Shown one piece after another: positions 1 to 64,000 of a DNA stretch of 64,000 nucleotides (within the stretch, counting starts at the first letter, position 1; each line of letters begins with the position of its first letter). Origin of the DNA: Balneolaceae bacterium (GTDB lineage: Bacteria; Bacteroidota; Rhodothermia; Balneolales; Balneolaceae). The translations under genes and the position numbers were made by a program. A model generated the notes under the pieces. That model saw only the letters and a list, made by a program, of their open reading frames with translations, was not told the origin of the DNA and did no database searches. Location of the stretch: assembly GCA_017640605.1 (NCBI GenBank), contig JAEPQH010000010.1:1-64000 (forward strand), written 5' to 3'.

Positions 1-153
1 AGCCGATCAAACGTTGGAAACAACGGGCTAAGAGTTATCCCGAAAAAACTAAGATAGAACCCTAGATGAAAAAGTGTTAACCTTATTCAGTTTTAGTGAT
101 TAAATAAACAAAAAACTGTCAACCTAAATCAGGAAAAGACGCACCCCAAACTT

Positions 154-171
154 TCCCTCCTCGAGGAGGGA
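154..171. repeat. 18-bp perfect palindrome, GC-rich
   Basis: The core CCCTCCTCGAGGAGGG is a perfect palindrome and is flanked by T and A, giving 18 bp. It stands out in AT-rich surroundings. No T-run follows on either strand, so it is not a standard terminator. It could be a protein-binding site or part of a dispersed intergenic repeat. Confidence 0.6.
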
Positions 172-195
172 TTATCTACCCAAAAACAAATAAAC

Positions 196-215
196 CACCT
201 CACATCAGGGAGGTG
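196..215. repeat. Short hairpin, 6-bp arms
   Basis: CACCTC and GAGGTG flank an 8-nt loop. It lies 24 bases from the 18-bp palindrome and shares its CCTC/GAGG theme. Function unknown. Confidence 0.4.
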
Positions 216-248
216 CCAACCTCGAAATGTGGTATAAGCCACAATAAC

Positions 249-285
249 AAAAATCGGTCTGACAGACTTTTGCCGTCAAACCGAT
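249..285 (-). terminator. Rho-independent terminator of the uspA transcription unit
   Basis: Read on the minus strand, ATCGGTTTGAC, an 11-nt loop and GTCAGACCGAT form an 11-bp stem with one mismatch, followed by a run of five T. It lies 38 bases past the uspA stop codon, the expected place for a terminator of a minus-strand unit. Confidence 0.7.
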
Positions 286-322
286 CATTCTTAATTGAAT
301 AATTATTAATTGATAACTGAAC

Positions 323-1312
323 CTATTCCACAGGTTGTTCTAAGAACTCCGGACGAACAGTTAGCAATGGAACCTGCAAATGTCGTGAAACTTGTTCTGC
401 AGTTGAGCCAATAAATACGCGGGCTAAACCGGTACGTCCATGTGTGCTCATTACTACCAGGTCAGACTCATCATTTGCAAAATCAGTGATTTCACGATGT
501 GCGGAAATACCTTTCACAACTTTTGTATGCAATTCAACGGAAGTTACATGATCATTTTCTGAAGAAACGAGTACATCTTTGTAAGTAACTCCGGTTCTAT
601 GAATACCAAGATTGTATTGATCATGCTCATCTAAATACTCCATCAAACGAGTAATTAAACTATCATAAATAGCATCTTCATCAATAGAAGTTGGAACATA
701 CGGTACCATATCACTGCCGGCAGAATACAACTCAATCACATTAAAGAGTACAATCTTTGCTTTAAATTCCTTGGCTAGTTCAAAGGCAGGGATTAGAGAA
801 AAGAACGAACCATCCGAGAAATCAATCGGCACCATAATGGTGTGAATGTTTTTTTCTGAGATCACCTCATTCACAGAAAGTACAGGAACGCGGCTATGAC
901 GTATTACTTTTTCTGTAGTTCCACCTAATAAGTGAAGCGTATCATGTTCGCCTTTCGCCGACATCAAAATTAAGTCGTATTCTTCTTGTCGAGACTGATT
1001 TACAATCGCTTCAGAAGCTTTTCGCTCCACATTTGTGAAGATTTTACCACGATATTCTTTTTTGATGTATTTCTCGGCGAGCATTTCGAGCTGCTCGTGT
1101 GCGCGTTCTAAGCAATGTGGATATAAGTGCTTTTCAATCGAAAATGGCACACCAAGCGGATCCATACTCTCATGGAAGTATTTCATCAAAGGAACGGTAT
1201 GCATCAAATCAACCGTACATCCATAAAAATCAACCATATTACCGGCTGACTGTATGGCTTTAATCGAACGTTCCGAAAAATCGGTTGGGACAAGTATATG
1301 TTGAACTTTCAT
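323..1312 (-). CDS. Tandem-domain universal stress protein (UspA family)
   Basis: A cytoplasmic protein of two USP domains, each about 140-150 residues. The first begins at HILVPTDFSERS; the second begins at IMVPIDFSDGS near residue 160. Both carry the C-terminal nucleotide-loop pattern: GGTTEKVIRHSRVPVLSV in the first and HGRTGLARVFIGS...VPLLTV in the second. The second copy keeps the fuller G-x2-G-x9-G-S-type ATP-binding loop. I start at 1312 rather than at the in-frame ATG at 1324, because that upstream ATG is part of the sequence ATGGAGGTTATCATG, where GGAGGT makes an ideal Shine-Dalgarno site for the second ATG. Role in stress survival is family knowledge; the exact signal is unknown. 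It is the last gene of a minus-strand group after pcm and popT. Confidence 0.93.
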   Translation of the reverse strand: MKVQHILVPTDFSERSIKAIQSAGNMVDFYGCTVDLMHTVPLMKYFHESMDPLGVPFSIEKHLYPHCLERAHEQLEMLAEKYIKKEYRGKIFTNVERKASEAIVNQSRQEEYDLILMSAKGEHDTLHLLGGTTEKVIRHSRVPVLSVNEVISEKNIHTIMVPIDFSDGSFFSLIPAFELAKEFKAKIVLFNVIELYSAGSDMVPYVPTSIDEDAIYDSLITRLMEYLDEHDQYNLGIHRTGVTYKDVLVSSENDHVTSVELHTKVVKGISAHREITDFANDESDLVVMSTHGRTGLARVFIGSTAEQVSRHLQVPLLTVRPEFLEQPVE

Positions 1313-1359
1313 GATAACCTCCATTTTAAAGTTGGATTTCTCTCACTTTAAAGGTGTTT

Positions 1360-1381
1360 AAAAATCATGAAGGATTCATGA
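1360..1381 (-). terminator. Weak hairpin with T-run between popT and uspA
   Basis: On the minus strand TCATGAA, TCC, TTCATGA forms a 7-bp AT-rich stem followed by five T. It lies 33 bases after the popT stop and 48 bases before the uspA start. It may attenuate read-through from popT or may be an operator for uspA; the stem is weak. Confidence 0.35.
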
Positions 1382-1413
1382 AGAATTTTTCGAATCCCCT
1401 TTTTTGAACTAAC

Positions 1414-2538
1414 TCAGGCTACTTTTTTCTCCCGTAATCGATCTAAACCACCTACCATTACTACCCCGATAATCATCCCAATTACACCACCCCAAACATT
1501 TGGTGCATCATCAGCACATGAACCGATACTTCCGGGTATGTATGGCTCAGTACGAATCAATTTCTTTTTGATGGTGAGCACTTCAATACCTTCGGGAGTA
1601 TTTTCACCAAGGCGATTAAATTCCGGCAAATTTTCGTTTGGATTGGCTCTCAAATCAATCACAAGCTGAGCATCCGGGGCCATTATTTCTGTCTCTCGAA
1701 CTTGCTCAACGTATTCTCTGTGTTGATAAGGCCAGATCACAAATAACGATCCGATCATAAAACCAATAAGTACCGCAATTGTTTGAGAATGAAACTTGCC
1801 CAGCAACCATGATAAAAATCTCGAAAAAGTGGCAATCCCTACAATGGTCCCTAGTGTAAATGGTGCAATATTGATAATACCTGTAATTGGATCGCTGCCC
1901 CAAATTAAACTGATGTTGGTAAGGATGTATTCATATTTTCGCATAATCAGTAGCAAAAATGAGCCGGAAATTCCGGGTAGAATCATCGCGCTAATAGAAA
2001 TAACGCCCGTCAAAAAAACAAAAGCCGGATGATCCGGAGTATCCGTCGGTACGAGATTCACAATCCATAAACCTATTCCAAGTCCAGCCAGCAGAAATAC
2101 TCCCTCCTGCCACCTAAATTGACTCTGCTCTTTGATTAATATGTAAATAGAGCCAACAATTAATCCAAAGAATAACCCGTATACGATTTCAGGATGGGTG
2201 AACATATAAATTTGGAGGGGTACCACTTTGGTAAAAAAGACAGCTGCACTAAATATTCCGGTAAATAAAGCTACCAGAAACAACCAATGTAATTCACCAA
2301 ATGCTTCCTTTAGATTGAAGCGAAACAAGCTTTTAACAAATTTGACATCTACGCTCTTTATGGCATTCAATAATCGCTCGTAAATATCCAGAATCAACGC
2401 CATAGTACCACCACTTACGCCGGGAACTATATCTGCCGACCCCATCAAAAAACCTTTTATCGTTAGTATCGGCGCTTCTTTAATCGTGGTTTTGTCGGCA
2501 TTTTGATTAGCCGATTGCTGCTGGTTTTCTATTTCCAT
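1414..2538 (-). CDS. popT: DUF368 membrane protein, PopT-type polyprenyl-phosphate translocase
   Basis: A multi-pass inner-membrane protein of the DUF368 family. The family signature is visible near the N-terminus (KGFLMGSADIVPGVSGGTMALI) and again as ILPGISGSFLLLIM around residue 190. These two inverted G-S/G-G motifs are the hallmark of the family. Members have been shown in other bacteria to return undecaprenyl phosphate across the inner membrane for reuse in cell-wall synthesis, under the name PopT. That function is transferred here from the family. A soluble segment of about 70 residues (about 275-345) sits before the last membrane helix. The start overlaps the end of pcm by 10 bp, so the two are probably translated together. 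Confidence 0.85.
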   Translation of the reverse strand: MEIENQQQSANQNADKTTIKEAPILTIKGFLMGSADIVPGVSGGTMALILDIYERLLNAIKSVDVKFVKSLFRFNLKEAFGELHWLFLVALFTGIFSAAVFFTKVVPLQIYMFTHPEIVYGLFFGLIVGSIYILIKEQSQFRWQEGVFLLAGLGIGLWIVNLVPTDTPDHPAFVFLTGVISISAMILPGISGSFLLLIMRKYEYILTNISLIWGSDPITGIINIAPFTLGTIVGIATFSRFLSWLLGKFHSQTIAVLIGFMIGSLFVIWPYQHREYVEQVRETEIMAPDAQLVIDLRANPNENLPEFNRLGENTPEGIEVLTIKKKLIRTEPYIPGSIGSCADDAPNVWGGVIGMIIGVVMVGGLDRLREKKVA

Positions 2539-3176
2539 CCCTTTTCGCCAATTAGTGGCACAAATTTAAAATTATCAAGTTCTTCCTGTTCATATTCCGT
2601 TTCCGAAACGCGGATTATCCGCAACATCACTTGTGTTTTGTCATCGCCTACCGGTATCACTAGTTTACCTCCGATGTTTAGCTGCGCAATCAAATCTTGT
2701 GGCACAACCGGGGCACCCGCTGTAACCACGATTCCATCATAAGGTGCATAGGTACTCCATCCCAAAGTTCCATCGCCCGCTTTTAGCATCGCACGATAGC
2801 CGTGCTGTTGAAGATGTTTTTTTGCCCGATGATACAACTCATTATGCCGCTCAACACTGTACACATCGGCACCCATTTCGCACAATACCATGCACTGGTA
2901 ACTCGAGCCCGTTCCGATTTCCAAGATTTTATCACTTTTCTTTATTTCCAGCAATTCTGTCTGCCGCGCTACCGTGTAAGGTTGAGAGATGGTTTGCCCC
3001 ATGCCAATGGGTAGTGCAGTATCCTGATAGGCTTTATTATGTAAGCCGGAATCGATCAGAGTATGCCGGGGGATTTTACCAATCGCCATCAGCACTCGTT
3101 CGTCTTGTATTCCCTTTTCCCGCAATAATTCAACTAATTTCTGACGCGGGCGCACAAATCGGCGATTTTCGAGCAA
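2529..3176 (-). CDS. pcm: Protein-L-isoaspartate O-methyltransferase
   Basis: SAM-dependent methyltransferase that tags isoaspartyl residues in aged proteins for repair. The 215-residue length is normal for the family. Visible are the N-terminal PRH motif (IGKIPRHTLI), the substrate-loop GQTISQPYTVA, the SAM-binding motif I LEIGTGSSYQ and the acidic strand end YSVER. The post-I region DGTLGWSTYAPYDGIVVTAGA and the C-terminal GGKLVIPVG also match. It is the first gene of the minus-strand group with popT and uspA and is divergent from the ZIP transporter across about 110 bases. Confidence 0.95.
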   Translation of the reverse strand: MLENRRFVRPRQKLVELLREKGIQDERVLMAIGKIPRHTLIDSGLHNKAYQDTALPIGMGQTISQPYTVARQTELLEIKKSDKILEIGTGSSYQCMVLCEMGADVYSVERHNELYHRAKKHLQQHGYRAMLKAGDGTLGWSTYAPYDGIVVTAGAPVVPQDLIAQLNIGGKLVIPVGDDKTQVMLRIIRVSETEYEQEELDNFKFVPLIGEKGWK

Positions 3177-3288
3177 TGTACCAGTGTTTTAGATGAGTGA
3201 TTTACTCGCCAATAATAGCCAAACTTTTGCTCTTTTTTTATGCTGATTTAAGCTATTTAGTCTGTTTCTAAATTTTCTATTTACGCGG

Positions 3289-4071
3289 GTGAAATTGCAG
3301 GAATTGCTACCTTGGTATATGGACTTTTTCTCAGAACCAATAGCGCTCGTTTTTTGGTATTCGTTGCTAACCGCTGTTGCAACCGGAATTGGAGCTCTTC
3401 CTTTCTTTTTCATTAAAGATATTTCCGATTCATTTCTTGGTAAATCGAATGCAGTTGCTGCCGGATTGATGCTATCAGCAAGTTTTAGCCTCATATTCGA
3501 AGGATATCAGGAAGGGGAATGGATGACCATTTTTGGGATGATTGCCGGTGTTATTCTTGTTATTGGTGCCAATCGCTGGATGGAACATAGTTACGAAGTA
3601 GATGTAGGGGATTTGGTTGGTGCCGGAACCAAGAAAATGTTGCTCTTCCTCGGAATTATGACGGTCCATTCCTTTGCTGAGGGCGTTAGTGTAGGCGTTT
3701 CTTTCGCGAATACTATGGAGTTCGGGATTTTTATCGCCATTGCCATTGCTATCCACAATATTCCGGAAGGATTAGCTATTAGCCTGGTAATGGTTCCAAA
3801 AGGAACCAGCCCCATTAAAGCGGTTTGGTGGAGTATTTTCTCCAGTCTTCCCCAACCGTTAATGGCAATTCCAGCTTTTTTATTCGTAGAAACCTTTCGT
3901 GAATACCTCCCATTCGGTTTAGGTCTGGCCGCAGGTGCCATGATCTGGATGGTATTTTCTGAATTACTTCCTGAGGCCCTTCAAAAATGCAAACCTCATG
4001 CAATTGGCTTTTGGGTTACCCTTTCAATAATTGCTATGGCTGCGTTCCAGATTTTAATGAGCAATTTGTAA
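3289..4071 (+). CDS. ZIP family divalent metal transporter (GufA-like)
   Basis: Inner-membrane protein with about eight hydrophobic helices. The two family motifs are present: HSFAEGVSVGVSF in TM4 and HNIPEGLAISLVM in TM5, with the metal-binding His and Glu. The TM7/8 segment has SELLPEAL. These place it among ZIP permeases of the GufA branch, which import zinc or other divalent ions; the substrate cannot be read from sequence. The start is uncertain: a GTG at 3289 is used here, while an ATG lies 10 codons downstream at 3319. Neither has a convincing ribosome site. Divergent from pcm. Confidence 0.9.
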   Translation: MKLQELLPWYMDFFSEPIALVFWYSLLTAVATGIGALPFFFIKDISDSFLGKSNAVAAGLMLSASFSLIFEGYQEGEWMTIFGMIAGVILVIGANRWMEHSYEVDVGDLVGAGTKKMLLFLGIMTVHSFAEGVSVGVSFANTMEFGIFIAIAIAIHNIPEGLAISLVMVPKGTSPIKAVWWSIFSSLPQPLMAIPAFLFVETFREYLPFGLGLAAGAMIWMVFSELLPEALQKCKPHAIGFWVTLSIIAMAAFQILMSNL

Positions 4072-4186
4072 AAAAACTTTAGTAAAAGGCATTACAGCCA
4101 GTGGTTTATAAAGTTTTGCAATCGTTGGTCGATGTTAGTGATACTTTTTTTGTTAAGCGACCAAAATTAACATCAGCAGAATTACT

Positions 4187-5485
4187 TTGGCTAAAAAAAT
4201 CATTTACTTATTTGCCCTATTATTAATTTCCAGCACATATTACATACAAGCCCAGGAAAGCCCTACCCTTGTTTCTTCAAAAGATTCCGAAACCATTAAT
4301 GTTTTTCTCGATTGCCGTGGTTGTGATGATAATTTCATCATCACTGAAACACGTTTTGTGAACTTTGTACGCGATCAGGGCTTGGCTGATGTTCATATTT
4401 TAGTGATTCGCCAAAGAACTTCAAATGGCTCACAGTTTCTTATCGATTACATCGATCAACGCCTGCCCGAAAAGCCTAAAAAAGAAATTCTCCTCGATAC
4501 CTACAGTTTTCAAACGGATGAAGAAATAAGGAATGATCTCGTTAGTGTTATCAAGCTAGGGTTGATTAGCTATTTAACTGATTCTAAGATTCTATCGCAA
4601 CTCAGTGTCGCTTTCGATCCCCAAGTAAGCACAGAGGCTAATAAGAGCCTAGAAGGAGATGATCCCTGGAATAATTGGGTTTTTGAATTTGGTGTTGATG
4701 GCAATGTAAACGGGCAGGAAAACGAGTTACGGTACAATCTTGGGGGCGATGGAGAAATTCAACGAATAACCGAAGAGTGGAAAATTAGATTAAATTTTTG
4801 GGGTAATTATAATCGCCGAGCCCTAACCGAAGAAGAGGAAGTGATCGAAAACAATGACACAAGCTTGGTAGAAACAACCCGATACTTCGATCGATCAAAT
4901 CAAAACTACTTCGGCTTGGTTGCAAAAACTATCGACGATCATTGGTCGGTTGGATTTTACACCCGTTACCGCAGCGATACCTTCCAGAATATCGATAGTC
5001 AAATTGGAATCACTCCGGCTATAGAGTATAGTTTATTTCCATATAGAGAATTTACTCGGCGTGAAGTAACTGCTCGCCTTGGGCTTATGACCAGCTATTA
5101 CAGCTACACTGAAACAACGGTTCTACTCAAAGACGAAGAATTTCTTATCAGACCGGAAATTGATCTGCGTGCCGATTTCACTCAACCTTGGGGAAGTTTT
5201 AGAGCAGGACTAGAAGCCGGTGCTTTTCTCCATGACCTAAGCCTTAACAGATTCGAATTTGATACCCGAGTAAATCTTCGAATCTCTAAATATTTATCAG
5301 TTTTCCTGAATGGACGGTATAATATTATTTCTGATCAAATTTCACTTCCAGCCGGAGATTTGTCTACAGAAGAAATTCTAGCCGGAGTGCGACAGCAGGC
5401 AACTTCATACAGCTTTAGCGGTTCCTTCGGGGTGTCTGTTCAATTTGGTTCTATTTATAACAACATTGTTAATCCAAGGCTTTAG
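4187..5485 (+). CDS. Secreted protein of unknown function with C-terminal barrel-like region
   Basis: I do not recognise a named function. A TTG start gives a clean signal peptide ending in YIQAQ. The N-terminal 130 residues look like a compact domain with the pattern VFLDCRGCDDNFI and ADVHILVIRQRT; this Cys-x2-Cys block recurs in uncharacterised FCB-group proteins as far as I recall. From about residue 160 onward the sequence alternates hydrophobic and polar residues with many aromatic strands and ends in VSVQFGSIYNNIVNPRL, which suggests an outer-membrane beta-barrel. So the protein could be a periplasmic domain fused to a barrel. It stands alone between the ZIP gene and a peroxiredoxin-like gene. 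Confidence 0.75.
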   Translation: MAKKIIYLFALLLISSTYYIQAQESPTLVSSKDSETINVFLDCRGCDDNFIITETRFVNFVRDQGLADVHILVIRQRTSNGSQFLIDYIDQRLPEKPKKEILLDTYSFQTDEEIRNDLVSVIKLGLISYLTDSKILSQLSVAFDPQVSTEANKSLEGDDPWNNWVFEFGVDGNVNGQENELRYNLGGDGEIQRITEEWKIRLNFWGNYNRRALTEEEEVIENNDTSLVETTRYFDRSNQNYFGLVAKTIDDHWSVGFYTRYRSDTFQNIDSQIGITPAIEYSLFPYREFTRREVTARLGLMTSYYSYTETTVLLKDEEFLIRPEIDLRADFTQPWGSFRAGLEAGAFLHDLSLNRFEFDTRVNLRISKYLSVFLNGRYNIISDQISLPAGDLSTEEILAGVRQQATSYSFSGSFGVSVQFGSIYNNIVNPRL

Positions 5486-5575
5486 GTCATAGGTTTTTAC
5501 CCCAGGTCAAGATCTAACAATTGTATAACATCTATGCCAATGCCTGTGTAAGCTGACGTAGATTGGTTAGTTTTG

Positions 5576-6229
5576 ATGAATACATCTTTAAAAAACTTTC
5601 TTATGCGCTTTTTACTTTTTCTTGCTCTTTTATTGATTTCAATACCTTTGGCGGCACAGCAAATTCCTGACGATCCTTATAAAGTAACCCCAATTCTTAT
5701 CAACACCACCATACCCGATGTTACTGTAAAAACAGTAGCTGGCGAAGACATTTCGTTGCACGAAGTGGTTAAAGAAAAACCCACAATTTTTGTGTTTTAT
5801 CGCGGTGGATGGTGCCCTTACTGTAGCCGGCACATGGCCGAACTTGCTCAGGTTGAGGAAGAACTCATCGATTTAGGATTTCAAATTGCAGGCATAAGTG
5901 TTGATAGACCTGAAGTGCTCCGAAAAACACTTACCGATGTGAAGCTAGATTACATGTTGCTTTCCGACAGCCCGGCCAATGCCATCAAAGCTTTTGGATT
6001 GGCATTTACTGTCGATCAGGCAACGGTAACCCGATATAAAGAAGTCGGCATCGATCTGGAAGCTGATTCAGGATATGATCATCACATCCTCCCGGTACCG
6101 GCCGTGTATTTTGTGGATACCGATGGAAATATTGATTTCCAGTATGTGAATCCCAATTACAGAGAACGCATTTCCGGTGAGATTCTAATGGCTGCTGCTC
6201 GAACATTTATGGATTCTAAAGCAGACTAA
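5576..6229 (+). CDS. Secreted AhpC/TSA-type peroxiredoxin-like protein
   Basis: A thioredoxin-fold peroxidase-like protein. A signal peptide (RFLLFLALLLISIPLAAQ) predicts a periplasmic location. The active-site region is FVFYRGGWCPYCSRH, with Cys at about residues 80 and 83. A CPYC pair in this position marks the AhpC/TSA-2 (peroxiredoxin-like) group rather than classical AhpC. The later ISVDRPEVLRKT and VPAVYFVDTDGNI strands match the fold. The start is ATG 5576, preceded directly by an in-frame TTG; the second in-frame ATG (residue 10, MRFLL) is also a credible start and would give a tighter signal peptide. Electron donor unknown. Confidence 0.85.
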   Translation: MNTSLKNFLMRFLLFLALLLISIPLAAQQIPDDPYKVTPILINTTIPDVTVKTVAGEDISLHEVVKEKPTIFVFYRGGWCPYCSRHMAELAQVEEELIDLGFQIAGISVDRPEVLRKTLTDVKLDYMLLSDSPANAIKAFGLAFTVDQATVTRYKEVGIDLEADSGYDHHILPVPAVYFVDTDGNIDFQYVNPNYRERISGEILMAAARTFMDSKAD

Positions 6230-6261
6230 TTGGTCGTTCGTTGATGTTCTGCGTATCTTTA
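6230..6261 (+). promoter_or_regulatory. Bacteroidota-type promoter for rlmN
   Basis: TTG at 6230-6232, a 21-base spacer and TATCTTTA at 6254-6261 match the -33/-7 layout (TTG, TAnnTTTG). The box ends only four bases before the rlmN ATG, so the transcript would have almost no 5' leader. Confidence 0.45.
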
Positions 6262-6265
6262 GGGC

Positions 6266-7384
6266 ATGTCAGAACTCATTCAACAACCCCGCAAAATCAC
6301 TGATTTAAAAACCCTGAACAAAGAGCAACTACTCGCTTTTTGTAAACAATTAGGTTTACCTCGATTCCGGGCAGATCAGATTTTTCAATGGCTGTACCAA
6401 AAAGGCGTTTCCTCTTTCGATGAAATGACCAACCTATCCAAAGATTTGAGAGAGAAACTCAAAGAAGTGGCTACCATTAATCGGATTGAACCAGCTGCTC
6501 AGCAAAAGTCGCAGGATGGCACCATAAAGTTTTTATTTAAGCTGAATGATGAGGAAAAAGATTACAAAGTAGAAGCTGTTTTGATCCCCGACTTTTATGA
6601 TGATGGCGTCGCCAAACGACTCACAGTATGCGTTTCCTCACAAGTAGGATGCGTGTTCGGCTGTTCGTTCTGTGCCACCGGAAAAATGGGATTTTTTCGA
6701 AATTTGAGTCATGGCGAAGTGGTCGATCAGGTACAATACATCAACGAAGTAGCGGAAGCTGAATACGGTAAGAAAATCACCAACATTGTGTATATGGGGA
6801 TGGGCGAGCCATTGCACAATTACAAAACAGTAGTAAACTCAGCCGATATCATTTCTGATCCACTCGGAATCGATTTATCTCCGAAACGGATTACAGTTTC
6901 AACGGTGGGTTTAACCAAGCAAATAAAGCAATTAGCTGATGATTCAGAGCCGTTCAATCTGGCCATTTCCCTTCATGCTCCTTCCGATGAAAAGCGGGAT
7001 AAAATCATGCCCATCAATGCATCTATGAATCTCGATGCTTTGGAAGATGCTGTGCGATATTATCATCGAAAAACAGAAAAGCCCATCACCTACGAATATT
7101 TATTATTTGATGGCTTTAACGATACTAACGAAGACGCCAAAAATCTGGCAAAGATTGTGAACTGGGCTCCATCTAAGGTGAATATCATCATGTACAATAA
7201 TGTGGCTGGTGTTGAGCTACAACGCGCTCGGGAAGATCGCCTGAATCGCTTTATGAAAGCTTTGTTAAAGCATGGAGTTCGAGCAACCGTTCGCCGTTCC
7301 CGCGGCGATGACATCGACGCCGGTTGTGGTCAGCTTGCCATTCGGGAAGGTGCACCGAAGGGGAAGACGATTGCGAAAGCCTGA
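6266..7384 (+). CDS. rlmN: Dual-specificity RNA methyltransferase RlmN
   Basis: Radical-SAM enzyme that methylates C2 of A2503 in 23S rRNA and A37 in some tRNAs. The radical-SAM cluster motif CVFGCSFC supplies Cys 129, 133 and 136. The mechanistic Cys lies in DIDAGCGQL near residue 354. The N-terminal RADQIFQWLYQKGV helix domain and the GMGEPLHNY motif are both present. The length of 372 is typical. Key residues are complete, so it should be active. Confidence 0.97.
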   Translation: MSELIQQPRKITDLKTLNKEQLLAFCKQLGLPRFRADQIFQWLYQKGVSSFDEMTNLSKDLREKLKEVATINRIEPAAQQKSQDGTIKFLFKLNDEEKDYKVEAVLIPDFYDDGVAKRLTVCVSSQVGCVFGCSFCATGKMGFFRNLSHGEVVDQVQYINEVAEAEYGKKITNIVYMGMGEPLHNYKTVVNSADIISDPLGIDLSPKRITVSTVGLTKQIKQLADDSEPFNLAISLHAPSDEKRDKIMPINASMNLDALEDAVRYYHRKTEKPITYEYLLFDGFNDTNEDAKNLAKIVNWAPSKVNIIMYNNVAGVELQRAREDRLNRFMKALLKHGVRATVRRSRGDDIDAGCGQLAIREGAPKGKTIAKA

Positions 7385-7448
7385 ACAATTTTCAATATCC
7401 AACAAGGAATATTCCATAATTAAAAACCTGCCTTCCTTTTATAGTTTT

Positions 7449-7967
7449 TTAATTCAAGGGTGCCGTTTCCGACCACATGAAATTGGAATGCCTACGCTCT
7501 ATAAACCACTTATTGTTTTCTTTCACATATTCATCATTATAACGAACACCCATAGTTCGTTTTTCACGTATCCCTTCATTTTCGCTAATCAATACAACTA
7601 AACAATATGCTATACCGGTAGCATTGGTACCGTTTATTTCTACAGTTTGCTGACCATTTATGTGATATACAGTTTCAAAGTTTGCTAAAAAACCGGAAAA
7701 GGCATCACCAATCTCTTCTCTTCCATTAAAAACGCTACCCATATTTCCGTTACTGCTGCTTTGAACTACGGCATCTTCCGTGAATAATAGTAATTGAGCC
7801 TCTACATCTTTTACATCTGCTAAATTTGAAAATTCATCAACCAAGGTTTTCAGCGCCATTTTATCTTCGATTAACTGAAGTTGTTGAAGTGTTTCTTGGT
7901 TTGAAGATGGTGCACAGTTTAAAAGTAGAATAATTAATGCGGTTATGGTTGTTGTAATTTTAATCAT
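7449..7967 (-). CDS. SnoaL-like / NTF2-fold lipoprotein
   Basis: A small protein with a lipoprotein signal (ALIILLLNC, Cys near residue 18). The mature part is an alpha+beta domain: DKMALKTLVDEFSNLADVKD, FTEDAVVQ, FNGREEIGDAFSGFL, VYHINGQQTVEINGTNATGIAYCLV, KWFIERRHSNF. This is the usual layout of SnoaL-like ketosteroid-isomerase-fold proteins. Substrate unknown. It is the last of three minus-strand genes after the DUF5916 barrel and the AraC regulator, 17 bases downstream of the latter, so probably in the same unit. Confidence 0.85.
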   Translation of the reverse strand: MIKITTTITALIILLLNCAPSSNQETLQQLQLIEDKMALKTLVDEFSNLADVKDVEAQLLLFTEDAVVQSSSNGNMGSVFNGREEIGDAFSGFLANFETVYHINGQQTVEINGTNATGIAYCLVVLISENEGIREKRTMGVRYNDEYVKENNKWFIERRHSNFMWSETAPLN

Positions 7968-7984
7968 TGGAATATGCGTTTTAT

Positions 7985-8887
7985 TTAGTGAGATCTGAAT
8001 TCTGTTGGACTTTGCTCTAAGTGCTTCTTAAAAAAATTGCTAAAATGAGTTGTTTCTTTAAAACCCAGAGAAAAAGCGATTTCCGAAATATTCCAAGTAC
8101 TATTGCGTAGCATGGTTTTAGCTTCACGTAATAATCGCTCGGTTATTAAAGTTGAGGTTGTTTTTCCGGTTGCTTCTTTAAGTGCTCTATTTAAGTGGTT
8201 GGTATGCACATTTAAATGATGGGCAAAATCAGATGCATTTTTAAGGGCTATACTTTTATTTACATCATCAACAGGAAACTGTCTTTCAAGTAAATCATCA
8301 AACAGCATGTGAATTCTGGAAGATGCGTTCAGTTCGTTCTTTTTATTCATGCGGAGTGAAGATTCAGTTTTCATCGCAAAATGAATAAGTTCTAGAACTT
8401 GATTCCGTAGAACATCAAATTTGTGCACATAATCTGATTCGATTTCATTAAACATTCTTTCAAAAATAGAAATCACATCCAGCACCTGAGCATCCGTTAA
8501 CTCAAACACATGATTTCCTGTAGGTTGATAAACCGAGTATTCTGTGATTTGTGTTTGATTAATGAAAAATTCGTCATCAAATATGCAGTAAATACCACCT
8601 TTGATGGCCATAAAATTATCCCACTTATAAGGAATCATCGGATTGGAAAATACGAGTGCTTGCTTGTTTACATGAACCACCCTGTCAGCATAAAAAATAT
8701 CTGATTTCCCTTCGATGAGCATGATTTTATAATAATCTCGACGGCGATATGGGATGGTACGAACTTCCCCTTCTTTAAATGGTTCAACCCTGAACAAATT
8801 GAAATGACCTATTTCTTTACTTAACGATTCGGGTATGCTTCCGAATTTGTATTCATAGAGTTCTTTGATGGACTCCGGTTTTTTCAT
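7985..8887 (-). CDS. AraC-family transcriptional regulator
   Basis: A 300-residue regulator. Residues 1-190 form a cupin-like sensing domain. The C-terminal 100 residues contain the two helix-turn-helix motifs: ASDFAHHLNVHTNHLNRALKEATG for the first, and NISEIAFSLGFKETTHFSNFFKKHLEQSPTEFR, the family signature, for the second. The start ATG lies 12 bases after the DUF5916 gene stop and 17 bases before the SnoaL-like gene, so it probably sits inside an operon. It may control its neighbours; the ligand is unknown. Confidence 0.93.
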   Translation of the reverse strand: MKKPESIKELYEYKFGSIPESLSKEIGHFNLFRVEPFKEGEVRTIPYRRRDYYKIMLIEGKSDIFYADRVVHVNKQALVFSNPMIPYKWDNFMAIKGGIYCIFDDEFFINQTQITEYSVYQPTGNHVFELTDAQVLDVISIFERMFNEIESDYVHKFDVLRNQVLELIHFAMKTESSLRMNKKNELNASSRIHMLFDDLLERQFPVDDVNKSIALKNASDFAHHLNVHTNHLNRALKEATGKTTSTLITERLLREAKTMLRNSTWNISEIAFSLGFKETTHFSNFFKKHLEQSPTEFRSH

Positions 8888-8899
8888 TTTATATCCTCA

Positions 8900-11098
8900 C
8901 TAGAATGGATTTAACCAATAGGTCAATTTAAGGTTGATGGATCGAAATTGTGGGATCAGTCCATCCGGTATATAATTATCGTTATAGACCAAAAATAAAT
9001 CGGAAAGTGGAGCAAAACGCCATTGTAATCTTGAGTTAACTCCAAGGTTATCCCTCTGGTTACTGTATTGTATCAACGTTGACCAAAATACTGACTTTGA
9101 AAATGTTACATCAACCACTGGACTTAATAATAAATAATCAGCATCCGGGTAAGGATTTGGCAATCGAATTTGGTCGTAGCGGACATTCATTCCAAGATTT
9201 ACCCATGGTTGAAATCTAAATCCAGCATCAATACTGTAGGTATAAGCATACCCATTAAAGAATTCACCTAACTGAGTGGAAAGTTCAAAATTTAATACTT
9301 TTGCTCGATTAGAGGTGTAATCTAAAGTAACTCGGTTGAAGTTATAATCGGTATTTCCAGGGATTGGAATTGCGCCGGAAGTTCTTGTTGGGTCGAAAGC
9401 TTTATTTAGAAAGATAAACTCATTACGAGCTCCTGCCGTAAAGGTAGATTGATTTTTGAACTCCGCTACATATTGAAATCGAAGTAGTTGCTCGATTCTT
9501 TTGTAATTATCAGTTGGCTGCCAGAATGTAACTGATAAGAGATCAACACTATGGATATTTACAAATCCCGAAGATGGATAAAAACTGCGACCTAGTAATA
9601 TTCCGTTTTTAAAGAAATCGGTTCTTGGAACAAAACCAAGATCTGCGGTGAAATCTTGATCAACAAAAACAAAATCCAAAACCGCAGTATAATTTCTGGA
9701 ATTATATGTTGCAGTAGCCTGAGCTGAATAATTACCCTTTGAATCATTTGGCTGGAAGGATTTATGAGCGTAGAATTTACCTGTCCATTTGTTATCTACC
9801 GAGGCTAAATTGAAATCTGCGCCAACTACACGATTATATTCGTCAGCTGAGGTTTGAAATTCGTAATTGTCTAGTGTTTGTCGGTTTACAATGAAGAACC
9901 CCATATTTGATCTACTCAATACTTTTCGTTGAAATGCAAGCATCATGTTGTTGTTTGATGCAATTTCATTTCTTCGATCTTCAGCCGTTTGCAGATTTAA
10001 TAAACCTATACGCCATTCTTCATTAAGTTTACCACTTAACCTTGCCCCACCAATAATATCATTTTGAATAAGGTTACCTGTAGTGTCCCTAGCAAGTCCA
10101 ATTCTTCTAGAGAAAAAAGGGCGCGCTTCATTAAACGTATTACCAAAGCTCCCAAATAAGTCGTTATTATCGATAAAAAATTGTCTACGCTCAGGCAAAC
10201 GAAGTTCAAAACGGGTCAGATTAGTAAAAATGTCATCAACCTCAACCGTTGAGAAATCCGGATTAACAGTAAGATCGAGATTTAACCCAGTTCCGATTGC
10301 GATTTTTACATCACCACCAAAGTTAATTTCTTCCTTAGTAGTATTGGTGGCTGAATTGTTTTGTGCAAGTGTATTTATATAAGGAATGACGGCAATTGGA
10401 GGTTTGGAGGCACCAAGTGGTTCCTCAAACTCTAGCGTACCCATAAATGCTAAACTTGATAATAATTGATTCTGCGGTACGCTAGCCCAAGCACTTTGCT
10501 CATTGGTTTGCAAATCCCATCGGTAAGTCTGAAATCTCCATATGGTACTACCTTCTTCAAATTTAAGGCTTGAAAATGGAATAGCAATTTCAACTACATA
10601 ATAATCATCAAAAGTTGTGCTTTCAGCAGTCCATTTTGCATCCCAGGAAGTTTCAAAGCCTGAACCTCCCTCCGAAACTAACACATCTCTTTGTACACCA
10701 TATGGAGTTACCCCAAATAAAAAAGCATTTGCTCCATCCCTGAATGTATCAAACACAAGTGAAACGTTGTCGTTAGAAATACCACTGAAATCCCGTTTTA
10801 AACTAGAAATAACAAAGTCATCGTCCTGAACAAAAGCAGTAATACCTACATAAAGATGCTGCTCATCATACCCGATTTTAACTATGGTTTGGCTCGAAGC
10901 TTTGATTGAATCCGATGGGAAGTATTGCCAGAAATCACCAACATCATTTAAATCATTCCAAAATGGTTCATCAAGTAGCCCGTCAAGTGTAACTTTTTGA
11001 TCTATTTTTTTTGCTAATACTTTTTGAACATTGGATTGAGCAAGTGATAAATTCGAGAATAATAATGAAATAGAAAAAAGAGATAAAAAAAACTTCAT
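8900..11098 (-). CDS. DUF5916 outer-membrane protein with CBM9-like N-terminal domain
   Basis: A secreted protein of 732 residues with a signal peptide ending SLAQS. Residues 25-230 form a carbohydrate-binding family 9-like domain: KVTLDGLLDEPFWNDL, VKIGYDEQHLYVGITAF, VEIAIPFSSLKF. The next 480 residues are the DUF5916 region, rich in aromatic beta strands (LDLTVNPDFSTVEVDD, RLPERRQFFI) and ending LKLTYWLNPF, typical of an outer-membrane barrel. The GVTPYGVQRD motif is characteristic. Ligand and role are not known for the family. First gene of the DUF5916-AraC-SnoaL group. Confidence 0.88.
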   Translation of the reverse strand: MKFFLSLFSISLLFSNLSLAQSNVQKVLAKKIDQKVTLDGLLDEPFWNDLNDVGDFWQYFPSDSIKASSQTIVKIGYDEQHLYVGITAFVQDDDFVISSLKRDFSGISNDNVSLVFDTFRDGANAFLFGVTPYGVQRDVLVSEGGSGFETSWDAKWTAESTTFDDYYVVEIAIPFSSLKFEEGSTIWRFQTYRWDLQTNEQSAWASVPQNQLLSSLAFMGTLEFEEPLGASKPPIAVIPYINTLAQNNSATNTTKEEINFGGDVKIAIGTGLNLDLTVNPDFSTVEVDDIFTNLTRFELRLPERRQFFIDNNDLFGSFGNTFNEARPFFSRRIGLARDTTGNLIQNDIIGGARLSGKLNEEWRIGLLNLQTAEDRRNEIASNNNMMLAFQRKVLSRSNMGFFIVNRQTLDNYEFQTSADEYNRVVGADFNLASVDNKWTGKFYAHKSFQPNDSKGNYSAQATATYNSRNYTAVLDFVFVDQDFTADLGFVPRTDFFKNGILLGRSFYPSSGFVNIHSVDLLSVTFWQPTDNYKRIEQLLRFQYVAEFKNQSTFTAGARNEFIFLNKAFDPTRTSGAIPIPGNTDYNFNRVTLDYTSNRAKVLNFELSTQLGEFFNGYAYTYSIDAGFRFQPWVNLGMNVRYDQIRLPNPYPDADYLLLSPVVDVTFSKSVFWSTLIQYSNQRDNLGVNSRLQWRFAPLSDLFLVYNDNYIPDGLIPQFRSINLKLTYWLNPF

Positions 11099-11221
11099 TG
11101 GATCTATCCGAGTTTGTTTAAGACTGATAGAATTTAAAAGTCATTAAACCCAACTAATTACAGCGATCAAACCAACTCTTACAAAATTCAAACAAGCGAA
11201 GTTTTTTTAGTCTAACGGCTT

Positions 11222-11249
11222 GAGTCCGTCTGACCGACGGATTTGACTC
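11222..11249. repeat. Hairpin with bulge
   Basis: GAGTCCGTC and GACGGATTTGACTC pair as GAGTC/GACTC plus TCCGTC/GACGGA with a TTT bulge and a small TGACC loop. It shares the GTCTGAC word with the uspA terminator. No T-run follows on either strand, so it is not a simple terminator. Confidence 0.5.
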
Positions 11250-11273
11250 CCATACTATGTTAACCGAATAAAA

Positions 11274-11424
11274 GTCATCCCGCGGCGAAGCATGTATAAC
11301 GAAGCTAACAGCGTAGTTTTAGCCGGGATCTTAGATAGTTTAAAAGCTAGAGCCACTCGCCGAATATCAGATTCCTGCCACACCTGCGTTTAAACTTCGG
11401 AGTGCATACTTTCGCTGGAATGAC
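11274..11424. repeat. Composite intergenic inverted repeat (REP-like)
   Basis: The block opens with GTCATCCCG and closes with GGAATGAC, which are near-complements. Inside, ATCCCGCGGC at the left pairs approximately with GCCGGGAT near 11322-11329, and ATTCC near 11371 pairs with GGAAT near 11417. This GTCATYCC...GGRATGAC pattern resembles intergenic palindromic repeats seen in many bacteria. Whether it recurs elsewhere in this genome cannot be seen here. Confidence 0.4.
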
Positions 11425-11480
11425 ATGATCCTTTTAATCTGGTATAGTGCATTAGAGACCTAACTAAAATCGAACAAATA

Positions 11481-11505
11481 ACGATTAACAATCAACGATT
11501 AACGA
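11481..11505. repeat. A/T heptad tract (CGATTAAC-type)
   Basis: The word ACGATTAAC occurs twice around a middle ATCA segment, forming an imperfect short tandem repeat right after the stop of the nuclease-phosphatase gene. It is of the same simple kind as the TGATAAC tract at 27721-27755. Confidence 0.4.
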
Positions 11506-11508
11506 AAA

Positions 11509-13119
11509 CTAGTCCCAAGAACCATACATCGCATTTGGTAGAATCAAAATCTCTCTGCCTTGTAGCTGTAGAAATTCATCAAGATTAACGTTCTCTTGAG
11601 TGGTGAACAAAAAGTCTTTGATGTTATCACCTACTTGCATTACAACTGCTAACGAGCGATTCCAATTTCGTTTTGCTGAAGGGTGACTTTCCCAACAATA
11701 GGAACTCTCTCCAGTAAGGATTTGATTTCTCCGCAGATCTTTATCATTCACAATGCCCGGATTTTCAACCGACGCTCTGTCTTCCTGCGATCTTCCCATA
11801 ATACACGTATTTATTCGATTGATCGGATAGCCCAATTTCTCCAGATTTGCCCACGTGTGAGTATCCATTTCGCGATCGCGATTGGTAATCAGAGCAATTT
11901 GTCCACCCATAGAAAGTACGAGTTCAACAAAGGCTTTTGAGCCGGGGACTTCTGTTGCTTCTTCCTTCATCACCCATTCGTTCCAGCTTTCGGGGGTAAA
12001 TGAAAGTCCGGCCACATCTCTACTATAGTTGTACATACTATTATCCAATAGCGTCTCATCCACATCCATGATTACCACCCATGGCTCATTATCCGGAATT
12101 AATGATTCCAGATTTTCTGAAGCCATTTTGTAAAGCGAAGCTGTAATTAACTGATATTCAGCACTGTTTTGAGTCCAACGAACCGCTGTACTTGGGGGAT
12201 AAGTTTCAGTAAGATTGAAGTTCAAATCCAGCCCTACCGGACAGTGATCGCTCAGCATGTCATCTTCGGTCATGTTTTCATCCGTAAAGAAAAACACAGC
12301 CTCACTTCCTTCTTCATAGTATTTCAGTGCCGTTGAACCTACCAATACATGATCGATAGGCGCCGGATACCGAGGATGACATCCACTTAGATTTGCCATA
12401 CTGCTTCTAAGTTCGTTGGCAGTTCCATTCATTGTAGTCAAATCAGACCAAAATCGATTTCCCGGTTCCGCTAGACGATGGTTGAAATCACCCAGAACTA
12501 CGAATCCTGTTCCATTTTGAATGCGCTCTTCCATCCAGCCATCCAAAATAGGTGCTTGTTGTTCGTAAGTTTCGCAGGCGTCACGATTAGAAGTTGAATA
12601 ATCGTTCACAAAACATCCTGATTTCATGTGTACATTCAATACCTCGATCGGCTCCGGACCATCTAATAATCGAATAACTAATCCGTAACGCAATCCCGGA
12701 TTACCGAGAGCGAGTTCATCAAAACTGCCAATCTCTTCAAAATTTACGCCTTTGCGGATGGCGTACGCTACTTTTTGTTGGGTGGATGGTCGGCCACTTC
12801 CTCTGCATTCATACGAACCGGAATCCGGTCGGTCCGACATCACAATAATCCATGAATCGGTAGGAAAAACCCGAGCAACAGCTTTTGCTGATTCAACTTC
12901 TTGCAACGCAACAACATCGGCATCCATGGTAGCTGCAAAAGCACGTAGTTTCTCATAATCAGCTTCTGTTCGAGCAACACATCCTTCACCGTCATTTTCT
13001 GCCAGATGCTCGATATTCCAAGCTACAACACGAATTTCATCTTTCGCGTTATCTTGAGCAAAAATCGTAGTCTGCAACCCAATAAAGAGCAGAATTAGAA
13101 TCGAAAATTTCTTTGACAT
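11509..13119 (-). CDS. Secreted fusion: endonuclease/exonuclease/phosphatase domain plus e(P4)-like acid phosphatase
   Basis: Two enzymes in one exported chain. A signal peptide (SILILLFIGLQTTIFAQ) starts at ATG 13119, chosen over the in-frame ATG at 13176 because AGGA lies 6 bases upstream and the peptide then begins cleanly. Residues 28-303 are a DNase I-like domain: VVAWNIEHL, ALQEVES, LNVHMKSGCF, VVLGDFNHR, PIDHVLVG, LSDHCPV. Residues about 315-536 are a HAD phosphatase of the class C / lipoprotein e(P4) 5'-nucleotidase type. This domain shows NSAEYQLITASLY, the catalytic MDVDETLLDNS (Asp 352 and 354), ALITNRDRE and VGDNIKDF. Both active sites look intact. I infer degradation of extracellular nucleic acid and release of phosphate or nucleosides. 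Last gene of the lepA-lepB group. Confidence 0.88.
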   Translation of the reverse strand: MSKKFSILILLFIGLQTTIFAQDNAKDEIRVVAWNIEHLAENDGEGCVARTEADYEKLRAFAATMDADVVALQEVESAKAVARVFPTDSWIIVMSDRPDSGSYECRGSGRPSTQQKVAYAIRKGVNFEEIGSFDELALGNPGLRYGLVIRLLDGPEPIEVLNVHMKSGCFVNDYSTSNRDACETYEQQAPILDGWMEERIQNGTGFVVLGDFNHRLAEPGNRFWSDLTTMNGTANELRSSMANLSGCHPRYPAPIDHVLVGSTALKYYEEGSEAVFFFTDENMTEDDMLSDHCPVGLDLNFNLTETYPPSTAVRWTQNSAEYQLITASLYKMASENLESLIPDNEPWVVIMDVDETLLDNSMYNYSRDVAGLSFTPESWNEWVMKEEATEVPGSKAFVELVLSMGGQIALITNRDREMDTHTWANLEKLGYPINRINTCIMGRSQEDRASVENPGIVNDKDLRRNQILTGESSYCWESHPSAKRNWNRSLAVVMQVGDNIKDFLFTTQENVNLDEFLQLQGREILILPNAMYGSWD

Positions 13120-13187
13120 AGCTATCCTGATGTATCTTTGACTTTGACGTTGGGTGAACTTAAGAATCAAGTTCAATAGATAGAAGA

Positions 13188-14300
13188 TTAATCAATAATG
13201 TGGAATATACGGCTGAATCTGGGAACCATTCCATCCAGCGACATCCAAACGATAAATGCTTTTCCAATGATATGATCTTTTGGCACAAAGCCCCAAAATC
13301 GTGAGTCTTCCGAGCTATCGCGGTTATCCCCCATTGCGAAATAATAATCTTGCTTTACGGTGTAGATGTTGGTGCGCTCACCGTTAATGATAAACTGATT
13401 CCCATCTTGGGTTACTTCATTTCGCTCATATCTCTCTATCAAATCTTTATATACGAACCAGTTCTGCGGAGTAAGTTCAATTTCCTGTCCTTCAAATGGA
13501 ATTACAACCTCAGACAAATGATCGTGGTTGTTTTGCGATCTGGAGAAATTACCATCACTATTTACATACTGAGAAAGACGTTGATCTTCGTCAAATAAGA
13601 AATAATGTAACGTATCAACTTCCGGCCAAGAACGCACCGTGCTTGCCACTTCTTCGGTAAGATTTACTAGATACGTATTGGGTTCCTGCTGTTGGCTCAC
13701 GTAACGCTCACTTCCACCGATGGTACCCGCACCAATAGATTTCATTTTAGCGTCACTCAATCGCACGCGATCATTCATTTTAATGATATGAAAGCGTTGC
13801 ACTCCATCGTGCTCGGGTTCGCGTTCGCCATTTACAAACACAACTTTATCTCTTATCTCGAGCGTATCTCCTGCTACGGCGACAGCACGTTTTATGTAAT
13901 TCGTTTTTTGGCTGATTGGTTTAGCTTCCCATGGCACATTAAATACAATAATATCATTACGTTTTACATCGCGAAATCCGGGTAAACGTGTGCTCGGGAT
14001 TTTCACCCCCGGCAGACAAATTTGGGTGAAAGGAACACAAAACGCCATAGGAGTTCGGGCACCGTACGTAAGATTTGAAACGATTAGAAAATCACCAATC
14101 AATAAATCTTGCTCCATCGAACCGGTGGGGATTTTATAAGAACCAAAAATAAGCGCACGCAAAATTGCTGCTGCTATAAATGCGAAAACGAGTGCATCAA
14201 GCCATTCCCGTAACCATGATTTCGCCTTTTGTTCTTCATTATCAGCAGGATTATTATTGTTGCTGATAGTTTCTGAATGGGTTGTTTTGTTGTCTTCCAA
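13188..14300 (-). CDS. lepB: Signal peptidase I
   Basis: Inner-membrane serine protease that removes signal peptides from exported proteins. One N-terminal membrane helix (ALVFAFIAAAILRALIF) is followed by the box B sequence KIPTGSMEQDLLIGDFL with catalytic Ser 61. Box D, TNYIKRAVAVAGD, supplies the catalytic Lys 137. Box E GDNRDSSEDSRFWGFVP is near residue 330. At 370 residues it is longer than the E. coli enzyme, owing to about 170 residues between boxes D and E, a layout I associate with Bacteroidota-type LepB. It lies 13 bases after the preceding secreted protein gene and upstream of the nuclease-phosphatase gene. Confidence 0.95.
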   Translation of the reverse strand: MEDNKTTHSETISNNNNPADNEEQKAKSWLREWLDALVFAFIAAAILRALIFGSYKIPTGSMEQDLLIGDFLIVSNLTYGARTPMAFCVPFTQICLPGVKIPSTRLPGFRDVKRNDIIVFNVPWEAKPISQKTNYIKRAVAVAGDTLEIRDKVVFVNGEREPEHDGVQRFHIIKMNDRVRLSDAKMKSIGAGTIGGSERYVSQQQEPNTYLVNLTEEVASTVRSWPEVDTLHYFLFDEDQRLSQYVNSDGNFSRSQNNHDHLSEVVIPFEGQEIELTPQNWFVYKDLIERYERNEVTQDGNQFIINGERTNIYTVKQDYYFAMGDNRDSSEDSRFWGFVPKDHIIGKAFIVWMSLDGMVPRFSRIFHIID

Positions 14301-14313
14301 CGTGTCTTTTCTA

Positions 14314-14895
14314 TTAATTTATTTTGAAATGCGTAGGGGTATCAATTTCTTCCTTCGCATATTTGCCGTCTTTATAACTCACTTTGTACCACTGTTCACG
14401 TTCAGGAGAGAAAAAATAGTCGACATATTCTTTTGGTTCGGCCTCAGTTACGGTGCGCGTAAGTGTTCGTTTCACTTCGGGCATTAAATCTATGTAACGG
14501 CTTGCTCCCACGTACACTAAGCCATCCGCAAATGGACCGTCAAGATCTAAAACCATCATTGGTATCGACCCATTTACAATAAACCAATATTCGAATTGAA
14601 TGGCTTTACCGGCTCTAAATTTACCTTCACCCATCACATTTTCAATGGTTTTAGTTGGCTCCCCGTAGGCACTTTCGAGTCGGGCGCGTATTTCGATGGC
14701 AGGCATTCTATCCAAACTATTGTAGTTAAATCCTTGCCCGGTCCATTTTATCTCAGAAAAGCGATCTTGAAACTGATCGGCATTTTCTGCCTCTACTTTT
14801 AGAATTTGAGGTTCTTCAAATTGCGCCATTGCTGTTCCGGTTAATAGCGCCATCAGCACAAAAAATAATGCCAGTTGTTTTCTGATTTCTTTCAT
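14314..14895 (-). CDS. Secreted protein of unknown function between lepA and lepB
   Basis: Not recognised. A signal peptide ([18 protein letters not shown]) precedes about 170 residues of mixed alpha/beta sequence without cysteines. Repeated themes are [45 protein letters not shown] and [18 protein letters not shown]. The start codon overlaps the lepA stop by 4 bp (ATGA), and the lepB start follows 13 bases after its stop, so the three are one transcription and translation unit. A role connected with export is possible but only by position. Confidence 0.8.
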
Positions 14896-16697
14896 TTTCT
14901 ATCTTCGTCATCCATTGAAAGCACAGCCAGAAACGCCTCTTGAGGTATCTCGACAGAACCAACCTGCTTCATTCGTTTTTTACCTTCTTTCTGTTTTTCA
15001 AGTAATTTTCGCTTACGTGAAATATCACCACCATAACACTTTGCGGTTACATCTTTACGTAATGCACGCACAGAGTCACGAGCGATAATTCTACTACCAA
15101 TTGCGGCTTGTACAGCAACTTCAAATTGTTGTCGTGGAATTAGTTCCTTTAATTTAGCACAAACTTTCCTGCCTTGGTAATAAGCTTTATCGCGGTGAGT
15201 AATACTGCTCAATGCATCAACCTGTTCCGCATTCAACAAGATATCTAAACGAACTAAATCTCCTTTTCGGTATTCGATAAATTCATAATCGAGCGAAGCG
15301 TACCCACGTGTTCCTGATTTTAATTTATCGTAGAAATCAAAAACCACTTCTGCCATCGGGAGTTCGTACGTAATCTCAACGCGATTATTTTGCATAAAAT
15401 GTTGATTCACATACACTCCACGTCGCTCTTGGCATAATTTCATAATCGGCCCAATGTAATCGGCCGGGGTAATCATGCTGGCTTTGATGTAAGGCTCGTA
15501 AATAGCGTCAATATCACCGGCCCCAGGCATCTGGCTAGGGTTATCAACCTCAATCACTTCGCCGGTTTCCAACTTCACTTCGTACTGTACGTTGGGTACA
15601 GTAGTGATGATATCAATATTGAACTCCCGATCGAGACGCTCTTGTACAATTTCCATGTGTAATAAACCCAGGAAACCAGCTCTGAATCCAAAACCCAGTG
15701 CTTTCGAGGTTTCAGGCTCATAGCTTAGTGAAGCGTCATTCAGCTGAAGTTTTTCAAGCGCTGTTCGTAAATCCTCGAAATCCTCCGAATTTGTCGGAAA
15801 AATACCACTAAATACCATCGGTTTCGCTTCCTGATAACCGGGAATTGGAGCATCCGCAGGATTTTTCACCGTAGTGATAGTATCACCTACGCGCACATGT
15901 GATAATGACTTCACACTGCCGATGATGTAACCAACTTCGCCCGCTTTCAGCTCTTTTGTTGGCTGATAATCCATTCTCAAAAACCCAACATCTTCAGCAT
16001 TGTACTCTTCTTTATTGGCCATAAACTTGAAGAGTTCGCCTTTTTTAATCGAGCCTTCCATCACACGAACGTACGCTACCGAACCGCGATAAGTATTGAA
16101 TACAGAATCAAAAATTAGTGCTTTGAGGGGGGCATCAACATTTTGTTTTGGACCCGGTATTCGTTCAACTATAGCTTCCAGCAACTCGGGAACACCTTCT
16201 CCGGTTTTTCCGGATACCGTTAAAATATCTTCGCGCTCACATCCTATTAAATCAATGATTTGCTGCCCAACATTTTCAGGATCCGAACTTGGTAAATCGA
16301 TTTTATTTAGCACCGGGATGATTTCTAAATCTTGTTCCACAGCTTGATACAAATTCGAGATTGTTTGTGCTTCAATCCCCTGCGTGGCATCGACCACTAA
16401 AATTGCGCCTTCACAGGCTTTCAATGCGCGAGAAACTTCGTAAGCAAAATCTACGTGACCGGGGGTGTCGATAAGGTTTAGGTTGTAGAGTTCACCGTTA
16501 GGTCGTTTGTAATCAAGTTTAATGGCATGGCTTTTTATCGTAATTCCACGCTCACGTTCAAGGTCCATGCTATCGAGCATTTGCTCCTGCATTTCTCTCT
16601 CGCTGATGGTGCCCGTTTTCTGTAATAATCTATCGGCCAGGGTTGATTTACCATGGTCGATGTGGGCAATAATGCAAAAATTGCGAATGTTACTCAT
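14892..16697 (-). CDS. lepA: Elongation factor 4 (LepA), ribosomal back-translocase GTPase
   Basis: Complete 601-residue translational GTPase. G1 is [15 protein letters not shown], the switch region [12 protein letters not shown]3 DTPGHVDF and G4 NKIDLP. The C-terminal LepA-specific domain shows [35 protein letters not shown], the diagnostic family ending. Functions on stalled or mistranslocated ribosomes. It heads a minus-strand operon with a secreted protein, lepB and the nuclease-phosphatase fusion; lepA-lepB linkage is common across bacteria. Confidence 0.98.
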
Positions 16698-16730
16698 ATA
16701 GTGTGATCGATGCGTCTCTTTCTAAAAGGA

Positions 16731-16738
16731 TAAAGATA
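16731..16738 (-). promoter_or_regulatory. Candidate -7 element upstream of lepA
   Basis: Read on the minus strand the sequence is TATCTTTA, one base from the Bacteroidota -7 consensus TAnnTTTG, 33 bases before the lepA start codon. The -33 element is not clear. Confidence 0.35.
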
Positions 16739-16794
16739 CAAAGAAGCGAACTTGTACAGAAAAAAAGGTTATAAATACCCGTAAAGATGCAGGC

Positions 16795-17094
16795 TCAGGC
16801 TATCTGCTTGATTCCCAATTCTCTTTGATAAGCCTCGGTTTTATCGGAGGAGGTGATAAGTTCTCTTTTTTCACGCATGTTCATCCCTTTGAGAGTATGA
16901 AAGCGTTGTACGGCTTCTTTTGGGTTTGAAAGGTGTTCTGCATACTCCAGTTTATTAAACGCAAAATTAGCTTTAAAGCTCTGTACGTTTTGCGAACGGT
17001 GCTTCTGCAACATGCTTTGTAAATCGGTTGTTAAACCAACATAAAGCATCCCTGAGGCATTACTTAATATGTATACGAAATATTCGGTCATCAT
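16795..17094 (-). CDS. GIY-YIG-fold small protein with altered active site
   Basis: A 99-residue stand-alone GIY-YIG domain of the UPF0213/YhbQ size. The strands YFVYILSNASG and LYVGLTTDL match the GIY and YIG motifs. The helix that normally reads LERRLxxH in active members is LQSMLQKH here, so the catalytic Arg is missing. The downstream KLEYAEHLSNPKEAVQR keeps the Glu but not the usual basic pattern. It may be a non-cleaving relative. It stands alone between lepA and a thiamine-binding-like gene, both on minus. Confidence 0.78.
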   Translation of the reverse strand: MMTEYFVYILSNASGMLYVGLTTDLQSMLQKHRSQNVQSFKANFAFNKLEYAEHLSNPKEAVQRFHTLKGMNMREKRELITSSDKTEAYQRELGIKQIA

Positions 17095-17137
17095 GTACCG
17101 GTAAGAATACTTTCAGAGGAAGTCCTTACAAAATATT

Positions 17138-17386
17138 TTAATTTTCTTTTTCCGGGCTCAACAGCTCTACATGCAATCGGAACCGCTCTTGTTCCAAAGC
17201 CATACTATTATAAATATCTCTAATTGCCCCGAACACAATATCGGTATCACCAATTACAGTAGTAGATAAGTAGCCAACTTCTATTTGTAAATCAAATTGC
17301 GCGATATGTTCCAATAGTTCACGTACAATTTCTGTGGGATTGTGAGTTGCAAGAGGTATAACAGTTAATTGTGCAATCGTTCTCAT
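17138..17386 (-). CDS. Thiamine-binding-like small protein (MTH1187/YkoF family, DUF77)
   Basis: 82 residues with a ferredoxin-like alpha/beta pattern. IAQLTVIPLAT, then HNPTEIVRELLEHIAQFDLQIEVGYLSTTVIGDTDIVFGAIRDIYNSM, then RFRLHVELLSPEKE closely follow the MTH1187 order of conserved features (E/Q-L-T-VIPL, T-x-V-x-GD). Members are proposed to bind thiamine or its precursor HMP. No thiamine genes are next to it here. Divergent from the small membrane protein at 17530 across about 140 bases. Confidence 0.7.
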   Translation of the reverse strand: MRTIAQLTVIPLATHNPTEIVRELLEHIAQFDLQIEVGYLSTTVIGDTDIVFGAIRDIYNSMALEQERFRLHVELLSPEKEN

Positions 17387-17529
17387 GGGTATTGCTGTCC
17401 TAAAGCTTTTCTTTTTTGCTGATTAATTCACTAAACAAATTTAAGATACAATTTCAAAACTTAACGCATTGACTTAACAATGTAAATTCGTAATTATACG
17501 TACTTACAATACTAACTTAATGGAGTACA

Positions 17530-17850
17530 ATGGAAAATCTAGGAATAGAGCAGTGGTTTGGCATATTAGAACTACCCTTTTTGCTTGTATGTATAGTTTA
17601 CAGTTTTAAAACCGCACAAACGTTAAAAGGCGGTGTTTTCGGGAAAGGGATGGTGTATTTAGCTTGGGGATTTTTGGTGATGGCGGTTGGACATCTAAGT
17701 TTACAAATCACCAACTTTTTTGGTATCGATATTTTTGAAGCACTATTAAGTCAGCCACTTGGTAAAATAGCATGGTTCGCAGCTTTAATGACAACCTGGG
17801 GCTTATCCGCCTATGGATTCTATAAAATTTACCAAGCCAGTAAAAATTAA
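17530..17850 (+). CDS. Small membrane protein upstream of hybrid kinase
   Basis: 106 residues with three hydrophobic segments (LELPFLLVCIVYSF, GMVYLAWGFLVMAVGHLSLQI, IAWFAALMTTWGLSAYGFYKIY). No named family recognised. GGAG lies 6 bases before the ATG. The next gene, a soluble hybrid histidine kinase, starts 34 bases later on the same strand, so this protein may be its membrane partner or sensor; that is inference from position. A conserved His (GHLSLQI) within the second helix could hold a cofactor, but nothing proves it. Confidence 0.75.
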   Translation: MENLGIEQWFGILELPFLLVCIVYSFKTAQTLKGGVFGKGMVYLAWGFLVMAVGHLSLQITNFFGIDIFEALLSQPLGKIAWFAALMTTWGLSAYGFYKIYQASKN

Positions 17851-17884
17851 TGCAATAGCCGGGAGTAGTTAACCGGCTTTATTG

Positions 17885-20284
17885 ATGGAATTCTTCAATA
17901 ATCTATATCGTTCATTAACCAGGAAAATCACAACAAATCCCACCGACAGTCGTGATTTTTTTGGGGATAATATTGAGGCTTTATTCTCTTTTTTGATCTC
18001 GAAAATAACGAGTTCCAATCAGGCTAATGCTACCGTTGTGTACATTAATAACTACCTGAAGCTCAAAAATAATGAGCGCCTTGAACGCCTCCCGGAAAGT
18101 TATCTTTTTGTAGAGAAATACCTCACAGATATTGATTCCGATTTTAAACTGAGCAAGGAACAGCTTCGCGCTCAAATAAAAGTACAGTATGCTAATCTTC
18201 TGTCTGTTCCTAGTTTTGATATCATTTTTGAAGAGGAATCGAAACAGGAATTTGAGTTATGTCGGCTATTCTTAAAAGTGGTTATTAATGGCCTACAGGA
18301 TTTGCTGGGGGAACGTGGCGGAGAAGAAATTCAGAATATTGGCAAATATTTAAATGAGATACCGAACGGTTTTCCCGGTAGGAATCCGCTTAATCAATCC
18401 AATTTCAATCCTTCGAATTACAACGACTGGGTTCATTTTTTAAGAAAGTTAAGCTTCCACACTTTTAATCTTTTAGTACAAAAGCTGGGTGAAGAAGCAG
18501 CTTTACGTCGCTTCGATAATGGGTACAAAGAAATTGCCAAAAAGTTTATCAATCTCGACACCTTCCAGATTATTATTTCTGTACTACCCGAAAATTTGAT
18601 GGATGAAGATCGGATTGGAGCACTCACGAAGCATCAGATAGAAAAACTGCTGCTCAAAAAAGCCGATCATTTTGAACAACTCACTAAAGATCTTCAGGAG
18701 AAGAATCAAGAATTAGAACGCACACAACAGCTGCTAATTGAAGCCAAAAACAAGGCCGAAGAGGCAACTCGGGCAAAAGCGATGTTTCTTGCTAACATGA
18801 GTCATGAAATTCGCACGCCAATGAATGCAGTTATTGGTATGACCGAAATTTTGAGAGAAACAAATCCAAGCAATGAGCAACTGTTATATATAGACACCAT
18901 TTATAAAAGTGGTTACGATCTCATTCATATCATCAACGACATTCTCGATTACTCCAAAATTGAATCCGGTAATTTACAGCTTGAGCAGCGTGCTGTAAGT
19001 ATTCAAAATCTCGTTGCCGATCTAGGAAATCTGCTCATCTTAAAAGCGGAAGAAAAAAACATTGAACTCATTTTTTATGTAGATGAAGACGTTCCCGACT
19101 ACATTATTGGAGATGCCGTTCGATTAAAACAAGTACTTACTAATCTGCTCGGCAACGCCATTAAATTTACCGAAATAGGCGAAGTTGTACTTGAAGTACA
19201 TGTTCAAAGCACTACTGAAAATAAAGTAATTCTTGAATTTCAGGTTCGGGATACCGGAATCGGAATTCCGAAGAATAAAATTAACAATATCTTCGACTCT
19301 TTTTCTCAAGTTGATGCCAGCACCACACGAAATTATGGAGGAACCGGACTTGGGCTTACCATTACCAAGAGCCTCGTTACTATGATGGATGGAAATATTT
19401 GGGTAAATAGTGTTGTTGGCGAAGGTTCAAAATTCACCTTTACTGTTGAAGCAGAAATAGACCATTCGAAAACCCTCGAAACCCGAAATAGCCCAAAATT
19501 TTCTGGTAAAACAGCGCTTATTGCAGGACAAAACCGTACTCAAACCGAAATTCTGGCTAGAAAACTATCTGCTTTGGGAATGGATAGCCGCATATTTTAT
19601 ACCTTGCCCGAACTTATTCTTGGTATACAAGAAACCAACTCTTGTGATCTTATTTTTGCGGAGGAATATCTTTATAAATCAATCGATCCTACCCTAAAGA
19701 AGAGTTTTAGAAAACAACTCGAAGCTAAAAATTTGCCACTCATTGGCTTTATTCCTTTTACTAAAAGTGCGGAGCATTCTAGCGACGAATCTGACCTCAC
19801 CATCACCAAACCCATTCGTCGGGATATTCTGGTAAAAAAGATACAACAAGCGTTTTCGGTCGAACAAGCCGTTCCAAAACAACTAACTGACGAAGAACAG
19901 CATCGAATCCGACCTATTTCGATTTTATTGGCTGAGGATAATCCAACCAATCAACTTGTTGCGAAAGGCTTAATGCGCAACATCGGCTACGATATTGATG
20001 TAGTTGAAAACGGACAACAAGTTCTGGATCAGCTAAACAACAAATTTTATGATCTCATCTTGATGGATGTTCAAATGCCGGTTTTGGATGGATTACAAAC
20101 TACCCAAAAAGTTCGCATGAAAGTGATTGCACCACATCAACCTATCATAATTGCGATGACGGCAAATGCCTCGGAAGAAGATCGTCAGGTATGCTTATTT
20201 GCCGGAATGAATGATTACCTAAGTAAGCCTGTTACTCGCTCGGAAATAATTGAAAAAATCGAAAATTGGTTTCCTGAAAGTTAA
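17885..20284 (+). CDS. Cytoplasmic hybrid histidine kinase with unknown N-terminal domain
   Basis: About 800 residues, without membrane helices. Residues 1-250 are a helical domain I do not recognise. A coiled coil (about 255-300) leads into HisKA with the phosphorylated His in MSHEIRTPMNA near 308. The HATPase N box is LTNLLGNAIKFT, with DTGIGIP and GGTGLGLTITKSL following. Residues about 535-640 look like a receiver fold without the phospho-Asp. The C-terminal receiver, about 675-795, is intact (LLAEDNPTNQ, LILMDVQMP, TKP-type SKP end). ATG 17885 is chosen over the adjacent TTG at 17882. It likely signals with the small membrane protein just upstream. Output unknown. Confidence 0.9.
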   Translation: MEFFNNLYRSLTRKITTNPTDSRDFFGDNIEALFSFLISKITSSNQANATVVYINNYLKLKNNERLERLPESYLFVEKYLTDIDSDFKLSKEQLRAQIKVQYANLLSVPSFDIIFEEESKQEFELCRLFLKVVINGLQDLLGERGGEEIQNIGKYLNEIPNGFPGRNPLNQSNFNPSNYNDWVHFLRKLSFHTFNLLVQKLGEEAALRRFDNGYKEIAKKFINLDTFQIIISVLPENLMDEDRIGALTKHQIEKLLLKKADHFEQLTKDLQEKNQELERTQQLLIEAKNKAEEATRAKAMFLANMSHEIRTPMNAVIGMTEILRETNPSNEQLLYIDTIYKSGYDLIHIINDILDYSKIESGNLQLEQRAVSIQNLVADLGNLLILKAEEKNIELIFYVDEDVPDYIIGDAVRLKQVLTNLLGNAIKFTEIGEVVLEVHVQSTTENKVILEFQVRDTGIGIPKNKINNIFDSFSQVDASTTRNYGGTGLGLTITKSLVTMMDGNIWVNSVVGEGSKFTFTVEAEIDHSKTLETRNSPKFSGKTALIAGQNRTQTEILARKLSALGMDSRIFYTLPELILGIQETNSCDLIFAEEYLYKSIDPTLKKSFRKQLEAKNLPLIGFIPFTKSAEHSSDESDLTITKPIRRDILVKKIQQAFSVEQAVPKQLTDEEQHRIRPISILLAEDNPTNQLVAKGLMRNIGYDIDVVENGQQVLDQLNNKFYDLILMDVQMPVLDGLQTTQKVRMKVIAPHQPIIIAMTANASEEDRQVCLFAGMNDYLSKPVTRSEIIEKIENWFPES

Positions 20285-20293
20285 ATCTATTCT

Positions 20294-20301
20294 TATCTTT
20301 G
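20294..20301 (+). promoter_or_regulatory. Candidate -7 element of the his leader transcript
   Basis: TATCTTTG matches the Bacteroidota -7 consensus TAnnTTTG exactly. It ends four bases before the GTG of the His-rich leader ORF, the same spacing as at rlmN. A TTTC at 20270-20273 is a weak -33 candidate. If used, the leader peptide would be translated from a nearly leaderless transcript. Confidence 0.45.
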
Positions 20302-20305
20302 ATCT

Positions 20306-20377
20306 GTGAATTCAACATTACACCATACCTCATCTATCCATCATGATCGCCATTTGGGCCATCATCACGTGCACTAA
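20306..20377 (+). CDS. hisL: His-rich leader peptide of the histidine operon
   Basis: A 23-codon ORF starting with GTG and ending TAA, 70 bases before hisG. Nine of its residues are histidine: positions 6, 7, 12, 13, 16, 19, 20, 21 and 23, including an HHH run near the end. A peptide so rich in the pathway's end product directly upstream of hisG is the signature of ribosome-mediated attenuation. The match is by composition and position; there is no sequence identity with the enterobacterial leader. The GTG start is the only conventional start in frame before the His codons. If transcription starts later, a shorter peptide from TTG 20354 would still include four His. Confidence 0.75.
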   Translation: MNSTLHHTSSIHHDRHLGHHHVH

Positions 20378-20418
20378 TTCTACGCACTGTCATCAAGAGA
20401 ATTCACTATCTAATTTTT
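20306..20418 (+). promoter_or_regulatory. Candidate his attenuator with competing pairings
   Basis: GAATTCAC at 20399-20406 can pair perfectly with GTGAATTC at 20306-20313, the start of the leader ORF. The overlapping AGAATT at 20398-20403 can instead pair with AATTCT at 20376-20381, with CAC (20404-20406) added to GTG at 20369-20371. Only one can form. The second is nearer to the run TAATTTTT at 20411-20418 and could act as a weak terminator. Stems are AT-rich, so the exact mechanism is uncertain. Confidence 0.4.
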
Positions 20419-20447
20419 CCTACAACTCCTTTTACTAACCTAATTTT

Positions 20448-21329
20448 ATGAACCGCACGAAAGATTCTTCGACTTCATTACGCATTGCTATTCAAAAGAG
20501 TGGCCGATTAACCGACAAAACCATCAATCTTTTGCACGGGATTGGCATCGAATTCGACAATTATAAGCGAAATTTGATGGTTAAAACCCGCAATTTCGAT
20601 GTTGAACTGTTATTGCTTCGCGATGATGACATCCCTGAATATGTACAAGATGGTATCTGCGATTTAGGATTTGTTGGCGCTAATGAAGTCTTCGAGAAAG
20701 ATGCCGATGTTACCGTACTCAGAGGCCTGAACTATGGAAGATGCCGATTATCTATTGCTGCCCCAAAAAATGGTGGACTCATTGAAGCCTCTGATTTCGA
20801 GGGTAAGACCATTGCCACCAGCTATCCCTTTTTAACCGAAAAATTCTTCAAAGAACAAGGTGTTTCGGTTGACCTAGTTGAAATTTCGGGAGCTGTGGAA
20901 ATTACCCCACAACTAGAAGTAGCAGACGCTATTTCTGACTTGGTTTCTACCGGTGGAACACTTGTGGCAAATGGTTTAAAAGAACTGTTCACCATTTTGG
21001 AATCAGAAACCAAGCTCATCAAAACCAATAAAGAGTTATCGCCCGGAAAAGAGCAATTAATCGAGAAATTTCTGGTACGCATCGACGGGTATCAGGAAGC
21101 GAAGAAAAGCCGCTACATCATGATGAATGCTCCGGAGGATAAAATCGACTACATCAAAGAAATTATTCCTTCCATGAAAAGCCCAACCATTGTTCCGTTG
21201 GCCGAAACCAACATGGTAGCCATCCACACGGTAATTCCTTACGATAAATTTTGGCAAGTGATGGAAGAACTAAAAAGCGCCGGAGCAACCGATATTGTTA
21301 TGCTCCCTATTGAAAGCATGATTTTGTGA
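20448..21329 (+). CDS. hisG: ATP phosphoribosyltransferase (long form HisG)
   Basis: First enzyme of histidine synthesis, joining ATP and PRPP. The 293-residue length, with a C-terminal ACT-like domain ([31 protein letters not shown], about 215-290), marks the long, self-regulated form that needs no HisZ. Catalytic-domain landmarks are [20 protein letters not shown] and the PRPP-binding [14 protein letters not shown]. The family is feedback-inhibited by histidine through the C-terminal domain. Its stop overlaps the hisD start (TGATG). A His-rich leader ORF precedes it. Confidence 0.97.
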
Positions 21330-22618
21330 TGAAAACGTTTAACCTGAATTCCTTATCCGAACAGCAGCGAAGGCAGTTAATACAGCGTCCGAAAATGGAT
21401 TTCACCTCCATTTTTGGAATTGTTCAACCCATCATTGATGAAGTTGAGCAACGTGGCGATACAGCGGTGTTAGCATTCACAGAGCAATTCGATAATATCT
21501 CGTTGGAAAAGACGACCATTTCACCCAATGATTTGGAAACCAACCTGGAAGATGATGTTAAATCGGCCATTGATGTAGCGTTTTCGAATATAAAAGCATT
21601 TCACGAGGCACAGGTTCAGCCTTTGTTGGAGCTTGAAACCATGCCGGGAGTACGTTGCCGAAAAGTAATGAAACCGATTGAACGCGTAGGATTATACGTA
21701 CCGGGCGGAACTGCTATTCTTCCTTCAACGGCTATGATGCTGAGTATTCCAGCAATGATCGCAGGTTGTACGACCATCGTTCTCGCTACTCCACCAAATG
21801 CTGAAGGTCGGGTACCGGATGAGGTATTATACATCGCTCAAAAAGCAGGCGTTACTGATATTTTACTAGCCGGTGGCGCACAAGCAGTAGCCGCAATGGC
21901 ATTTGGAACGGAATCTGTACCAAAAGTGGATAAGATTTTCGGTCCCGGAAACCAATATGTAACCGCTGCAAAAATGATTTTACAGAACAGCGAAGCTCAA
22001 ATTGCTATTGATATGCCGGCCGGACCTTCAGAAGTATTGGTTATTGCTGATAAAACTGCCAATCCGGCTTATGTTGCTGCCGACCTACTTTCGCAAGCCG
22101 AGCACGGGGCAGATAGTCAGGTAGTGTTGGTTGCTATCTCAGGATTTGATGTGGATGTACTAAAATCAGAATTAACCAAGCAGCTTGATGCTCTTCCTCG
22201 TAAAGAATTTGCAAAAAAAGCATTGGATAACAGCTTCATAATTACCGTTGATTCAGTTCACGAAGCCATTCAATATTCCAACGAATATGCCCCAGAGCAC
22301 TTGATTATTAATATTGCTGATGCAGAATCTGTTTTGGATGAAATTACCAATGCAGGTTCCGTATTCTTTGGTGCTTTTACTCCGGAAAGTGTAGGCGATT
22401 ACGCTTCTGGAACCAATCACACGTTGCCAACTTATGGATATGCTCGTATGTATAGTGGTGTGAATCTTGCATCATTTCAAAAATCCATCACCATGCAAAC
22501 ACTTACAGCCGAAGGACTTCAACTACTTGGTCCAGCTGTTGAAAAACTTGCAGAAGCGGAGGGTTTGGATGCTCATAAAAATGCGGTAACGCTACGACTG
22601 AAGGATTTGAACAACTAA
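21329..22618 (+). CDS. hisD: Histidinol dehydrogenase
   Basis: Zinc- and NAD-dependent enzyme for the last two steps of histidine synthesis. Visible motifs are [17 protein letters not shown], the signature region [39 protein letters not shown] and [14 protein letters not shown] with its zinc and catalytic His residues. Length of about 430 is normal. ATG 21329 overlaps the hisG stop as TGATG; an adjacent GTG three bases upstream is the alternative. Translational coupling to hisG is likely. Confidence 0.97.
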
Positions 22619-22706
22619 TTATTTAACCATTCATCGTACTGAGAATCATTTCAGAAAAGGTAACATCAACATACCTACTCAATAATTCCCGGTATGCCCT
22701 GCTATC

Positions 22707-23771
22707 ATGAAACGAACGTTCGATTTAAAAACACTGATCCGACCAAATATTCTTGATTTGAAGCCCTACCGAAGTGCGAGGGATGATTTTGACTCTGGGA
22801 TTCTGCTTGATGCTAATGAAAATTCTTTAGGTGCTCCTTTCGAAAATGATCTGGAGTTACATCGTTACCCCATGCCCTATCAGGAAGAACTCAGAGCACG
22901 AATTGCAGCGTTTAGAAAAGTTGATTCCGAAAACATCTTTACTGGTGTTGGCAGTGATGAAGCCATTGATTTACTGTTTCGCATATTTTGTGTACCGGGA
23001 TCAGACGAAGTACTGATTACTCCACCCACTTATGGGATGTATAAAGTATCTGCAGCTATCAATAATGTGCAAGTTCAGCAGGTTTTACTTACTCCTGATT
23101 TTCAGTTACAGGTAGCAGAAACTCTGGAAGCTGCTACAGATAAAACGAAGATCATTTTCCTTTGTTCACCAAATAATCCTACTGGTAACAATCTTCGCAC
23201 TGAGGATATACTAACCATTGTGAAGAATTTTCCCGGAATTGTAGTCGTAGATGAAGCCTATATCGACTTTAGCGAACAAGAGAGTTTTGCAACGCAGGTG
23301 AAGAACTATCCAAATCTTGTAGTGTTGCAAACTATGTCGAAGGCGTTTGGGCTTGCGGGCATTCGTTTAGGTATTGCAATTGCCAGCGCTGAAATCATAC
23401 AATATATGATGAAAGTAAAAGCGCCCTATAATGTAAATAAACTCACTTCTCAAGCCGCTCTTCGTGGATACTCGAACATTGAAGGAATGCAGATAAAAGT
23501 AAAAGAACTACTAAACGAGCGGGAACGCGTAATTGATGAACTCTCATCGATGGAAAAAATCGAGAAGATCTACCCCACCGATGCAAATTTTTTGATTTTT
23601 AAAGTGGATGATGCACTTGAAATTTATCAGAAACTGGCAACCGAGGGCGTGATTGTACGATATAGAGGCAATGAACCTCACTGCGAAAATTGTCTTCGAT
23701 TGACAATCGGCAGCGTAGATGAAAACGATGCTTTTCTTCAAGCGCTCCGTAATATTCTTCAATCTGATTGA
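22707..23771 (+). CDS. hisC: Histidinol-phosphate aminotransferase
   Basis: Fold-type I PLP enzyme for imidazole acetol-phosphate to histidinol-phosphate. The PLP Lys is in TMSKAFGLAGIRLG (Lys 212). Also seen are LDANENSLGAP, the NNPTGN loop, VVDEAYIDF, and the C-terminal Arg of NCLRLTIGS that binds the substrate phosphate/carboxylate. The length of 354 is typical. A gap of 88 bases separates it from hisD. Its last 13 bases overlap the end of the convergent DoxX-like gene. Confidence 0.96.
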   Translation: MKRTFDLKTLIRPNILDLKPYRSARDDFDSGILLDANENSLGAPFENDLELHRYPMPYQEELRARIAAFRKVDSENIFTGVGSDEAIDLLFRIFCVPGSDEVLITPPTYGMYKVSAAINNVQVQQVLLTPDFQLQVAETLEAATDKTKIIFLCSPNNPTGNNLRTEDILTIVKNFPGIVVVDEAYIDFSEQESFATQVKNYPNLVVLQTMSKAFGLAGIRLGIAIASAEIIQYMMKVKAPYNVNKLTSQAALRGYSNIEGMQIKVKELLNERERVIDELSSMEKIEKIYPTDANFLIFKVDDALEIYQKLATEGVIVRYRGNEPHCENCLRLTIGSVDENDAFLQALRNILQSD

Positions 23772-24166
23772 GGTTTTAAACTACTGCCAATGACCGGAAT
23801 ATCGCCCCGATTAGCCCATAATAATATTGCCGATGAAATGAATACTATTAATGCCATTACGAATAGTGTGCCTCCATCATCTTGCACAACAATGCCTAAA
23901 ACTGTTAAATGGCTAATAATTGCTCCTGCCATCACACCAAGCGCAATAAGTGCCCCGAGCCAGGTTGTTCGTGGTATAAGTAGTAAGATCGATGCAACCA
24001 ATTCTGCAATACCCGACGAATATCTGCCGAAGGGTTCAAGGCCAACGGTTTCAAAAATAAATATACTTTCAGGTGCTCCTGTAAATTTGAAAAATAATGT
24101 TTGCAGCATGATGAATGCGGCTACAAGACGTAATATCCAATAGAAAATGTGTACTTTTGACTTCAT
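23759..24166 (-). CDS. DoxX-like small membrane protein
   Basis: About 135 residues with four hydrophobic segments: FYWILRLVAAFIMLQTLFFKFTG, GIAELVASILLLIP, LGALIALGVMAGAIISHLTVLGI and LFVMALIVFISSAILL. The first segment ends with the F-K-F-T-G pattern, and G-I-A-E-L-V-A-S-I-L-L follows, as in DoxX/DUF417-type proteins. Function unknown. I start at the second in-frame ATG (24166) because MKSKVHIFYW is a normal membrane-protein start; the first ATG is at 24190. It lies reversed inside the his gene run, between hisC and hisB, and overlaps hisC tail to tail. Confidence 0.8.
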   Translation of the reverse strand: MKSKVHIFYWILRLVAAFIMLQTLFFKFTGAPESIFIFETVGLEPFGRYSSGIAELVASILLLIPRTTWLGALIALGVMAGAIISHLTVLGIVVQDDGGTLFVMALIVFISSAILLWANRGDIPVIGSSLKPQSD

Positions 24167-24269
24167 AACGTATTTGATTTTGTTGCACACAAAGTAGCAC
24201 TGGTACTCAATTAATAATTCACGAAATCATAACAATTCGAACACGGTTTTATCTTCAAACTCACAACTC

Positions 24270-25163
24270 ATGAACATCTGGATACACCCTGAAGTTTTCG
24301 CACTATCTCCCTCAAAATTTCTACCAAAAGGAATGGTTCATTTTTGTTCTGTGCTGATGGGAGAAGATTTTCAATTCAATTCTGATTCGGAATCACTTAA
24401 AAAAAAACAACGCGCCCAACTCGAAATCGAGGAGCTTTTCACTGATTTTGAAGAAACCGAAAAACACGGAATAATAGAATTTGATAAGAGTGAAGGAAAG
24501 CTGCTGTTATGGCTGGGAGAAACTACCCTAGCTTCCGGCTATGATTTTTTTGAGTTATTGTCTTCCTATCAAAAAGGAAAAGAGCGAACGGCAAGTTTAT
24601 CGAGAACTACGAATGAGACTGATATTTCGATTAGTCTAAACCTTGATGGAACCGGTAAAAACGAAATAAATACCGGACTCAAGTTTTTCGATCACATGCT
24701 CGAACAAATTGCACGGCATGGTTTTGTTGATCTCAACCTCCGTTGCGATGGCGATTTGGAAGTGGACGAACATCATACTATTGAAGATGTGGCCATTGCA
24801 TTGGGTGAATGCATTACCAGCGCTTTGGGTGATAAAAAAGGCATCGAGCGATATGCGTTTGTATTACCTATGGACGAAACGCAGGCCACAGTTGCCATGG
24901 ATTTATCCGGCCGACCTTATTTGGTATTCGAAGGTGAGTTTAACCGAGAGTATGTTGGGGATATGCCTACAGAAATGGTAAAACACTTTTTTTACAGCTT
25001 AGCGATGCACCTGAAAGCGACCTTACAAATTGAATTCAAAGGCGATAATGATCACCATAAAATTGAAGCTATTTTCAAAGGATTTGCACGGGTTTTGAAA
25101 ACTGCGGTTGAAAAGAATCCCCGCATCAAAAATATGATTCCAAGCTCGAAAGGTAGGCTCTGA
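24270..25163 (+). CDS. hisB: Imidazoleglycerol-phosphate dehydratase with unusual N-terminal extension
   Basis: Residues 103-297 are a complete manganese-dependent dehydratase: [85 protein letters not shown]. Residues 1-100 are extra. In bifunctional HisB this space holds a HAD histidinol-phosphatase, but no DxDGT motif or HAD pattern is visible here and the segment is too short. So the protein is probably dehydratase only, and the extension is of unknown role. An internal start without the extension is possible, yet the upstream frame stays open from the ATG with normal codon use. hisH overlaps as TGATG. Confidence 0.93.
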
Positions 25164-25759
25164 TGATCGCACTAATTAAGTATCGTGCCGGTAATATTGC
25201 TTCGGTTTCTAATGCCTTGGAACGTCTTGGCGTTGATTTTTATCTCGCAGAAACAACTGAACAACTCGATAAAGCTGACGGTATAATCTTTCCGGGAGTT
25301 GGCCATGCTTATTCTGCCATGGAATCACTTAAGGAAAACGGAATCGATGCATGGTTGAAAAGCACTAAAAAACCCGTTTTGGGTATTTGTGTGGGAATGC
25401 AACTGTTATTCGAATCCTCTACTGAAGGTGATACTAAAGGACTCGGAGTAATTCCAGGAAAGTTGCTAAAGTTCGATGCTTCCAAAGAGAAAGTGCCACA
25501 CATGGGCTGGAATTCTGTCCGTAAACAAGCCGACCACCCTTTATTGCAGCAAATCAGCAATGATGATTTCCTGTATTTTGTGCACAGTTACTATGCACCT
25601 GAAAATGAGTATGCTGTTGCAACGTGTGATTATATCCATCCATTTACGGCGGTAGTTTCTAAAGACAATTTTTTTGGAGTGCAGTTTCATCCGGAAAAAT
25701 CAGGCAAATTAGGCGCTCAAATCCTTCAGAATTTTGTGGATTACGTGTATTCACAATAG
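25163..25759 (+). CDS. hisH: Imidazole glycerol phosphate synthase, glutaminase subunit
   Basis: Class I glutamine amidotransferase that feeds ammonia to HisF. The nucleophile is in GICVGMQLLFES (Cys 76). The oxyanion segment PGVGHAYSAME and the catalytic VQFHPEKSG His-Glu are present. Length of 198 is typical. The start overlaps the hisB stop. Its partner hisF is not in this window. Confidence 0.97.
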   Translation: MIALIKYRAGNIASVSNALERLGVDFYLAETTEQLDKADGIIFPGVGHAYSAMESLKENGIDAWLKSTKKPVLGICVGMQLLFESSTEGDTKGLGVIPGKLLKFDASKEKVPHMGWNSVRKQADHPLLQQISNDDFLYFVHSYYAPENEYAVATCDYIHPFTAVVSKDNFFGVQFHPEKSGKLGAQILQNFVDYVYSQ

Positions 25760-25801
25760 ATCTGAGTAACAGACAGCACACTTTCCAATAAAAAAACGCT
25801 A

Positions 25802-25833
25802 TTGATTACTTGAGTTTTATTTTGTTAACTTTT
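25802..25833 (+). promoter_or_regulatory. Candidate promoter for the TetR / LolA-like cluster
   Basis: TTG at 25802-25804, a 21-base spacer and TAACTTTT at 25826-25833 follow the same layout as the rlmN promoter. The TetR palindrome begins at the last base of the -7 box and covers the expected transcription start. Confidence 0.4.
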
Positions 25834-25850
25834 GACTGAACGTTTAGTCA
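25833..25850. promoter_or_regulatory. TetR operator candidate, 18-bp palindrome
   Basis: TGACTGAACGTTTAGTCA is palindromic apart from one base pair (G/T at the sixth position of each arm). It ends 7 bases before the TetR start codon. This TGACTRAACG-type sequence is typical of TetR-family operators, so self-repression of the cluster is likely. Confidence 0.7.
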
Positions 25851-25857
25851 ATAATAA

Positions 25858-26436
25858 ATGAGCCCACGAACAAAAGCGCAGAACAAAGAAATTAGAGAGC
25901 AATCGAGGCAGCAAATTATCGATGCCGCTTTTGAACTGTTTGCCGAAACCGGTTATCAAAAAACTTCCATAGCTGCTATTTCTAAAAAAGCCGGGATTTC
26001 GAAAGGGTTGATCTATCATTATTTCGAAAGCAAAGAAGATGTATTGATTGGCATTTTTGAAATGCTCACGGCTATGGGCGATCAAATTATTGATGCAGGT
26101 CAGGAAAAATCGCCAAAAGAGCATTTAAAAGAGGTAATAACACAAACATTTACCTTTATAGAGCATCAATATGGACTTGGGAAATTGATGATCAGTTTAG
26201 CCCTGCAACCTGACGCCTTGGAGCCATTAAAAGCTCAAATCCGAGAAGGAAATCATCATCAGATCGAACGATTTGCAGAGATATTTGAGGAACTCGGTTA
26301 TCAAGAACCAACAGCTGAAGCTTACACCTTAGGCGCTATGCTAGATGGCGCAATGCTGGGATTTATCACCATGGGCAATGATTACCCCTTGGAACAAATA
26401 AAACAATTAATTTTAAAGAAATATGAGCTTAATTAA
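25858..26436 (+). CDS. TetR/AcrR-family repressor
   Basis: 192-residue regulator. The N-terminal helix-turn-helix is AFELFAETGYQKTSIAAISKKAGISKGLIYHYFESKEDVL. The remaining 130 residues form the helical ligand-binding domain (C-terminal domain similar to TetR_C regulators of membrane-lipid or export genes). It starts 8 bases after a near-perfect palindrome, and its stop overlaps the start of the LolA-like gene by 14 bp. So it leads and probably represses the cluster that follows. The ligand is unknown. Confidence 0.94.
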   Translation: MSPRTKAQNKEIREQSRQQIIDAAFELFAETGYQKTSIAAISKKAGISKGLIYHYFESKEDVLIGIFEMLTAMGDQIIDAGQEKSPKEHLKEVITQTFTFIEHQYGLGKLMISLALQPDALEPLKAQIREGNHHQIERFAEIFEELGYQEPTAEAYTLGAMLDGAMLGFITMGNDYPLEQIKQLILKKYELN

Positions 26437-27175
26437 ACGCCTATTATTTTTGACTTTGCTTTGTTTTTCCACTGTTTCAGTTGTGGGGCAAACAGCTACC
26501 GAAGTTGTAACAAAAATGGATGAAAAGCTTCGTGGAGAATCATCTAAAGCAGAAATCACCATGACAATTGTGCGTCCTGATTGGGAGCGTTCTGTGTCGA
26601 TGAAAACATGGAGTAAAGGCTCAGAATATTCGCTAATCTATGTGGTAAGCCCGGCGCGCGATAAGGGTATTGCGTATTTGAAGCGAGATAATGAAATATG
26701 GAATTGGGTGCCTAACATCGGGCGTACGGTTAAGCTCCCTCCTTCTATGATGATGCAGTCTTGGATGGGTTCGGATTTCACCAACGATGACTTGGTACGA
26801 GAGTCTTCAGTGATTAAAGATTACGAGCATCGCTTTGGCACTGATACAACCATCGCCGGATTGGATAGCTACCAAATTATTCTTGATCCTAAGCCGGATG
26901 CACCGGTGGTTTGGGGACAGCTTAAGCTTTGGGTTACAAAAGATGAGTTTATACAGCTGCGCACAGAATTTTACGATGAAGACGGATACTTAATTAATGT
27001 AATGGAAGCCTCCGATATTCAGAATTTTGATGGACGATTACTCCCCGCAAAAATGACGATGACTCCTATAGAAGAGCCGGGTAATCAAACCATTCTAGAG
27101 TATAACTCTATGACATTTAATGAGTCGATTCGCGATAATTTTTTCTCCATACAAAATATGAAAAGAGTCAACTGA
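26423..27175 (+). CDS. LolA-like outer-membrane lipoprotein-sorting protein
   Basis: Periplasmic protein with a signal peptide ending SVVGQ. It then shows VVTKMDEKLRGESSKAEITMTIVRP, YVVSPARDKGIAYLKRDNEIWNWVPNIGRTVKLP, SWMGSDFTNDDLVRES, and GQLKLWVTKDEFIQLRTEFYDEDG. This is the uncharacterised LolA-like family often called outer-membrane lipoprotein-sorting protein, with the LolA half-barrel fold. It is not canonical LolA. Members sit beside exporters and may carry lipids or lipoproteins across the periplasm. Here it precedes two FtsX-type permeases, an ATPase and an outer-membrane protein, which supports a carrier role. Translationally coupled to TetR. Confidence 0.88.
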   Translation: MSLIKRLLFLTLLCFSTVSVVGQTATEVVTKMDEKLRGESSKAEITMTIVRPDWERSVSMKTWSKGSEYSLIYVVSPARDKGIAYLKRDNEIWNWVPNIGRTVKLPPSMMMQSWMGSDFTNDDLVRESSVIKDYEHRFGTDTTIAGLDSYQIILDPKPDAPVVWGQLKLWVTKDEFIQLRTEFYDEDGYLINVMEASDIQNFDGRLLPAKMTMTPIEEPGNQTILEYNSMTFNESIRDNFFSIQNMKRVN

Positions 27176-27197
27176 ACATGAAACAGTTTGCAGTAAA

Positions 27198-27207
27198 CAG
27201 TTATCAG
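27198..27207. repeat. Left inverted copy of the TGATAAC word
   Basis: CAGTTATCAG is the exact reverse complement of CTGATAACTG, which makes up the tandem tract at 27721-27755. The two face each other across the four-helix-bundle gene, like terminal repeats of a small inserted element. Confidence 0.5.
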
Positions 27208-27275
27208 GGATCAGTATCTGTGAAATGGTAATAATAGCTTTGAAATAAGTAGGAATTCGATGTGATCACATACCT

Positions 27276-27638
27276 TTATTCAGGTGGATTTATTCTAGTC
27301 TTTTTTAAGATTGTAAATAAGATCTTTGAGAGCTCGTCTGCATCGGCAAACAGACTTTCATATAATTTGCGATCAATATATCCGGTATCGTGTAACAGCG
27401 ACAACCAATATTTTGATTCTAGACTTTCTTTGTATGAAATCGAGAGCTTTGCAGAGAAATCCGCCATTGACACCCCTCCATTTGCTTCTGCAATATTCGC
27501 TCCAATACTTGTGCCTGAGCGTATTAACTGTCTTGACAACACAAATTCCCTTTTTTCCTCAGTCAGGAATTTAAACATGTTCACGATTCGAATTGCAAAA
27601 GCATATGCCTTCGTATATAAGTTATTATCTGGAATCAT
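27276..27638 (-). CDS. Four-helix-bundle protein (S23 / 23S rRNA intervening-sequence protein family)
   Basis: 120 residues, nearly all helical: LYTKAYAFAIRIVNMFKFL, EKREFVLSRQLIRSGTSIGANIAEANGG, FSAKLSISYKESLESKYWLSLLHDTGYI, LYESLFADADELSKILFTILKKT. The R-Q-L-x-R-x-x-x-S-I-x-x-N-I-x-E-x-x-G and K-E-x-x-E-x-x-Y-W-L motifs are diagnostic. The family was first seen inside intervening sequences of 23S rRNA; many copies, as here, stand alone. Function unknown. It is reversed and placed between the LolA-like gene and the first ABC permease, flanked by facing TGATAAC repeats, so it looks inserted into an existing operon. Confidence 0.92.
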   Translation of the reverse strand: MIPDNNLYTKAYAFAIRIVNMFKFLTEEKREFVLSRQLIRSGTSIGANIAEANGGVSMADFSAKLSISYKESLESKYWLSLLHDTGYIDRKLYESLFADADELSKILFTILKKTRINPPE

Positions 27639-27720
27639 AGCAATATCATTTTATTCATATTTATCCCATAAGACCTGTCAAAACAGAACTCCTTACAAAA
27701 ACTCAAAAATAATTGTTAAC

Positions 27721-27755
27721 TGATAACTGATAACTGATAACTGATAACTGATAAC
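27721..27755. repeat. Five perfect tandem copies of heptamer TGATAAC
   Basis: The heptamer repeats five times without error, preceded by GTTAAC and followed by TGAAAAATG, where ATG is the start of the first permease. It therefore occupies the translation-initiation region of that gene. The array carries a stop codon every copy in one frame. The copy number may vary by slippage and so could change permease expression. Confidence 0.9.
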
Positions 27756-27761
27756 TGAAAA

Positions 27762-28982
27762 ATGTTCCTTTTAAAGCTTGCATGGCGCAATATTTGGCGA
27801 AATCGCAGACGCACATTTATAACAATGGCGTCGATTGTGATGGCTGTGGTATTATCTTCGGTTATGAGTTCGATGCAGCAGGGGCAATACGATCAAATGA
27901 TCGAAAACTCAGTGGGTTCATTTTCTGGTCATATTCAAATTCAGGCTCCCGACTATTTTGAAGAACCAATGCTCGATCACAGCCTTGAAATAAATGAGGC
28001 ATTGCTTTCAACCATCACCGAAACACCAAATGTAAGGGCAGTAATACCTAGAATTGATTCTTATGGTTTAGCCGGTGGAATTGAGAAAACACGTCCTGCT
28101 TTGGTAGTTGGGATCGATTGGGAACAAGAAAAAGCGTTGAGTAAGCCCCATGAGAAAATAACCTCGGGCCGATACTTTAATTCGAATTCCGAAAATTCAA
28201 CAATAATTAGTGAAGGCTTAGCAGATTATCTTGAACTAAGTGTAGGGGATTCTTTGGTACTGCTAAGCAGTGGGTATCGTGGAGTAACTGCTGCTGATCT
28301 TATTCCAATTGTTGGTATCGCAAAGTTTGGTATTCCGGAGATGAATAAATCCCTCGTCTACCTTCCACTTAATACTGCTCAACAATTTTATGGTGCCACC
28401 GGTCGCGTAACGGCAATAGCGATTTTAAGTGAACAATCGAAAAAAACGGAGGAATTAACAGAAACACTTTCAAGTGCTTTGGGCAACGATTATCGGGTTT
28501 ATGATTGGCCAACATTGATGCCCGAATTGGTCCAAGCAATTCAAGCAGATCGTGGCAGTGGCTATATCATTCTACTGGTTCTGTATATGGTAGTTGGATT
28601 CGGGATTTTCGGAACCATTCTGATGATGACGGCTGAGCGTAAATTTGAGTTCGGTGTATTAATAGCTATTGGTACACCAAAGTGGAGCATCAGCCGAATG
28701 TTGATGATTGAAATGTTCATCATTACAACACTTGCTTCAATGGTCGGTATTCTGTTAAGCATTCCGGTTATTTACTACTTTAATACCAACCCAATGGAAT
28801 TTACCGGGCAGGCAGCTGCTGCAATCGCAGATTATGGTATGGAACCATTTATTCGCTTTTCTACCGAGCCTGTAATTCTGTTTATTCAAGCCGCAATTAT
28901 CGGCGCAATCAGTCTTGTAATCAGTATTTACCCACTTATTCACACCAAAAACTTAGAACCGGTGGAGGCTATGCGCGCATGA
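27762..28982 (+). CDS. ABC transporter permease, FtsX/LolC-E type (first)
   Basis: 406 residues with the MacB/LolE plan. One N-terminal membrane helix follows the WRNIWRNRRRTF motif. A periplasmic core domain spans about residues 45-265. Three C-terminal helices follow (IILLVLYMVVGFGIFGTILMM, MFIITTLASMVGILLSIPVI, VILFIQAAIIGAISLVISIYP), and the ending NLEPVEAMRA is typical. The family moves lipoproteins, lipids or drugs from the inner membrane outer leaflet by mechanotransmission. It pairs with the next permease (4-bp ATGA overlap) and with the ATPase. The heptamer array lies just before the ATG. Confidence 0.93.
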   Translation: MFLLKLAWRNIWRNRRRTFITMASIVMAVVLSSVMSSMQQGQYDQMIENSVGSFSGHIQIQAPDYFEEPMLDHSLEINEALLSTITETPNVRAVIPRIDSYGLAGGIEKTRPALVVGIDWEQEKALSKPHEKITSGRYFNSNSENSTIISEGLADYLELSVGDSLVLLSSGYRGVTAADLIPIVGIAKFGIPEMNKSLVYLPLNTAQQFYGATGRVTAIAILSEQSKKTEELTETLSSALGNDYRVYDWPTLMPELVQAIQADRGSGYIILLVLYMVVGFGIFGTILMMTAERKFEFGVLIAIGTPKWSISRMLMIEMFIITTLASMVGILLSIPVIYYFNTNPMEFTGQAAAAIADYGMEPFIRFSTEPVILFIQAAIIGAISLVISIYPLIHTKNLEPVEAMRA

Positions 28983-30205
28983 TGAATATTCTTCCAATTG
29001 TATCGCTTAGCTGGAAAAATATCTGGCGAAATAAAACCCGAAGCTTAGTAGTAATTATTGCGGTGATTTTAGGCACCGGAGCCGGAGTATTTATGTCTGC
29101 GTTTATGTATGGAATGAGTATGCAATTTGTGAAAAGTGAACTCCAAAATTTTACTTCTCACATCCAAATTCACACAAAGGAATACAAAGATGAAGTACTC
29201 CCGAGTAAATTCATTCCCAACGCTCATCAATTAGTAAATGAACTAAGTTCATTGCCTTTTGTTGAAGAGATCACTGCCCGCACCGTAATCAGTGGTCTTG
29301 CCTCAACCAGTTCCAGTAGCTTTGGAGTTACCATAAACGGGATTAATATCGAATCGGAAAACACTGTTACCGAATTGCACACTCATATCATTGAAGGTGA
29401 TTTTCTGGAAAGCAAACGAGCCAATAGTATTGTTGTGGGCAATAAACTTGCACAGCGACTAAGTTTGGACATTCGTAGTAAAGTGGTAATCAATTTTCAG
29501 GATGTGGAAGGCAACCTCACCGCAGCCGCTTTTAGAGTTACCGGTGTGTTCAAATCACCTAATTCCGGTTTTGATGAAACCAACGTTTTCGTAAAACAAA
29601 CGCATCTTAATGCTCTTCTTAATGCGGATGAAATCAGCCATGAAATCGCATTTTTGGTTAACGATTTCAAAATGGCCGATGCTTACCGCAACTCACTCAA
29701 TCTCGACTCCGGTTTAGTGGCAGAAAGCTGGGGCGATATTGCCCCTTCGCTAAGGTATATGGACTCGATGGTAGGAACCATGTTATACATCGTGATGGCA
29801 ATTATTCTGATTGCACTTACTTTTGGGATTATCAATACCATGTTAATGGCTGTACTGGAACGTCAGCAGGAACTAGGCATGCTTATGGCTGTGGGCGTTA
29901 ACAAGATGAAAACTTTCAGCATGATTTTGATCGAAACCTTTATGCTTGCGATAGTTGGAGCGCCAATTGGCATGCTAACGGCTTGGCTGGGCATTCAAAT
30001 TTTGAGCGATACAGGAATTAATGTAAGTGCTTGGGGACAAGGATTTGAAGCCTATGGAATAGGAACTATTATTTACCCCGAGTTGCAGCCGGAATATTAT
30101 GTTAATGTGGGGTTACTCATTTTCATAACAACACTTATCGCTGCTTTGTATCCATCTTATAAAGCTTTGAAACTCAATCCTGTGGAGGCGATTCGAAAAA
30201 TCTGA
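28979..30205 (+). CDS. ABC transporter permease, FtsX/LolC-E type (second)
   Basis: 408 residues with the same plan as the preceding gene: SWKNIWRNKTRSL followed by one membrane helix, a periplasmic domain, three helices at the C-terminus and the ending KLNPVEAIRKI. The two differ enough in the periplasmic core to act as a heterodimer like LolC and LolE. The start overlaps the previous stop. Six bases separate it from the ATPase gene. Not called LolC/LolE because canonical Lol function cannot be shown. Confidence 0.93.
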   Translation: MMNILPIVSLSWKNIWRNKTRSLVVIIAVILGTGAGVFMSAFMYGMSMQFVKSELQNFTSHIQIHTKEYKDEVLPSKFIPNAHQLVNELSSLPFVEEITARTVISGLASTSSSSFGVTINGINIESENTVTELHTHIIEGDFLESKRANSIVVGNKLAQRLSLDIRSKVVINFQDVEGNLTAAAFRVTGVFKSPNSGFDETNVFVKQTHLNALLNADEISHEIAFLVNDFKMADAYRNSLNLDSGLVAESWGDIAPSLRYMDSMVGTMLYIVMAIILIALTFGIINTMLMAVLERQQELGMLMAVGVNKMKTFSMILIETFMLAIVGAPIGMLTAWLGIQILSDTGINVSAWGQGFEAYGIGTIIYPELQPEYYVNVGLLIFITTLIAALYPSYKALKLNPVEAIRKI

Positions 30206-30210
30206 AAGCT

Positions 30211-30894
30211 ATGGCAGTAATACACGTTCGGGACATCACAAAAATATACAATAAAGATAAAGTGCCGGTGCATGCATTAAACGGTATCGATCTGGAAATC
30301 CAAAAGGGAGAATTTTCGGCCATAGTTGGTCCGTCGGGTTCCGGTAAAACTACCTTATTGAATATTATAGGAGGATTGGATGAACCTAGTTCAGGCAAAG
30401 TGTTTATTGAGGGAACAGATATGTTCGCGTTAAAAGAACGCAAACTAATCGATTTCAGATTGCATCATATTGGCTTTGTTTTTCAGGCATATAATTTAAT
30501 TCCTGTTCTCACTGCTTTAGAAAATGTGAGCTTCATTTTGCAAATGCAGGGCTTGCCAACCAAAGAATGCAGAAAACGTGGCACAGAGTTACTGCATCAA
30601 GTTGGGCTTGAGGATAAAATTCACAAACGTCCGTCAGAACTTTCGGGTGGACAGCAACAACGGGTTGCAGTGGCGCGGGCACTTGCATCTAAACCAACAT
30701 TTGTACTCGCCGACGAACCTACGGCTAACCTCGACTCAAAATCAGCAACCGATCTTCTTAATCTCATGCTGAAGTTAAACGAAACCGAGCAAACCACTTT
30801 TATCTTCTCAACTCATGACCAACGCGTGGTAGAACGCGCAAAACGAGTACTTACTTTAGTTGATGGTGTAATAGATAGCGACGAACAGAAGTAA
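30211..30894 (+). CDS. ABC transporter ATPase, LolD/MacB type
   Basis: 227-residue ATP-binding subunit. Walker A GPSGSGKTT is at 40-48, Q-loop FVFQAYNLIPVLTALENV, signature LSGGQQQRVAVARAL, Walker B FVLADEPTANLDSKS, and the H-loop FSTHDQRV. The layout is that of the LolD/MacB/o228 family that pairs with FtsX-type permeases, two of which lie directly upstream. The next gene starts at the base after its stop codon. Confidence 0.96.
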   Translation: MAVIHVRDITKIYNKDKVPVHALNGIDLEIQKGEFSAIVGPSGSGKTTLLNIIGGLDEPSSGKVFIEGTDMFALKERKLIDFRLHHIGFVFQAYNLIPVLTALENVSFILQMQGLPTKECRKRGTELLHQVGLEDKIHKRPSELSGGQQQRVAVARALASKPTFVLADEPTANLDSKSATDLLNLMLKLNETEQTTFIFSTHDQRVVERAKRVLTLVDGVIDSDEQK

Positions 30895-32091
30895 ATGAAC
30901 TTTCTGTTTTCATATCGAAGCGATTCAACCAGTAAAAGAAGCAAGATTCTGCCAACCTTTCTTTGGGCACTGATTATCACTGTAATTTTTGGAGTAGAAA
31001 TTTCAGCTCAAGCATTACAATTTCGTGGATATGTAAAAGAGCTAGGAAGCCTTGCATTCAGCAACGATCTTGGCACTGTAAATTACGATAATATTGTGCA
31101 TAACCGCTTAGAAACAGTTTGGGACGCTAACGACAACTTCGAGCTTAAACTCGACCTGCGCAATCGATTAATCAGTGGAAATTCGGTTTCTAGTACTCCT
31201 TTATATGCAGATTTTTTGGATGACGATCCCGGATTTTTGGATATGAGTTGGATTCTTTTGGAATCAGATGCTCACGTGCTTCACTCCACCATCGATCGTG
31301 CACAGCTTACGTATTTCAACGGTCCATTTGAGGCAACACTTGGCCGACAACGTATAAACTGGGGCCAAACTTTTGTATGGAGTCCCAACGATTTGTTCAA
31401 TGCGTATGCATACCTCGATTTTGATTATGAAGAACGTCCCGGTACGGATGCTTTTTCTGCCGAATATGCCTGGGGGTTCGCTTCCAGTGTAAACCTTGGG
31501 TATCGTTTTGGAGATTCCCTGAACGAATCGGTAATTGCTGTAATGTATCGTGATAATTTTGCCGAGTATGATATCCAGTTACTGGCGGGGTCGCATTTCG
31601 ATGAGTGGATGGTTGGCGCCGGATGGTCGGGCTACTTCCGTGATGCCGGATTCAAAGGTGAAATTTCTTATTTCCAGCCTAAATCTTCTTCATCCACCGA
31701 AAAAAATATCGTTACAGCCAGTATGGGTTTTGATTATATGTTGCCTAACGCAGTGTATATAAGCGGTGAATTCCTCTATAATGGTGGGTTTGAAAGCGCT
31801 GGAAATACATTGGCTCAAATTTCTCAGCCTCCTTCGGCCGATAATCTATTCATTGCAAAAACTGGATTTTATCTTAACGGTTCTTTCTCTGCCTCGCCCC
31901 TTACTACAATCAGCTTAAGCACTCTCGGTAGTTTTGATGAATCTGTTTTTATTCTCATTCCACAAGTGAGTTATTCGATCTCAGAAAACACCGATCTTTT
32001 ATTCTTATCTCAACTTTTACGAGGTGATGGCCTAACCGCATTTACCAATACTCCAAATTTGTTGTTTTTTAGAGTAAAGTGGTCGTTTTGA
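30895..32091 (+). CDS. Outer-membrane beta-barrel protein of the ABC cluster
   Basis: 398 residues. A long N-region precedes a hydrophobic segment (FLWALIITVIFGVEISAQA) used as signal peptide. The mature protein shows alternating strands (LQFRGYVKELGSLAF, FELKLDLRNRLIS, AQLTYFNGPFEATLGRQRINWGQTFVWSPNDLFN) and ends in Phe (LLFFRVKWSF), as barrels recognised by the BAM complex do. The ATLGRQRINWG motif resembles DUF1302-type porin-like proteins that accompany lipid exporters. Placed right after the ATPase, it probably forms the outer-membrane end of the export route. Substrate unknown. Confidence 0.83.
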   Translation: MNFLFSYRSDSTSKRSKILPTFLWALIITVIFGVEISAQALQFRGYVKELGSLAFSNDLGTVNYDNIVHNRLETVWDANDNFELKLDLRNRLISGNSVSSTPLYADFLDDDPGFLDMSWILLESDAHVLHSTIDRAQLTYFNGPFEATLGRQRINWGQTFVWSPNDLFNAYAYLDFDYEERPGTDAFSAEYAWGFASSVNLGYRFGDSLNESVIAVMYRDNFAEYDIQLLAGSHFDEWMVGAGWSGYFRDAGFKGEISYFQPKSSSSTEKNIVTASMGFDYMLPNAVYISGEFLYNGGFESAGNTLAQISQPPSADNLFIAKTGFYLNGSFSASPLTTISLSTLGSFDESVFILIPQVSYSISENTDLLFLSQLLRGDGLTAFTNTPNLLFFRVKWSF

Positions 32092-32148
32092 AGCCCTTTT
32101 TTTCGGATATTTAATTCTCACTCAAAAACCCATTCTTTACACGGCTAT

Positions 32149-32865
32149 ATGCAAATCATTCCAGCCATCGATCTATATAACGGAAAGTGCGTTCGTCTTC
32201 ATAAAGGTGATTACGATGCAGTTACAGTGTATAATGAATCACCCATCGAACAAGCTCAGATTTTTCATGATGCAGGTTTCGATCATATCCACATAGTTGA
32301 TTTAAACGGCGCAAAGGAAGGGCGTTTCGTTAATCTTCCGCATATCACTCAAATCATCAACGAGCTGGGAATTTCGGTACAAACCGGGGGTGGAATCCGA
32401 ACGTATGAAAACTGCGAATATCTGCTCCGCGAAGGTATTTCTAAAGTGATTTGCAGTTCGATGGCCGTGAGAAATGAAGAGGAATGGATCAAACTTCTGC
32501 GAAATCACCCTGAAAAAAGCATTTTAGGGATGGATTTAAAGGACGGAAAAATCGCCTATGCTGGTTGGCTGGAAACCGCTGCTGAAAGTGTCGATTCTTT
32601 TGTTAATAGAATGCTCGAAGAAGGACTACAAGAGATTCTTTGCACGGATATTTCTAAAGATGGAACACTGGCAGGACCTAATCAAGAGTTGTACGAAGAG
32701 CTGAAAGCTAAATTTCCGACCATCCGATTGATAGCATCAGGTGGCGTATCCAACATCGACGACCTAAAGCGACTTTCCGCTGCTAACATTGACGCGGTTG
32801 TTGTTGGAAAAGCTTATTACGAAGGGCGCATCAGTTTAAAAGAAATGTACGCCCTTAGTTTCTAG
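32149..32865 (+). CDS. hisA: Phosphoribosylformimino-5-aminoimidazole carboxamide ribotide isomerase
   Basis: TIM-barrel isomerase of histidine synthesis. Strand 1 IIPAIDLYNGKCVRL with the catalytic Asp, IHIVDLNGAKEG, VQTGGGIRTYENCEYLL, ILGMDLKDGKIAYAGW, CTDISKDGTLAGPN (second catalytic Asp) and LIASGGVSNIDDL are all present. Length of 238 is normal. It is cut off from hisH by the 6-kb TetR/ABC cluster, and hisF and hisIE, which usually follow, are absent. Confidence 0.97.
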   Translation: MQIIPAIDLYNGKCVRLHKGDYDAVTVYNESPIEQAQIFHDAGFDHIHIVDLNGAKEGRFVNLPHITQIINELGISVQTGGGIRTYENCEYLLREGISKVICSSMAVRNEEEWIKLLRNHPEKSILGMDLKDGKIAYAGWLETAAESVDSFVNRMLEEGLQEILCTDISKDGTLAGPNQELYEELKAKFPTIRLIASGGVSNIDDLKRLSAANIDAVVVGKAYYEGRISLKEMYALSF

Positions 32866-32867
32866 CC

Positions 32868-34103
32868 TCATTCTGCAACGGGATTACCAATCTTGCCGAT
32901 AAACAGAATCGCTCCGGTTTCTTTCTCACGTAGTAACAGTAAATATGGCTCGTCATAAATTATAGTAGGCCATGATTCACCTACCGATTCAACACCAACA
33001 GTTACAGCCGTAACAGCAGCAGCTTCTGTCCCTTCCTCATTCATTTTCAGAAAGGTTTTTTGTAATACACTCGAAACGTACAAGTTATTGATATCTGAGA
33101 ATAAGTTGCTCAGATCCGCTGATCCTTCGTTAAATAAATCAAATATTCCCAACGCTTGTAAATCGGAAATAAGTTGGCGTTTGTATTCGAGGGTTATTTT
33201 CGGAATAAGATATCTCACTTGTCCCACATTCAGATCAGAAATCCAAGCTTCAAGCTGTGTTGCATTCAATTCTGACTGAATCATTTCATCGACCGACGAA
33301 TAGTTTGCTCCAGGCTTAATAAAGAGTGCGCTAAATTTGTCGTTCCCGTATGGTAATTCGACCATTTCCACTTCATCGTTGATAAGATAACCCACTTCAG
33401 CATTTTGGTTCATCATTTCAACCATTACCGTATTGTTTTCATCCACATAAAACTCTCTATCTCCGGTAAATTCGGGATCAAATTCATATTTCCACGGTCC
33501 ATTGAAATACACCGCGTTAATGAGATACATCACATCATTCTCTCCTATCTTCTCAATGATTTTTTTGATCCGATCGTTAGTTTTATCGGCCACCCAACCA
33601 TTGATTCGCTCCAAAGTTTTGGGATTATTAAAATCCAAACTTGCAGTTTCGGCCTCGAAGTATTCTTCAACCGTATTAAAAAACTCGGGGTTTACTTCAA
33701 ATCCTTGTTTCGACCACACCGAGTTGGCAATGGCCATCTCCACTTTTTCATCGGCATGCTCTAGTTCGTACTTCAAAGCCTGATAGCCTTTGTTTATTTC
33801 CTCTGTGGATAAATCTTCAAATCCTAACGCCTCTTGCATCTCCGCATAGGTATTACCAGCGGCTCCATTCATCGTCATACCCAATGCCATTGACGCACTG
33901 AGTGGAGAAATGAAGATATTCTCAGCCAATGAATCACCTTCGTGCACTGCTGAAAACAGATCCAGACTAAAGTTTTGATCAGCCTTTAATAATTTGGTTT
34001 TGGCTTTTTGAGCTTCTTCATCAAACTGTGGAACATTGGTGGTATCGCAGGCAAATTGTGCAGCACCCAATACAAATAGAACTAAGAATGTTAATCGGTT
34101 CAT
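32868..34103 (-). CDS. Serpin-family protease inhibitor, exported
   Basis: A 411-residue serpin. The N-terminus is a signal peptide with Cys at residue 19 (QFAC); the lipobox is weak, so lipidation is uncertain. Family landmarks are ENIFISPLSASMALGMTMNGAAGNTYAEMQ, YLINAVYFNGPWKYEF and the C-terminal EPYLLLLREKETGAILFIGKIGNP. The hinge of the reactive loop, EEGTEAAAVTA (356-366), has the small residues needed for loop insertion, so it should be inhibitory. With the usual 17-residue spacing the P1-P1' bond is Glu372-Ser373, which would point to glutamate-specific proteases. Convergent with hisA, divergent from pgpH. Confidence 0.93.
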   Translation of the reverse strand: MNRLTFLVLFVLGAAQFACDTTNVPQFDEEAQKAKTKLLKADQNFSLDLFSAVHEGDSLAENIFISPLSASMALGMTMNGAAGNTYAEMQEALGFEDLSTEEINKGYQALKYELEHADEKVEMAIANSVWSKQGFEVNPEFFNTVEEYFEAETASLDFNNPKTLERINGWVADKTNDRIKKIIEKIGENDVMYLINAVYFNGPWKYEFDPEFTGDREFYVDENNTVMVEMMNQNAEVGYLINDEVEMVELPYGNDKFSALFIKPGANYSSVDEMIQSELNATQLEAWISDLNVGQVRYLIPKITLEYKRQLISDLQALGIFDLFNEGSADLSNLFSDINNLYVSSVLQKTFLKMNEEGTEAAAVTAVTVGVESVGESWPTIIYDEPYLLLLREKETGAILFIGKIGNPVAE

Positions 34104-34187
34104 GATGATGTGTTTTTGTTCGATCGGAAACTAAATCAATGCAAAGAAAATAAAGATCACATGAATTGACTACATCAATATTATTTT

Positions 34188-34212
34188 ATCGGTAACTTTG
34201 ATCTTTACCGAT
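34188..34212. promoter_or_regulatory. Inverted repeat over a candidate -7 box upstream of pgpH
   Basis: ATCGGTAA and TTACCGAT are exact complements separated by 9 bases. Inside lies TAACTTTG at 34193-34200, an exact match to the Bacteroidota -7 consensus. A repressor bound here would block the promoter. The pgpH start lies 44 bases further on. Confidence 0.45.
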
Positions 34213-34256
34213 TGCTAAGTAACCTTAGCCTCTAAATTTTAACTGCACAATCCCGC

Positions 34257-36689
34257 ATGGGTATTCTCGAAAAAATTGGACTGGGACGTAAAAAGAAAGA
34301 TCTGATCCCGTTGCTTGGCGACAAGATGAAAAAAGAAAAGGAAGCGTATTCGTTAAAGCGCAATCCTTACATTCGGGCTTTGATTTTTCTTTCATTTATT
34401 TTGATCTCGGTATTCTCACTTCCTCGAAATTCGGTGAATACCGGATACATTTATACACAAGGTCAGCCTTGGCGCGCCGATGATTTAACCGCACCTTTTA
34501 CCTTCTCTTTAAACAAAACTTCGCAAGAAATTGCAGAAGAGCAAGAAGAAATACAGGCTCAAATTCCTCTTATTTTCGAGGTTAATCCCAGTACTTCCAT
34601 AGCCATTCAAACCCGGCTCGATTCCCTCTACAGAAACATCCAACCGGTTCTGGAAACCTTTCACGAATGGCAGATTTCTAAAGAAAATAGCCGGCCAACT
34701 CTTTTTGACGATAGTCTTCGCTTTGCTCGCGAATTTCAAATTGCAAATATCGGGATTACGGAAGCTTCATTAAATGTGTTATTAAACAGCTACCACGATG
34801 TGCAAACCCGGAACCTGAACTACAACCGATTTGATGGTGTAATTGTAAAAACACGGTTGGAGAATCTTATCGATCAATTGCTGAACCAAGGCATCATCGA
34901 TATGAATAAACAGAACATCAATTCGGAAGTGATCACGGTTATAAATCCGGCTCAAAGTACCGAGCAATCTGTAAACATTGCACGGGTTCGAGATTTACGG
35001 GAAGCTAATGAATTTGCTCAATTTCAATTAAACCGATCGTTTAATGAAGAACGTGCACAGTTAGCCATCGAATTGTACAATAAAGTAATTGCACCCAATT
35101 ATCAGTTTAGTGAAGAGCGCCGCCAACAGCGCATCAATGAGGCTATTGCGAATATCTCGCCCACAAAAGGTGCGATGGCGCAAGGACAGGTAATTATTCG
35201 TCGTGGTGATATGGTTACCTCCGAAACTGTGAATATTCTGGAAAGTTTGAATGCTGCCCGTGCCTTAAATGCTACCGATGCCGAGCGTTGGCTTCGTTTC
35301 TCCGGTGGAATTGTACTCGTGATTCTGATCTCGCTGGTTTTCTTTATGTATTTATACCTTTATCGCAGAAGTATCAGTTCACATAACGGATTATTTCTAC
35401 TTGTTTTCTTAACAATGGGGCTCATTAGCGTTGCAAATTTGGTGCTCATGTATTTTGATGTGGCTAACGCCTTCCTCATACCGGTTGCCATAGCGCCAAT
35501 TATTCTAACCATCATTTTTGATTCCCGTGTAGGAATTATAGCAGCTGTAACCATGGCTTCACTTATAGGATTGGTGCACGGTTTCGATTTTGAATTTACC
35601 ATCTCTACGTTTGCGGCTTGTTCGATGGGAGTTTTTTCCGTGCGTGATGTACGAAATCGTTCGCAGTTTTTCTTTACCACACCGGGCATCGTTTTTATCA
35701 CTTACCTCATTTCGATGGGGGCATTCAGCCTTGCCGTGATGGAAGAATGGGAATTGGTGCTGAATAATGCCTTATTTATTGCCATCAACTGTTTATTCAT
35801 TCTGTTTACCTATCCAATTATTCTGCTTTTTGAGAAAATTTTTGGAGTTACTACCGACTTCACGTTGCTTGAATTGGGGGACACCAATCAACCGTTGCTA
35901 AAAGAATTGATGAATAAGGCTCCCGGCACTTTTCATCACAGTTTACAAGTTGCCAATTTATCCGAATCGGCGGCTTCTGCGATTAATGCAAACCCACTAT
36001 TAGTTCGTGTTGGTGCACTTTATCATGATATCGGGAAGATGGTAAAGCCGGAATATTTTGTAGAAAATCAGACCAGTGGTAACAACGAGCATGATAAGTT
36101 GAAGCCTCAAATGAGTGCGATGGTGATCAAATCGCACGTGAGTGAAGGGGTAAAAATGGCTAAAGAATATGGCCTGCCAAATATCCTTATTTCTTTCATC
36201 GAGACGCACCATGGAACTTCTGTAATCCGATATTTCTACGAAAAAGCAAAGGCGAACGAAGAGGATAAAGACAAAGATATGCCTCATAAGGAAACGTTCC
36301 GCTACGACGGTCCACTTCCGCACACCAAAGAAACAGGTATTCTTTTATTGGCTGATGGAATTGAAGCAGCTTCGCGTGCGATGAAAAACCCGACTTACAG
36401 CAAGCTCGAAAATCTGGTAAACCGAATGGTGGATGATCGGGTGAGTGAAGGTCAGCTGAGCCATTGCCCGCTTACATTCCGGGATCTTCAGGTGATAAAA
36501 GAATCCTTCATTTCGATTTTAGTTGGTGTCTATCATAGCCGAATTGAATATCCCGAAGAAGGAAAAAGTACCGCTCAAATCGAAGAAGAAGCCAAGAAAG
36601 AGAAAGAAACTGAGGGCGAAGAATCCAAAGCACCTGCAGAAAAACCTAAGGAAGCGGATGTAAAAACAAACGGCAGCACCAAAGAGTAA
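34257..36689 (+). CDS. pgpH: 7TM-HD family phosphodiesterase, PgpH/YqfF-like
   Basis: 810 residues. One membrane helix (IRALIFLSFILISVFSLP, about 40-57) is followed by the large extracytoplasmic 7TMR-HDED domain (about 60-350). Seven helices span about 350-540. A cytoplasmic HD domain follows: GTFHHSLQVANLSESAA, YHDIGKMVKPEYF, KSHVSEGVKMAKEY, THHGTSVIRYF, LLADGIEAASRAMKNPT. Metal-binding His/Asp residues are intact. Homologues PgpH and YqfF hydrolyse cyclic di-AMP; that activity is inferred. The last 45 residues are a Lys/Glu-rich tail. xerD follows after 3 bases. Likely control at the 34188-34212 inverted repeat. Confidence 0.9.
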   Translation: MGILEKIGLGRKKKDLIPLLGDKMKKEKEAYSLKRNPYIRALIFLSFILISVFSLPRNSVNTGYIYTQGQPWRADDLTAPFTFSLNKTSQEIAEEQEEIQAQIPLIFEVNPSTSIAIQTRLDSLYRNIQPVLETFHEWQISKENSRPTLFDDSLRFAREFQIANIGITEASLNVLLNSYHDVQTRNLNYNRFDGVIVKTRLENLIDQLLNQGIIDMNKQNINSEVITVINPAQSTEQSVNIARVRDLREANEFAQFQLNRSFNEERAQLAIELYNKVIAPNYQFSEERRQQRINEAIANISPTKGAMAQGQVIIRRGDMVTSETVNILESLNAARALNATDAERWLRFSGGIVLVILISLVFFMYLYLYRRSISSHNGLFLLVFLTMGLISVANLVLMYFDVANAFLIPVAIAPIILTIIFDSRVGIIAAVTMASLIGLVHGFDFEFTISTFAACSMGVFSVRDVRNRSQFFFTTPGIVFITYLISMGAFSLAVMEEWELVLNNALFIAINCLFILFTYPIILLFEKIFGVTTDFTLLELGDTNQPLLKELMNKAPGTFHHSLQVANLSESAASAINANPLLVRVGALYHDIGKMVKPEYFVENQTSGNNEHDKLKPQMSAMVIKSHVSEGVKMAKEYGLPNILISFIETHHGTSVIRYFYEKAKANEEDKDKDMPHKETFRYDGPLPHTKETGILLLADGIEAASRAMKNPTYSKLENLVNRMVDDRVSEGQLSHCPLTFRDLQVIKESFISILVGVYHSRIEYPEEGKSTAQIEEEAKKEKETEGEESKAPAEKPKEADVKTNGSTKE

Positions 36690-36692
36690 ACC

Positions 36693-37604
36693 GTGCGTTT
36701 TAAACAAGAACTGGATTTATATCTTCAATTTGTAAAGCTGGAAAAAGGCTTGTCGAATAACTCGGTAGTTTCTTACGAGAACGATTTACAACGTTATTTG
36801 CACTACATGACAGTTGAGTTCAAACTCACTGACTTGTCAGGTATCACACTTTCGCATATTGAATCTTTTTTGGATTACCTGATCGATAACGAACTGCTTT
36901 CAGCATCTTCTTTAGCTCGAAATATTTCCAGTATCCGGGGATTTCATGAATTTGCTATGGTTGAAGGATTTACGAAAGCCAATCCTGCTGAACTCATTGA
37001 ACTCCCCAAAAAAGCAAAGAAACTTCCTGAGATTCTTAATCCCGAAGAGATTTTTGCAATGCTGGATTCGCCCGACACTTCTAAACCGGCAGGCATCAGA
37101 GATAAAGCCATTCTCGAGTGTTTGTATGGTACCGGAATGCGAGTGAGTGAATTAACGGATTTGCAAACGGATCGTCTTTTTTTTGAAATAGGCTTCATTC
37201 GTGTGATTGGAAAAGGAAGCAAGGAGCGCTTAGTCCCGGTGGGCGAACATGCTCAGGATGCTTTAGAACATTATATCGAACATGTTAGACCGCTTTTTTT
37301 TAATCCGGAGAAAGCTGATAAAGCAAAAAATAAAGTCTTCTTAAATCAACGTGGAGGTGCCCTTACCCGAATGAGCGTCTGGAATATTGTACAAAAAGCA
37401 GCTAAATCCGCTGATATCACCAAAAATGTATACCCTCATATATTCCGGCATTCTTTCGCAACTCATTTACTTGAAGGTGGTGCCGATTTACGTGCTGTTC
37501 AGGAAATGTTGGGACATTCTTCCATCCTTACCACCGAAATCTATACCCATGTAGATCGGAGTTTATTACATCAGGTACATAAACAATTTCATCCCAGAGC
37601 TTGA
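36693..37604 (+). CDS. xerD: Tyrosine site-specific recombinase, XerD-like
   Basis: 303 residues starting with GTG, three bases after the pgpH stop. An N-terminal SAM-like core-binding domain (1-105) precedes the catalytic domain with Arg150 (GTGMRVSEL), Lys174 (GKGSKERLVPVG), His249-x2-Arg252 (HIFRHSFATHLLEGGADL), His275 (MLGHSSILTTE) and the nucleophile Tyr284 (IYTHVD). All catalytic residues are present. No integrase-like extension or attachment site is near, so it is more likely the chromosome-dimer resolvase than a mobile-element integrase. XerC versus XerD cannot be fully separated by eye. Confidence 0.88.
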   Translation: MRFKQELDLYLQFVKLEKGLSNNSVVSYENDLQRYLHYMTVEFKLTDLSGITLSHIESFLDYLIDNELLSASSLARNISSIRGFHEFAMVEGFTKANPAELIELPKKAKKLPEILNPEEIFAMLDSPDTSKPAGIRDKAILECLYGTGMRVSELTDLQTDRLFFEIGFIRVIGKGSKERLVPVGEHAQDALEHYIEHVRPLFFNPEKADKAKNKVFLNQRGGALTRMSVWNIVQKAAKSADITKNVYPHIFRHSFATHLLEGGADLRAVQEMLGHSSILTTEIYTHVDRSLLHQVHKQFHPRA

Positions 37605-37701
37605 TCAATTTATTACTGAAACTACTGCTCTGTATCCTTAAGCTAGGAATTTGAATCTAAATTGTGGTTAAACAATGCACCACTGAGCACTCAAAGATAA
37701 A

Positions 37702-38091
37702 TTAAACTTCCTGTAGAGTTTGAAGTAAGTACTCTGATTGAACCTGATGATGTGAACCGTGCCATGCTACTTCTCCATTCATCAGCACCAGAAGTTGGGG
37801 TGATTCGTGGCGAACCTGAACTTTTTGTTCCAGATAACGCGATAATGGACGTTGCCGGATGACGTCAATTATATATAAATCCGCGTTTTCCAGATCTTCT
37901 AAAGGAATGAGTTCAAGGTTTTTCTTCGCAAAAAAACTGGTAGCACATTGATTGCTGTGCTTCAATATCACTTGAGGTCTTTCCATCGATTGCATTACAA
38001 TGGCATCGATATCAGATGGTTCAGATACAGTATTCCAGAACTGAGCTTGTTCATTATTTTCACTACCAAATAAATTGCTTAAAAAACCCAT
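37702..38091 (-). CDS. ytxJ: YtxJ-type monothiol bacilliredoxin (BrxC family)
   Basis: 129 residues with a thioredoxin-like fold. The reactive segment is VILKHSNQCATSFFA (Cys 49), matching the family pattern K-H-S-x2-C. DLYIIDVIRQRPLSRYLEQKVQVRHESPQLLVLMNGEVAWHGSHHQV is the conserved remainder. Members remove bacillithiol from proteins, so its presence suggests the organism makes that thiol; the biosynthesis genes are not in this window. Convergent with xerD, divergent from the metal-dependent hydrolase. Confidence 0.88.
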   Translation of the reverse strand: MGFLSNLFGSENNEQAQFWNTVSEPSDIDAIVMQSMERPQVILKHSNQCATSFFAKKNLELIPLEDLENADLYIIDVIRQRPLSRYLEQKVQVRHESPQLLVLMNGEVAWHGSHHQVQSEYLLQTLQEV

Positions 38092-38183
38092 GAAATTCTC
38101 GTTTTTACTTGTTAAGATACAGCAACATAAACACTCTTTCAGTTTATACTGATTGTTAATGAGAGACCAATAACCTAACTATT

Positions 38184-38882
38184 ATGACATTCAAGACTCA
38201 AGCGTACTGGCTGGGACATTCAGCGGTTAAACTTATCAGCCCAAACGGAACTGTAATTTATATCGATCCATTTTTATCGCAAAATCCTTCTACTCCCGAA
38301 GAATTAAAAGAAGTAGAAAAGGCTGATTATATCCTGCTCACACATGGCCACGAAGATCATGTTGGGGACACCATCGAAATTGCCAAAAAAACAGGAGCAA
38401 AAGTTGTTGGTATTGTTGAGTTGATGGGCTTACTCGGTAATGAAGGACTCGCTGATGATCAATCCGTAGCCTTTAATAAAGGAGGAACGGTTCATTTCGA
38501 TGATTTTTCAGTAACCATGGTTTCTGCCAATCACAGTTCATCTTTCAAAGGTCAATATGCGGGTGATCCTGCTGGATTGATTCTCTCATTTGAAGATGAT
38601 ATTTGTGTTTATCACATGGGTGATACCAATATTTTTGCTGATTTGGAGCTCTACGGTGAATTATATGATCCGCATTTAGTATTTGCTCCAATTGGCGATC
38701 ATTTTACTATGGGTCCCGAAGAAGCTGCTTATGCTGTTGAAATGATTGATCCATTATATGCTGTGCCCATTCATTACAACACTTGGCCTCCCATTGAAGC
38801 AGATCCGGCCGTTTTTAAGGATCTACTCGAAGAGTTAGATATTGAAGCTCGTATTCCGAAAATTGGAGAAAATATTATTTGA
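38184..38882 (+). CDS. Metal-dependent hydrolase, UPF0173 family
   Basis: 232 residues with a metallo-beta-lactamase fold. Visible: WLGHSAVKL, IYIDPFLSQNPS, the metal motif LTHGHEDHVGDT, MVSANHSSSF, VYHMGDTNIF and PIHYNTWPPIEA. These match the UPF0173 (YtkL-like) group, whose substrate is not settled. Cytoplasmic. It is the first of a packed plus-strand run; the next gene begins inside its stop codon (TTGA overlap). Confidence 0.92.
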   Translation: MTFKTQAYWLGHSAVKLISPNGTVIYIDPFLSQNPSTPEELKEVEKADYILLTHGHEDHVGDTIEIAKKTGAKVVGIVELMGLLGNEGLADDQSVAFNKGGTVHFDDFSVTMVSANHSSSFKGQYAGDPAGLILSFEDDICVYHMGDTNIFADLELYGELYDPHLVFAPIGDHFTMGPEEAAYAVEMIDPLYAVPIHYNTWPPIEADPAVFKDLLEELDIEARIPKIGENII

Positions 38883-39568
38883 TCCGATCATCAAATATCG
38901 CAAAAAGAGCTCTTTTACTTTGTGTGTGCCTATTTTTTATTGGTGATGAGCTGAATGCGCAAGATTTCCAGCCTATATCGGCAAGCACCGGGAAAAATTA
39001 TTTTCTCGGTGCGGGAGTAGGTGATGCACAGCTAAATGTGGACAACAACTTCGGCACTTTTGGGCGAAGCAGCTATGTGCCTAGAATTACCGTCGAACTT
39101 GGGCAGTATCGAAAACTTGATCCACTTTTTGGGATACTATTATCTGCACGACTTTCTTATCAACAATTGCGATTACATCCCATCAATACGGATAAGCCTT
39201 ATAATGATGTAATCTCATTTTCTGATGCTCAGCTCCGATATGGATTATACCTTGGTAAGGATCTAATAAAATTACACCTAGGCGGAGCAATTCGGTTTCC
39301 TTTAAATTCTTCATTTAAAGTTAAAGGTGCAGATAGCAATGGAAATGAAGAATGGTTCGACTTGAGCGATGATTTTAAAGTAACACAAGTAACGTTTAGT
39401 ACCGAACTAGGAATTACCTTTCTGATCGGCTCATTTCATTTGAGTCCTACCTTTTCTTGGAATCACAACAAATTTATCGAAAGTTCATTTACTACCGGAC
39501 CTTATTCGTTCGATGATTCTGAATACTATACCTTAGAATTTGTCATTTACATACCATTGAAATTATGA
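38879..39568 (+). CDS. Outer-membrane beta-barrel-like protein, unknown function
   Basis: 229 residues with a signal peptide (LLLCVCLFFIGDELNAQ) from a TTG start that overlaps the stop of the hydrolase gene. The mature part alternates aromatic and polar residues (RYGLYLGKDLIKLHLGGAIRF, FSTELGITFLIGSFHLSPTFSWN) and ends YTLEFVIYIPLKL, which suggests a small barrel of about eight strands. No family name recognised. The next gene starts within its stop (ATGA). Confidence 0.72.
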   Translation: MIRSSNIAKRALLLCVCLFFIGDELNAQDFQPISASTGKNYFLGAGVGDAQLNVDNNFGTFGRSSYVPRITVELGQYRKLDPLFGILLSARLSYQQLRLHPINTDKPYNDVISFSDAQLRYGLYLGKDLIKLHLGGAIRFPLNSSFKVKGADSNGNEEWFDLSDDFKVTQVTFSTELGITFLIGSFHLSPTFSWNHNKFIESSFTTGPYSFDDSEYYTLEFVIYIPLKL

Positions 39569-39975
39569 ATCTATCCATGTGTTTTACGGGTTTAATACTC
39601 GCATTTATCCTACTTGCCGATCCAGGTTCAAGCACGTGTGGAACCTGTGATATCAATATTGTGAGAGCTGGAACGCTACCGGATACCACACTTACTTTAG
39701 GAAGCACTTGGGAAATTATCGTAACAGAGCGCTTTGCAAAATCTTCTGACAATTGTTTCTATGCAGATGACCAAGATATTGCTTCGAATAGATATAACGC
39801 CCCGGATCTGTTTTGGAAAATTGATGGTTCCAGCGTAACTCTGCAACAGATAAATGACACCTTATTTGTAGAAGCACTCAATTCCGGTACATCAAATATT
39901 TTTATCTCTGCTTCTTCAAAATCTTCGATCGATCCTAATGTTGTTAATCAACAGTTAACTATAAGTGTGAAATAG
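39565..39975 (+). CDS. Small secreted protein, unknown function
   Basis: 136 residues. An N-terminal hydrophobic stretch (CFTGLILAFILLADPG) is followed by a beta-rich domain with CGTCDINIVRAGTLPDTTLTLGSTWEIIV and DLFWKIDGSSVTLQQINDTLFVEALNSGTSNIFISAS. The strand pattern resembles an immunoglobulin-like or BIG2-type domain. The CGTC pair right after the signal may be redox-active or may stabilise the fold. ATGA overlap with the upstream barrel gene. Confidence 0.65.
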   Translation: MNLSMCFTGLILAFILLADPGSSTCGTCDINIVRAGTLPDTTLTLGSTWEIIVTERFAKSSDNCFYADDQDIASNRYNAPDLFWKIDGSSVTLQQINDTLFVEALNSGTSNIFISASSKSSIDPNVVNQQLTISVK

Positions 39976-40030
39976 TAATTGCCTTTTTACCTACCTTTCA
40001 ACGCCATTTAAAGAATCAAATAGTAGTTTT

Positions 40031-40822
40031 ATGAAATTATTGATAGCAGTTTTAATCACCAGTCTTTTCTTCAATTCAAATCCAGAAACGAATGACCACG
40101 AAAATCGCCGTTGGGGACAAGCTGGTCACCGAGCTACAGGCTATATCGCCGCTGAACATTTAACCGAACATGCTGCAGCTGAAGTGGCGAGAGTATTAAA
40201 TGGCGATTCCATTGCCGAAGTTACAACCTGGATGGATGAAGTACGTTCAGATCCTGCTTTTGGGTTTATGGCACCCTGGCATTATTGCACAATTCCTGAA
40301 GGCATGACCTACGAAGAAGCCGGCACACCGGAAGAAGGAGATATTCTTTGGGCGATCGAAAAAATGGTTACGGAATTGAAATCCGGGGAGTTACCACCCG
40401 AACAAGAAGCCATCAATTTAAAAGTGTTGATTCATTTAGTTGGAGATTTGCATCAGCCGCTGCATGTTGGAAATGGTACCGATCGCGGAGGAAATGATGT
40501 TCGCGTACAATGGTTCCGTGATAATTCGAATCTTCACCGTGTTTGGGATAGCGAAATGATCGATAGTCGACAGCATTCCGGCCGAGAACTGGCAGGCTTT
40601 TCGGACGATCAACTCACCGATGAGTTAATTGCTGAATGGCAAAGCACTTCATGGTTAGATTGGGCCTACGAATCACAAGCTTTATTACCTCAAGTATACG
40701 ATTTTGAGGGTGATCGTCTAAGTTATGAGTACATGTATCGAAATTTTGAGACTGTTGAGCTTCGAATCGTACAAGCCGGCGTCCGACTTGCCGGGCTTAT
40801 TAACGAAATTTATTCCGAATGA
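40031..40822 (+). CDS. S1/P1-type zinc nuclease
   Basis: 263 residues, secreted. The zinc ligands expected in the family are visible: the near-N-terminal Trp and His of RRWGQAGHRATGYIA, His of MAPWHYCTIP, the cluster HLVGDLHQPLHVGNG, and LHRVWDSEMI. In characterised nucleases the mature protein begins at that Trp, so cleavage is expected just before WGQAGH. These enzymes cut single-stranded DNA and RNA and remove 3' phosphates. It overlaps the following SMP-30-like gene by 4 bp. Confidence 0.93.
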   Translation: MKLLIAVLITSLFFNSNPETNDHENRRWGQAGHRATGYIAAEHLTEHAAAEVARVLNGDSIAEVTTWMDEVRSDPAFGFMAPWHYCTIPEGMTYEEAGTPEEGDILWAIEKMVTELKSGELPPEQEAINLKVLIHLVGDLHQPLHVGNGTDRGGNDVRVQWFRDNSNLHRVWDSEMIDSRQHSGRELAGFSDDQLTDELIAEWQSTSWLDWAYESQALLPQVYDFEGDRLSYEYMYRNFETVELRIVQAGVRLAGLINEIYSE

Positions 40823-41706
40823 AATACTCATTAACAACTCTCCTATTATCAACTCTTTTACTTTTAATTATTTCAACATCAATCACTGCTCAAAATTCTT
40901 GGATTGAGGGGCAAACTCCTGAAAACATCTTGTTTTCGGTAAGCGGCTTTGATGGCCCCGAAGCCGTTCGCTACGATGCTGACTTAGACATTTACTTTGT
41001 ATCCTGCTTCAATGGAAATACTTCTGGAGATGCCAACGGGTACATTTCTAAAGTTTCCGGTGATGGCGAGATCATTGAGTTGAAGTTCATGATGGGCACA
41101 GCAGATTTTCCGTTTGATGCAGGTCGTGGCATGTTTATTACCGGAGATACACTTTGGGTTGCCGATCATTTGGGAGTGCATTATTTCGATAAAAACTCGG
41201 GTGAACATCTTGGCTTTGTAGATTTTTCTTCAGAAAATCCCGGGTTTTTAAATGATATAGCTGCCGACAACCAAGGCAAATTATACGTCACCGATACCGG
41301 TGCTCGAAAAGTGTACCGATTTAACTCCTCGGGGTATCAAAAAGTGATCGAAGACTTACCTATTATGCCCAATGGGATTACGATATTGCCGAATGGAAAT
41401 CTAGCCTTGGCTCCATGGCGCGAAGGACCCAATATCTACCAAATTAATCCCGAAACCGGTGAATTATTAGTTTTTGGAACAGTAAATGGATCCGATAATT
41501 ACGATGGAATCGAATTTTTCGACGGTGCATTAATCACTTCTACACAACAAGATTCTAGCTTACATATCATGATCAACGGGCAGGATGAGTTGTTTATCAA
41601 AGTTTCGGGTAGACCGGCTGATATTGCCATAAACCCCAATGAAAATGTTGTTGCAGTTCCTTATGTTGCCCTTGGCAAAGTTGATTTTTGGAAACTTAAG
41701 CAATGA
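40819..41706 (+). CDS. SMP-30/gluconolactonase-like beta-propeller protein, secreted
   Basis: 295 residues with a signal peptide ending SITAQ. The repeats PEAVRYDADLDIYFVSCF, TGDTLWVADHLGVHYFD, LNDIAADNQGKLYVTDTGARKVYRF, MPNGITILPNGNLALAPW and DGIEFFDGALITSTQQDSSLH are NHL/SMP-30-type propeller blades. The substrate is unknown; lactonase or binding roles are both possible. It overlaps the S1/P1 nuclease gene before it and the oxidoreductase gene after it by 4 bp each. Confidence 0.85.
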   Translation: MKYSLTTLLLSTLLLLIISTSITAQNSWIEGQTPENILFSVSGFDGPEAVRYDADLDIYFVSCFNGNTSGDANGYISKVSGDGEIIELKFMMGTADFPFDAGRGMFITGDTLWVADHLGVHYFDKNSGEHLGFVDFSSENPGFLNDIAADNQGKLYVTDTGARKVYRFNSSGYQKVIEDLPIMPNGITILPNGNLALAPWREGPNIYQINPETGELLVFGTVNGSDNYDGIEFFDGALITSTQQDSSLHIMINGQDELFIKVSGRPADIAINPNENVVAVPYVALGKVDFWKLKQ

Positions 41707-42677
41707 AACAAGACTTAAATTGGGGCATTTTAAGCACCGCAAAAATTGGGACTAAAAACGTAATTCCGGCTATTCAACAAACCGAGGGTAACCGGGTGGT
41801 TGCAATATCATCTCGATCACTTGAAAACGCTCAAAAAGCAGCCAAAGAACTTGATATCGAAAAAGCTTACAGTAGCTATGATGAGCTTTTAGAAGACCCC
41901 TATATCGATGTTATCTACAATCCACTCCCCAATCATCTACATGTAAGTTACACGGTAAAAGCGCTAACTGCCGGGAAGCATGTGTTATGCGAAAAACCGA
42001 TTTCCGTTAATCATCAGGATGCCAATGACTTACTACATTTTGCATCAAAATTTCCGCATTTAAAGGTGATGGAAGCATTTATGTACCGATTTCATCCACA
42101 ATGGGAATTCATCCGCAAAATTATCGATGCGGGCGAAATTGGTGAAGTCCGGCATGTGCATTCTACGTTCACCTACTTCAATAATCAGCCTGATAACATC
42201 AAAAATCAGGCCGAGTTGGGTGGCGGCAGTTTACTCGATATTGGATGCTACTGTGTTAATTTTTCGAGATTTATTTATCAATCGGAACCCATTCAAGTGC
42301 AATCGATGATGAACTTTGATCCGGTATTTAATACCGATCGATTTACATCAGCACTAATCACTTTTAAAGGTGGTTCTGCAAGCTTTTTATGTGGTATGCA
42401 AATCAATCAAGATCAGCGTGCGCAAATCTATGGCTCTCGCGGCAAAATTGAGATTAGCATTCCCTTTAACGATGCCGACGAGATTCAAAGAAAAGTTACG
42501 GTTACTAAGAATGGGAAAACCAACACTCATTTTTTTGAGCCTTGCAATCAATATGAATTGCAAATTGCAGCGTTCAGCAATGCCATTCGAGAAAACAAAG
42601 AAGTTCCCATCCCCCTTTCTGATGCCGTCGCTAATATGGATGTAATCACCAAGATTTTCACCAATTATCTGAAGTAA
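41703..42677 (+). CDS. Gfo/Idh/MocA-family NAD(P)-dependent oxidoreductase
   Basis: 324 residues. The Rossmann domain begins WGILSTAKIGTKNVIPAIQ, and the family motif is GKHVLCEKPISVN, whose Lys is catalytic. The second domain contains MEAFMYRFHPQW and LGGGSLLDIGCYCVNFSRF. The sequence most resembles the dihydrodiol / D-xylose dehydrogenase branch, but the substrate cannot be stated. Last gene of the overlapping run that begins at 38184. Confidence 0.92.
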   Translation: MKQDLNWGILSTAKIGTKNVIPAIQQTEGNRVVAISSRSLENAQKAAKELDIEKAYSSYDELLEDPYIDVIYNPLPNHLHVSYTVKALTAGKHVLCEKPISVNHQDANDLLHFASKFPHLKVMEAFMYRFHPQWEFIRKIIDAGEIGEVRHVHSTFTYFNNQPDNIKNQAELGGGSLLDIGCYCVNFSRFIYQSEPIQVQSMMNFDPVFNTDRFTSALITFKGGSASFLCGMQINQDQRAQIYGSRGKIEISIPFNDADEIQRKVTVTKNGKTNTHFFEPCNQYELQIAAFSNAIRENKEVPIPLSDAVANMDVITKIFTNYLK

Positions 42678-42950
42678 AAACTAATATTACACACTTCATC
42701 TGTGAGAAAATCTGATTCAATTCTCATGAAAGAGTTAATGTTATGCTTTAGCTCACTGGCTTGTTGATTACAGCTTACCCAAGCGCAGAAACTGCGAACA
42801 TTGGTAACCAATTTTAAAGTAAAAGATGTAAATCCAAACGGTTAATTCTCTCTCTCCCCAATTGTTAACGAATGATTAACTCAATTACTCAGTTTGCAAT
42901 GAAAATTCGTATTTTTCATTAATTCTTGAAAACAGTTTTAAAAAACGCCT

Positions 42951-44054
42951 ATGCCTTCTCTGGTTACTTTTAACAACAAAATTGATAAAGAATTCAGCAG
43001 AGCTGTAAAGAAACGTGTAAACGCCTACTTCGAGGAAAAGGGTATTTCTAAACATGCTAATCCGGCTATGGTCATCAAAACGATTGCCATACTTTCGTTG
43101 TATTGGGTTCCTTTTGCTTTGATTTTAACTGCAGGCTTTTCGGTAGAAGTGATGTGGTTACTTTGCCTGATAATGGGAATTGGAATGGCAGGAATTGGAT
43201 TTTCGGTAACTCACGATGCGCTGCATGGTGCCTATTCATCAAATCCCACCGTAAATAATATTCTCGGCACGATGTTCGATTTAGTGGGTGCTAACGGCTA
43301 CATCTGGAAAATCACTCACAATATCATCCATCACACATACACAAATATTCACGGCCACGACGAAGATCTTGAAGTTGCTGAGTTTATCCGATTATCCCCC
43401 CATACAGAATATAAACCTGTACATCGTTTCCAGCATGTATTGGCTTTTCCGGCTTATAGTTTTGCTACCATTTTTTGGGTATTTGTGAAAGACTACTGGT
43501 ATTTCTTTAAGTCGCCTTTAGGTCCTTATGAGAACAAGAAGCATCCAACCAAAGAGTGGGTTAAACTGATTATCACCAAAATTGTGGTGTATACGTTAAC
43601 TATTGTGTTACCGCTCATGTTGCTGGAAATCACTTGGTGGCAGTATTTAATTGGCTTCTTTACTGTGCATTTAACCGCCGGTTTAATCTTGGGCATCATA
43701 TTTCAGCTGGCACATGTGGTTGAGAGTACTACACATCCATTACCTAATGAAGAAAACATGATTGAAAACCATTGGGTAATTCATGAGATGCTTACCACAA
43801 ACAATTTTGCCAGAAAGAACAAAGTATTATGCTGGTACGTGGGCGGATTAAATTTCCAGATCGAACATCACTTATTCCCAAAAATCTGCAGCATTCATTA
43901 TCCTGATATCAGCCCAATTGTTGAAGAAACTGCTAAAGAATTTGGTATTCCCTACAACTGCCACGAAACCTTTCGCGAAGCGGTTGCCTCGCACTACCGC
44001 ACCCTCAAAAAATTTGGCGATAAAGACTTTACATGGTCACCGGCCATGGCTTAA
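42951..44054 (+). CDS. Membrane fatty acid desaturase (acyl-lipid/acyl-CoA type)
   Basis: 367 residues with four to six membrane helices. The three His boxes that hold the di-iron centre are complete: HDALH (88-92), HNIIHH (123-128) and QIEHH near residue 305 preceding LFPKI. The Q-x2-H-H form of the third box is typical of front-end or delta-5/6-like and linoleoyl-CoA-type desaturases. There is no cytochrome b5 domain. It likely adjusts membrane lipid unsaturation. A 273-base leader without clear signals precedes it and a strong terminator follows. Confidence 0.93.
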   Translation: MPSLVTFNNKIDKEFSRAVKKRVNAYFEEKGISKHANPAMVIKTIAILSLYWVPFALILTAGFSVEVMWLLCLIMGIGMAGIGFSVTHDALHGAYSSNPTVNNILGTMFDLVGANGYIWKITHNIIHHTYTNIHGHDEDLEVAEFIRLSPHTEYKPVHRFQHVLAFPAYSFATIFWVFVKDYWYFFKSPLGPYENKKHPTKEWVKLIITKIVVYTLTIVLPLMLLEITWWQYLIGFFTVHLTAGLILGIIFQLAHVVESTTHPLPNEENMIENHWVIHEMLTTNNFARKNKVLCWYVGGLNFQIEHHLFPKICSIHYPDISPIVEETAKEFGIPYNCHETFREAVASHYRTLKKFGDKDFTWSPAMA

Positions 44055-44069
44055 TCATTAGGTTGTTTT

Positions 44070-44098
44070 AAAGCTCATCTCAGATGAGCTTTTTTTTT
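44070..44098 (+). terminator. Strong rho-independent terminator after the desaturase
   Basis: GCTCATCT and AGATGAGC form a near-perfect stem, followed by ten T. It begins 16 bases after the desaturase stop codon. Confidence 0.93.
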
Positions 44099-44138
44099 AA
44101 CTAATTATCTACATTACCAGATAAACCAACGATGTGCT

Positions 44139-46496
44139 GTGCAACACACTTTTACCATAATACTGCTTTATCTCACCATCGCCTTTGGCACTGAAGCTAT
44201 TGCTCAGCCGCTCGCTATTCGTGGGGTGCTCGATTTACGAAATCAGGAATTTAATGAAAACACGGCGCTCGAATTAAACGGTGAATGGAGGTTTTACTGG
44301 CAAAAGTTAGCACGTACTTCTAACGAGTTGCGCGAATTACCGATGATTGTTCAACTGCCTCATATATGGCCTGAGGATATTTCGCTGGATTCAAAAGGGT
44401 TCGGAACCTACAGTTTGGAAGTTTTATTACCAAACAACCACTCCGGGTTATCTTTAGAAATACCCTTGATATACACTTCTTATTCATTATTCATTAATGG
44501 ACAAGAAGCGGCTAGTAGTGGAAATGTTGGGACGAATAGTTCATCGCACGCACCTAATTGGAATCAGACGGTAATTCCACTGAATATTAAATCTGGTCAG
44601 GATAGAATCGAAATTCTACTCCAGGTATCGAACTTTTCGCATTATCGTGGCGGAATTGCTGAGCCTTTCAAAATCGGACATCAAAACAAGCTGAACAGAG
44701 AACGAGAATTAGCTCTTGCACAACAGTTTTTTGCTTTTGCCGCCTTTGTTATTGCCGGAGTTTTCTTTTTAGCTCTATTCTATTTTGGTCATTCCGAAAA
44801 ATCGATCATCTTTTTTTCACTCTTCTGTTTGTTTTACAGTCTTCGAATTATTTCAACAGGACTGTATCCAATACTAATCATGATACCTAGCGTGCCGTGG
44901 TGGCTTGTTATTCGGTTTGAATATATCTCGTTTTACTTTGCAGCGATTTCCTTTGGCTTGTTCATCTATAATTTATTTCCCGAGCTTTCCCTCAAAGGGG
45001 TGATATTTACCTTTACCGGTACATTTTTGTTTTTCATTTTCACAACAGTTCTATTACCTGCAGGCTTGTTCACTTCTTTTATCGACTATTACATTGCTGT
45101 AATTGCACTGTATTCGGTGTATTTGACCTATGTTACTTATACAGGAGTACGTCAGAACAAATCAGGAGCTTTATTCATCTTTCTCGGAATCTCCTTCATG
45201 TTTTTAATCGTAGCTCTGGAAATACTTTCGTATTACGAAATATTAACCGTTGCAGCATGGTTACCGGGATTGGGATACGTAGCTTTTCTGGCATTTTTAT
45301 CCTTAACAATCTCAAACCGATTTGTTTATTTATTTAATGAAGCCAAGTTGAAGGCTGAATCTGCCTCCATTGCAAAAACTCACTTTCTTTCAACGATGGG
45401 GCATGAGTTAAGAACACCATTAAATGCTGTAATAGGTTTATCCGAATTACTACTCGATAGTAAATCGGAACATGAAAAAACTCAATTTGCGAAAACCATC
45501 AAGCGAAGTGGCGAAAACTTGTTGGGGATCATCAATAATATTTTAGATTTCACAAAAATTGAGTCGGATGAGGTACAATACGATTATCAACCTACTCATA
45601 TTCCCACTTTATTGGCCGACACCATCAAAATGTTGGGATCCCTCGTTGATCCCAAAAAAGTAAATTTGAGTTTTCGGTTTGATGACTCACTTAGTAATTT
45701 TTTAGTTGTAGATCAGGCACGGTTGCAACAAATTATCATCAATCTGGTGGGTAACGCCATAAAATTTACCCAGGAAGGAGAGATATCGATACAAGTAACT
45801 ACCACGGAATCTATCGCCGAAAAAGATCAGATTTTATTTATAGTAAAGGATACCGGGATTGGGATTCCCGAAGAAAAAATGGGCTTGCTCTTCGATCGTT
45901 TCTCACAACTGGATGCAGATCGCTCGCGGAAATATCAAGGAACCGGCTTGGGGTTAGCCATCAGCAAACGCCTTATTGAAGCAATGGGAGGTAGGATTTG
46001 GGTACAAAGCAAACCTGACGTTGGCACTACTTTTTACTTTACTTTAGTTGCCAAAGAAGCCTCTGAAAATGACATTCGAAATAAGGCAAAGGAACCAACC
46101 GAAACAGAAAAGTTACTTACAAAAGAACTTGATATACTGGTTGTAGAAGACAATATTATCAATCAGAAAGTAGTGATCAAAGTATTGGAACGTCTGGGAT
46201 ATACGGCTGATATAGCGGTAAATGGATTTGAAGCCATCAGGAAAGTTAAGGAACATACCTACGATTTAATTTTCATGGATATGGAAATGCCTGAAATGGA
46301 TGGAATTGAAGCCACTTTTAGAATTAAAACACTTCCTGATCTGAAAAAACAACCTATTATCGTAGCTATGACGGCAAATGCTACCACCGAAGATAAAACA
46401 CGTTGTTTTGAAGCCGGAATGAAGGATTTTATAGCGAAACCAATTACTCTTCAAACTACCGAAAATGTGTTGCTGAAATGGTTTTCCTATAAATAA
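44139..46496 (+). CDS. 7TMR-DISM hybrid sensor histidine kinase (one receiver)
   Basis: 785 residues from a GTG start. Signal peptide 1-22; an extracellular jelly-roll domain of 7TMR-DISM type about 25-185 (LNGEWRFYWQKL, GFGTYSLEVLLP, YSLFINGQEAASSG, ILLQVSNFSHYRGG); seven helices about 195-400. HisKA has GHELRTPLNA with His 422. The HATPase domain has LVGNAIKFT, DTGIGIP and GTGLGLAISKRL. The C-terminal receiver has VVEDNIINQK, IFMDMEMPEMDG and AKP. The extracellular domain probably binds a carbohydrate-like ligand. The next gene is a paralogue with the same plan, 6 bases on. No separate response regulator is near. Confidence 0.93.
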   Translation: MQHTFTIILLYLTIAFGTEAIAQPLAIRGVLDLRNQEFNENTALELNGEWRFYWQKLARTSNELRELPMIVQLPHIWPEDISLDSKGFGTYSLEVLLPNNHSGLSLEIPLIYTSYSLFINGQEAASSGNVGTNSSSHAPNWNQTVIPLNIKSGQDRIEILLQVSNFSHYRGGIAEPFKIGHQNKLNRERELALAQQFFAFAAFVIAGVFFLALFYFGHSEKSIIFFSLFCLFYSLRIISTGLYPILIMIPSVPWWLVIRFEYISFYFAAISFGLFIYNLFPELSLKGVIFTFTGTFLFFIFTTVLLPAGLFTSFIDYYIAVIALYSVYLTYVTYTGVRQNKSGALFIFLGISFMFLIVALEILSYYEILTVAAWLPGLGYVAFLAFLSLTISNRFVYLFNEAKLKAESASIAKTHFLSTMGHELRTPLNAVIGLSELLLDSKSEHEKTQFAKTIKRSGENLLGIINNILDFTKIESDEVQYDYQPTHIPTLLADTIKMLGSLVDPKKVNLSFRFDDSLSNFLVVDQARLQQIIINLVGNAIKFTQEGEISIQVTTTESIAEKDQILFIVKDTGIGIPEEKMGLLFDRFSQLDADRSRKYQGTGLGLAISKRLIEAMGGRIWVQSKPDVGTTFYFTLVAKEASENDIRNKAKEPTETEKLLTKELDILVVEDNIINQKVVIKVLERLGYTADIAVNGFEAIRKVKEHTYDLIFMDMEMPEMDGIEATFRIKTLPDLKKQPIIVAMTANATTEDKTRCFEAGMKDFIAKPITLQTTENVLLKWFSYK

Positions 46497-46502
46497 CTGC
46501 GC

Positions 46503-49301
46503 TTGAATTCTTTTATCTACCATAGCTTCAAATTTCTAAAGCGTTTTTCATTGCTTGCTTTTTTTTGTGGGATGATTTCTTTGATACTCATTGATCAGGT
46601 TCAAGCCAGACAATCTTCCGTTCCAGTTCTCGATCTGCGATCACACGATTTTAACCGGCAACCAATTATCGATACCGACACCGTTTGGGCGTTTTATTGG
46701 AATAGACTGCTAACCCTTGAGCAAGCTGTAAATTCTGAACCTGATACACTCCTAAATTTTACTACAGACTGGGCCAGTATTTCTACCTATAATGCACAAG
46801 GTTATGCCACTTATGCACTCAAAATCTTACTACCTGAAAAACATCCGGCACTCGCTTTAGACATCCCCGACTTTTACTCAGCGTATGAACTTTATATTAA
46901 CGATCGTCTTTTTGCAGACAATGGAAAAGTAGCCCCCACCAAGGATGAATATGAACCACATTGGCTTCCGCTAACTAAACCGTTATCAGATTTTCGCGCC
47001 GATACGCTAACCTTGGTACTTCATGTAGCAAATTTCGACCATAGCAAAGGCGGAGCTTATTTACCGATTATGCTTGGGGATGCCGATAAACTGTTCCGCG
47101 ACAGATATATCAGTTATGGTTATTCTTTTATACTCACTGGTATTTTATTAATGGCCGGACTTTTCTTTTTAGGCGTTTACCTATTTGGTAGAAGAGAAAT
47201 CTCGATACTGTTTTTTGCTGCGTTTTGTTTGGTTTATAGTTACCGAATTATTGGTTTTGGGAGTTACGCGTTTCACATGCTAATGCCCGAATTACCGTGG
47301 ATCGTTACGCTACGAATCGAGTACGCCACACTCTTTCTTTCCGGCTTCCTGTTTGGGCTCTACACCTTGTATTTATACCCTAGAGAAACTTCGCGCCCGC
47401 TCATTTACGTGCTAAGTGCAGTATCCATCTTATTTACCTTAGAATCGTTATTCCTCTCGCCATCGATTTTTACACAATTGGTTATCCCCTACTTTATCCT
47501 GCTCATATTTTATTTGATACTGGCATTTTATGTGTACATCAAAGCGGTATTAAATAAGCGGCCGGGGGCTATTTATTCACTAATAAGTTCAGGTGCAATC
47601 TTTGTAGTTTTTGGATACGAAATCTTGGTGTATTTGGGCTTCTTCACAACTTCTTTGTTTTTAAACTTCGCCGGTTATTTGTTCTTTTTCTTCTTCCAAT
47701 CGCTGGTTCATTCGTTCAGGTTTTCTACTGCTATGCGAAGAGCACTTACTCGTGCCGAAGAATCATCCCGGGCAAAATCACAATTTCTATCTACAATGAG
47801 TCACGAGATTCGAACACCATTAAACGCCGTGATCGGTCTCTCAGGATTATTATCAGACAGTAACCTCAATGCCCGACAGTTGGAATTTGCCGGAACCATC
47901 AAAAAAAGTGGGGAAAATTTACTCGGGATCATCAATAATATTCTGGATTTCTCAAAAATAGAATCCGGTAAACTGGAAATTGAGGAAATTGAATTTAAGC
48001 TGCGCGAGATCATAGAAAACGTGCTGGATGTAGTTTCATCTTCCCGAAAAAAGCAGCAAATCGAGATTGTATACTCCGTTTCGGATGAGATTCCTCCTTA
48101 TTTGATTGGTGATGCAAACCGTATTCAGCAAGTACTTACCAATTTATTAGCTAATGCAATTAAGTTTACCGAAGAGGGAGAAATCTTATTAAAAGTTGGT
48201 GTTGAAAGGACTTTTTCGGAATCCATTGTATTGCGTTTTGAAGTAAAGGATACCGGTATAGGGATTAGCGAGGATAAGATGCATCGCTTATTTCAATCAT
48301 TTACTCAAGTTGATGCCTCTTCTACAAGGCGATATGGAGGAACCGGACTTGGCTTGGTTATCAGCAAACGTTTGGTTGAAGCGATGGGAGGAACTATTTG
48401 GGTTCAAAGTGAAATCCAAAAAGGTTCCACTTTTTATTTCACCATTCCCTTTGGGCGAAGTGAGCGAATTGAAGATTTTAAAATTCCATCCATTTTAGAA
48501 CACAAAAAAGTATTCGTTCTCGACGATAATGAAACAAACTTAGGGATACTGCAGCATCAACTAGAAAAAGCAAACTTAAAGGTATCTACCTATAACAATC
48601 CCAAGATGTTGATTGCTGCTAAAGCTGAATTAAACGACTTCGATTTCGGAATTCTAGATATGCAAATGCCGGAAGTGGATGGCGTTTCGGTAGCCAAAGA
48701 ACTACGTAAACTATATAACAGCAACGATTTACCGTTGGTTCTACTAAGTTCCATTCATGAGTTAGGAAGCCATTCAGACAAAGCACTGTTTGAACTATTT
48801 CTGAAAAAACCCATTCATCAAACTCGGTTTTTGAACAACCTCGAACGATTATTTACCACCGACTTTACCCCAAGTTCAAATGATGATGAAAAAGTAAAAG
48901 ACACCAAATTATTTCAAACAGAATTTAAGGTGTTAATTGCCGAAGACAATGTAGTAAACCAAAAAGTGGCATTTAGAATATTAGAACGCATGGGGATTCA
49001 GTCAGACATTGTGCAAAATGGAAAACAAGCGGTTGATGCAGTACTAACCGACCATTACGACATTATCTTTATGGATATGGAAATGCCGGAAATGGATGGC
49101 TTGGAAGCAACTCGAATCATAAAAAAACTACAACTCGGTGATCGAACATTGCCCATTATAATTGCCATGACTGCCAACGCCTTACAAGAAGACAGAGAGC
49201 GCTGTTTCGAGGCTGGAATGGACGATTTTATAGCCAAGCCAATATCGCTGGAATTAACACGTAAAATGTTAATAAAATGGCTGGCTGACGAGCTCCCTTA
49301 A
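46503..49301 (+). CDS. 7TMR-DISM hybrid sensor histidine kinase (two receivers)
   Basis: 932 residues from a TTG start. The order matches the upstream paralogue: signal peptide or anchor (about 1-36), DISM jelly roll (40-195), seven helices (205-405), HisKA with MSHEIRTPLNA (His 434), HATPase (LLANAIKFT, DTGIGIS, GGTGLGLVISKRL). It then carries two receivers. The first, about 665-785, has FVLDDNETN and FGILDMQMPEVDG with the Asp intact; the second, about 805-925, has LIAEDNVVNQK and IFMDMEMPEMDG. So it may form a longer phosphorelay or accept phosphate from its neighbour. Partner and output unknown. Confidence 0.93.
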   Translation: MNSFIYHSFKFLKRFSLLAFFCGMISLILIDQVQARQSSVPVLDLRSHDFNRQPIIDTDTVWAFYWNRLLTLEQAVNSEPDTLLNFTTDWASISTYNAQGYATYALKILLPEKHPALALDIPDFYSAYELYINDRLFADNGKVAPTKDEYEPHWLPLTKPLSDFRADTLTLVLHVANFDHSKGGAYLPIMLGDADKLFRDRYISYGYSFILTGILLMAGLFFLGVYLFGRREISILFFAAFCLVYSYRIIGFGSYAFHMLMPELPWIVTLRIEYATLFLSGFLFGLYTLYLYPRETSRPLIYVLSAVSILFTLESLFLSPSIFTQLVIPYFILLIFYLILAFYVYIKAVLNKRPGAIYSLISSGAIFVVFGYEILVYLGFFTTSLFLNFAGYLFFFFFQSLVHSFRFSTAMRRALTRAEESSRAKSQFLSTMSHEIRTPLNAVIGLSGLLSDSNLNARQLEFAGTIKKSGENLLGIINNILDFSKIESGKLEIEEIEFKLREIIENVLDVVSSSRKKQQIEIVYSVSDEIPPYLIGDANRIQQVLTNLLANAIKFTEEGEILLKVGVERTFSESIVLRFEVKDTGIGISEDKMHRLFQSFTQVDASSTRRYGGTGLGLVISKRLVEAMGGTIWVQSEIQKGSTFYFTIPFGRSERIEDFKIPSILEHKKVFVLDDNETNLGILQHQLEKANLKVSTYNNPKMLIAAKAELNDFDFGILDMQMPEVDGVSVAKELRKLYNSNDLPLVLLSSIHELGSHSDKALFELFLKKPIHQTRFLNNLERLFTTDFTPSSNDDEKVKDTKLFQTEFKVLIAEDNVVNQKVAFRILERMGIQSDIVQNGKQAVDAVLTDHYDIIFMDMEMPEMDGLEATRIIKKLQLGDRTLPIIIAMTANALQEDRERCFEAGMDDFIAKPISLELTRKMLIKWLADELP

Positions 49302-49363
49302 TAGCTTTTTACTACTCCGTTGCTACCCAAATAGTATCATCCAGCAACAAAATAAAGATACGT

Positions 49364-50653
49364 ATGCGCTCTTCTGCATTTTCAATATTGGTGGCACTTT
49401 TATTCTTCTTGAACGGTTGCAGGGAATCGTTAACCATGTCGGAGAAGGAAACAGCTGAAATCCTATACACACTTTCCTCCGATGAGATGAAAGGCAGACA
49501 TGCTTTATCTGAAGAAATCAAATTGGTGGAAAACTTCATCGCCGATAAATTTGATATGTATGGATTGGAACAGCCAGATAGTCAATCCGATTATTTCCAA
49601 TCATTTAATCTACAAGATGTTTCGATTGTATCAGAACAACTAGTAATCAATAACCAAGAAGTAGATAAAGAGCTTTATTTTGGATTCTACACCGATAATC
49701 TTGTCGAGTTATCAGAAACAAATACAGAACTTGTTTATCTAGAAGCGGGCAGAAACTTCAGAAATCAGTTTAATCAATTCAGGAATTCCTCAGAAAATTT
49801 AATCATCGTTGTGGATCCGTCTTATGAAGATATTTTTCAGCGCTACCAGTCTTTTTACTCCAGAAATAATCGAATTATGGAAGGAGAAATCAGAGGAAAT
49901 ATCATTTTTGTTTTAAATGATGCACCCATAAATAACTACTCAGCAGTAATTACAACCGAATCAGAATATCATGGTTTACGGAATGTGGTTGGTAAAATTA
50001 CCGGAAACAGAACTAATGAAATAGTGATCTTTTCTGCTCATCATGATCACCTTGGAATACGAAATGCAGTTAGTTCCGATTCCATTGCAAATGGAGCAAA
50101 CGATAACGCTTCGGGAGTTACGGCTGTGCTTCAGCTTGCAAAACACTTTGCTAAGCAACCAAAACCGGAGCGTACTTTATTGTTTGTTACCTTCACGGCC
50201 GAAGAAATGGGTGGTTTCGGGTCGGAATACTTTTCAAAACAACAAGATCCCGACGAAATTGTTGCAATGTTCAATATCGAAATGATTGGTAAGCCTGCAG
50301 TTTCAGGGCCAAACTCAGCCTGGATAACCGGTTTTGAACGATCTACGTTTGGAGAGATTCTAAGTGAGAGTGCGCATAATTCAAACTATGAGTTCTATCC
50401 CGATCCCTATCCCAATCAAAATTTGTTCTATCGCTCGGATAATGCCGTACTTGCACGTTTAGGAGTTCCAGCGCACTCCATTTCTACAACTCCTATTGAT
50501 GTAGACAGAGATTATCACGAAGTAACCGATGAATTTGATACGATCGACATCAGCCATCTGAATAACACCATCCACGCGATAGCCAAAGCCGCAGAGATAA
50601 TAATTTCTGGCCGAGCAACTCCAACTCGCGTTGATACTTCATTAGTTGATTGA
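49364..50653 (+). CDS. M28-family zinc metallopeptidase lipoprotein
   Basis: 429 residues. A lipoprotein signal ends LFFLNGC with Cys near residue 18. The M28 catalytic core shows the zinc-binding FSAHHDHLGI, ANGANDNASGVTAVLQLAKHF, the catalytic Glu pair in VTFTAEEMGGFGSEYF, FNIEMIGKP and the final ligand region AHSISTTPIDVDRDYHEVTDE. All ligands are present. A PA-like lid domain fits in residues 100-210. It probably acts as an aminopeptidase at the cell envelope. Confidence 0.92.
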   Translation: MRSSAFSILVALLFFLNGCRESLTMSEKETAEILYTLSSDEMKGRHALSEEIKLVENFIADKFDMYGLEQPDSQSDYFQSFNLQDVSIVSEQLVINNQEVDKELYFGFYTDNLVELSETNTELVYLEAGRNFRNQFNQFRNSSENLIIVVDPSYEDIFQRYQSFYSRNNRIMEGEIRGNIIFVLNDAPINNYSAVITTESEYHGLRNVVGKITGNRTNEIVIFSAHHDHLGIRNAVSSDSIANGANDNASGVTAVLQLAKHFAKQPKPERTLLFVTFTAEEMGGFGSEYFSKQQDPDEIVAMFNIEMIGKPAVSGPNSAWITGFERSTFGEILSESAHNSNYEFYPDPYPNQNLFYRSDNAVLARLGVPAHSISTTPIDVDRDYHEVTDEFDTIDISHLNNTIHAIAKAAEIIISGRATPTRVDTSLVD

Positions 50654-50660
50654 TTCGGAT

Positions 50661-51830
50661 TCACGCATTTAATGCTTGCTCAATATCCTTTTTTATATCA
50701 TTGATGTGTTCCAGCCCAATGGATATGCGTATAGTTCCCGGTTGAATTCCCACTGCTAATCGTTCTTTTTCGGAAAGTTTTGAGTGAGTAGTACTGGCGG
50801 GATGGGTTGCGATGGTCCTGGAATCACCCAAGTTTGACGACAATGAAATCATTGTAAGATGATCTAAAAAATTTCTTCCTCCTTCTAAACCAGCGGCAAG
50901 CTCGAAAGTTACCAACCCTCCACCCTTCGACATCTGTTTTTTAGCCAGTTCTTTTTGAGGATGCGAATCCAGAAAAGGATAATGCACCTTTGAAACCGCG
51001 GGATGATCGGACAAAAACTCGGCTAAGGATTTCGCATTCTCACAATGTCGATCCATTCGAACGGCCAACGTTTCTAAACTTTTCGAAAGTACCCAGCCGT
51101 TAAATGGCGACATCGCAGGACCCGTATGCCTGCTCATAAACATCACTTCATCGATCAACGCTTTTGAGGCAAGTACTGCGCCACCGAGTGTACGGCCTTG
51201 TCCATCTATAAATTTTGTAGCCGAATGAGTTACAATATCTGCCCCGAGTTTGATCGGGTTTTGGAGATACGGAGTTGCAAAACAGTTGTCTACATTTACC
51301 AGAATATTGTGCCGATGTGCAATCTCAGAAATTGCTTCAATATCGAATATCTGTAGTCCGGGATTTGATGGCGTTTCCAAAAAAAACACTTTCGTATTTG
51401 GGGTAATTGCAGCTTCCCATTCGTCTAAATTTGAACCTTCCACATACGTACAACTAATATCCCACCTGGGAAGTAACTGCGTCAAAATTTGATGGGTAGA
51501 ACCAAAAACCGATCTGCATGCTACGATATGATCTCCTGCTTTTACAAAAGAAGCGAGGCTGATAAACATCGCCGCCATTCCTGATGCCGTTGCAATTCCG
51601 GCTTCAGCTCCTTCCAAAACACATAATTTCTGTATAAACTCATCATTGTTTGGATTGGAATATCTGGAATACACATTCCCATCCACCTCTTTAGCAAATA
51701 AAGCTCGGGCATGTTCGGCATCTTCAAAAACATAACTTGAGGTAGCGTAAATGGGCACGGAATGTTCGCGATGATTCGACCGTTCAGTTTGCATGCGGAT
51801 CGCACGCGTTTCAAAAGCGTTGGGTTCCAT
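50661..51830 (-). CDS. metZ: O-succinylhomoserine sulfhydrylase (Cys/Met metabolism PLP enzyme)
   Basis: 389 residues, fold-type I PLP enzyme. The PLP lysine is Lys206 in THSATKFIDGQGRTLGGAV; the continuation I-D-G-Q-G-R is typical of MetZ rather than of MetB or MetC. Also seen are VYSRYSNPNNDEF, TASGMAAMF and the C-terminal SLSSNLGDSRTIATHPASTTHSKL. It likely makes homocysteine from an acylated homoserine and sulfide. Acyl group preference cannot be read. Convergent with the M28 peptidase, divergent from the dienelactone hydrolase. Confidence 0.88.
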   Translation of the reverse strand: MEPNAFETRAIRMQTERSNHREHSVPIYATSSYVFEDAEHARALFAKEVDGNVYSRYSNPNNDEFIQKLCVLEGAEAGIATASGMAAMFISLASFVKAGDHIVACRSVFGSTHQILTQLLPRWDISCTYVEGSNLDEWEAAITPNTKVFFLETPSNPGLQIFDIEAISEIAHRHNILVNVDNCFATPYLQNPIKLGADIVTHSATKFIDGQGRTLGGAVLASKALIDEVMFMSRHTGPAMSPFNGWVLSKSLETLAVRMDRHCENAKSLAEFLSDHPAVSKVHYPFLDSHPQKELAKKQMSKGGGLVTFELAAGLEGGRNFLDHLTMISLSSNLGDSRTIATHPASTTHSKLSEKERLAVGIQPGTIRISIGLEHINDIKKDIEQALNA

Positions 51831-51905
51831 AGACTTCGATTTATTTTAAGTGAGTGATACTTTAAGATACACGCTCAAAAATTCTATATCTCAATATTCT
51901 GAATT

Positions 51906-52712
51906 ATGAAAAATCTCTTCTCTTTTGTGCTGTTAGCACTGTTTTCTCTTTCGGCAGCGGCGCAAGAATATGCACAAACGCAACTCGAAAATTCTCCTCG
52001 CCATCACGAGTGGGTTACAATAAATTCCAACGATCGAGAACTTCACACCTTTGTTGCATATCCAGAAGTGGACGAACCGGTGCCGGTTGTGCTGGTGATT
52101 CACGAAAATCGGGGATTAAATACCTGGGCAAGATCATTCGCCGATCAAGTGGCTGAACATGGATACATTGCCGTTGCCCCTGATCTTATCAGTAACACAA
52201 AAGAAGGCATCGAGAAAACTTCTGATTTTGCTTCTTCAGATGAAGCTCGAAGTGCTTTGTATGACTTAGATCCAGCCAATGTTACTACTGATTTAATAAA
52301 TGCGCTTAATTATGCAAAAAGTCTCACTGCCAGCAATGGTAAAGTATTTGTAGTTGGATTTTGCTGGGGAGGATTCCAATCCTTTCGCTTTGCAACCAAC
52401 GCTGGTGATCAAATAGAACAAGCCATTGTTTTTTATGGAACTGGACCTCAGGAAAAAGAAGCCTACCAAACCATAGAAGTTCCGGTATTTGGATTCTATG
52501 GCGGTAACGATAATCGAGTAAACTCTACGATTGAATTCTCAGAAAATGCAATGTCTGAATTCGGCAAATCCTATAATTATGTAATCTATGAAGGCGCCGG
52601 ACATGCATTTATGCGACGTGGTGATGATCCTTCCCTTCCAGCTGATGACGCAAATAAACTTGCTCGGGATAAAGCATGGGAAAAACTAAAAGAACTATTA
52701 GCTACCAACTAG
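51906..52712 (+). CDS. Secreted dienelactone hydrolase family protein
   Basis: 268 residues with a signal peptide ending SLSAAAQ. Alpha/beta-hydrolase with the nucleophile Cys153 in VVGFCWGGFQSF, the acid in FGFYGGNDNRVNS and the His in YEGAGHAFMRRG. The first strand region VVLVIHENRGLNTWARSFADQVAEHGYIAVAPDL is diagnostic of the DLH family. The natural substrate is unknown. Confidence 0.93.
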   Translation: MKNLFSFVLLALFSLSAAAQEYAQTQLENSPRHHEWVTINSNDRELHTFVAYPEVDEPVPVVLVIHENRGLNTWARSFADQVAEHGYIAVAPDLISNTKEGIEKTSDFASSDEARSALYDLDPANVTTDLINALNYAKSLTASNGKVFVVGFCWGGFQSFRFATNAGDQIEQAIVFYGTGPQEKEAYQTIEVPVFGFYGGNDNRVNSTIEFSENAMSEFGKSYNYVIYEGAGHAFMRRGDDPSLPADDANKLARDKAWEKLKELLATN

Positions 52713-52779
52713 TTTCGGCGCCTACTTTTCTTGCTTATAACAAATTCTTGAGTGGTATGTAAGCGGTTGGTTTTATAAG

Positions 52780-52797
52780 TTCAGCCGTTTAGCTGAA
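52780..52797. repeat. Inverted repeat TTCAGC-N6-GCTGAA
   Basis: Six-base perfect arms around CGTTTA, 67 bases after the hydrolase stop and 84 before the sugar porter start. No T-run follows directly. It could be an operator for the transporter gene. Confidence 0.35.
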
Positions 52798-52880
52798 ATT
52801 AACCTGAACAATTTGCTTTTTCGATCTTCGATTCAGGTGATCAAGCTAGTTATATCTCAACCATTTAAAAGAATCTCTCT

Positions 52881-54311
52881 ATGAGCACATCAGACAACGC
52901 TGTTTATCAGGTTAAGTCGTTTAACACGGGGCTAATTTTAATAGCAATTGTAGCTTCACTTGGTGGCTTACTCTTTGGCTACGATACCGGAGTAATCAAC
53001 GGAACCCAGTTTTATTTTAGTAAATATTTCGATTTGGACGCCGCCATGAAAGGCTGGGTTGTAGGTAGTGCGTTATTAGGCTGTTTAATTGGTGCAGCTT
53101 CATCGGGGTTGATAAGTAGCGCTATCGGCCGAAAAAGCTCACTTATACTATCTGCAAGTTTGTTCACGGTTTCTGCTTGGGGTTCAGGACTCCCGGAATT
53201 TCTCCCACAATCGGTTTCATTGCTTGTGTTCTTCCGAATTTTAGGTGGATTGGGAATCGGGATTGCATCCATGAATGCGCCCACATACATCGCCGAGCTG
53301 TCTCCTGCTAAAATCCGTGGAAAGATGGTTACCTACTATCAAATGGCTATCGTAATCGGTTTTTTCGTAGTGTTTTTAGCTACTTATGCCATCGGACAAG
53401 GTGGAGATGAAGTATACAATCTCGAGCGTGGCTGGAGATTAATGTTCTGGTCGGAATTGATTCCGTGTACCCTCTTTTTAGTGCTTTTGTTTTTCGTGCC
53501 TAAAAGTCCGCGTTGGTTAATGCTAAAAGGGCGAGAAGAGGAAGCCGTTATCGTGCTGGAGCGCGTACATGGGAAAGAAATGGCAAATGTAGAATTGATG
53601 GAGATCAAAGAATCCTTGAAAGGGAAGCAGACTACTCCATTCAAAGATCTTTTCAAAAAAGCGGTGTTACCTATTATTGTAATTGGCTCGGTTATTTCCG
53701 GTCTGCAACAATTTACCGGAATCAATGCTGTACTTTATTTTGGAGCAGATATTTTTGAAAAGGCTCTGGGCTTTGGTCAGGATGAAGTACTTGCCCAGCA
53801 AATTTTATTAGCCGGTGTGAACTTCTTATTCACTTTCATCGCTATGTTTACCGTGGATAAATGGGGACGTAAGCCACTTATTATTTCAGGATCTGTTGGT
53901 ATGATTGTAGGCTTCCTGATGCTTGGCGTATCGTTAATGACTGACAATATCGGCTTAGTTTCTCTAATTGGTGTGTTAGTGTTTATTGGCTCGTTTGCGA
54001 TGAGTATGGGTCCTGTTGTTTGGGTGCTACTTTCTGAAATGTTTCCAAACAGCATCCGAAGTGCAGCAATGAGTATTGCCGTTGCGGTACAATGGGCAAT
54101 GAATTATGTGGTTTCACAAAGCTTCCCGATAGTGGTAGAAAGTGAAGTAAATAACTCAGCCTTCTGGAATGGCTCCCTACCCTATTTCATCTTTATCTTC
54201 TTCATCGTCATTATCATTGTATTCACAATGAAATACATCCCTGAAACCAAGGGAAGATCATTAGAAGACCTCGAAAAAATTTGGGAAGAGAAATACGGGT
54301 CCATTTCGTAA
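52881..54311 (+). CDS. Sugar porter, major facilitator superfamily
   Basis: 476 residues with 12 membrane helices. Sugar-porter family marks are GYDTGVINGTQF in TM1, GRKSS after TM2, KSPRWLMLKGREEEA after TM6, QQFTGINAVLYFG in TM7, DKWGRKPL and the C-terminal PETKGRSLEDLEKIW. Proton-linked or facilitated sugar uptake is expected; the specific sugar cannot be told. It is followed after 10 bases by a DinB-like gene. Confidence 0.95.
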   Translation: MSTSDNAVYQVKSFNTGLILIAIVASLGGLLFGYDTGVINGTQFYFSKYFDLDAAMKGWVVGSALLGCLIGAASSGLISSAIGRKSSLILSASLFTVSAWGSGLPEFLPQSVSLLVFFRILGGLGIGIASMNAPTYIAELSPAKIRGKMVTYYQMAIVIGFFVVFLATYAIGQGGDEVYNLERGWRLMFWSELIPCTLFLVLLFFVPKSPRWLMLKGREEEAVIVLERVHGKEMANVELMEIKESLKGKQTTPFKDLFKKAVLPIIVIGSVISGLQQFTGINAVLYFGADIFEKALGFGQDEVLAQQILLAGVNFLFTFIAMFTVDKWGRKPLIISGSVGMIVGFLMLGVSLMTDNIGLVSLIGVLVFIGSFAMSMGPVVWVLLSEMFPNSIRSAAMSIAVAVQWAMNYVVSQSFPIVVESEVNNSAFWNGSLPYFIFIFFIVIIIVFTMKYIPETKGRSLEDLEKIWEEKYGSIS

Positions 54312-54321
54312 GGGTCGTTTT

Positions 54322-54846
54322 TTGAGACAAATTCCCGAAATAAAATCCGGTTTAAATCAAGCATTTGATAAGGTGATTCAGCATGTGGAAGCACAGCCGG
54401 ATCACCTTTTTGAATCTTCAATTGCTGACGGGAAGTGGACAACCGGACAACAACTTGAGCATTTAATCAAAAGTGTTACACCGATCATTCTTGGATTATC
54501 CGGACCGGCTATTTTATTAAAAGTTCGCTTTGGCACCATTAAACGTGCTGAGATGACCTTCGAGGAATTACAGGATGTGTATCATAAAAAGCTAAACGAA
54601 GGCGCGAAAGCTTCTGCGCCTTATATACCTGATCCCGTGCCACTTTCGGCTAAAACAGCTTTACTCAAATCTTTTCATAAAAAGAAGCTTAAACTACTCA
54701 AACAAATAGACCGTTGGTCGGAAAAAGAACTCTCCGAAATTGGCGGAAAACATCCCGTTTTGGGGCTTTTGTCTATTCGAGAGTTACTTTATTTCACCGA
54801 GTTTCATACCCTTCATCATCTCGAAAGCATTCGACGGATCGGTTGA
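54322..54846 (+). CDS. DinB/YfiT-like four-helix protein
   Basis: 174 residues from a TTG start 10 bases after the sugar porter. The metal-binding His triad typical of the fold is visible: TGQQLEHLIKSV in helix 2 and FHTLHHLESIRRI at the C-terminus. DinB-family proteins include thiol transferases and bacillithiol S-transferases. This fits with YtxJ in the same window, but the function here is not proven. Confidence 0.82.
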   Translation: MRQIPEIKSGLNQAFDKVIQHVEAQPDHLFESSIADGKWTTGQQLEHLIKSVTPIILGLSGPAILLKVRFGTIKRAEMTFEELQDVYHKKLNEGAKASAPYIPDPVPLSAKTALLKSFHKKKLKLLKQIDRWSEKELSEIGGKHPVLGLLSIRELLYFTEFHTLHHLESIRRIG

Positions 54847-54880
54847 TAACTTATTGGATATTTCTGCTATCAAAAGTACA

Positions 54881-54898
54881 TTAGTGAGTAATCACTTA
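54881..54898. promoter_or_regulatory. TetR operator candidate
   Basis: TTAGTGAGTAATCACTTA is an 18-bp near-palindrome (TTAGTGA, GTAA, TCACTTA, one mismatch), two bases before the start of the TetR gene at 54901. It resembles known TGAGTGAGTACTCA-type operators, so self-control is likely. Confidence 0.6.
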
Positions 54899-54900
54899 CT

Positions 54901-55422
54901 ATGACCGAGAAAAAAAGAAATATTATTGATGCAGCTGCTCAACTGTTTTCATCAAATGGTTTTTCGGCCACATCGACCAGTAAAATTGCCGAGAAAGCGG
55001 GTGTTTCTGAAGGTTTGATATTTCGCCATTTCGGCAATAAATCAGCTTTACTCGATACCATTCTCGCCGAAGGTGAGCAACGATTAAAAAGCTATTATTC
55101 CGATATTGTTTTTGAATCCGATCCTCGTGAAGTGCTTCGAAAAATTATTGAACTTCCTTTCGTTTTGACAGCCGAAGACCTCGAATTTTGCCGACTTCAA
55201 ACGAAGTTAGCTTGGGAAATGAACGCAACGAATTCCTCTCATTTAAAACCTCATTTTTTAAAAGTTGAACTTGCGTTTAAGAAGCTTGGTGTTGATAATC
55301 CAAAAATGGAGACCGATGTACTTTTCTATCTAATTGAAGGAATAAATGCGGCACTACTAAATGCAAAAATTGAAGATGCTGATGCAGTTAAAGCTTTTCT
55401 GATCAATAAATACCTTTCCTGA
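54901..55422 (+). CDS. TetR/AcrR-family regulator
   Basis: 173 residues. The DNA-binding part is AAQLFSSNGFSATSTSKIAEKAGVSEGLIFRHFGNKSALL. The ligand-binding part is short. A near-palindromic operator lies directly upstream. It is convergent with the pxp genes, whose last gene ends 7 bases away, so its target is more likely itself or an unlinked gene. Confidence 0.93.
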   Translation: MTEKKRNIIDAAAQLFSSNGFSATSTSKIAEKAGVSEGLIFRHFGNKSALLDTILAEGEQRLKSYYSDIVFESDPREVLRKIIELPFVLTAEDLEFCRLQTKLAWEMNATNSSHLKPHFLKVELAFKKLGVDNPKMETDVLFYLIEGINAALLNAKIEDADAVKAFLINKYLS

Positions 55423-55428
55423 TTCACA

Positions 55429-56298
55429 TTAAGAATTTTGTAAGTCAAAACGTACGGTATCTCCCGGTGCTAATTGTCCGGCTCGCCACAAATGGTATTC
55501 TGCCACATATAATATTCTTGGATAGCCACCGATTGTTTGTGCGTCTTTCATCAACAAGATTGGAAGGCCTGATGGTGGCAACTGAATAATGCCCGGAGCT
55601 ACTGCCGATGATTTCATATCCTCAAAACTATGAGCTACTGATGATCCTGAAAACCGAATCGCCATTCGGTTAGATGTAGAGTCAACTGTGAACTCAGCAT
55701 TGAGAAGCTCAGTTTTTTGCCGATCATTCAGCATTTCCCATTCCGGTCCGGGATATACATGTAGCGAAAGTTTACTCGAAAAATAAGGAATCTGAATATC
55801 CGGAGAGATTGATGGTACTGCTTCATCAAGTTCGTTCCACTTTAGGATATCACCTGCTGCTAGGGTTCTTCCGTCAAAACCTCCGAATACACCCAGTACA
55901 TAAGTTGAATATGAATCCATTACTTTGGGTGCTTTCCAACTTCCTTGAATTGTTAAATAATTTCTTATCCCTCTTTTCGGATGCCCGATGCTCAGTAAAT
56001 CTCCTTCTAAAACCGTTAACGATTTGTACCGAGGTACCTCTTTTCCATTTATGGTGACTTCTGTGTCCGCTCCCGTTATCGCAATAACAGCATCTGAATT
56101 GAACTCATATTTCCCACCTTCAAACGTACATTCGATAACAGGTGAGTTGATGGGATTTCCTACTATTCGATTAACATCTGCCATTGCTTGTTCATCCATT
56201 GCCCCGGAAATTGGTATCCCAAACTTTCGATACCCGAATCTGCCTTTATCCTGCAAAGATGTGAATATGCCCGGATTTATCACCTCTAAACTTCCCAT
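55429..56298 (-). CDS. pxpC: 5-oxoprolinase subunit PxpC (biotin-dependent carboxyltransferase-like)
   Basis: 289 residues of the KipA/AHS2 family: EVINPGIFTSLQDKGRFGYRKFGIPISGAMD, CTFEGGKYEFNSDAVIAITGADTEVTINGK, RGIRNYLTIQG, TSNRMAIRFSG, PSGLPILLMKDAQTIGGYPRI. With PxpA and PxpB it forms the prokaryotic ATP-dependent 5-oxoprolinase that opens pyroglutamate to glutamate. Start and pxpB stop overlap by one base. Confidence 0.95.
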   Translation of the reverse strand: MGSLEVINPGIFTSLQDKGRFGYRKFGIPISGAMDEQAMADVNRIVGNPINSPVIECTFEGGKYEFNSDAVIAITGADTEVTINGKEVPRYKSLTVLEGDLLSIGHPKRGIRNYLTIQGSWKAPKVMDSYSTYVLGVFGGFDGRTLAAGDILKWNELDEAVPSISPDIQIPYFSSKLSLHVYPGPEWEMLNDRQKTELLNAEFTVDSTSNRMAIRFSGSSVAHSFEDMKSSAVAPGIIQLPPSGLPILLMKDAQTIGGYPRILYVAEYHLWRAGQLAPGDTVRFDLQNS

Positions 56299-56960
56299 CA
56301 GCGTTGAATATCTATGAATTGTACAAAATCACCCGGCTTAACCGATATGGGAGGTTGATTTGTAGCGTCAAAAAAACGCTGAGTTGTAGTTCCAATAATA
56401 TTCCAGCCACCCGCACTTTGAATGGAATACAACCCTGTTTGTGAACCTCCGATCCCTATTGCACCCGCAGGAATTCGGTTTCGAGGCGAATCTAATCTTG
56501 GAATAGTGAGCTTCGGATCTAGTCCATCCAGAAAGATAAATCCCGGTAAAAAGCCGATCATTGCTACCGTATATGTCGTTTTAGTATGCTTATTGATGAT
56601 CTCTACCTTTGAAAGTCCAGTATATTTTTCAGCACGTTCCCAATCTAACCCCTTGTTGTAATCCACTTGAATGTGATGAGTGTTAGCTGCTTCGATTGAA
56701 TCAACTTCTTGAAGGTTTGCGAGTATTTCTAACAATTGCTTCTGGGATAAAACAGAGTTATCCAAAAAAACGGTGATATTTTCATACGCAGGTACTACAT
56801 CGATGATTCCTTCAACAGGATTATCCTCTAGCATCTGGTACAACTCGTGTATAGAGTTTAACGAATCGGCTTCTACTTCCGGGCTCAAAATTACTGCCTG
56901 TTCATTCAAATGAGTTATGCTCAACTCATTTCCCTTAATATGCAACGATGGTACAGCCAT
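56298..56960 (-). CDS. pxpB: 5-oxoprolinase subunit PxpB (KipI/AHS1 family)
   Basis: 220 residues: VVPAYENITVFLDN, HHIQVDYNKGLDWERAEKYTGLSKVEIINKHT, MIGFLPGFIFLDGLDPKLTIPRLDSPRNRIPAGAIGIGGSQTGLYSIQSAGGWNIIGTT. These are the family signatures. Starts inside the end of pxpA (26-bp overlap) if the first ATG is used. Works with PxpC and PxpA. Confidence 0.95.
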   Translation of the reverse strand: MAVPSLHIKGNELSITHLNEQAVILSPEVEADSLNSIHELYQMLEDNPVEGIIDVVPAYENITVFLDNSVLSQKQLLEILANLQEVDSIEAANTHHIQVDYNKGLDWERAEKYTGLSKVEIINKHTKTTYTVAMIGFLPGFIFLDGLDPKLTIPRLDSPRNRIPAGAIGIGGSQTGLYSIQSAGGWNIIGTTTQRFFDATNQPPISVKPGDFVQFIDIQR

Positions 56961-57687
56961 GATCGGTTAAATATTGATGAATTTGATTCGCTAAATGAAT
57001 AGCTCCTTCCGTATCGCTATGCAGACACATCGTTTCAGCATTAATAGGTTTAACCTTACCTGAATACGTTTTAACAACGCCATCAATAACCATTCTATGA
57101 ATATGCTCTTGTACTTGTATGAAATCACTGAGTACAGCGCCGGGCTTAGTTCGGGCTCGTAATTCAAGGGAGTCTTCATAGGCTCTGTCAGCAAATACTT
57201 CTTGGACACATGTAAAACCACGCTGCTCTGCCACCCTTTTTAACGCACTGTTCGGCAAGGTGTAAATTGGAAGCTTTAACTGAAGGTCTTCTAAGCATTG
57301 CACGATGATCTTCGCAATTTTTTCATCTTTAGCTGCCACATTATATAATGCTCCGTGCGGTTTAAGATGATGTACATCTACGTCTAGATTCGAAGCATGA
57401 TCCATAAAAACTTCCACTTGGCTTTTCAAGGAATTCAAAAGTTCTTTCGGCGAAATATTTAGTATTTGTCTTCCAAAATTCTCTTTATCGGGATAAGAGG
57501 GATGCAAACCTACAGCAACACCATTATCTGCCGCAAGTTTAATGGTTGACTTCATGGATTCGTCATCGCCAATGTGCCCACCGCAGGCGATATTACACGA
57601 GGTAATGTAAGGCATGATCTTTTGATCATTTAGACGGCTTTCCGGTGTTTTCCATTCACCTAAGTCACAATTCAAGTCAATCTTCAT
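56935..57687 (-). CDS. pxpA: 5-oxoprolinase subunit PxpA (LamB/YcsF family)
   Basis: 250 residues. The family start KIDLNCDLGEW is preceded by ATG at 57687, which I choose over the in-frame ATG at 57711 because homologues begin here and because it removes an overlap with the upstream gene (the sequence is TAA-G-ATG). Other marks are SCNIACGGHIGDDESMKSTIKLAADNGVAVGLHPSYPDKENFGR, HHLKPHGALYN, EVFADRAYEDSLELRARTKPGAV and ETMCLHSDTEGA. Catalyses the oxoprolinase reaction with PxpBC. Confidence 0.96.
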   Translation of the reverse strand: MKIDLNCDLGEWKTPESRLNDQKIMPYITSCNIACGGHIGDDESMKSTIKLAADNGVAVGLHPSYPDKENFGRQILNISPKELLNSLKSQVEVFMDHASNLDVDVHHLKPHGALYNVAAKDEKIAKIIVQCLEDLQLKLPIYTLPNSALKRVAEQRGFTCVQEVFADRAYEDSLELRARTKPGAVLSDFIQVQEHIHRMVIDGVVKTYSGKVKPINAETMCLHSDTEGAIHLANQIHQYLTDHGCTIVAY

Positions 57688-57688
57688 C

Positions 57689-58924
57689 TTACAAAAATTG
57701 AAAAACGGCATTTAAACTTCGAATCCCAAGTGCACAGGCAACTAACAACACCAAGAAACCTGCTGTATTCTGGAATATTCCATTGGTATACACACCCAGT
57801 AATTTGGTCTGATTCATTAGATACAGCAAAAAAACCGCTACTAATGGTAGTAAAATCCCGTTTGTTACCTGAGCAAATTGAATTATTTCAATCGGACTTC
57901 CACCAAATAAACTGGAAAGAACACCAAGTACCAGAATGCTTATCCAAACCAACCGGAATTTAAACGATCGAAGACTGTCTGATTCCCAGCCTAAAATTCC
58001 GCGTGCTGCATATGCGGCAGCCAAAGGCGCGGTAATAGCCGACGAAATTCCTGCAGCAAACAATCCAATTCCCAGAAAATAGCCTGACCAACTACCTAAT
58101 AACGGCTCTAGTTGCTGAGCCATATCAGCAGCTGATTGAATTTCGCTGTTACCGAAGAGTGTTGTAGCACTTGTAATAATTATACAGATTGAAATCACAC
58201 CACCAATGATGATAGCCGTCGCATTTTCTTTCCTCAAATCTGATAATGAGCGAACACTCGAGTACTTTTCCTTAACCAGTGAAGCGTGCAAAAACAGATT
58301 GTAGGGAACAACCGTTGTGCCAATTAATCCAACCAGAAGTACCCAATCGGTATCACCTGTGAAAGGAATAAACATTCCTCGCAGAATCTGTTGAACATCC
58401 GGCTCCAGTACTACTGCTGTAGTAATGAAAACAATACTGAGTATCATCACCAAGCCAATCAAAAACCATTCAATTAGCTTTACTTCTCCAATAAAAAGTA
58501 TCAGAAAAGCAATTCCACCTATAATTAGTGGCGCTAACGGTATGGTATAATCGCCAAATTCGTAGGTTATCGTCCCAAAAAACTCATTAAACCCCAACAC
58601 AGCGCCAGATATGTTTCCACCTTCATAAGCAGCATTTCCAATAATAATTGCTCCAAAAATCAGGATAACTGCCAACCCTCGCAGTACCGGTTGTTGTAAT
58701 TGATCACGAATGGCTTCTCCAAAACCATTTTGTGTTACCAGACCAAGTCGGGCTGTCATTTCTTGCAAAATGATGGTAGTAAACACCGAAAATACTACGG
58801 CCCATAGTAGCGTATACCCACCGGTAACCCCAGCCAGGGTACAAATGGTTATAGTGCCCGGCCCAATAAAGGCGGCAGTTACAAGAGTGCTTGGACCAAA
58901 ATATTTAGAGATTGAAAACTTCAA
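57689..58924 (-). CDS. Nramp-fold transporter relative of the YcsG type, metal motifs lost
   Basis: 411 residues, 11 membrane helices. The sequence follows the Nramp fold, but the two metal-binding motifs are changed. In TM1 the canonical DPGN is GPGT (21-24, after TAAFI). In TM6 the canonical MPHN is VPYN (206-209, followed by LFLHASL). The key Asp, Asn, Met and His are therefore missing, so manganese or iron transport is unlikely. B. subtilis has the same arrangement, with ycsG beside ycsF and kipI/kipA. Linkage to pxpABC suggests uptake of 5-oxoproline or a related organic substrate; that is inference. First gene of the unit. Confidence 0.85.
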   Translation of the reverse strand: MKFSISKYFGPSTLVTAAFIGPGTITICTLAGVTGGYTLLWAVVFSVFTTIILQEMTARLGLVTQNGFGEAIRDQLQQPVLRGLAVILIFGAIIIGNAAYEGGNISGAVLGFNEFFGTITYEFGDYTIPLAPLIIGGIAFLILFIGEVKLIEWFLIGLVMILSIVFITTAVVLEPDVQQILRGMFIPFTGDTDWVLLVGLIGTTVVPYNLFLHASLVKEKYSSVRSLSDLRKENATAIIIGGVISICIIITSATTLFGNSEIQSAADMAQQLEPLLGSWSGYFLGIGLFAAGISSAITAPLAAAYAARGILGWESDSLRSFKFRLVWISILVLGVLSSLFGGSPIEIIQFAQVTNGILLPLVAVFLLYLMNQTKLLGVYTNGIFQNTAGFLVLLVACALGIRSLNAVFQFL

Positions 58925-59029
58925 GAAATTGACTTTAGATTAAGTATCTCGCTTTTATTTATCATTCTATAAAATTATTATAAGCCCAACGAATCAGTTT
59001 TACCAACTATAAATGATTACACGCTGTAC

Positions 59030-59455
59030 ATGGCGGAAAATAAAACAGTTCCAACCAATTTAAGTGTTGATGCCTACATCGAAGCCATAGAGCATCCGCA
59101 GCGAAAAGAAGACTGTAAAACCATTTTAAAGCTGATGACTGAAATTTCCGGTCGGGAACCGGTAATGTGGGGCAGTAGTATTGTTGGCTTTGGTAAATAT
59201 CACTACAAATATGAGAGTGGCCGTGAAGGTGATATGCTGATTACAGGGTTTTCGAATCGTAAACAAGCCATCACTTTATATATTATGGATGGCTTTAAAC
59301 GCCATGCCGAACTTTTGGAAAAAATTGGAAAGTTTAAAACCGGAAAATCGTGTTTTTACATAAAAAAGCTATCAGATATAGACATTGACGTACTTTCTAC
59401 AGTAATTTCTGAGTCGCTTAAAGCAGTAGAAGAAAAATATACAATTCTGGAGTAA
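59030..59455 (+). CDS. DUF1801 domain protein
   Basis: 141 residues: VDAYIEAIEHPQRKEDCKTILKLMTEISGREPVMWGSSIVGFGKYHY, SGREGDMLITGFSNRKQAITLYIMDGF, IGKFKTGKSCFYIKKLSDID. These match the DUF1801 (YdhG/frataxin-like) fold. Biochemical role is not established. Divergent from the Nramp-like gene. Confidence 0.9.
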   Translation: MAENKTVPTNLSVDAYIEAIEHPQRKEDCKTILKLMTEISGREPVMWGSSIVGFGKYHYKYESGREGDMLITGFSNRKQAITLYIMDGFKRHAELLEKIGKFKTGKSCFYIKKLSDIDIDVLSTVISESLKAVEEKYTILE

Positions 59456-59616
59456 ACACTATTCGTTTAACCATACAGATACCGTTGAGCTTAGGAACTT
59501 TGAATTTTCGACAGCGTATGTACTTCGAGGCTAATCATAAGATTGGGGCATGGTTTCTGACTCAATACACCGCCAATAAATTGACATCACCCGTTAAATA
59601 ATCAATCACGATACGG

Positions 59617-60054
59617 ATGGAAAACACAATTGAATTAAAGACTACCATTAAAGCGAGTGCCGAAAAAGTTTGGGATACCATAACAAATCCGGATAAGATT
59701 GAGCAGTATATGTTTGGTTCCAAGGTTGATACTGACTGGAAGCCCGGTAGCAAATCTCACTTTTTTATTGAACAAGACAATAAGCAAATCACCATTGTTA
59801 AGGGAGAAGTGATCAGAAATATTCCGGGTAAGTTGCTGGAACACACGTTGTTTCCAAATGATAACAAGCTAAATGACACGCTCGAGAATTATATTGTAAT
59901 CACCTACCAACTCGAGGAGCATGGCGATGAAACCGATCTTACCATTACTCAACGTGGGTTTAAATATGTGGAAGATGGGCTTCAACGCTATATTGATACC
60001 CAAAAAGGTTGGAAAATTGCCTTACCTAAACTGAAAGAAGTCGCGGAATCTTGA
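59617..60054 (+). CDS. SRPBCC/AHSA1-family protein
   Basis: 145 residues with the START-like pattern: IELKTTIKASAEKVWDTITNPDKIEQYMFGSKVDTDWKPGSKSHFF, IRNIPGKLLEHTLFP, and the C-terminal helix QRYIDTQKGWKIALPKLKEVAE. This is the Aha1-domain type often found near small stress or regulatory genes. It binds small hydrophobic ligands in some cases. The start of the VF530 gene overlaps its stop (TTGA). Confidence 0.9.
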   Translation: MENTIELKTTIKASAEKVWDTITNPDKIEQYMFGSKVDTDWKPGSKSHFFIEQDNKQITIVKGEVIRNIPGKLLEHTLFPNDNKLNDTLENYIVITYQLEEHGDETDLTITQRGFKYVEDGLQRYIDTQKGWKIALPKLKEVAES

Positions 60055-60287
60055 GCTCTCAGCCAAACAATCCACTGCACGGGATTAAGCTCAAACAAGT
60101 TGTTGAGGATTTAGTGAACTATTACGGATGGGAACAGCTGAGCTTTCATGTGGATGTGAATTGCTTCAAAAATGATCCATCGGTTAAATCGAGTTTGAAA
60201 TTTCTACGACGACATCAATGGGCGCGCGATCAGGTAGAAGACCTTTGGGTGGAAGTTATCTGGCCGATGAAAAAAGGTTCGGATTGA
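60051..60287 (+). CDS. VF530-family DNA-binding-like protein (DUF2132)
   Basis: 78 residues starting with TTG. NNPLHGIKLKQVVEDLVNYYGWEQLSFHVDVNCFKNDPSVKSSLKFLRRHQWARDQVEDLWVE contains the conserved NPLHG, GW.L and SLKFLR-TPWAR-type motif seen in VF530 proteins. The family has a DNA-binding-like fold; the role is unknown. Coupled to the SRPBCC gene by a 4-bp overlap. Confidence 0.88.
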   Translation: MSSQPNNPLHGIKLKQVVEDLVNYYGWEQLSFHVDVNCFKNDPSVKSSLKFLRRHQWARDQVEDLWVEVIWPMKKGSD

Positions 60288-60288
60288 A

Positions 60289-61215
60289 CTAGAATCCTAT
60301 TTCAACCTCGATCGGCAAATGATCCGATCCAATTGACTTACCTACAGATCTTCTCAACACATTTACCCCCGGCGTTGCCAGTGCATGATCAAGAGTAAGT
60401 AAATTAATACCGAATAAGTCATTCCATGTTGGCAGTATTCCGAAGCCTATTCTTGTATCGATCAAGTCATTTTCTCGTGTCAATCTTTTAAAATTAGGGG
60501 AAAAAGAAGTTGAATTTAAATCACCTATCAAAATTAGTTCTGTTTCGATGGTGCTTACAAAACGGTTAATATTCTCGAATTGAAGATTTCTTGACTCAAA
60601 AAATCTTCTCCCAATTGGAGGAAGCGGGTGAGTGGCTAACATTGAAAGTGTTTCACTTTCCTTTGATATCGAAACCAATAAACTTGGCAAGTTTGCATCA
60701 CTTAGATCTAATACTTGTACCGAGTCGAGATCAATTTTACTAATCACACCGATTCCAAAATTGTCCGATCTGGGTAAAAAGTAGGCATGCTCATAGCTAT
60801 TTAAATCCTCAAATTGAAACTGCCATTGATGATTTAACTCCATCAAAAAAACAATATCAAAATTATTCTTGGTAACGTATTCAAAGACTTCCGAATAATT
60901 CGAATTAGAGGAAAGCAAATTGATGGAAGAAATACTTAAAGTATTATTTTTACTTGTGGAAATGGGCGGTTTTGGGGAATAAAATTGAATCAGTGGGGTT
61001 GTCAATAACAGGGCAATTAATATCGACAGCAATCCGGTTTTTATACTTCTAGCAAGAAGCAAAATGAATCCAATTGAATAGAAATAGATGATATAGATCA
61101 ACCTGAAATGTGAAAATAAATCAGCGATCCAATGAAATTTTCCTAAAAAGCCTAAACCAACCGGAATTAATCCAACTAGGAATAATAGGGTGATTAATCG
61201 TTCAGATAACTTCAT
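60289..61215 (-). CDS. Membrane-anchored endonuclease/exonuclease/phosphatase family protein
   Basis: About 308 residues. Three N-terminal hydrophobic segments (LITLLFLVGLIPVGLGFLG, LIYIIYFYSIGFILLLA, LLSILIALLLTTPLI) anchor the protein. The EEP domain follows with SISSINLLSSN, IVFLMELNHQW, MLATHPLPP, LIGDLNSTSFSPNF, TLDHALATPG and GSDHLPIEVEI. The catalytic Glu, Asp, Asn and His are visible. I start at ATG 61215; an in-frame ATG at 61242 would overlap the preceding gene. Substrate unknown; relatives occur in lipid and nucleic-acid metabolism. Confidence 0.85.
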   Translation of the reverse strand: MKLSERLITLLFLVGLIPVGLGFLGKFHWIADLFSHFRLIYIIYFYSIGFILLLARSIKTGLLSILIALLLTTPLIQFYSPKPPISTSKNNTLSISSINLLSSNSNYSEVFEYVTKNNFDIVFLMELNHQWQFQFEDLNSYEHAYFLPRSDNFGIGVISKIDLDSVQVLDLSDANLPSLLVSISKESETLSMLATHPLPPIGRRFFESRNLQFENINRFVSTIETELILIGDLNSTSFSPNFKRLTRENDLIDTRIGFGILPTWNDLFGINLLTLDHALATPGVNVLRRSVGKSIGSDHLPIEVEIGF

Positions 61216-61228
61216 TACACTAGCTACT

Positions 61229-61780
61229 CTATCGCCCCACAATATTCAGCATTTGGTTCTCTAGTAACATCAATATCAAAACACCTGCTATCCCGATACC
61301 AATTTTAATCATTTTCGATTTCCAATTCGTAGAATTGGGCTTGATCACCACCTTCGATAATGCAGCTATCACTTGTTCCCGATTGTACCAAAGCACAAAA
61401 TTTACTGCTGCAAAATAACTGATAGCACTCATCATAGCGCCGGTTGAAATCTCGTAGAAATAATCTACAATGATGATATTTAGCAGGATCGGAACGAGAA
61501 TAGCTGCACCAAGAATTTTAGTACGTTCAAAAAGTAGCAGCAACGATCCCAATAACTGAGAGCCTCCAATAAATACAATGTAGCCGAACGAATATCCGAA
61601 AAAAGTCCAGGCTAAATCGAAGCCTCCAACCTCTGCCAATGGTAACGAAGCAACCTTATCGGGTACTCCATTTTGGTAAAACTGTCCGCCCATAATTTTA
61701 CCTAAACCATAGATGCTAAGCATGGTACTTGCATATAATCTGGCGATAAATTCGAAGTGTTGTACCCACTCTTTTTTCAT
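61229..61780 (-). CDS. DoxX-like membrane protein
   Basis: About 183 residues with four central hydrophobic helices and one near the C-terminus. LYASTMLSIYGLGKIMGGQFY, FGYSFGYIVFIGGSQLLGSLLLLFERTKILGAAIL and VNFVLWYNREQV resemble the DoxX group. The start is placed at ATG 61780, not at the upstream ATG 61792, because the stretch ATGGAGGATTACATG gives a GGAGGA ribosome site for the second ATG. Function unknown; in the same unit as the membrane EEP protein. Confidence 0.78.
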   Translation of the reverse strand: MKKEWVQHFEFIARLYASTMLSIYGLGKIMGGQFYQNGVPDKVASLPLAEVGGFDLAWTFFGYSFGYIVFIGGSQLLGSLLLLFERTKILGAAILVPILLNIIIVDYFYEISTGAMMSAISYFAAVNFVLWYNREQVIAALSKVVIKPNSTNWKSKMIKIGIGIAGVLILMLLENQMLNIVGR

Positions 61781-61820
61781 GTAATCCTCCATTTATTCGC
61801 GAAGGATGTACGCAGACCTA

Positions 61821-62912
61821 CTATTTTGTTACGTAGACGGTTGATAATTTTTCATCATATTTCGAGATCAAAGATTGCCAATCGTAGTGCTCAACTAGTT
61901 TACGAGTATTGTATGATTTGATGTTTTTGTAATTCAAGATCATCTGCTGCAAGCGTTCAAGAAATGTTCCTTCTTCGTACAAAAAAGCAGGTTTTGAAGC
62001 TTCATTCAAATGACCGGGATAAGCTAAACGGTTTGGCAGCAGCGGCAAACACCCGCAATACATGGCTTCTACTACACTTCCCCCAAAAAAATCCTGTTTC
62101 GAGGTGACAGGAAGGATATCACCTTTCCACAACCACTGCGTGTACTCTTCGAAGGATTCTGCATAGCCCCAATGAACAATATGTTTTTGAAGAGATTCCT
62201 TGGCCTCATCGAAGCTTTTCGGGATCATTTCGTTGCGCTCACCTAATACAGCAAGTTTAAAATCGATGCCCTTTTCACTGATTTTCTTCAAAGCCGAGAA
62301 AAACGGTTTCGGGCGTTTATCGTATTCCCACCGATGATTCCAAATCACTAACGGCACTTCGTAGTTGTGTTCCGTTTGGTGCACATCAAAACGTGAAAGA
62401 TCCAATCCCAAATGCAGCACTTCACTTTTTTTCTCGATGAGCTTAATGTTTGTTTTATCGCGCTTGTCTGGAAATTGATTTAAAAATGCCGGCAGTGCTT
62501 CCAGAAAAGAAGTTCGATGATATTCGGAATTGAAGAACACTTTATCAGCTACCAAAGCTGACGTGTAATTGATGAATGCGTAATGGTTATCGCGTTTATG
62601 CTTTACATCCCGATCCTGAGGCGACCAAGGGTAGGTAAGCTGATTCTCGTGAAAATACATCGCTGTTGGAATTCCCGCTGATTTATGTCGCGTTAGTCCC
62701 AGAAAGGTGGGAAAATCAAGCATAGAAGTTCCCAAAATGAGGTCCGGCTTGTAATCCAGCTCATTAAACTGTTTGGCCAGCGATAGCGCCCCGCCGTGCA
62801 TCCGCCATTTCCAATGTCTGCCCGGCAAGCTCAATATTTCGATCTGATGTCGAGAATGCTTTTTTAATCCTTCCGCCCATTGGCGATGCGAACCGGAGAA
62901 GAAGGGTTCCAA
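61821..62912 (-). CDS. tRNA-queuosine alpha-mannosyltransferase-like glycosyltransferase (DUF3524)
   Basis: 363 residues as drawn. An N-terminal DUF3524 domain shows EPFFSGSHRQWAEGLKKHS, LPGRHWKWRMHGGALSLA, LILGTSMLDFPTFLGLTR and TAMYFHENQLTYPWSPQDRD. The GT-B C-terminal half contains IWNHRWEYDKRPKPFFSAL, LGERNEMIPKSF and QDFFGGSVVEAMYCGCLPLLP. These match bacterial relatives of GTDC1/QTMAN, which mannosylate queuosine in tRNA-Asp. The TTG start at 62912 would remove half of the first beta strand. The frame is open upstream to a stop at 62954-62952 and encodes the expected IVLLEPFF, yet contains no ATG, GTG, CTG or ATT. An ATC at 62942 or 62921 may be the real start. Confidence 0.85.
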   Translation of the reverse strand: MEPFFSGSHRQWAEGLKKHSRHQIEILSLPGRHWKWRMHGGALSLAKQFNELDYKPDLILGTSMLDFPTFLGLTRHKSAGIPTAMYFHENQLTYPWSPQDRDVKHKRDNHYAFINYTSALVADKVFFNSEYHRTSFLEALPAFLNQFPDKRDKTNIKLIEKKSEVLHLGLDLSRFDVHQTEHNYEVPLVIWNHRWEYDKRPKPFFSALKKISEKGIDFKLAVLGERNEMIPKSFDEAKESLQKHIVHWGYAESFEEYTQWLWKGDILPVTSKQDFFGGSVVEAMYCGCLPLLPNRLAYPGHLNEASKPAFLYEEGTFLERLQQMILNYKNIKSYNTRKLVEHYDWQSLISKYDEKLSTVYVTK

Positions 62913-62981
62913 AAGGACGATTTGGAGGGGCTTTTTATTGATCTGTTTACCTTAGCTATAGTAATTAAAAATGAAAGATTT

Positions 62982-63021
62982 AAAATTTAAGATGGTACAC
63001 TAATTTTAAATCTTAAATTTT
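62982..63021. repeat. AT-rich inverted repeat, 12-bp arms
   Basis: AAAATTTAAGAT at 62982-62993 and ATCTTAAATTTT at 63010-63021 are exact complements around a 16-base loop, between the GNAT stop and the mannosyltransferase gene. With partial extension the arms reach about 20 bases. It may act as a terminator or RNA stabiliser for the GNAT transcript. Confidence 0.55.
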
Positions 63022-63027
63022 GAATTT

Positions 63028-63474
63028 TTAATTCTCTTCAGTCCATTCATAAAAATTGACCGAATCCATGAGTTTGAAATCGGTGGCAGGATATAGTTTG
63101 TTGCCGATATTATTGTCTTTGCCCGTTTCCAGATACATGCCACATGCGTTTGTTTCCCGACTTAATACTTTAGCGCGTTCGATCAACGCTTTTGAAACCC
63201 CTTTTCCACGTTGATCGGGATGAACGAATAAATCGTTGAGCAGCCAATATCTGGCTAACCGTGTGGATGAAAACAATGGAAAAAGTTGAACAAACCCAAC
63301 AGCCATTTCCCCTTCCCATGCCATAAAAATCTCCGATTCATTTTTTTCGATGCGCTCCTTCAAAAAAGCTTTACTCGCTTCTAAATCCGAGGGTTTGTTA
63401 TAAAAGCGCCGGTACTGATCAAACAGATCGTTGAGGGCTTCTAGGTTGAATAGATCGGCTTTTAATATGGTCAT
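63028..63474 (-). CDS. GNAT-family N-acetyltransferase
   Basis: 148 residues. The acetyl-CoA site is visible as LNDLFVHPDQRGKGVSKALIERAKVLSRE. Other GNAT strands are LFDQYRRFYNKPSDLEASKAFLKERI, FMAWEGEMAVGFVQLFPLFSS and GMYLETGKDNNIGNKLYPATDFKLM. Substrate unknown. Confidence 0.93.
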   Translation of the reverse strand: MTILKADLFNLEALNDLFDQYRRFYNKPSDLEASKAFLKERIEKNESEIFMAWEGEMAVGFVQLFPLFSSTRLARYWLLNDLFVHPDQRGKGVSKALIERAKVLSRETNACGMYLETGKDNNIGNKLYPATDFKLMDSVNFYEWTEEN

Positions 63475-63585
63475 TTAATTTGTATTACTTTGTCAATTGA
63501 GTAAAAATAATCAGAGTATTGAGTAAATTGTTATGTCTTAGAAGAAAAGAAGCATTAAAATCGGATCGAGCAAAAACAAGTTTAT

Positions 63586-63999
63586 TTATTCCGGAAAAGC
63601 GTCTAAGCGCTCAAAGGTTATCATCAAATCATCTCTTTTCCAAGTCATGATCGTTTCGCCTTCAAAATCCATCTCCCAATATTGCAGAGGCTTTTGCCCA
63701 TCGTAATACAAGATATCAATGACAGGGCGATGTGCATTTACCCTCCAGATTCCGCTTCTTCGTCCTTCCGCGGTTATCTCTTGAAATAAATTATCCCATC
63801 GGACAAAAACCGCTTGGAATTCTTCTGAAATAAAAGACTCAGCAATCTCAACGCCTTCATTTTGAACCTCTTTCACCATCCAAAGTCCAACAGCAAGCGT
63901 TGCAGGGTGTTTAGGAACATCTACGATTCGTCGATTATACACTATCACCTCTTCCCCGTTTTCTATTCGTATCCATTTCATTGTGCTATCGCTGAGCAT
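63586..63999 (-). CDS. Uncharacterised protein, possibly cut by the window edge
   Basis: 137 residues as seen, ending FERLDAFPE. A beta-rich pattern (GEEVIVYNRRIVDV, EFQAVFVRWDNLFQEI, SGIWRVNAHRPVIDILYYD, QYWEMDFEGETIMTWKRDDLMITFERL) suggests a lipocalin-like or similar small barrel. I do not recognise a family. ATG at 63999 lies at the last base but one, so the true start may be outside the window or at the internal ATG 63981 (MKWIRIENG). Confidence 0.6.
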   Translation of the reverse strand: MLSDSTMKWIRIENGEEVIVYNRRIVDVPKHPATLAVGLWMVKEVQNEGVEIAESFISEEFQAVFVRWDNLFQEITAEGRRSGIWRVNAHRPVIDILYYDGQKPLQYWEMDFEGETIMTWKRDDLMITFERLDAFPE

Positions 64000-64000
64000 C

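Follow-up and report, generated by a model that had tools for sequence, protein, structure and literature searches.

A histidine-rich leader ORF before hisG in Balneolales and its candidate coupling to Rho-dependent termination

The his operon and its leader ORF

The window, the whole stretch of 64,000 nucleotides analyzed here (Balneolaceae bacterium, contig JAEPQH010000010.1), carries a his operon in the order hisG, hisD, hisC, a small opposite-strand gene, and then hisB and hisH. The long-form hisG (20448..21329, with PF01634 and HisG_C), hisD (21326..22618), a hisC-like aminotransferase gene (22707..23771), hisB (24270..25163, with the IGPD domain from residue 135), and a hisH-like glutamine amidotransferase gene (25163..25759) all lie on the plus strand. 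The nearest named matches to HisG are in Balneolaceae metagenome-assembled genomes (MAGs; 92 to 86% identity), and further ones reach down to Gracilimonas (78 to 79%). Judged by eye, the small minus-strand gene between hisC and hisB (23759-24190) resembles a DoxX-family membrane protein gene. The HisB N terminus has ∼130 additional residues that lack a Pfam match (24270-24670); an unexplained, shorter domain has been noted in Balneolota HisB too (PMC8305728). No His leader was seen by eye before hisB in the window.

Upstream of hisG lies a leader peptide ORF, hisL (20306..20377, plus strand), which starts with GTG and encodes MNSTLHHTSSIHHDRHLGHHHVH. It comprises 23 codons, nine of them for histidine, with three consecutive histidines at codons 19 to 21, and 70 nt separate its stop codon from the hisG start at 20448. 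The initial annotation had described an ORF of this size, composition, and position, and the description is exact. In order, the histidine codons (CAC CAT, CAT CAT, CAT, CAT CAT CAC, and CAC) are preceded by GTG AAT TCA ACA TTA, ACC TCA TCT ATC, GAT CGC, TTG GGC, and GTG, respectively, and TAA closes the frame. Dinucleotide shuffles of the 260-nt region upstream of hisG never yielded nine histidines in an ORF of at most 40 codons (0/2000); the nine-His ORF is not a product of chance. Genome-internal controls were drawn from 442 kb of the same genome, which held one further ORF of 15 to 40 codons with at least eight His codons. That ORF has a TTG start, and as a candidate second nine-His leader it was rejected as a chance derivative of a CTCACAC-type repeat.

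A −7 box, TATCTTTG, that exactly matches the Bacteroidetes sigma-A motif TAnnTTTG occupies 20294..20301 (plus strand), 4 nt short of the leader GTG. A TAnnTT box ending 4 to 5 nt before the leader start was found in 51 of 55 leaders versus 10 of 324 control genes, and the strict −7 box at the same spacing was found in 24/55 versus 1/324; the choice of start codons favored such spacing, so both contrasts are somewhat inflated. In F. psychrophilum the −7 box lies at −12 to −5 (PMC9723704), and the same spacing here predicts the transcription start at the start codon itself, 20306. On this comparison the hisL mRNA is probably leaderless. Leaderless or near-leaderless mRNAs make up a few per cent in F. 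psychrophilum (PMC9723704) and in B. thetaiotaomicron. Between leader and hisG, 57 of the 60 leaders have no consensus −7 box.

Conservation and structure of the leader

HisG was searched for at the levels of family, order, class, and phylum, after which the regions upstream of hisG were read. The best upstream ORF in 55 Balneolaceae leaders has a median of nine His codons (minimum, 4), compared with 1 on the reverse strand and 2 in shuffles. Across the ∼15 Balneolaceae genera represented, both the ORF and the His codons in it persist amid drift of the sequence itself, including peptide length, loop length, and spacing. The first histidine is codon 6 or 7 in most of these leaders, with tyrosine instead in a few. 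Given a conserved ORF, a first histidine so placed, and, in nearly all leaders, no consensus −7 box between leader and hisG, a histidine-sensing leader peptide is the best reading, and the proposal that hisL acts as the histidine sensor through ribosome stalling is well supported by sequence comparison.

His leaders were also found in Balneolales families f2 and f5 and part of f4, in other Rhodothermia, and in many Bacteroidia. Nor is this leader a first for the FCB group: such leaders are widespread in Bacteroidota, and clues to leader-peptide attenuation before amino acid operons, together with a structured element before hisG, have already been published for F. psychrophilum (PMC9723704). 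Balneolales family f3 retains hisG and has no leader in most of the genera read, which indicates that the leader is dispensable on an evolutionary time scale. In contrast with the rest of f3, two genomes (L091 and L093) have a His-containing ORF before hisG, the end of which itself folds into a terminator-like hairpin with a U-tract. Two f4 genomes (L079 and L086) carry a different conserved short ORF before hisG (...SRSFGGCNHH...) with few histidines. A divergent HisG (∼44% identical), perhaps acquired from elsewhere, occurs in a few small genomes (L075, L076, L077, and L078), where no comparable His-rich leader was found.

The leader fold is stabler than that of shuffled sequences (z = −4). 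Folding and covariation define a hairpin, H1, within the His-rich coding region (20343..20365, plus strand). With pairs counted in codon register, the H1 arms are paired in 138 of 147 cells, with A-U/G-C and U-A/G-C/C-G exchanges, and shuffled arms match in fewer than 1 in 1000 cases. The idea that H1 is extra stable beyond what the peptide imposes found no support; its arms covary, although its stability does not exceed the synonymous-codon null. A second hairpin, H2 (GTGC...GCAC; 20369..20387, plus strand), surrounds the leader stop codon, and its 3′ arm lies in noncoding RNA. GTGC and GCAC occur in 26 of 47 leaders, GCAC occurs in 1 of 60 control segments (Fisher p ∼1e-4), and H2 pairing exceeds that of shuffled spacers. 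A third helix, P1, would join the start codon region (GTGAATTC, 20306..20313) to GAATTCAC (20399..20406), both on the plus strand. P1 pairing exceeds that of cross-genus swaps (Fisher p ∼0.01; controls not significant); as a family-wide element P1 was rejected, being supported in only a few genera (g1, g6, g13, g18, and g20) and unsupported in g4 and g7.

Missing terminator and spacer composition

We scanned from the leader to hisG +40 for intrinsic terminators, defined as a hairpin followed by a U-tract. Strong terminators lay between leader and hisG at 22 of 30 Bacteroidia loci and 5 of 6 other Rhodothermia loci (Rhodothermales), and two f4 loci retain one at hisG. Over the same interval 59 of 65 Balneolales loci had none; the remaining 6/65 have terminators that are mostly weak, nonhomologous, and at unrelated positions. 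The scan found none at hisG in the window, and there is thus no terminator for an antiterminator to compete with; in the folds, H1, H2, and P1 can coexist. An Rfam covariance-model scan, with E values up to 5, returned no His_leader match.

The trpE leader of the same genome (L232, G000:C26, upstream of the trpE match at 197598-198356) encodes a peptide with three consecutive tryptophans, MQIKGLNKTAWWWPVDESTAGLLH, followed, as read by eye, by a hairpin and U-run, and a similar WWW leader and terminator were seen by eye in most of the relatives read; the arrangement is that of a classic tryptophan attenuator. Because the same genome has an intrinsic terminator at trpE, the absence of one is specific to his. 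No leader was obvious by eye before leuA. The initial annotation had proposed the same logic as in Gammaproteobacteria. A histidine-sensing leader peptide stands, by comparison; the output element that defines the gammaproteobacterial attenuator, an antiterminator competing with an intrinsic terminator, does not, since it is missing here, although relatives have it and trpE of this genome has one. The earlier interpretation is right in kind and wrong in detail.

The untranslated spacer between hisL and hisG (20378..20447, plus strand) is C-rich and G-poor (C, 26%; G, 6%) and is proposed here as a region for Rho loading and tracking. Over Balneolales the spacer shows similar values (C, 26%; G, 7.5%). 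The median C/G ratio in the 65 nt before hisG is 3.6 in the terminator-less families f1 and f2, 1.0 in leaders that bear a terminator, and 1.7 in f3, without the leader; rank tests on these ratios are significant, but these genomes share ancestry, and a single change may lie behind the difference. The bias of C over G is present in all f1 genera scored. Within this genome, 4 of 151 control upstream regions match the C/G ratio of the window spacer, and ∼1.6% of random 142-nt stretches have a C-rich bubble equally strong. The C-rich spacer may serve only to keep initiation at hisG unstructured.

Candidate mechanisms and known systems

The off-switch probably differs from the usual hairpin and is perhaps based on Rho. 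Rho is favored by the untranslated C-rich, G-poor RNA, the lack of a hairpin terminator, and the presence of Rho in these genomes, the last being weak evidence, since it is encoded in this genome and in all 80 sampled genomes of the phylum (80/80). We lean, if only slightly, toward ribosome-mediated histidine sensing coupled to Rho-dependent termination. From the ORF and its conservation, the −7 box, H1, H2, the missing terminator, and the spacer composition, each read directly, we infer a start site, ribosome stalling, Rho action, and a direction of control, as follows. Transcription would begin at or beside the leader GTG, and ribosomes would bind directly at the leaderless 5′ terminus. When histidyl-tRNA is abundant, they would complete the leader and depart; H1 and H2, together with P1 in this genus, would then form and hide the start codon, and the leader and spacer RNA, rich in C and poor in G, would be exposed, allowing Rho to load and halt RNA polymerase either upstream of hisG or early within it. 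With histidyl-tRNA scarce, ribosomes would stall at the nine His codons and queue there, mask the leader, and block Rho loading, so that hisGDC would be transcribed. Regulation by Rho would thus have the right sign. His codons (CAY) are free of G, and the leader would therefore extend a possible Rho site that stalled ribosomes would hide. It is a tentative but tenable further step that the ancestral his attenuator of Balneolales exchanged its intrinsic terminator for Rho, with the G-free His codons of the leader and the spacer forming a loading site masked by stalled ribosomes; sensor ORF and terminator signal would then be one RNA.

Classic intrinsic attenuation through a weak or unusual terminator is an unlikely alternative. 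Here H2, or a three-way junction closed by P1, would act with loose U-tracts in the spacer to release polymerase, and a ribosome stalled at the first histidine would cover the 5′ arm of P1 and prevent release. The regulatory sign would again be correct, several genera have U-rich stretches after P1 or H2, and the excess of P1 pairing over cross-genus swaps is in keeping with it. However, only 6/65 Balneolales pass a scan that detects strong terminators in relatives, H2 stems are often just 4 to 5 bp, the U-run in the window lies 8 nt beyond P1, and g4 and g7 lack support for P1. We consider it a shade less likely still that stalling in the leader acts not on transcription termination but on hisG translation or on the stability of the mRNA. 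An mRNA can be protected by a ribosome that has stalled at its 5′ end, and this leader, which probably starts without a 5′ untranslated region, has structure near its stop codon. In E. coli, toiL couples stalling in an upstream ORF (uORF) to topAI translation and then to Rho (PMC12121999). Against such control at hisG, no conserved helix that would sequester the start of hisG was observed, and in most minimum free energy (MFE) folds that start lies in unstructured spacer. His-rich peptides can bind metals, and family f3 lost the leader and kept hisG, as might be expected if the ORF regulated nothing and were either a relic or a micropeptide that binds metal. That reading is very improbable: the ORF is consistently placed before hisG across many families, it accompanies terminators in Bacteroidia, and the number and placement of its histidines suit a sensor.

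The hisL leader of enterobacteria is the model system, and a hairpin terminator is used also by S. meliloti trpL, taken up below. Like hisL of E. coli and Salmonella (RF00514), the Balneolaceae leader has a short ORF rich in His codons just before hisG of a his operon and hairpins in its RNA; it differs in its lack of an Rfam match, in the terminator and antiterminator not found by our scans, in a probably leaderless GTG start, and in a Bacteroidetes-type promoter. It shares gene, His-run peptide, and phylum with the hisG leaders of Bacteroidia and Rhodothermales and the hisG 5′ element of F. psychrophilum (PMC9723704), and presumably the sensor as well, whereas most Balneolales are without the U-tract terminator (∼−9 to −21 kcal/mol) of the Bacteroidia and Rhodothermales leaders. 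The Mycobacterium cys leaders (PMC1262725), for which Rho action was proposed, offer a parallel: the peptide is rich in cysteine, the amino acid of its operon, a terminator hairpin is missing, and the spacer has pyrimidine motifs; there the motifs are not conserved and the authors called the prediction weak, whereas here the C/G bias extends to all f1 genera scored. Ribosome occupancy of a short ORF decides Rho-dependent termination in E. coli tnaC-tnaA and toiL-topAI, and the link from uORF stalling to Rho has been shown for toiL (PMC12121999); the signal there is free tryptophan or an antibiotic and not the charging of tRNA with a biosynthetic product. Attenuator peptides with a leaderless or near-leaderless start have been described for C. 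glutamicum ilvBNC (PMC11857589) and S. meliloti trpL (PMC7298713). A hairpin at the 5′ end covers the start codon in ilvBNC, as P1 would here, but a hairpin terminator is used (PMC11857589).

Attenuation by His leaders and a flavobacterial hisG leader element are thus already known, and the terminator-less variant in Balneolales is new. In a study devoted to the his genes of this superphylum, attenuation comes up once, with reference to enterobacteria (PMC8305728), and we found little in the open-access literature on Rho in amino acid attenuation in Bacteroidota. A clade that seemingly kept the sensor of the textbook attenuator and lost its hairpin terminator, alongside sister clades that still have the terminator and another in which the entire leader was lost, lets one ask how termination mechanisms are swapped without losing regulation and whether amino acid attenuation in Bacteroidota uses Rho. 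A second Rho paralog was rejected as an explanation, since its presence in other Rhodothermia also makes it nondiscriminating. Two paralogs are encoded in this genome by open frames of 548 and 421 amino acids (L293 and L294; G000:C8 and C14); two were likewise found in all Balneolales tested and in most sampled Rhodothermia, and one in most sampled Bacteroidia.
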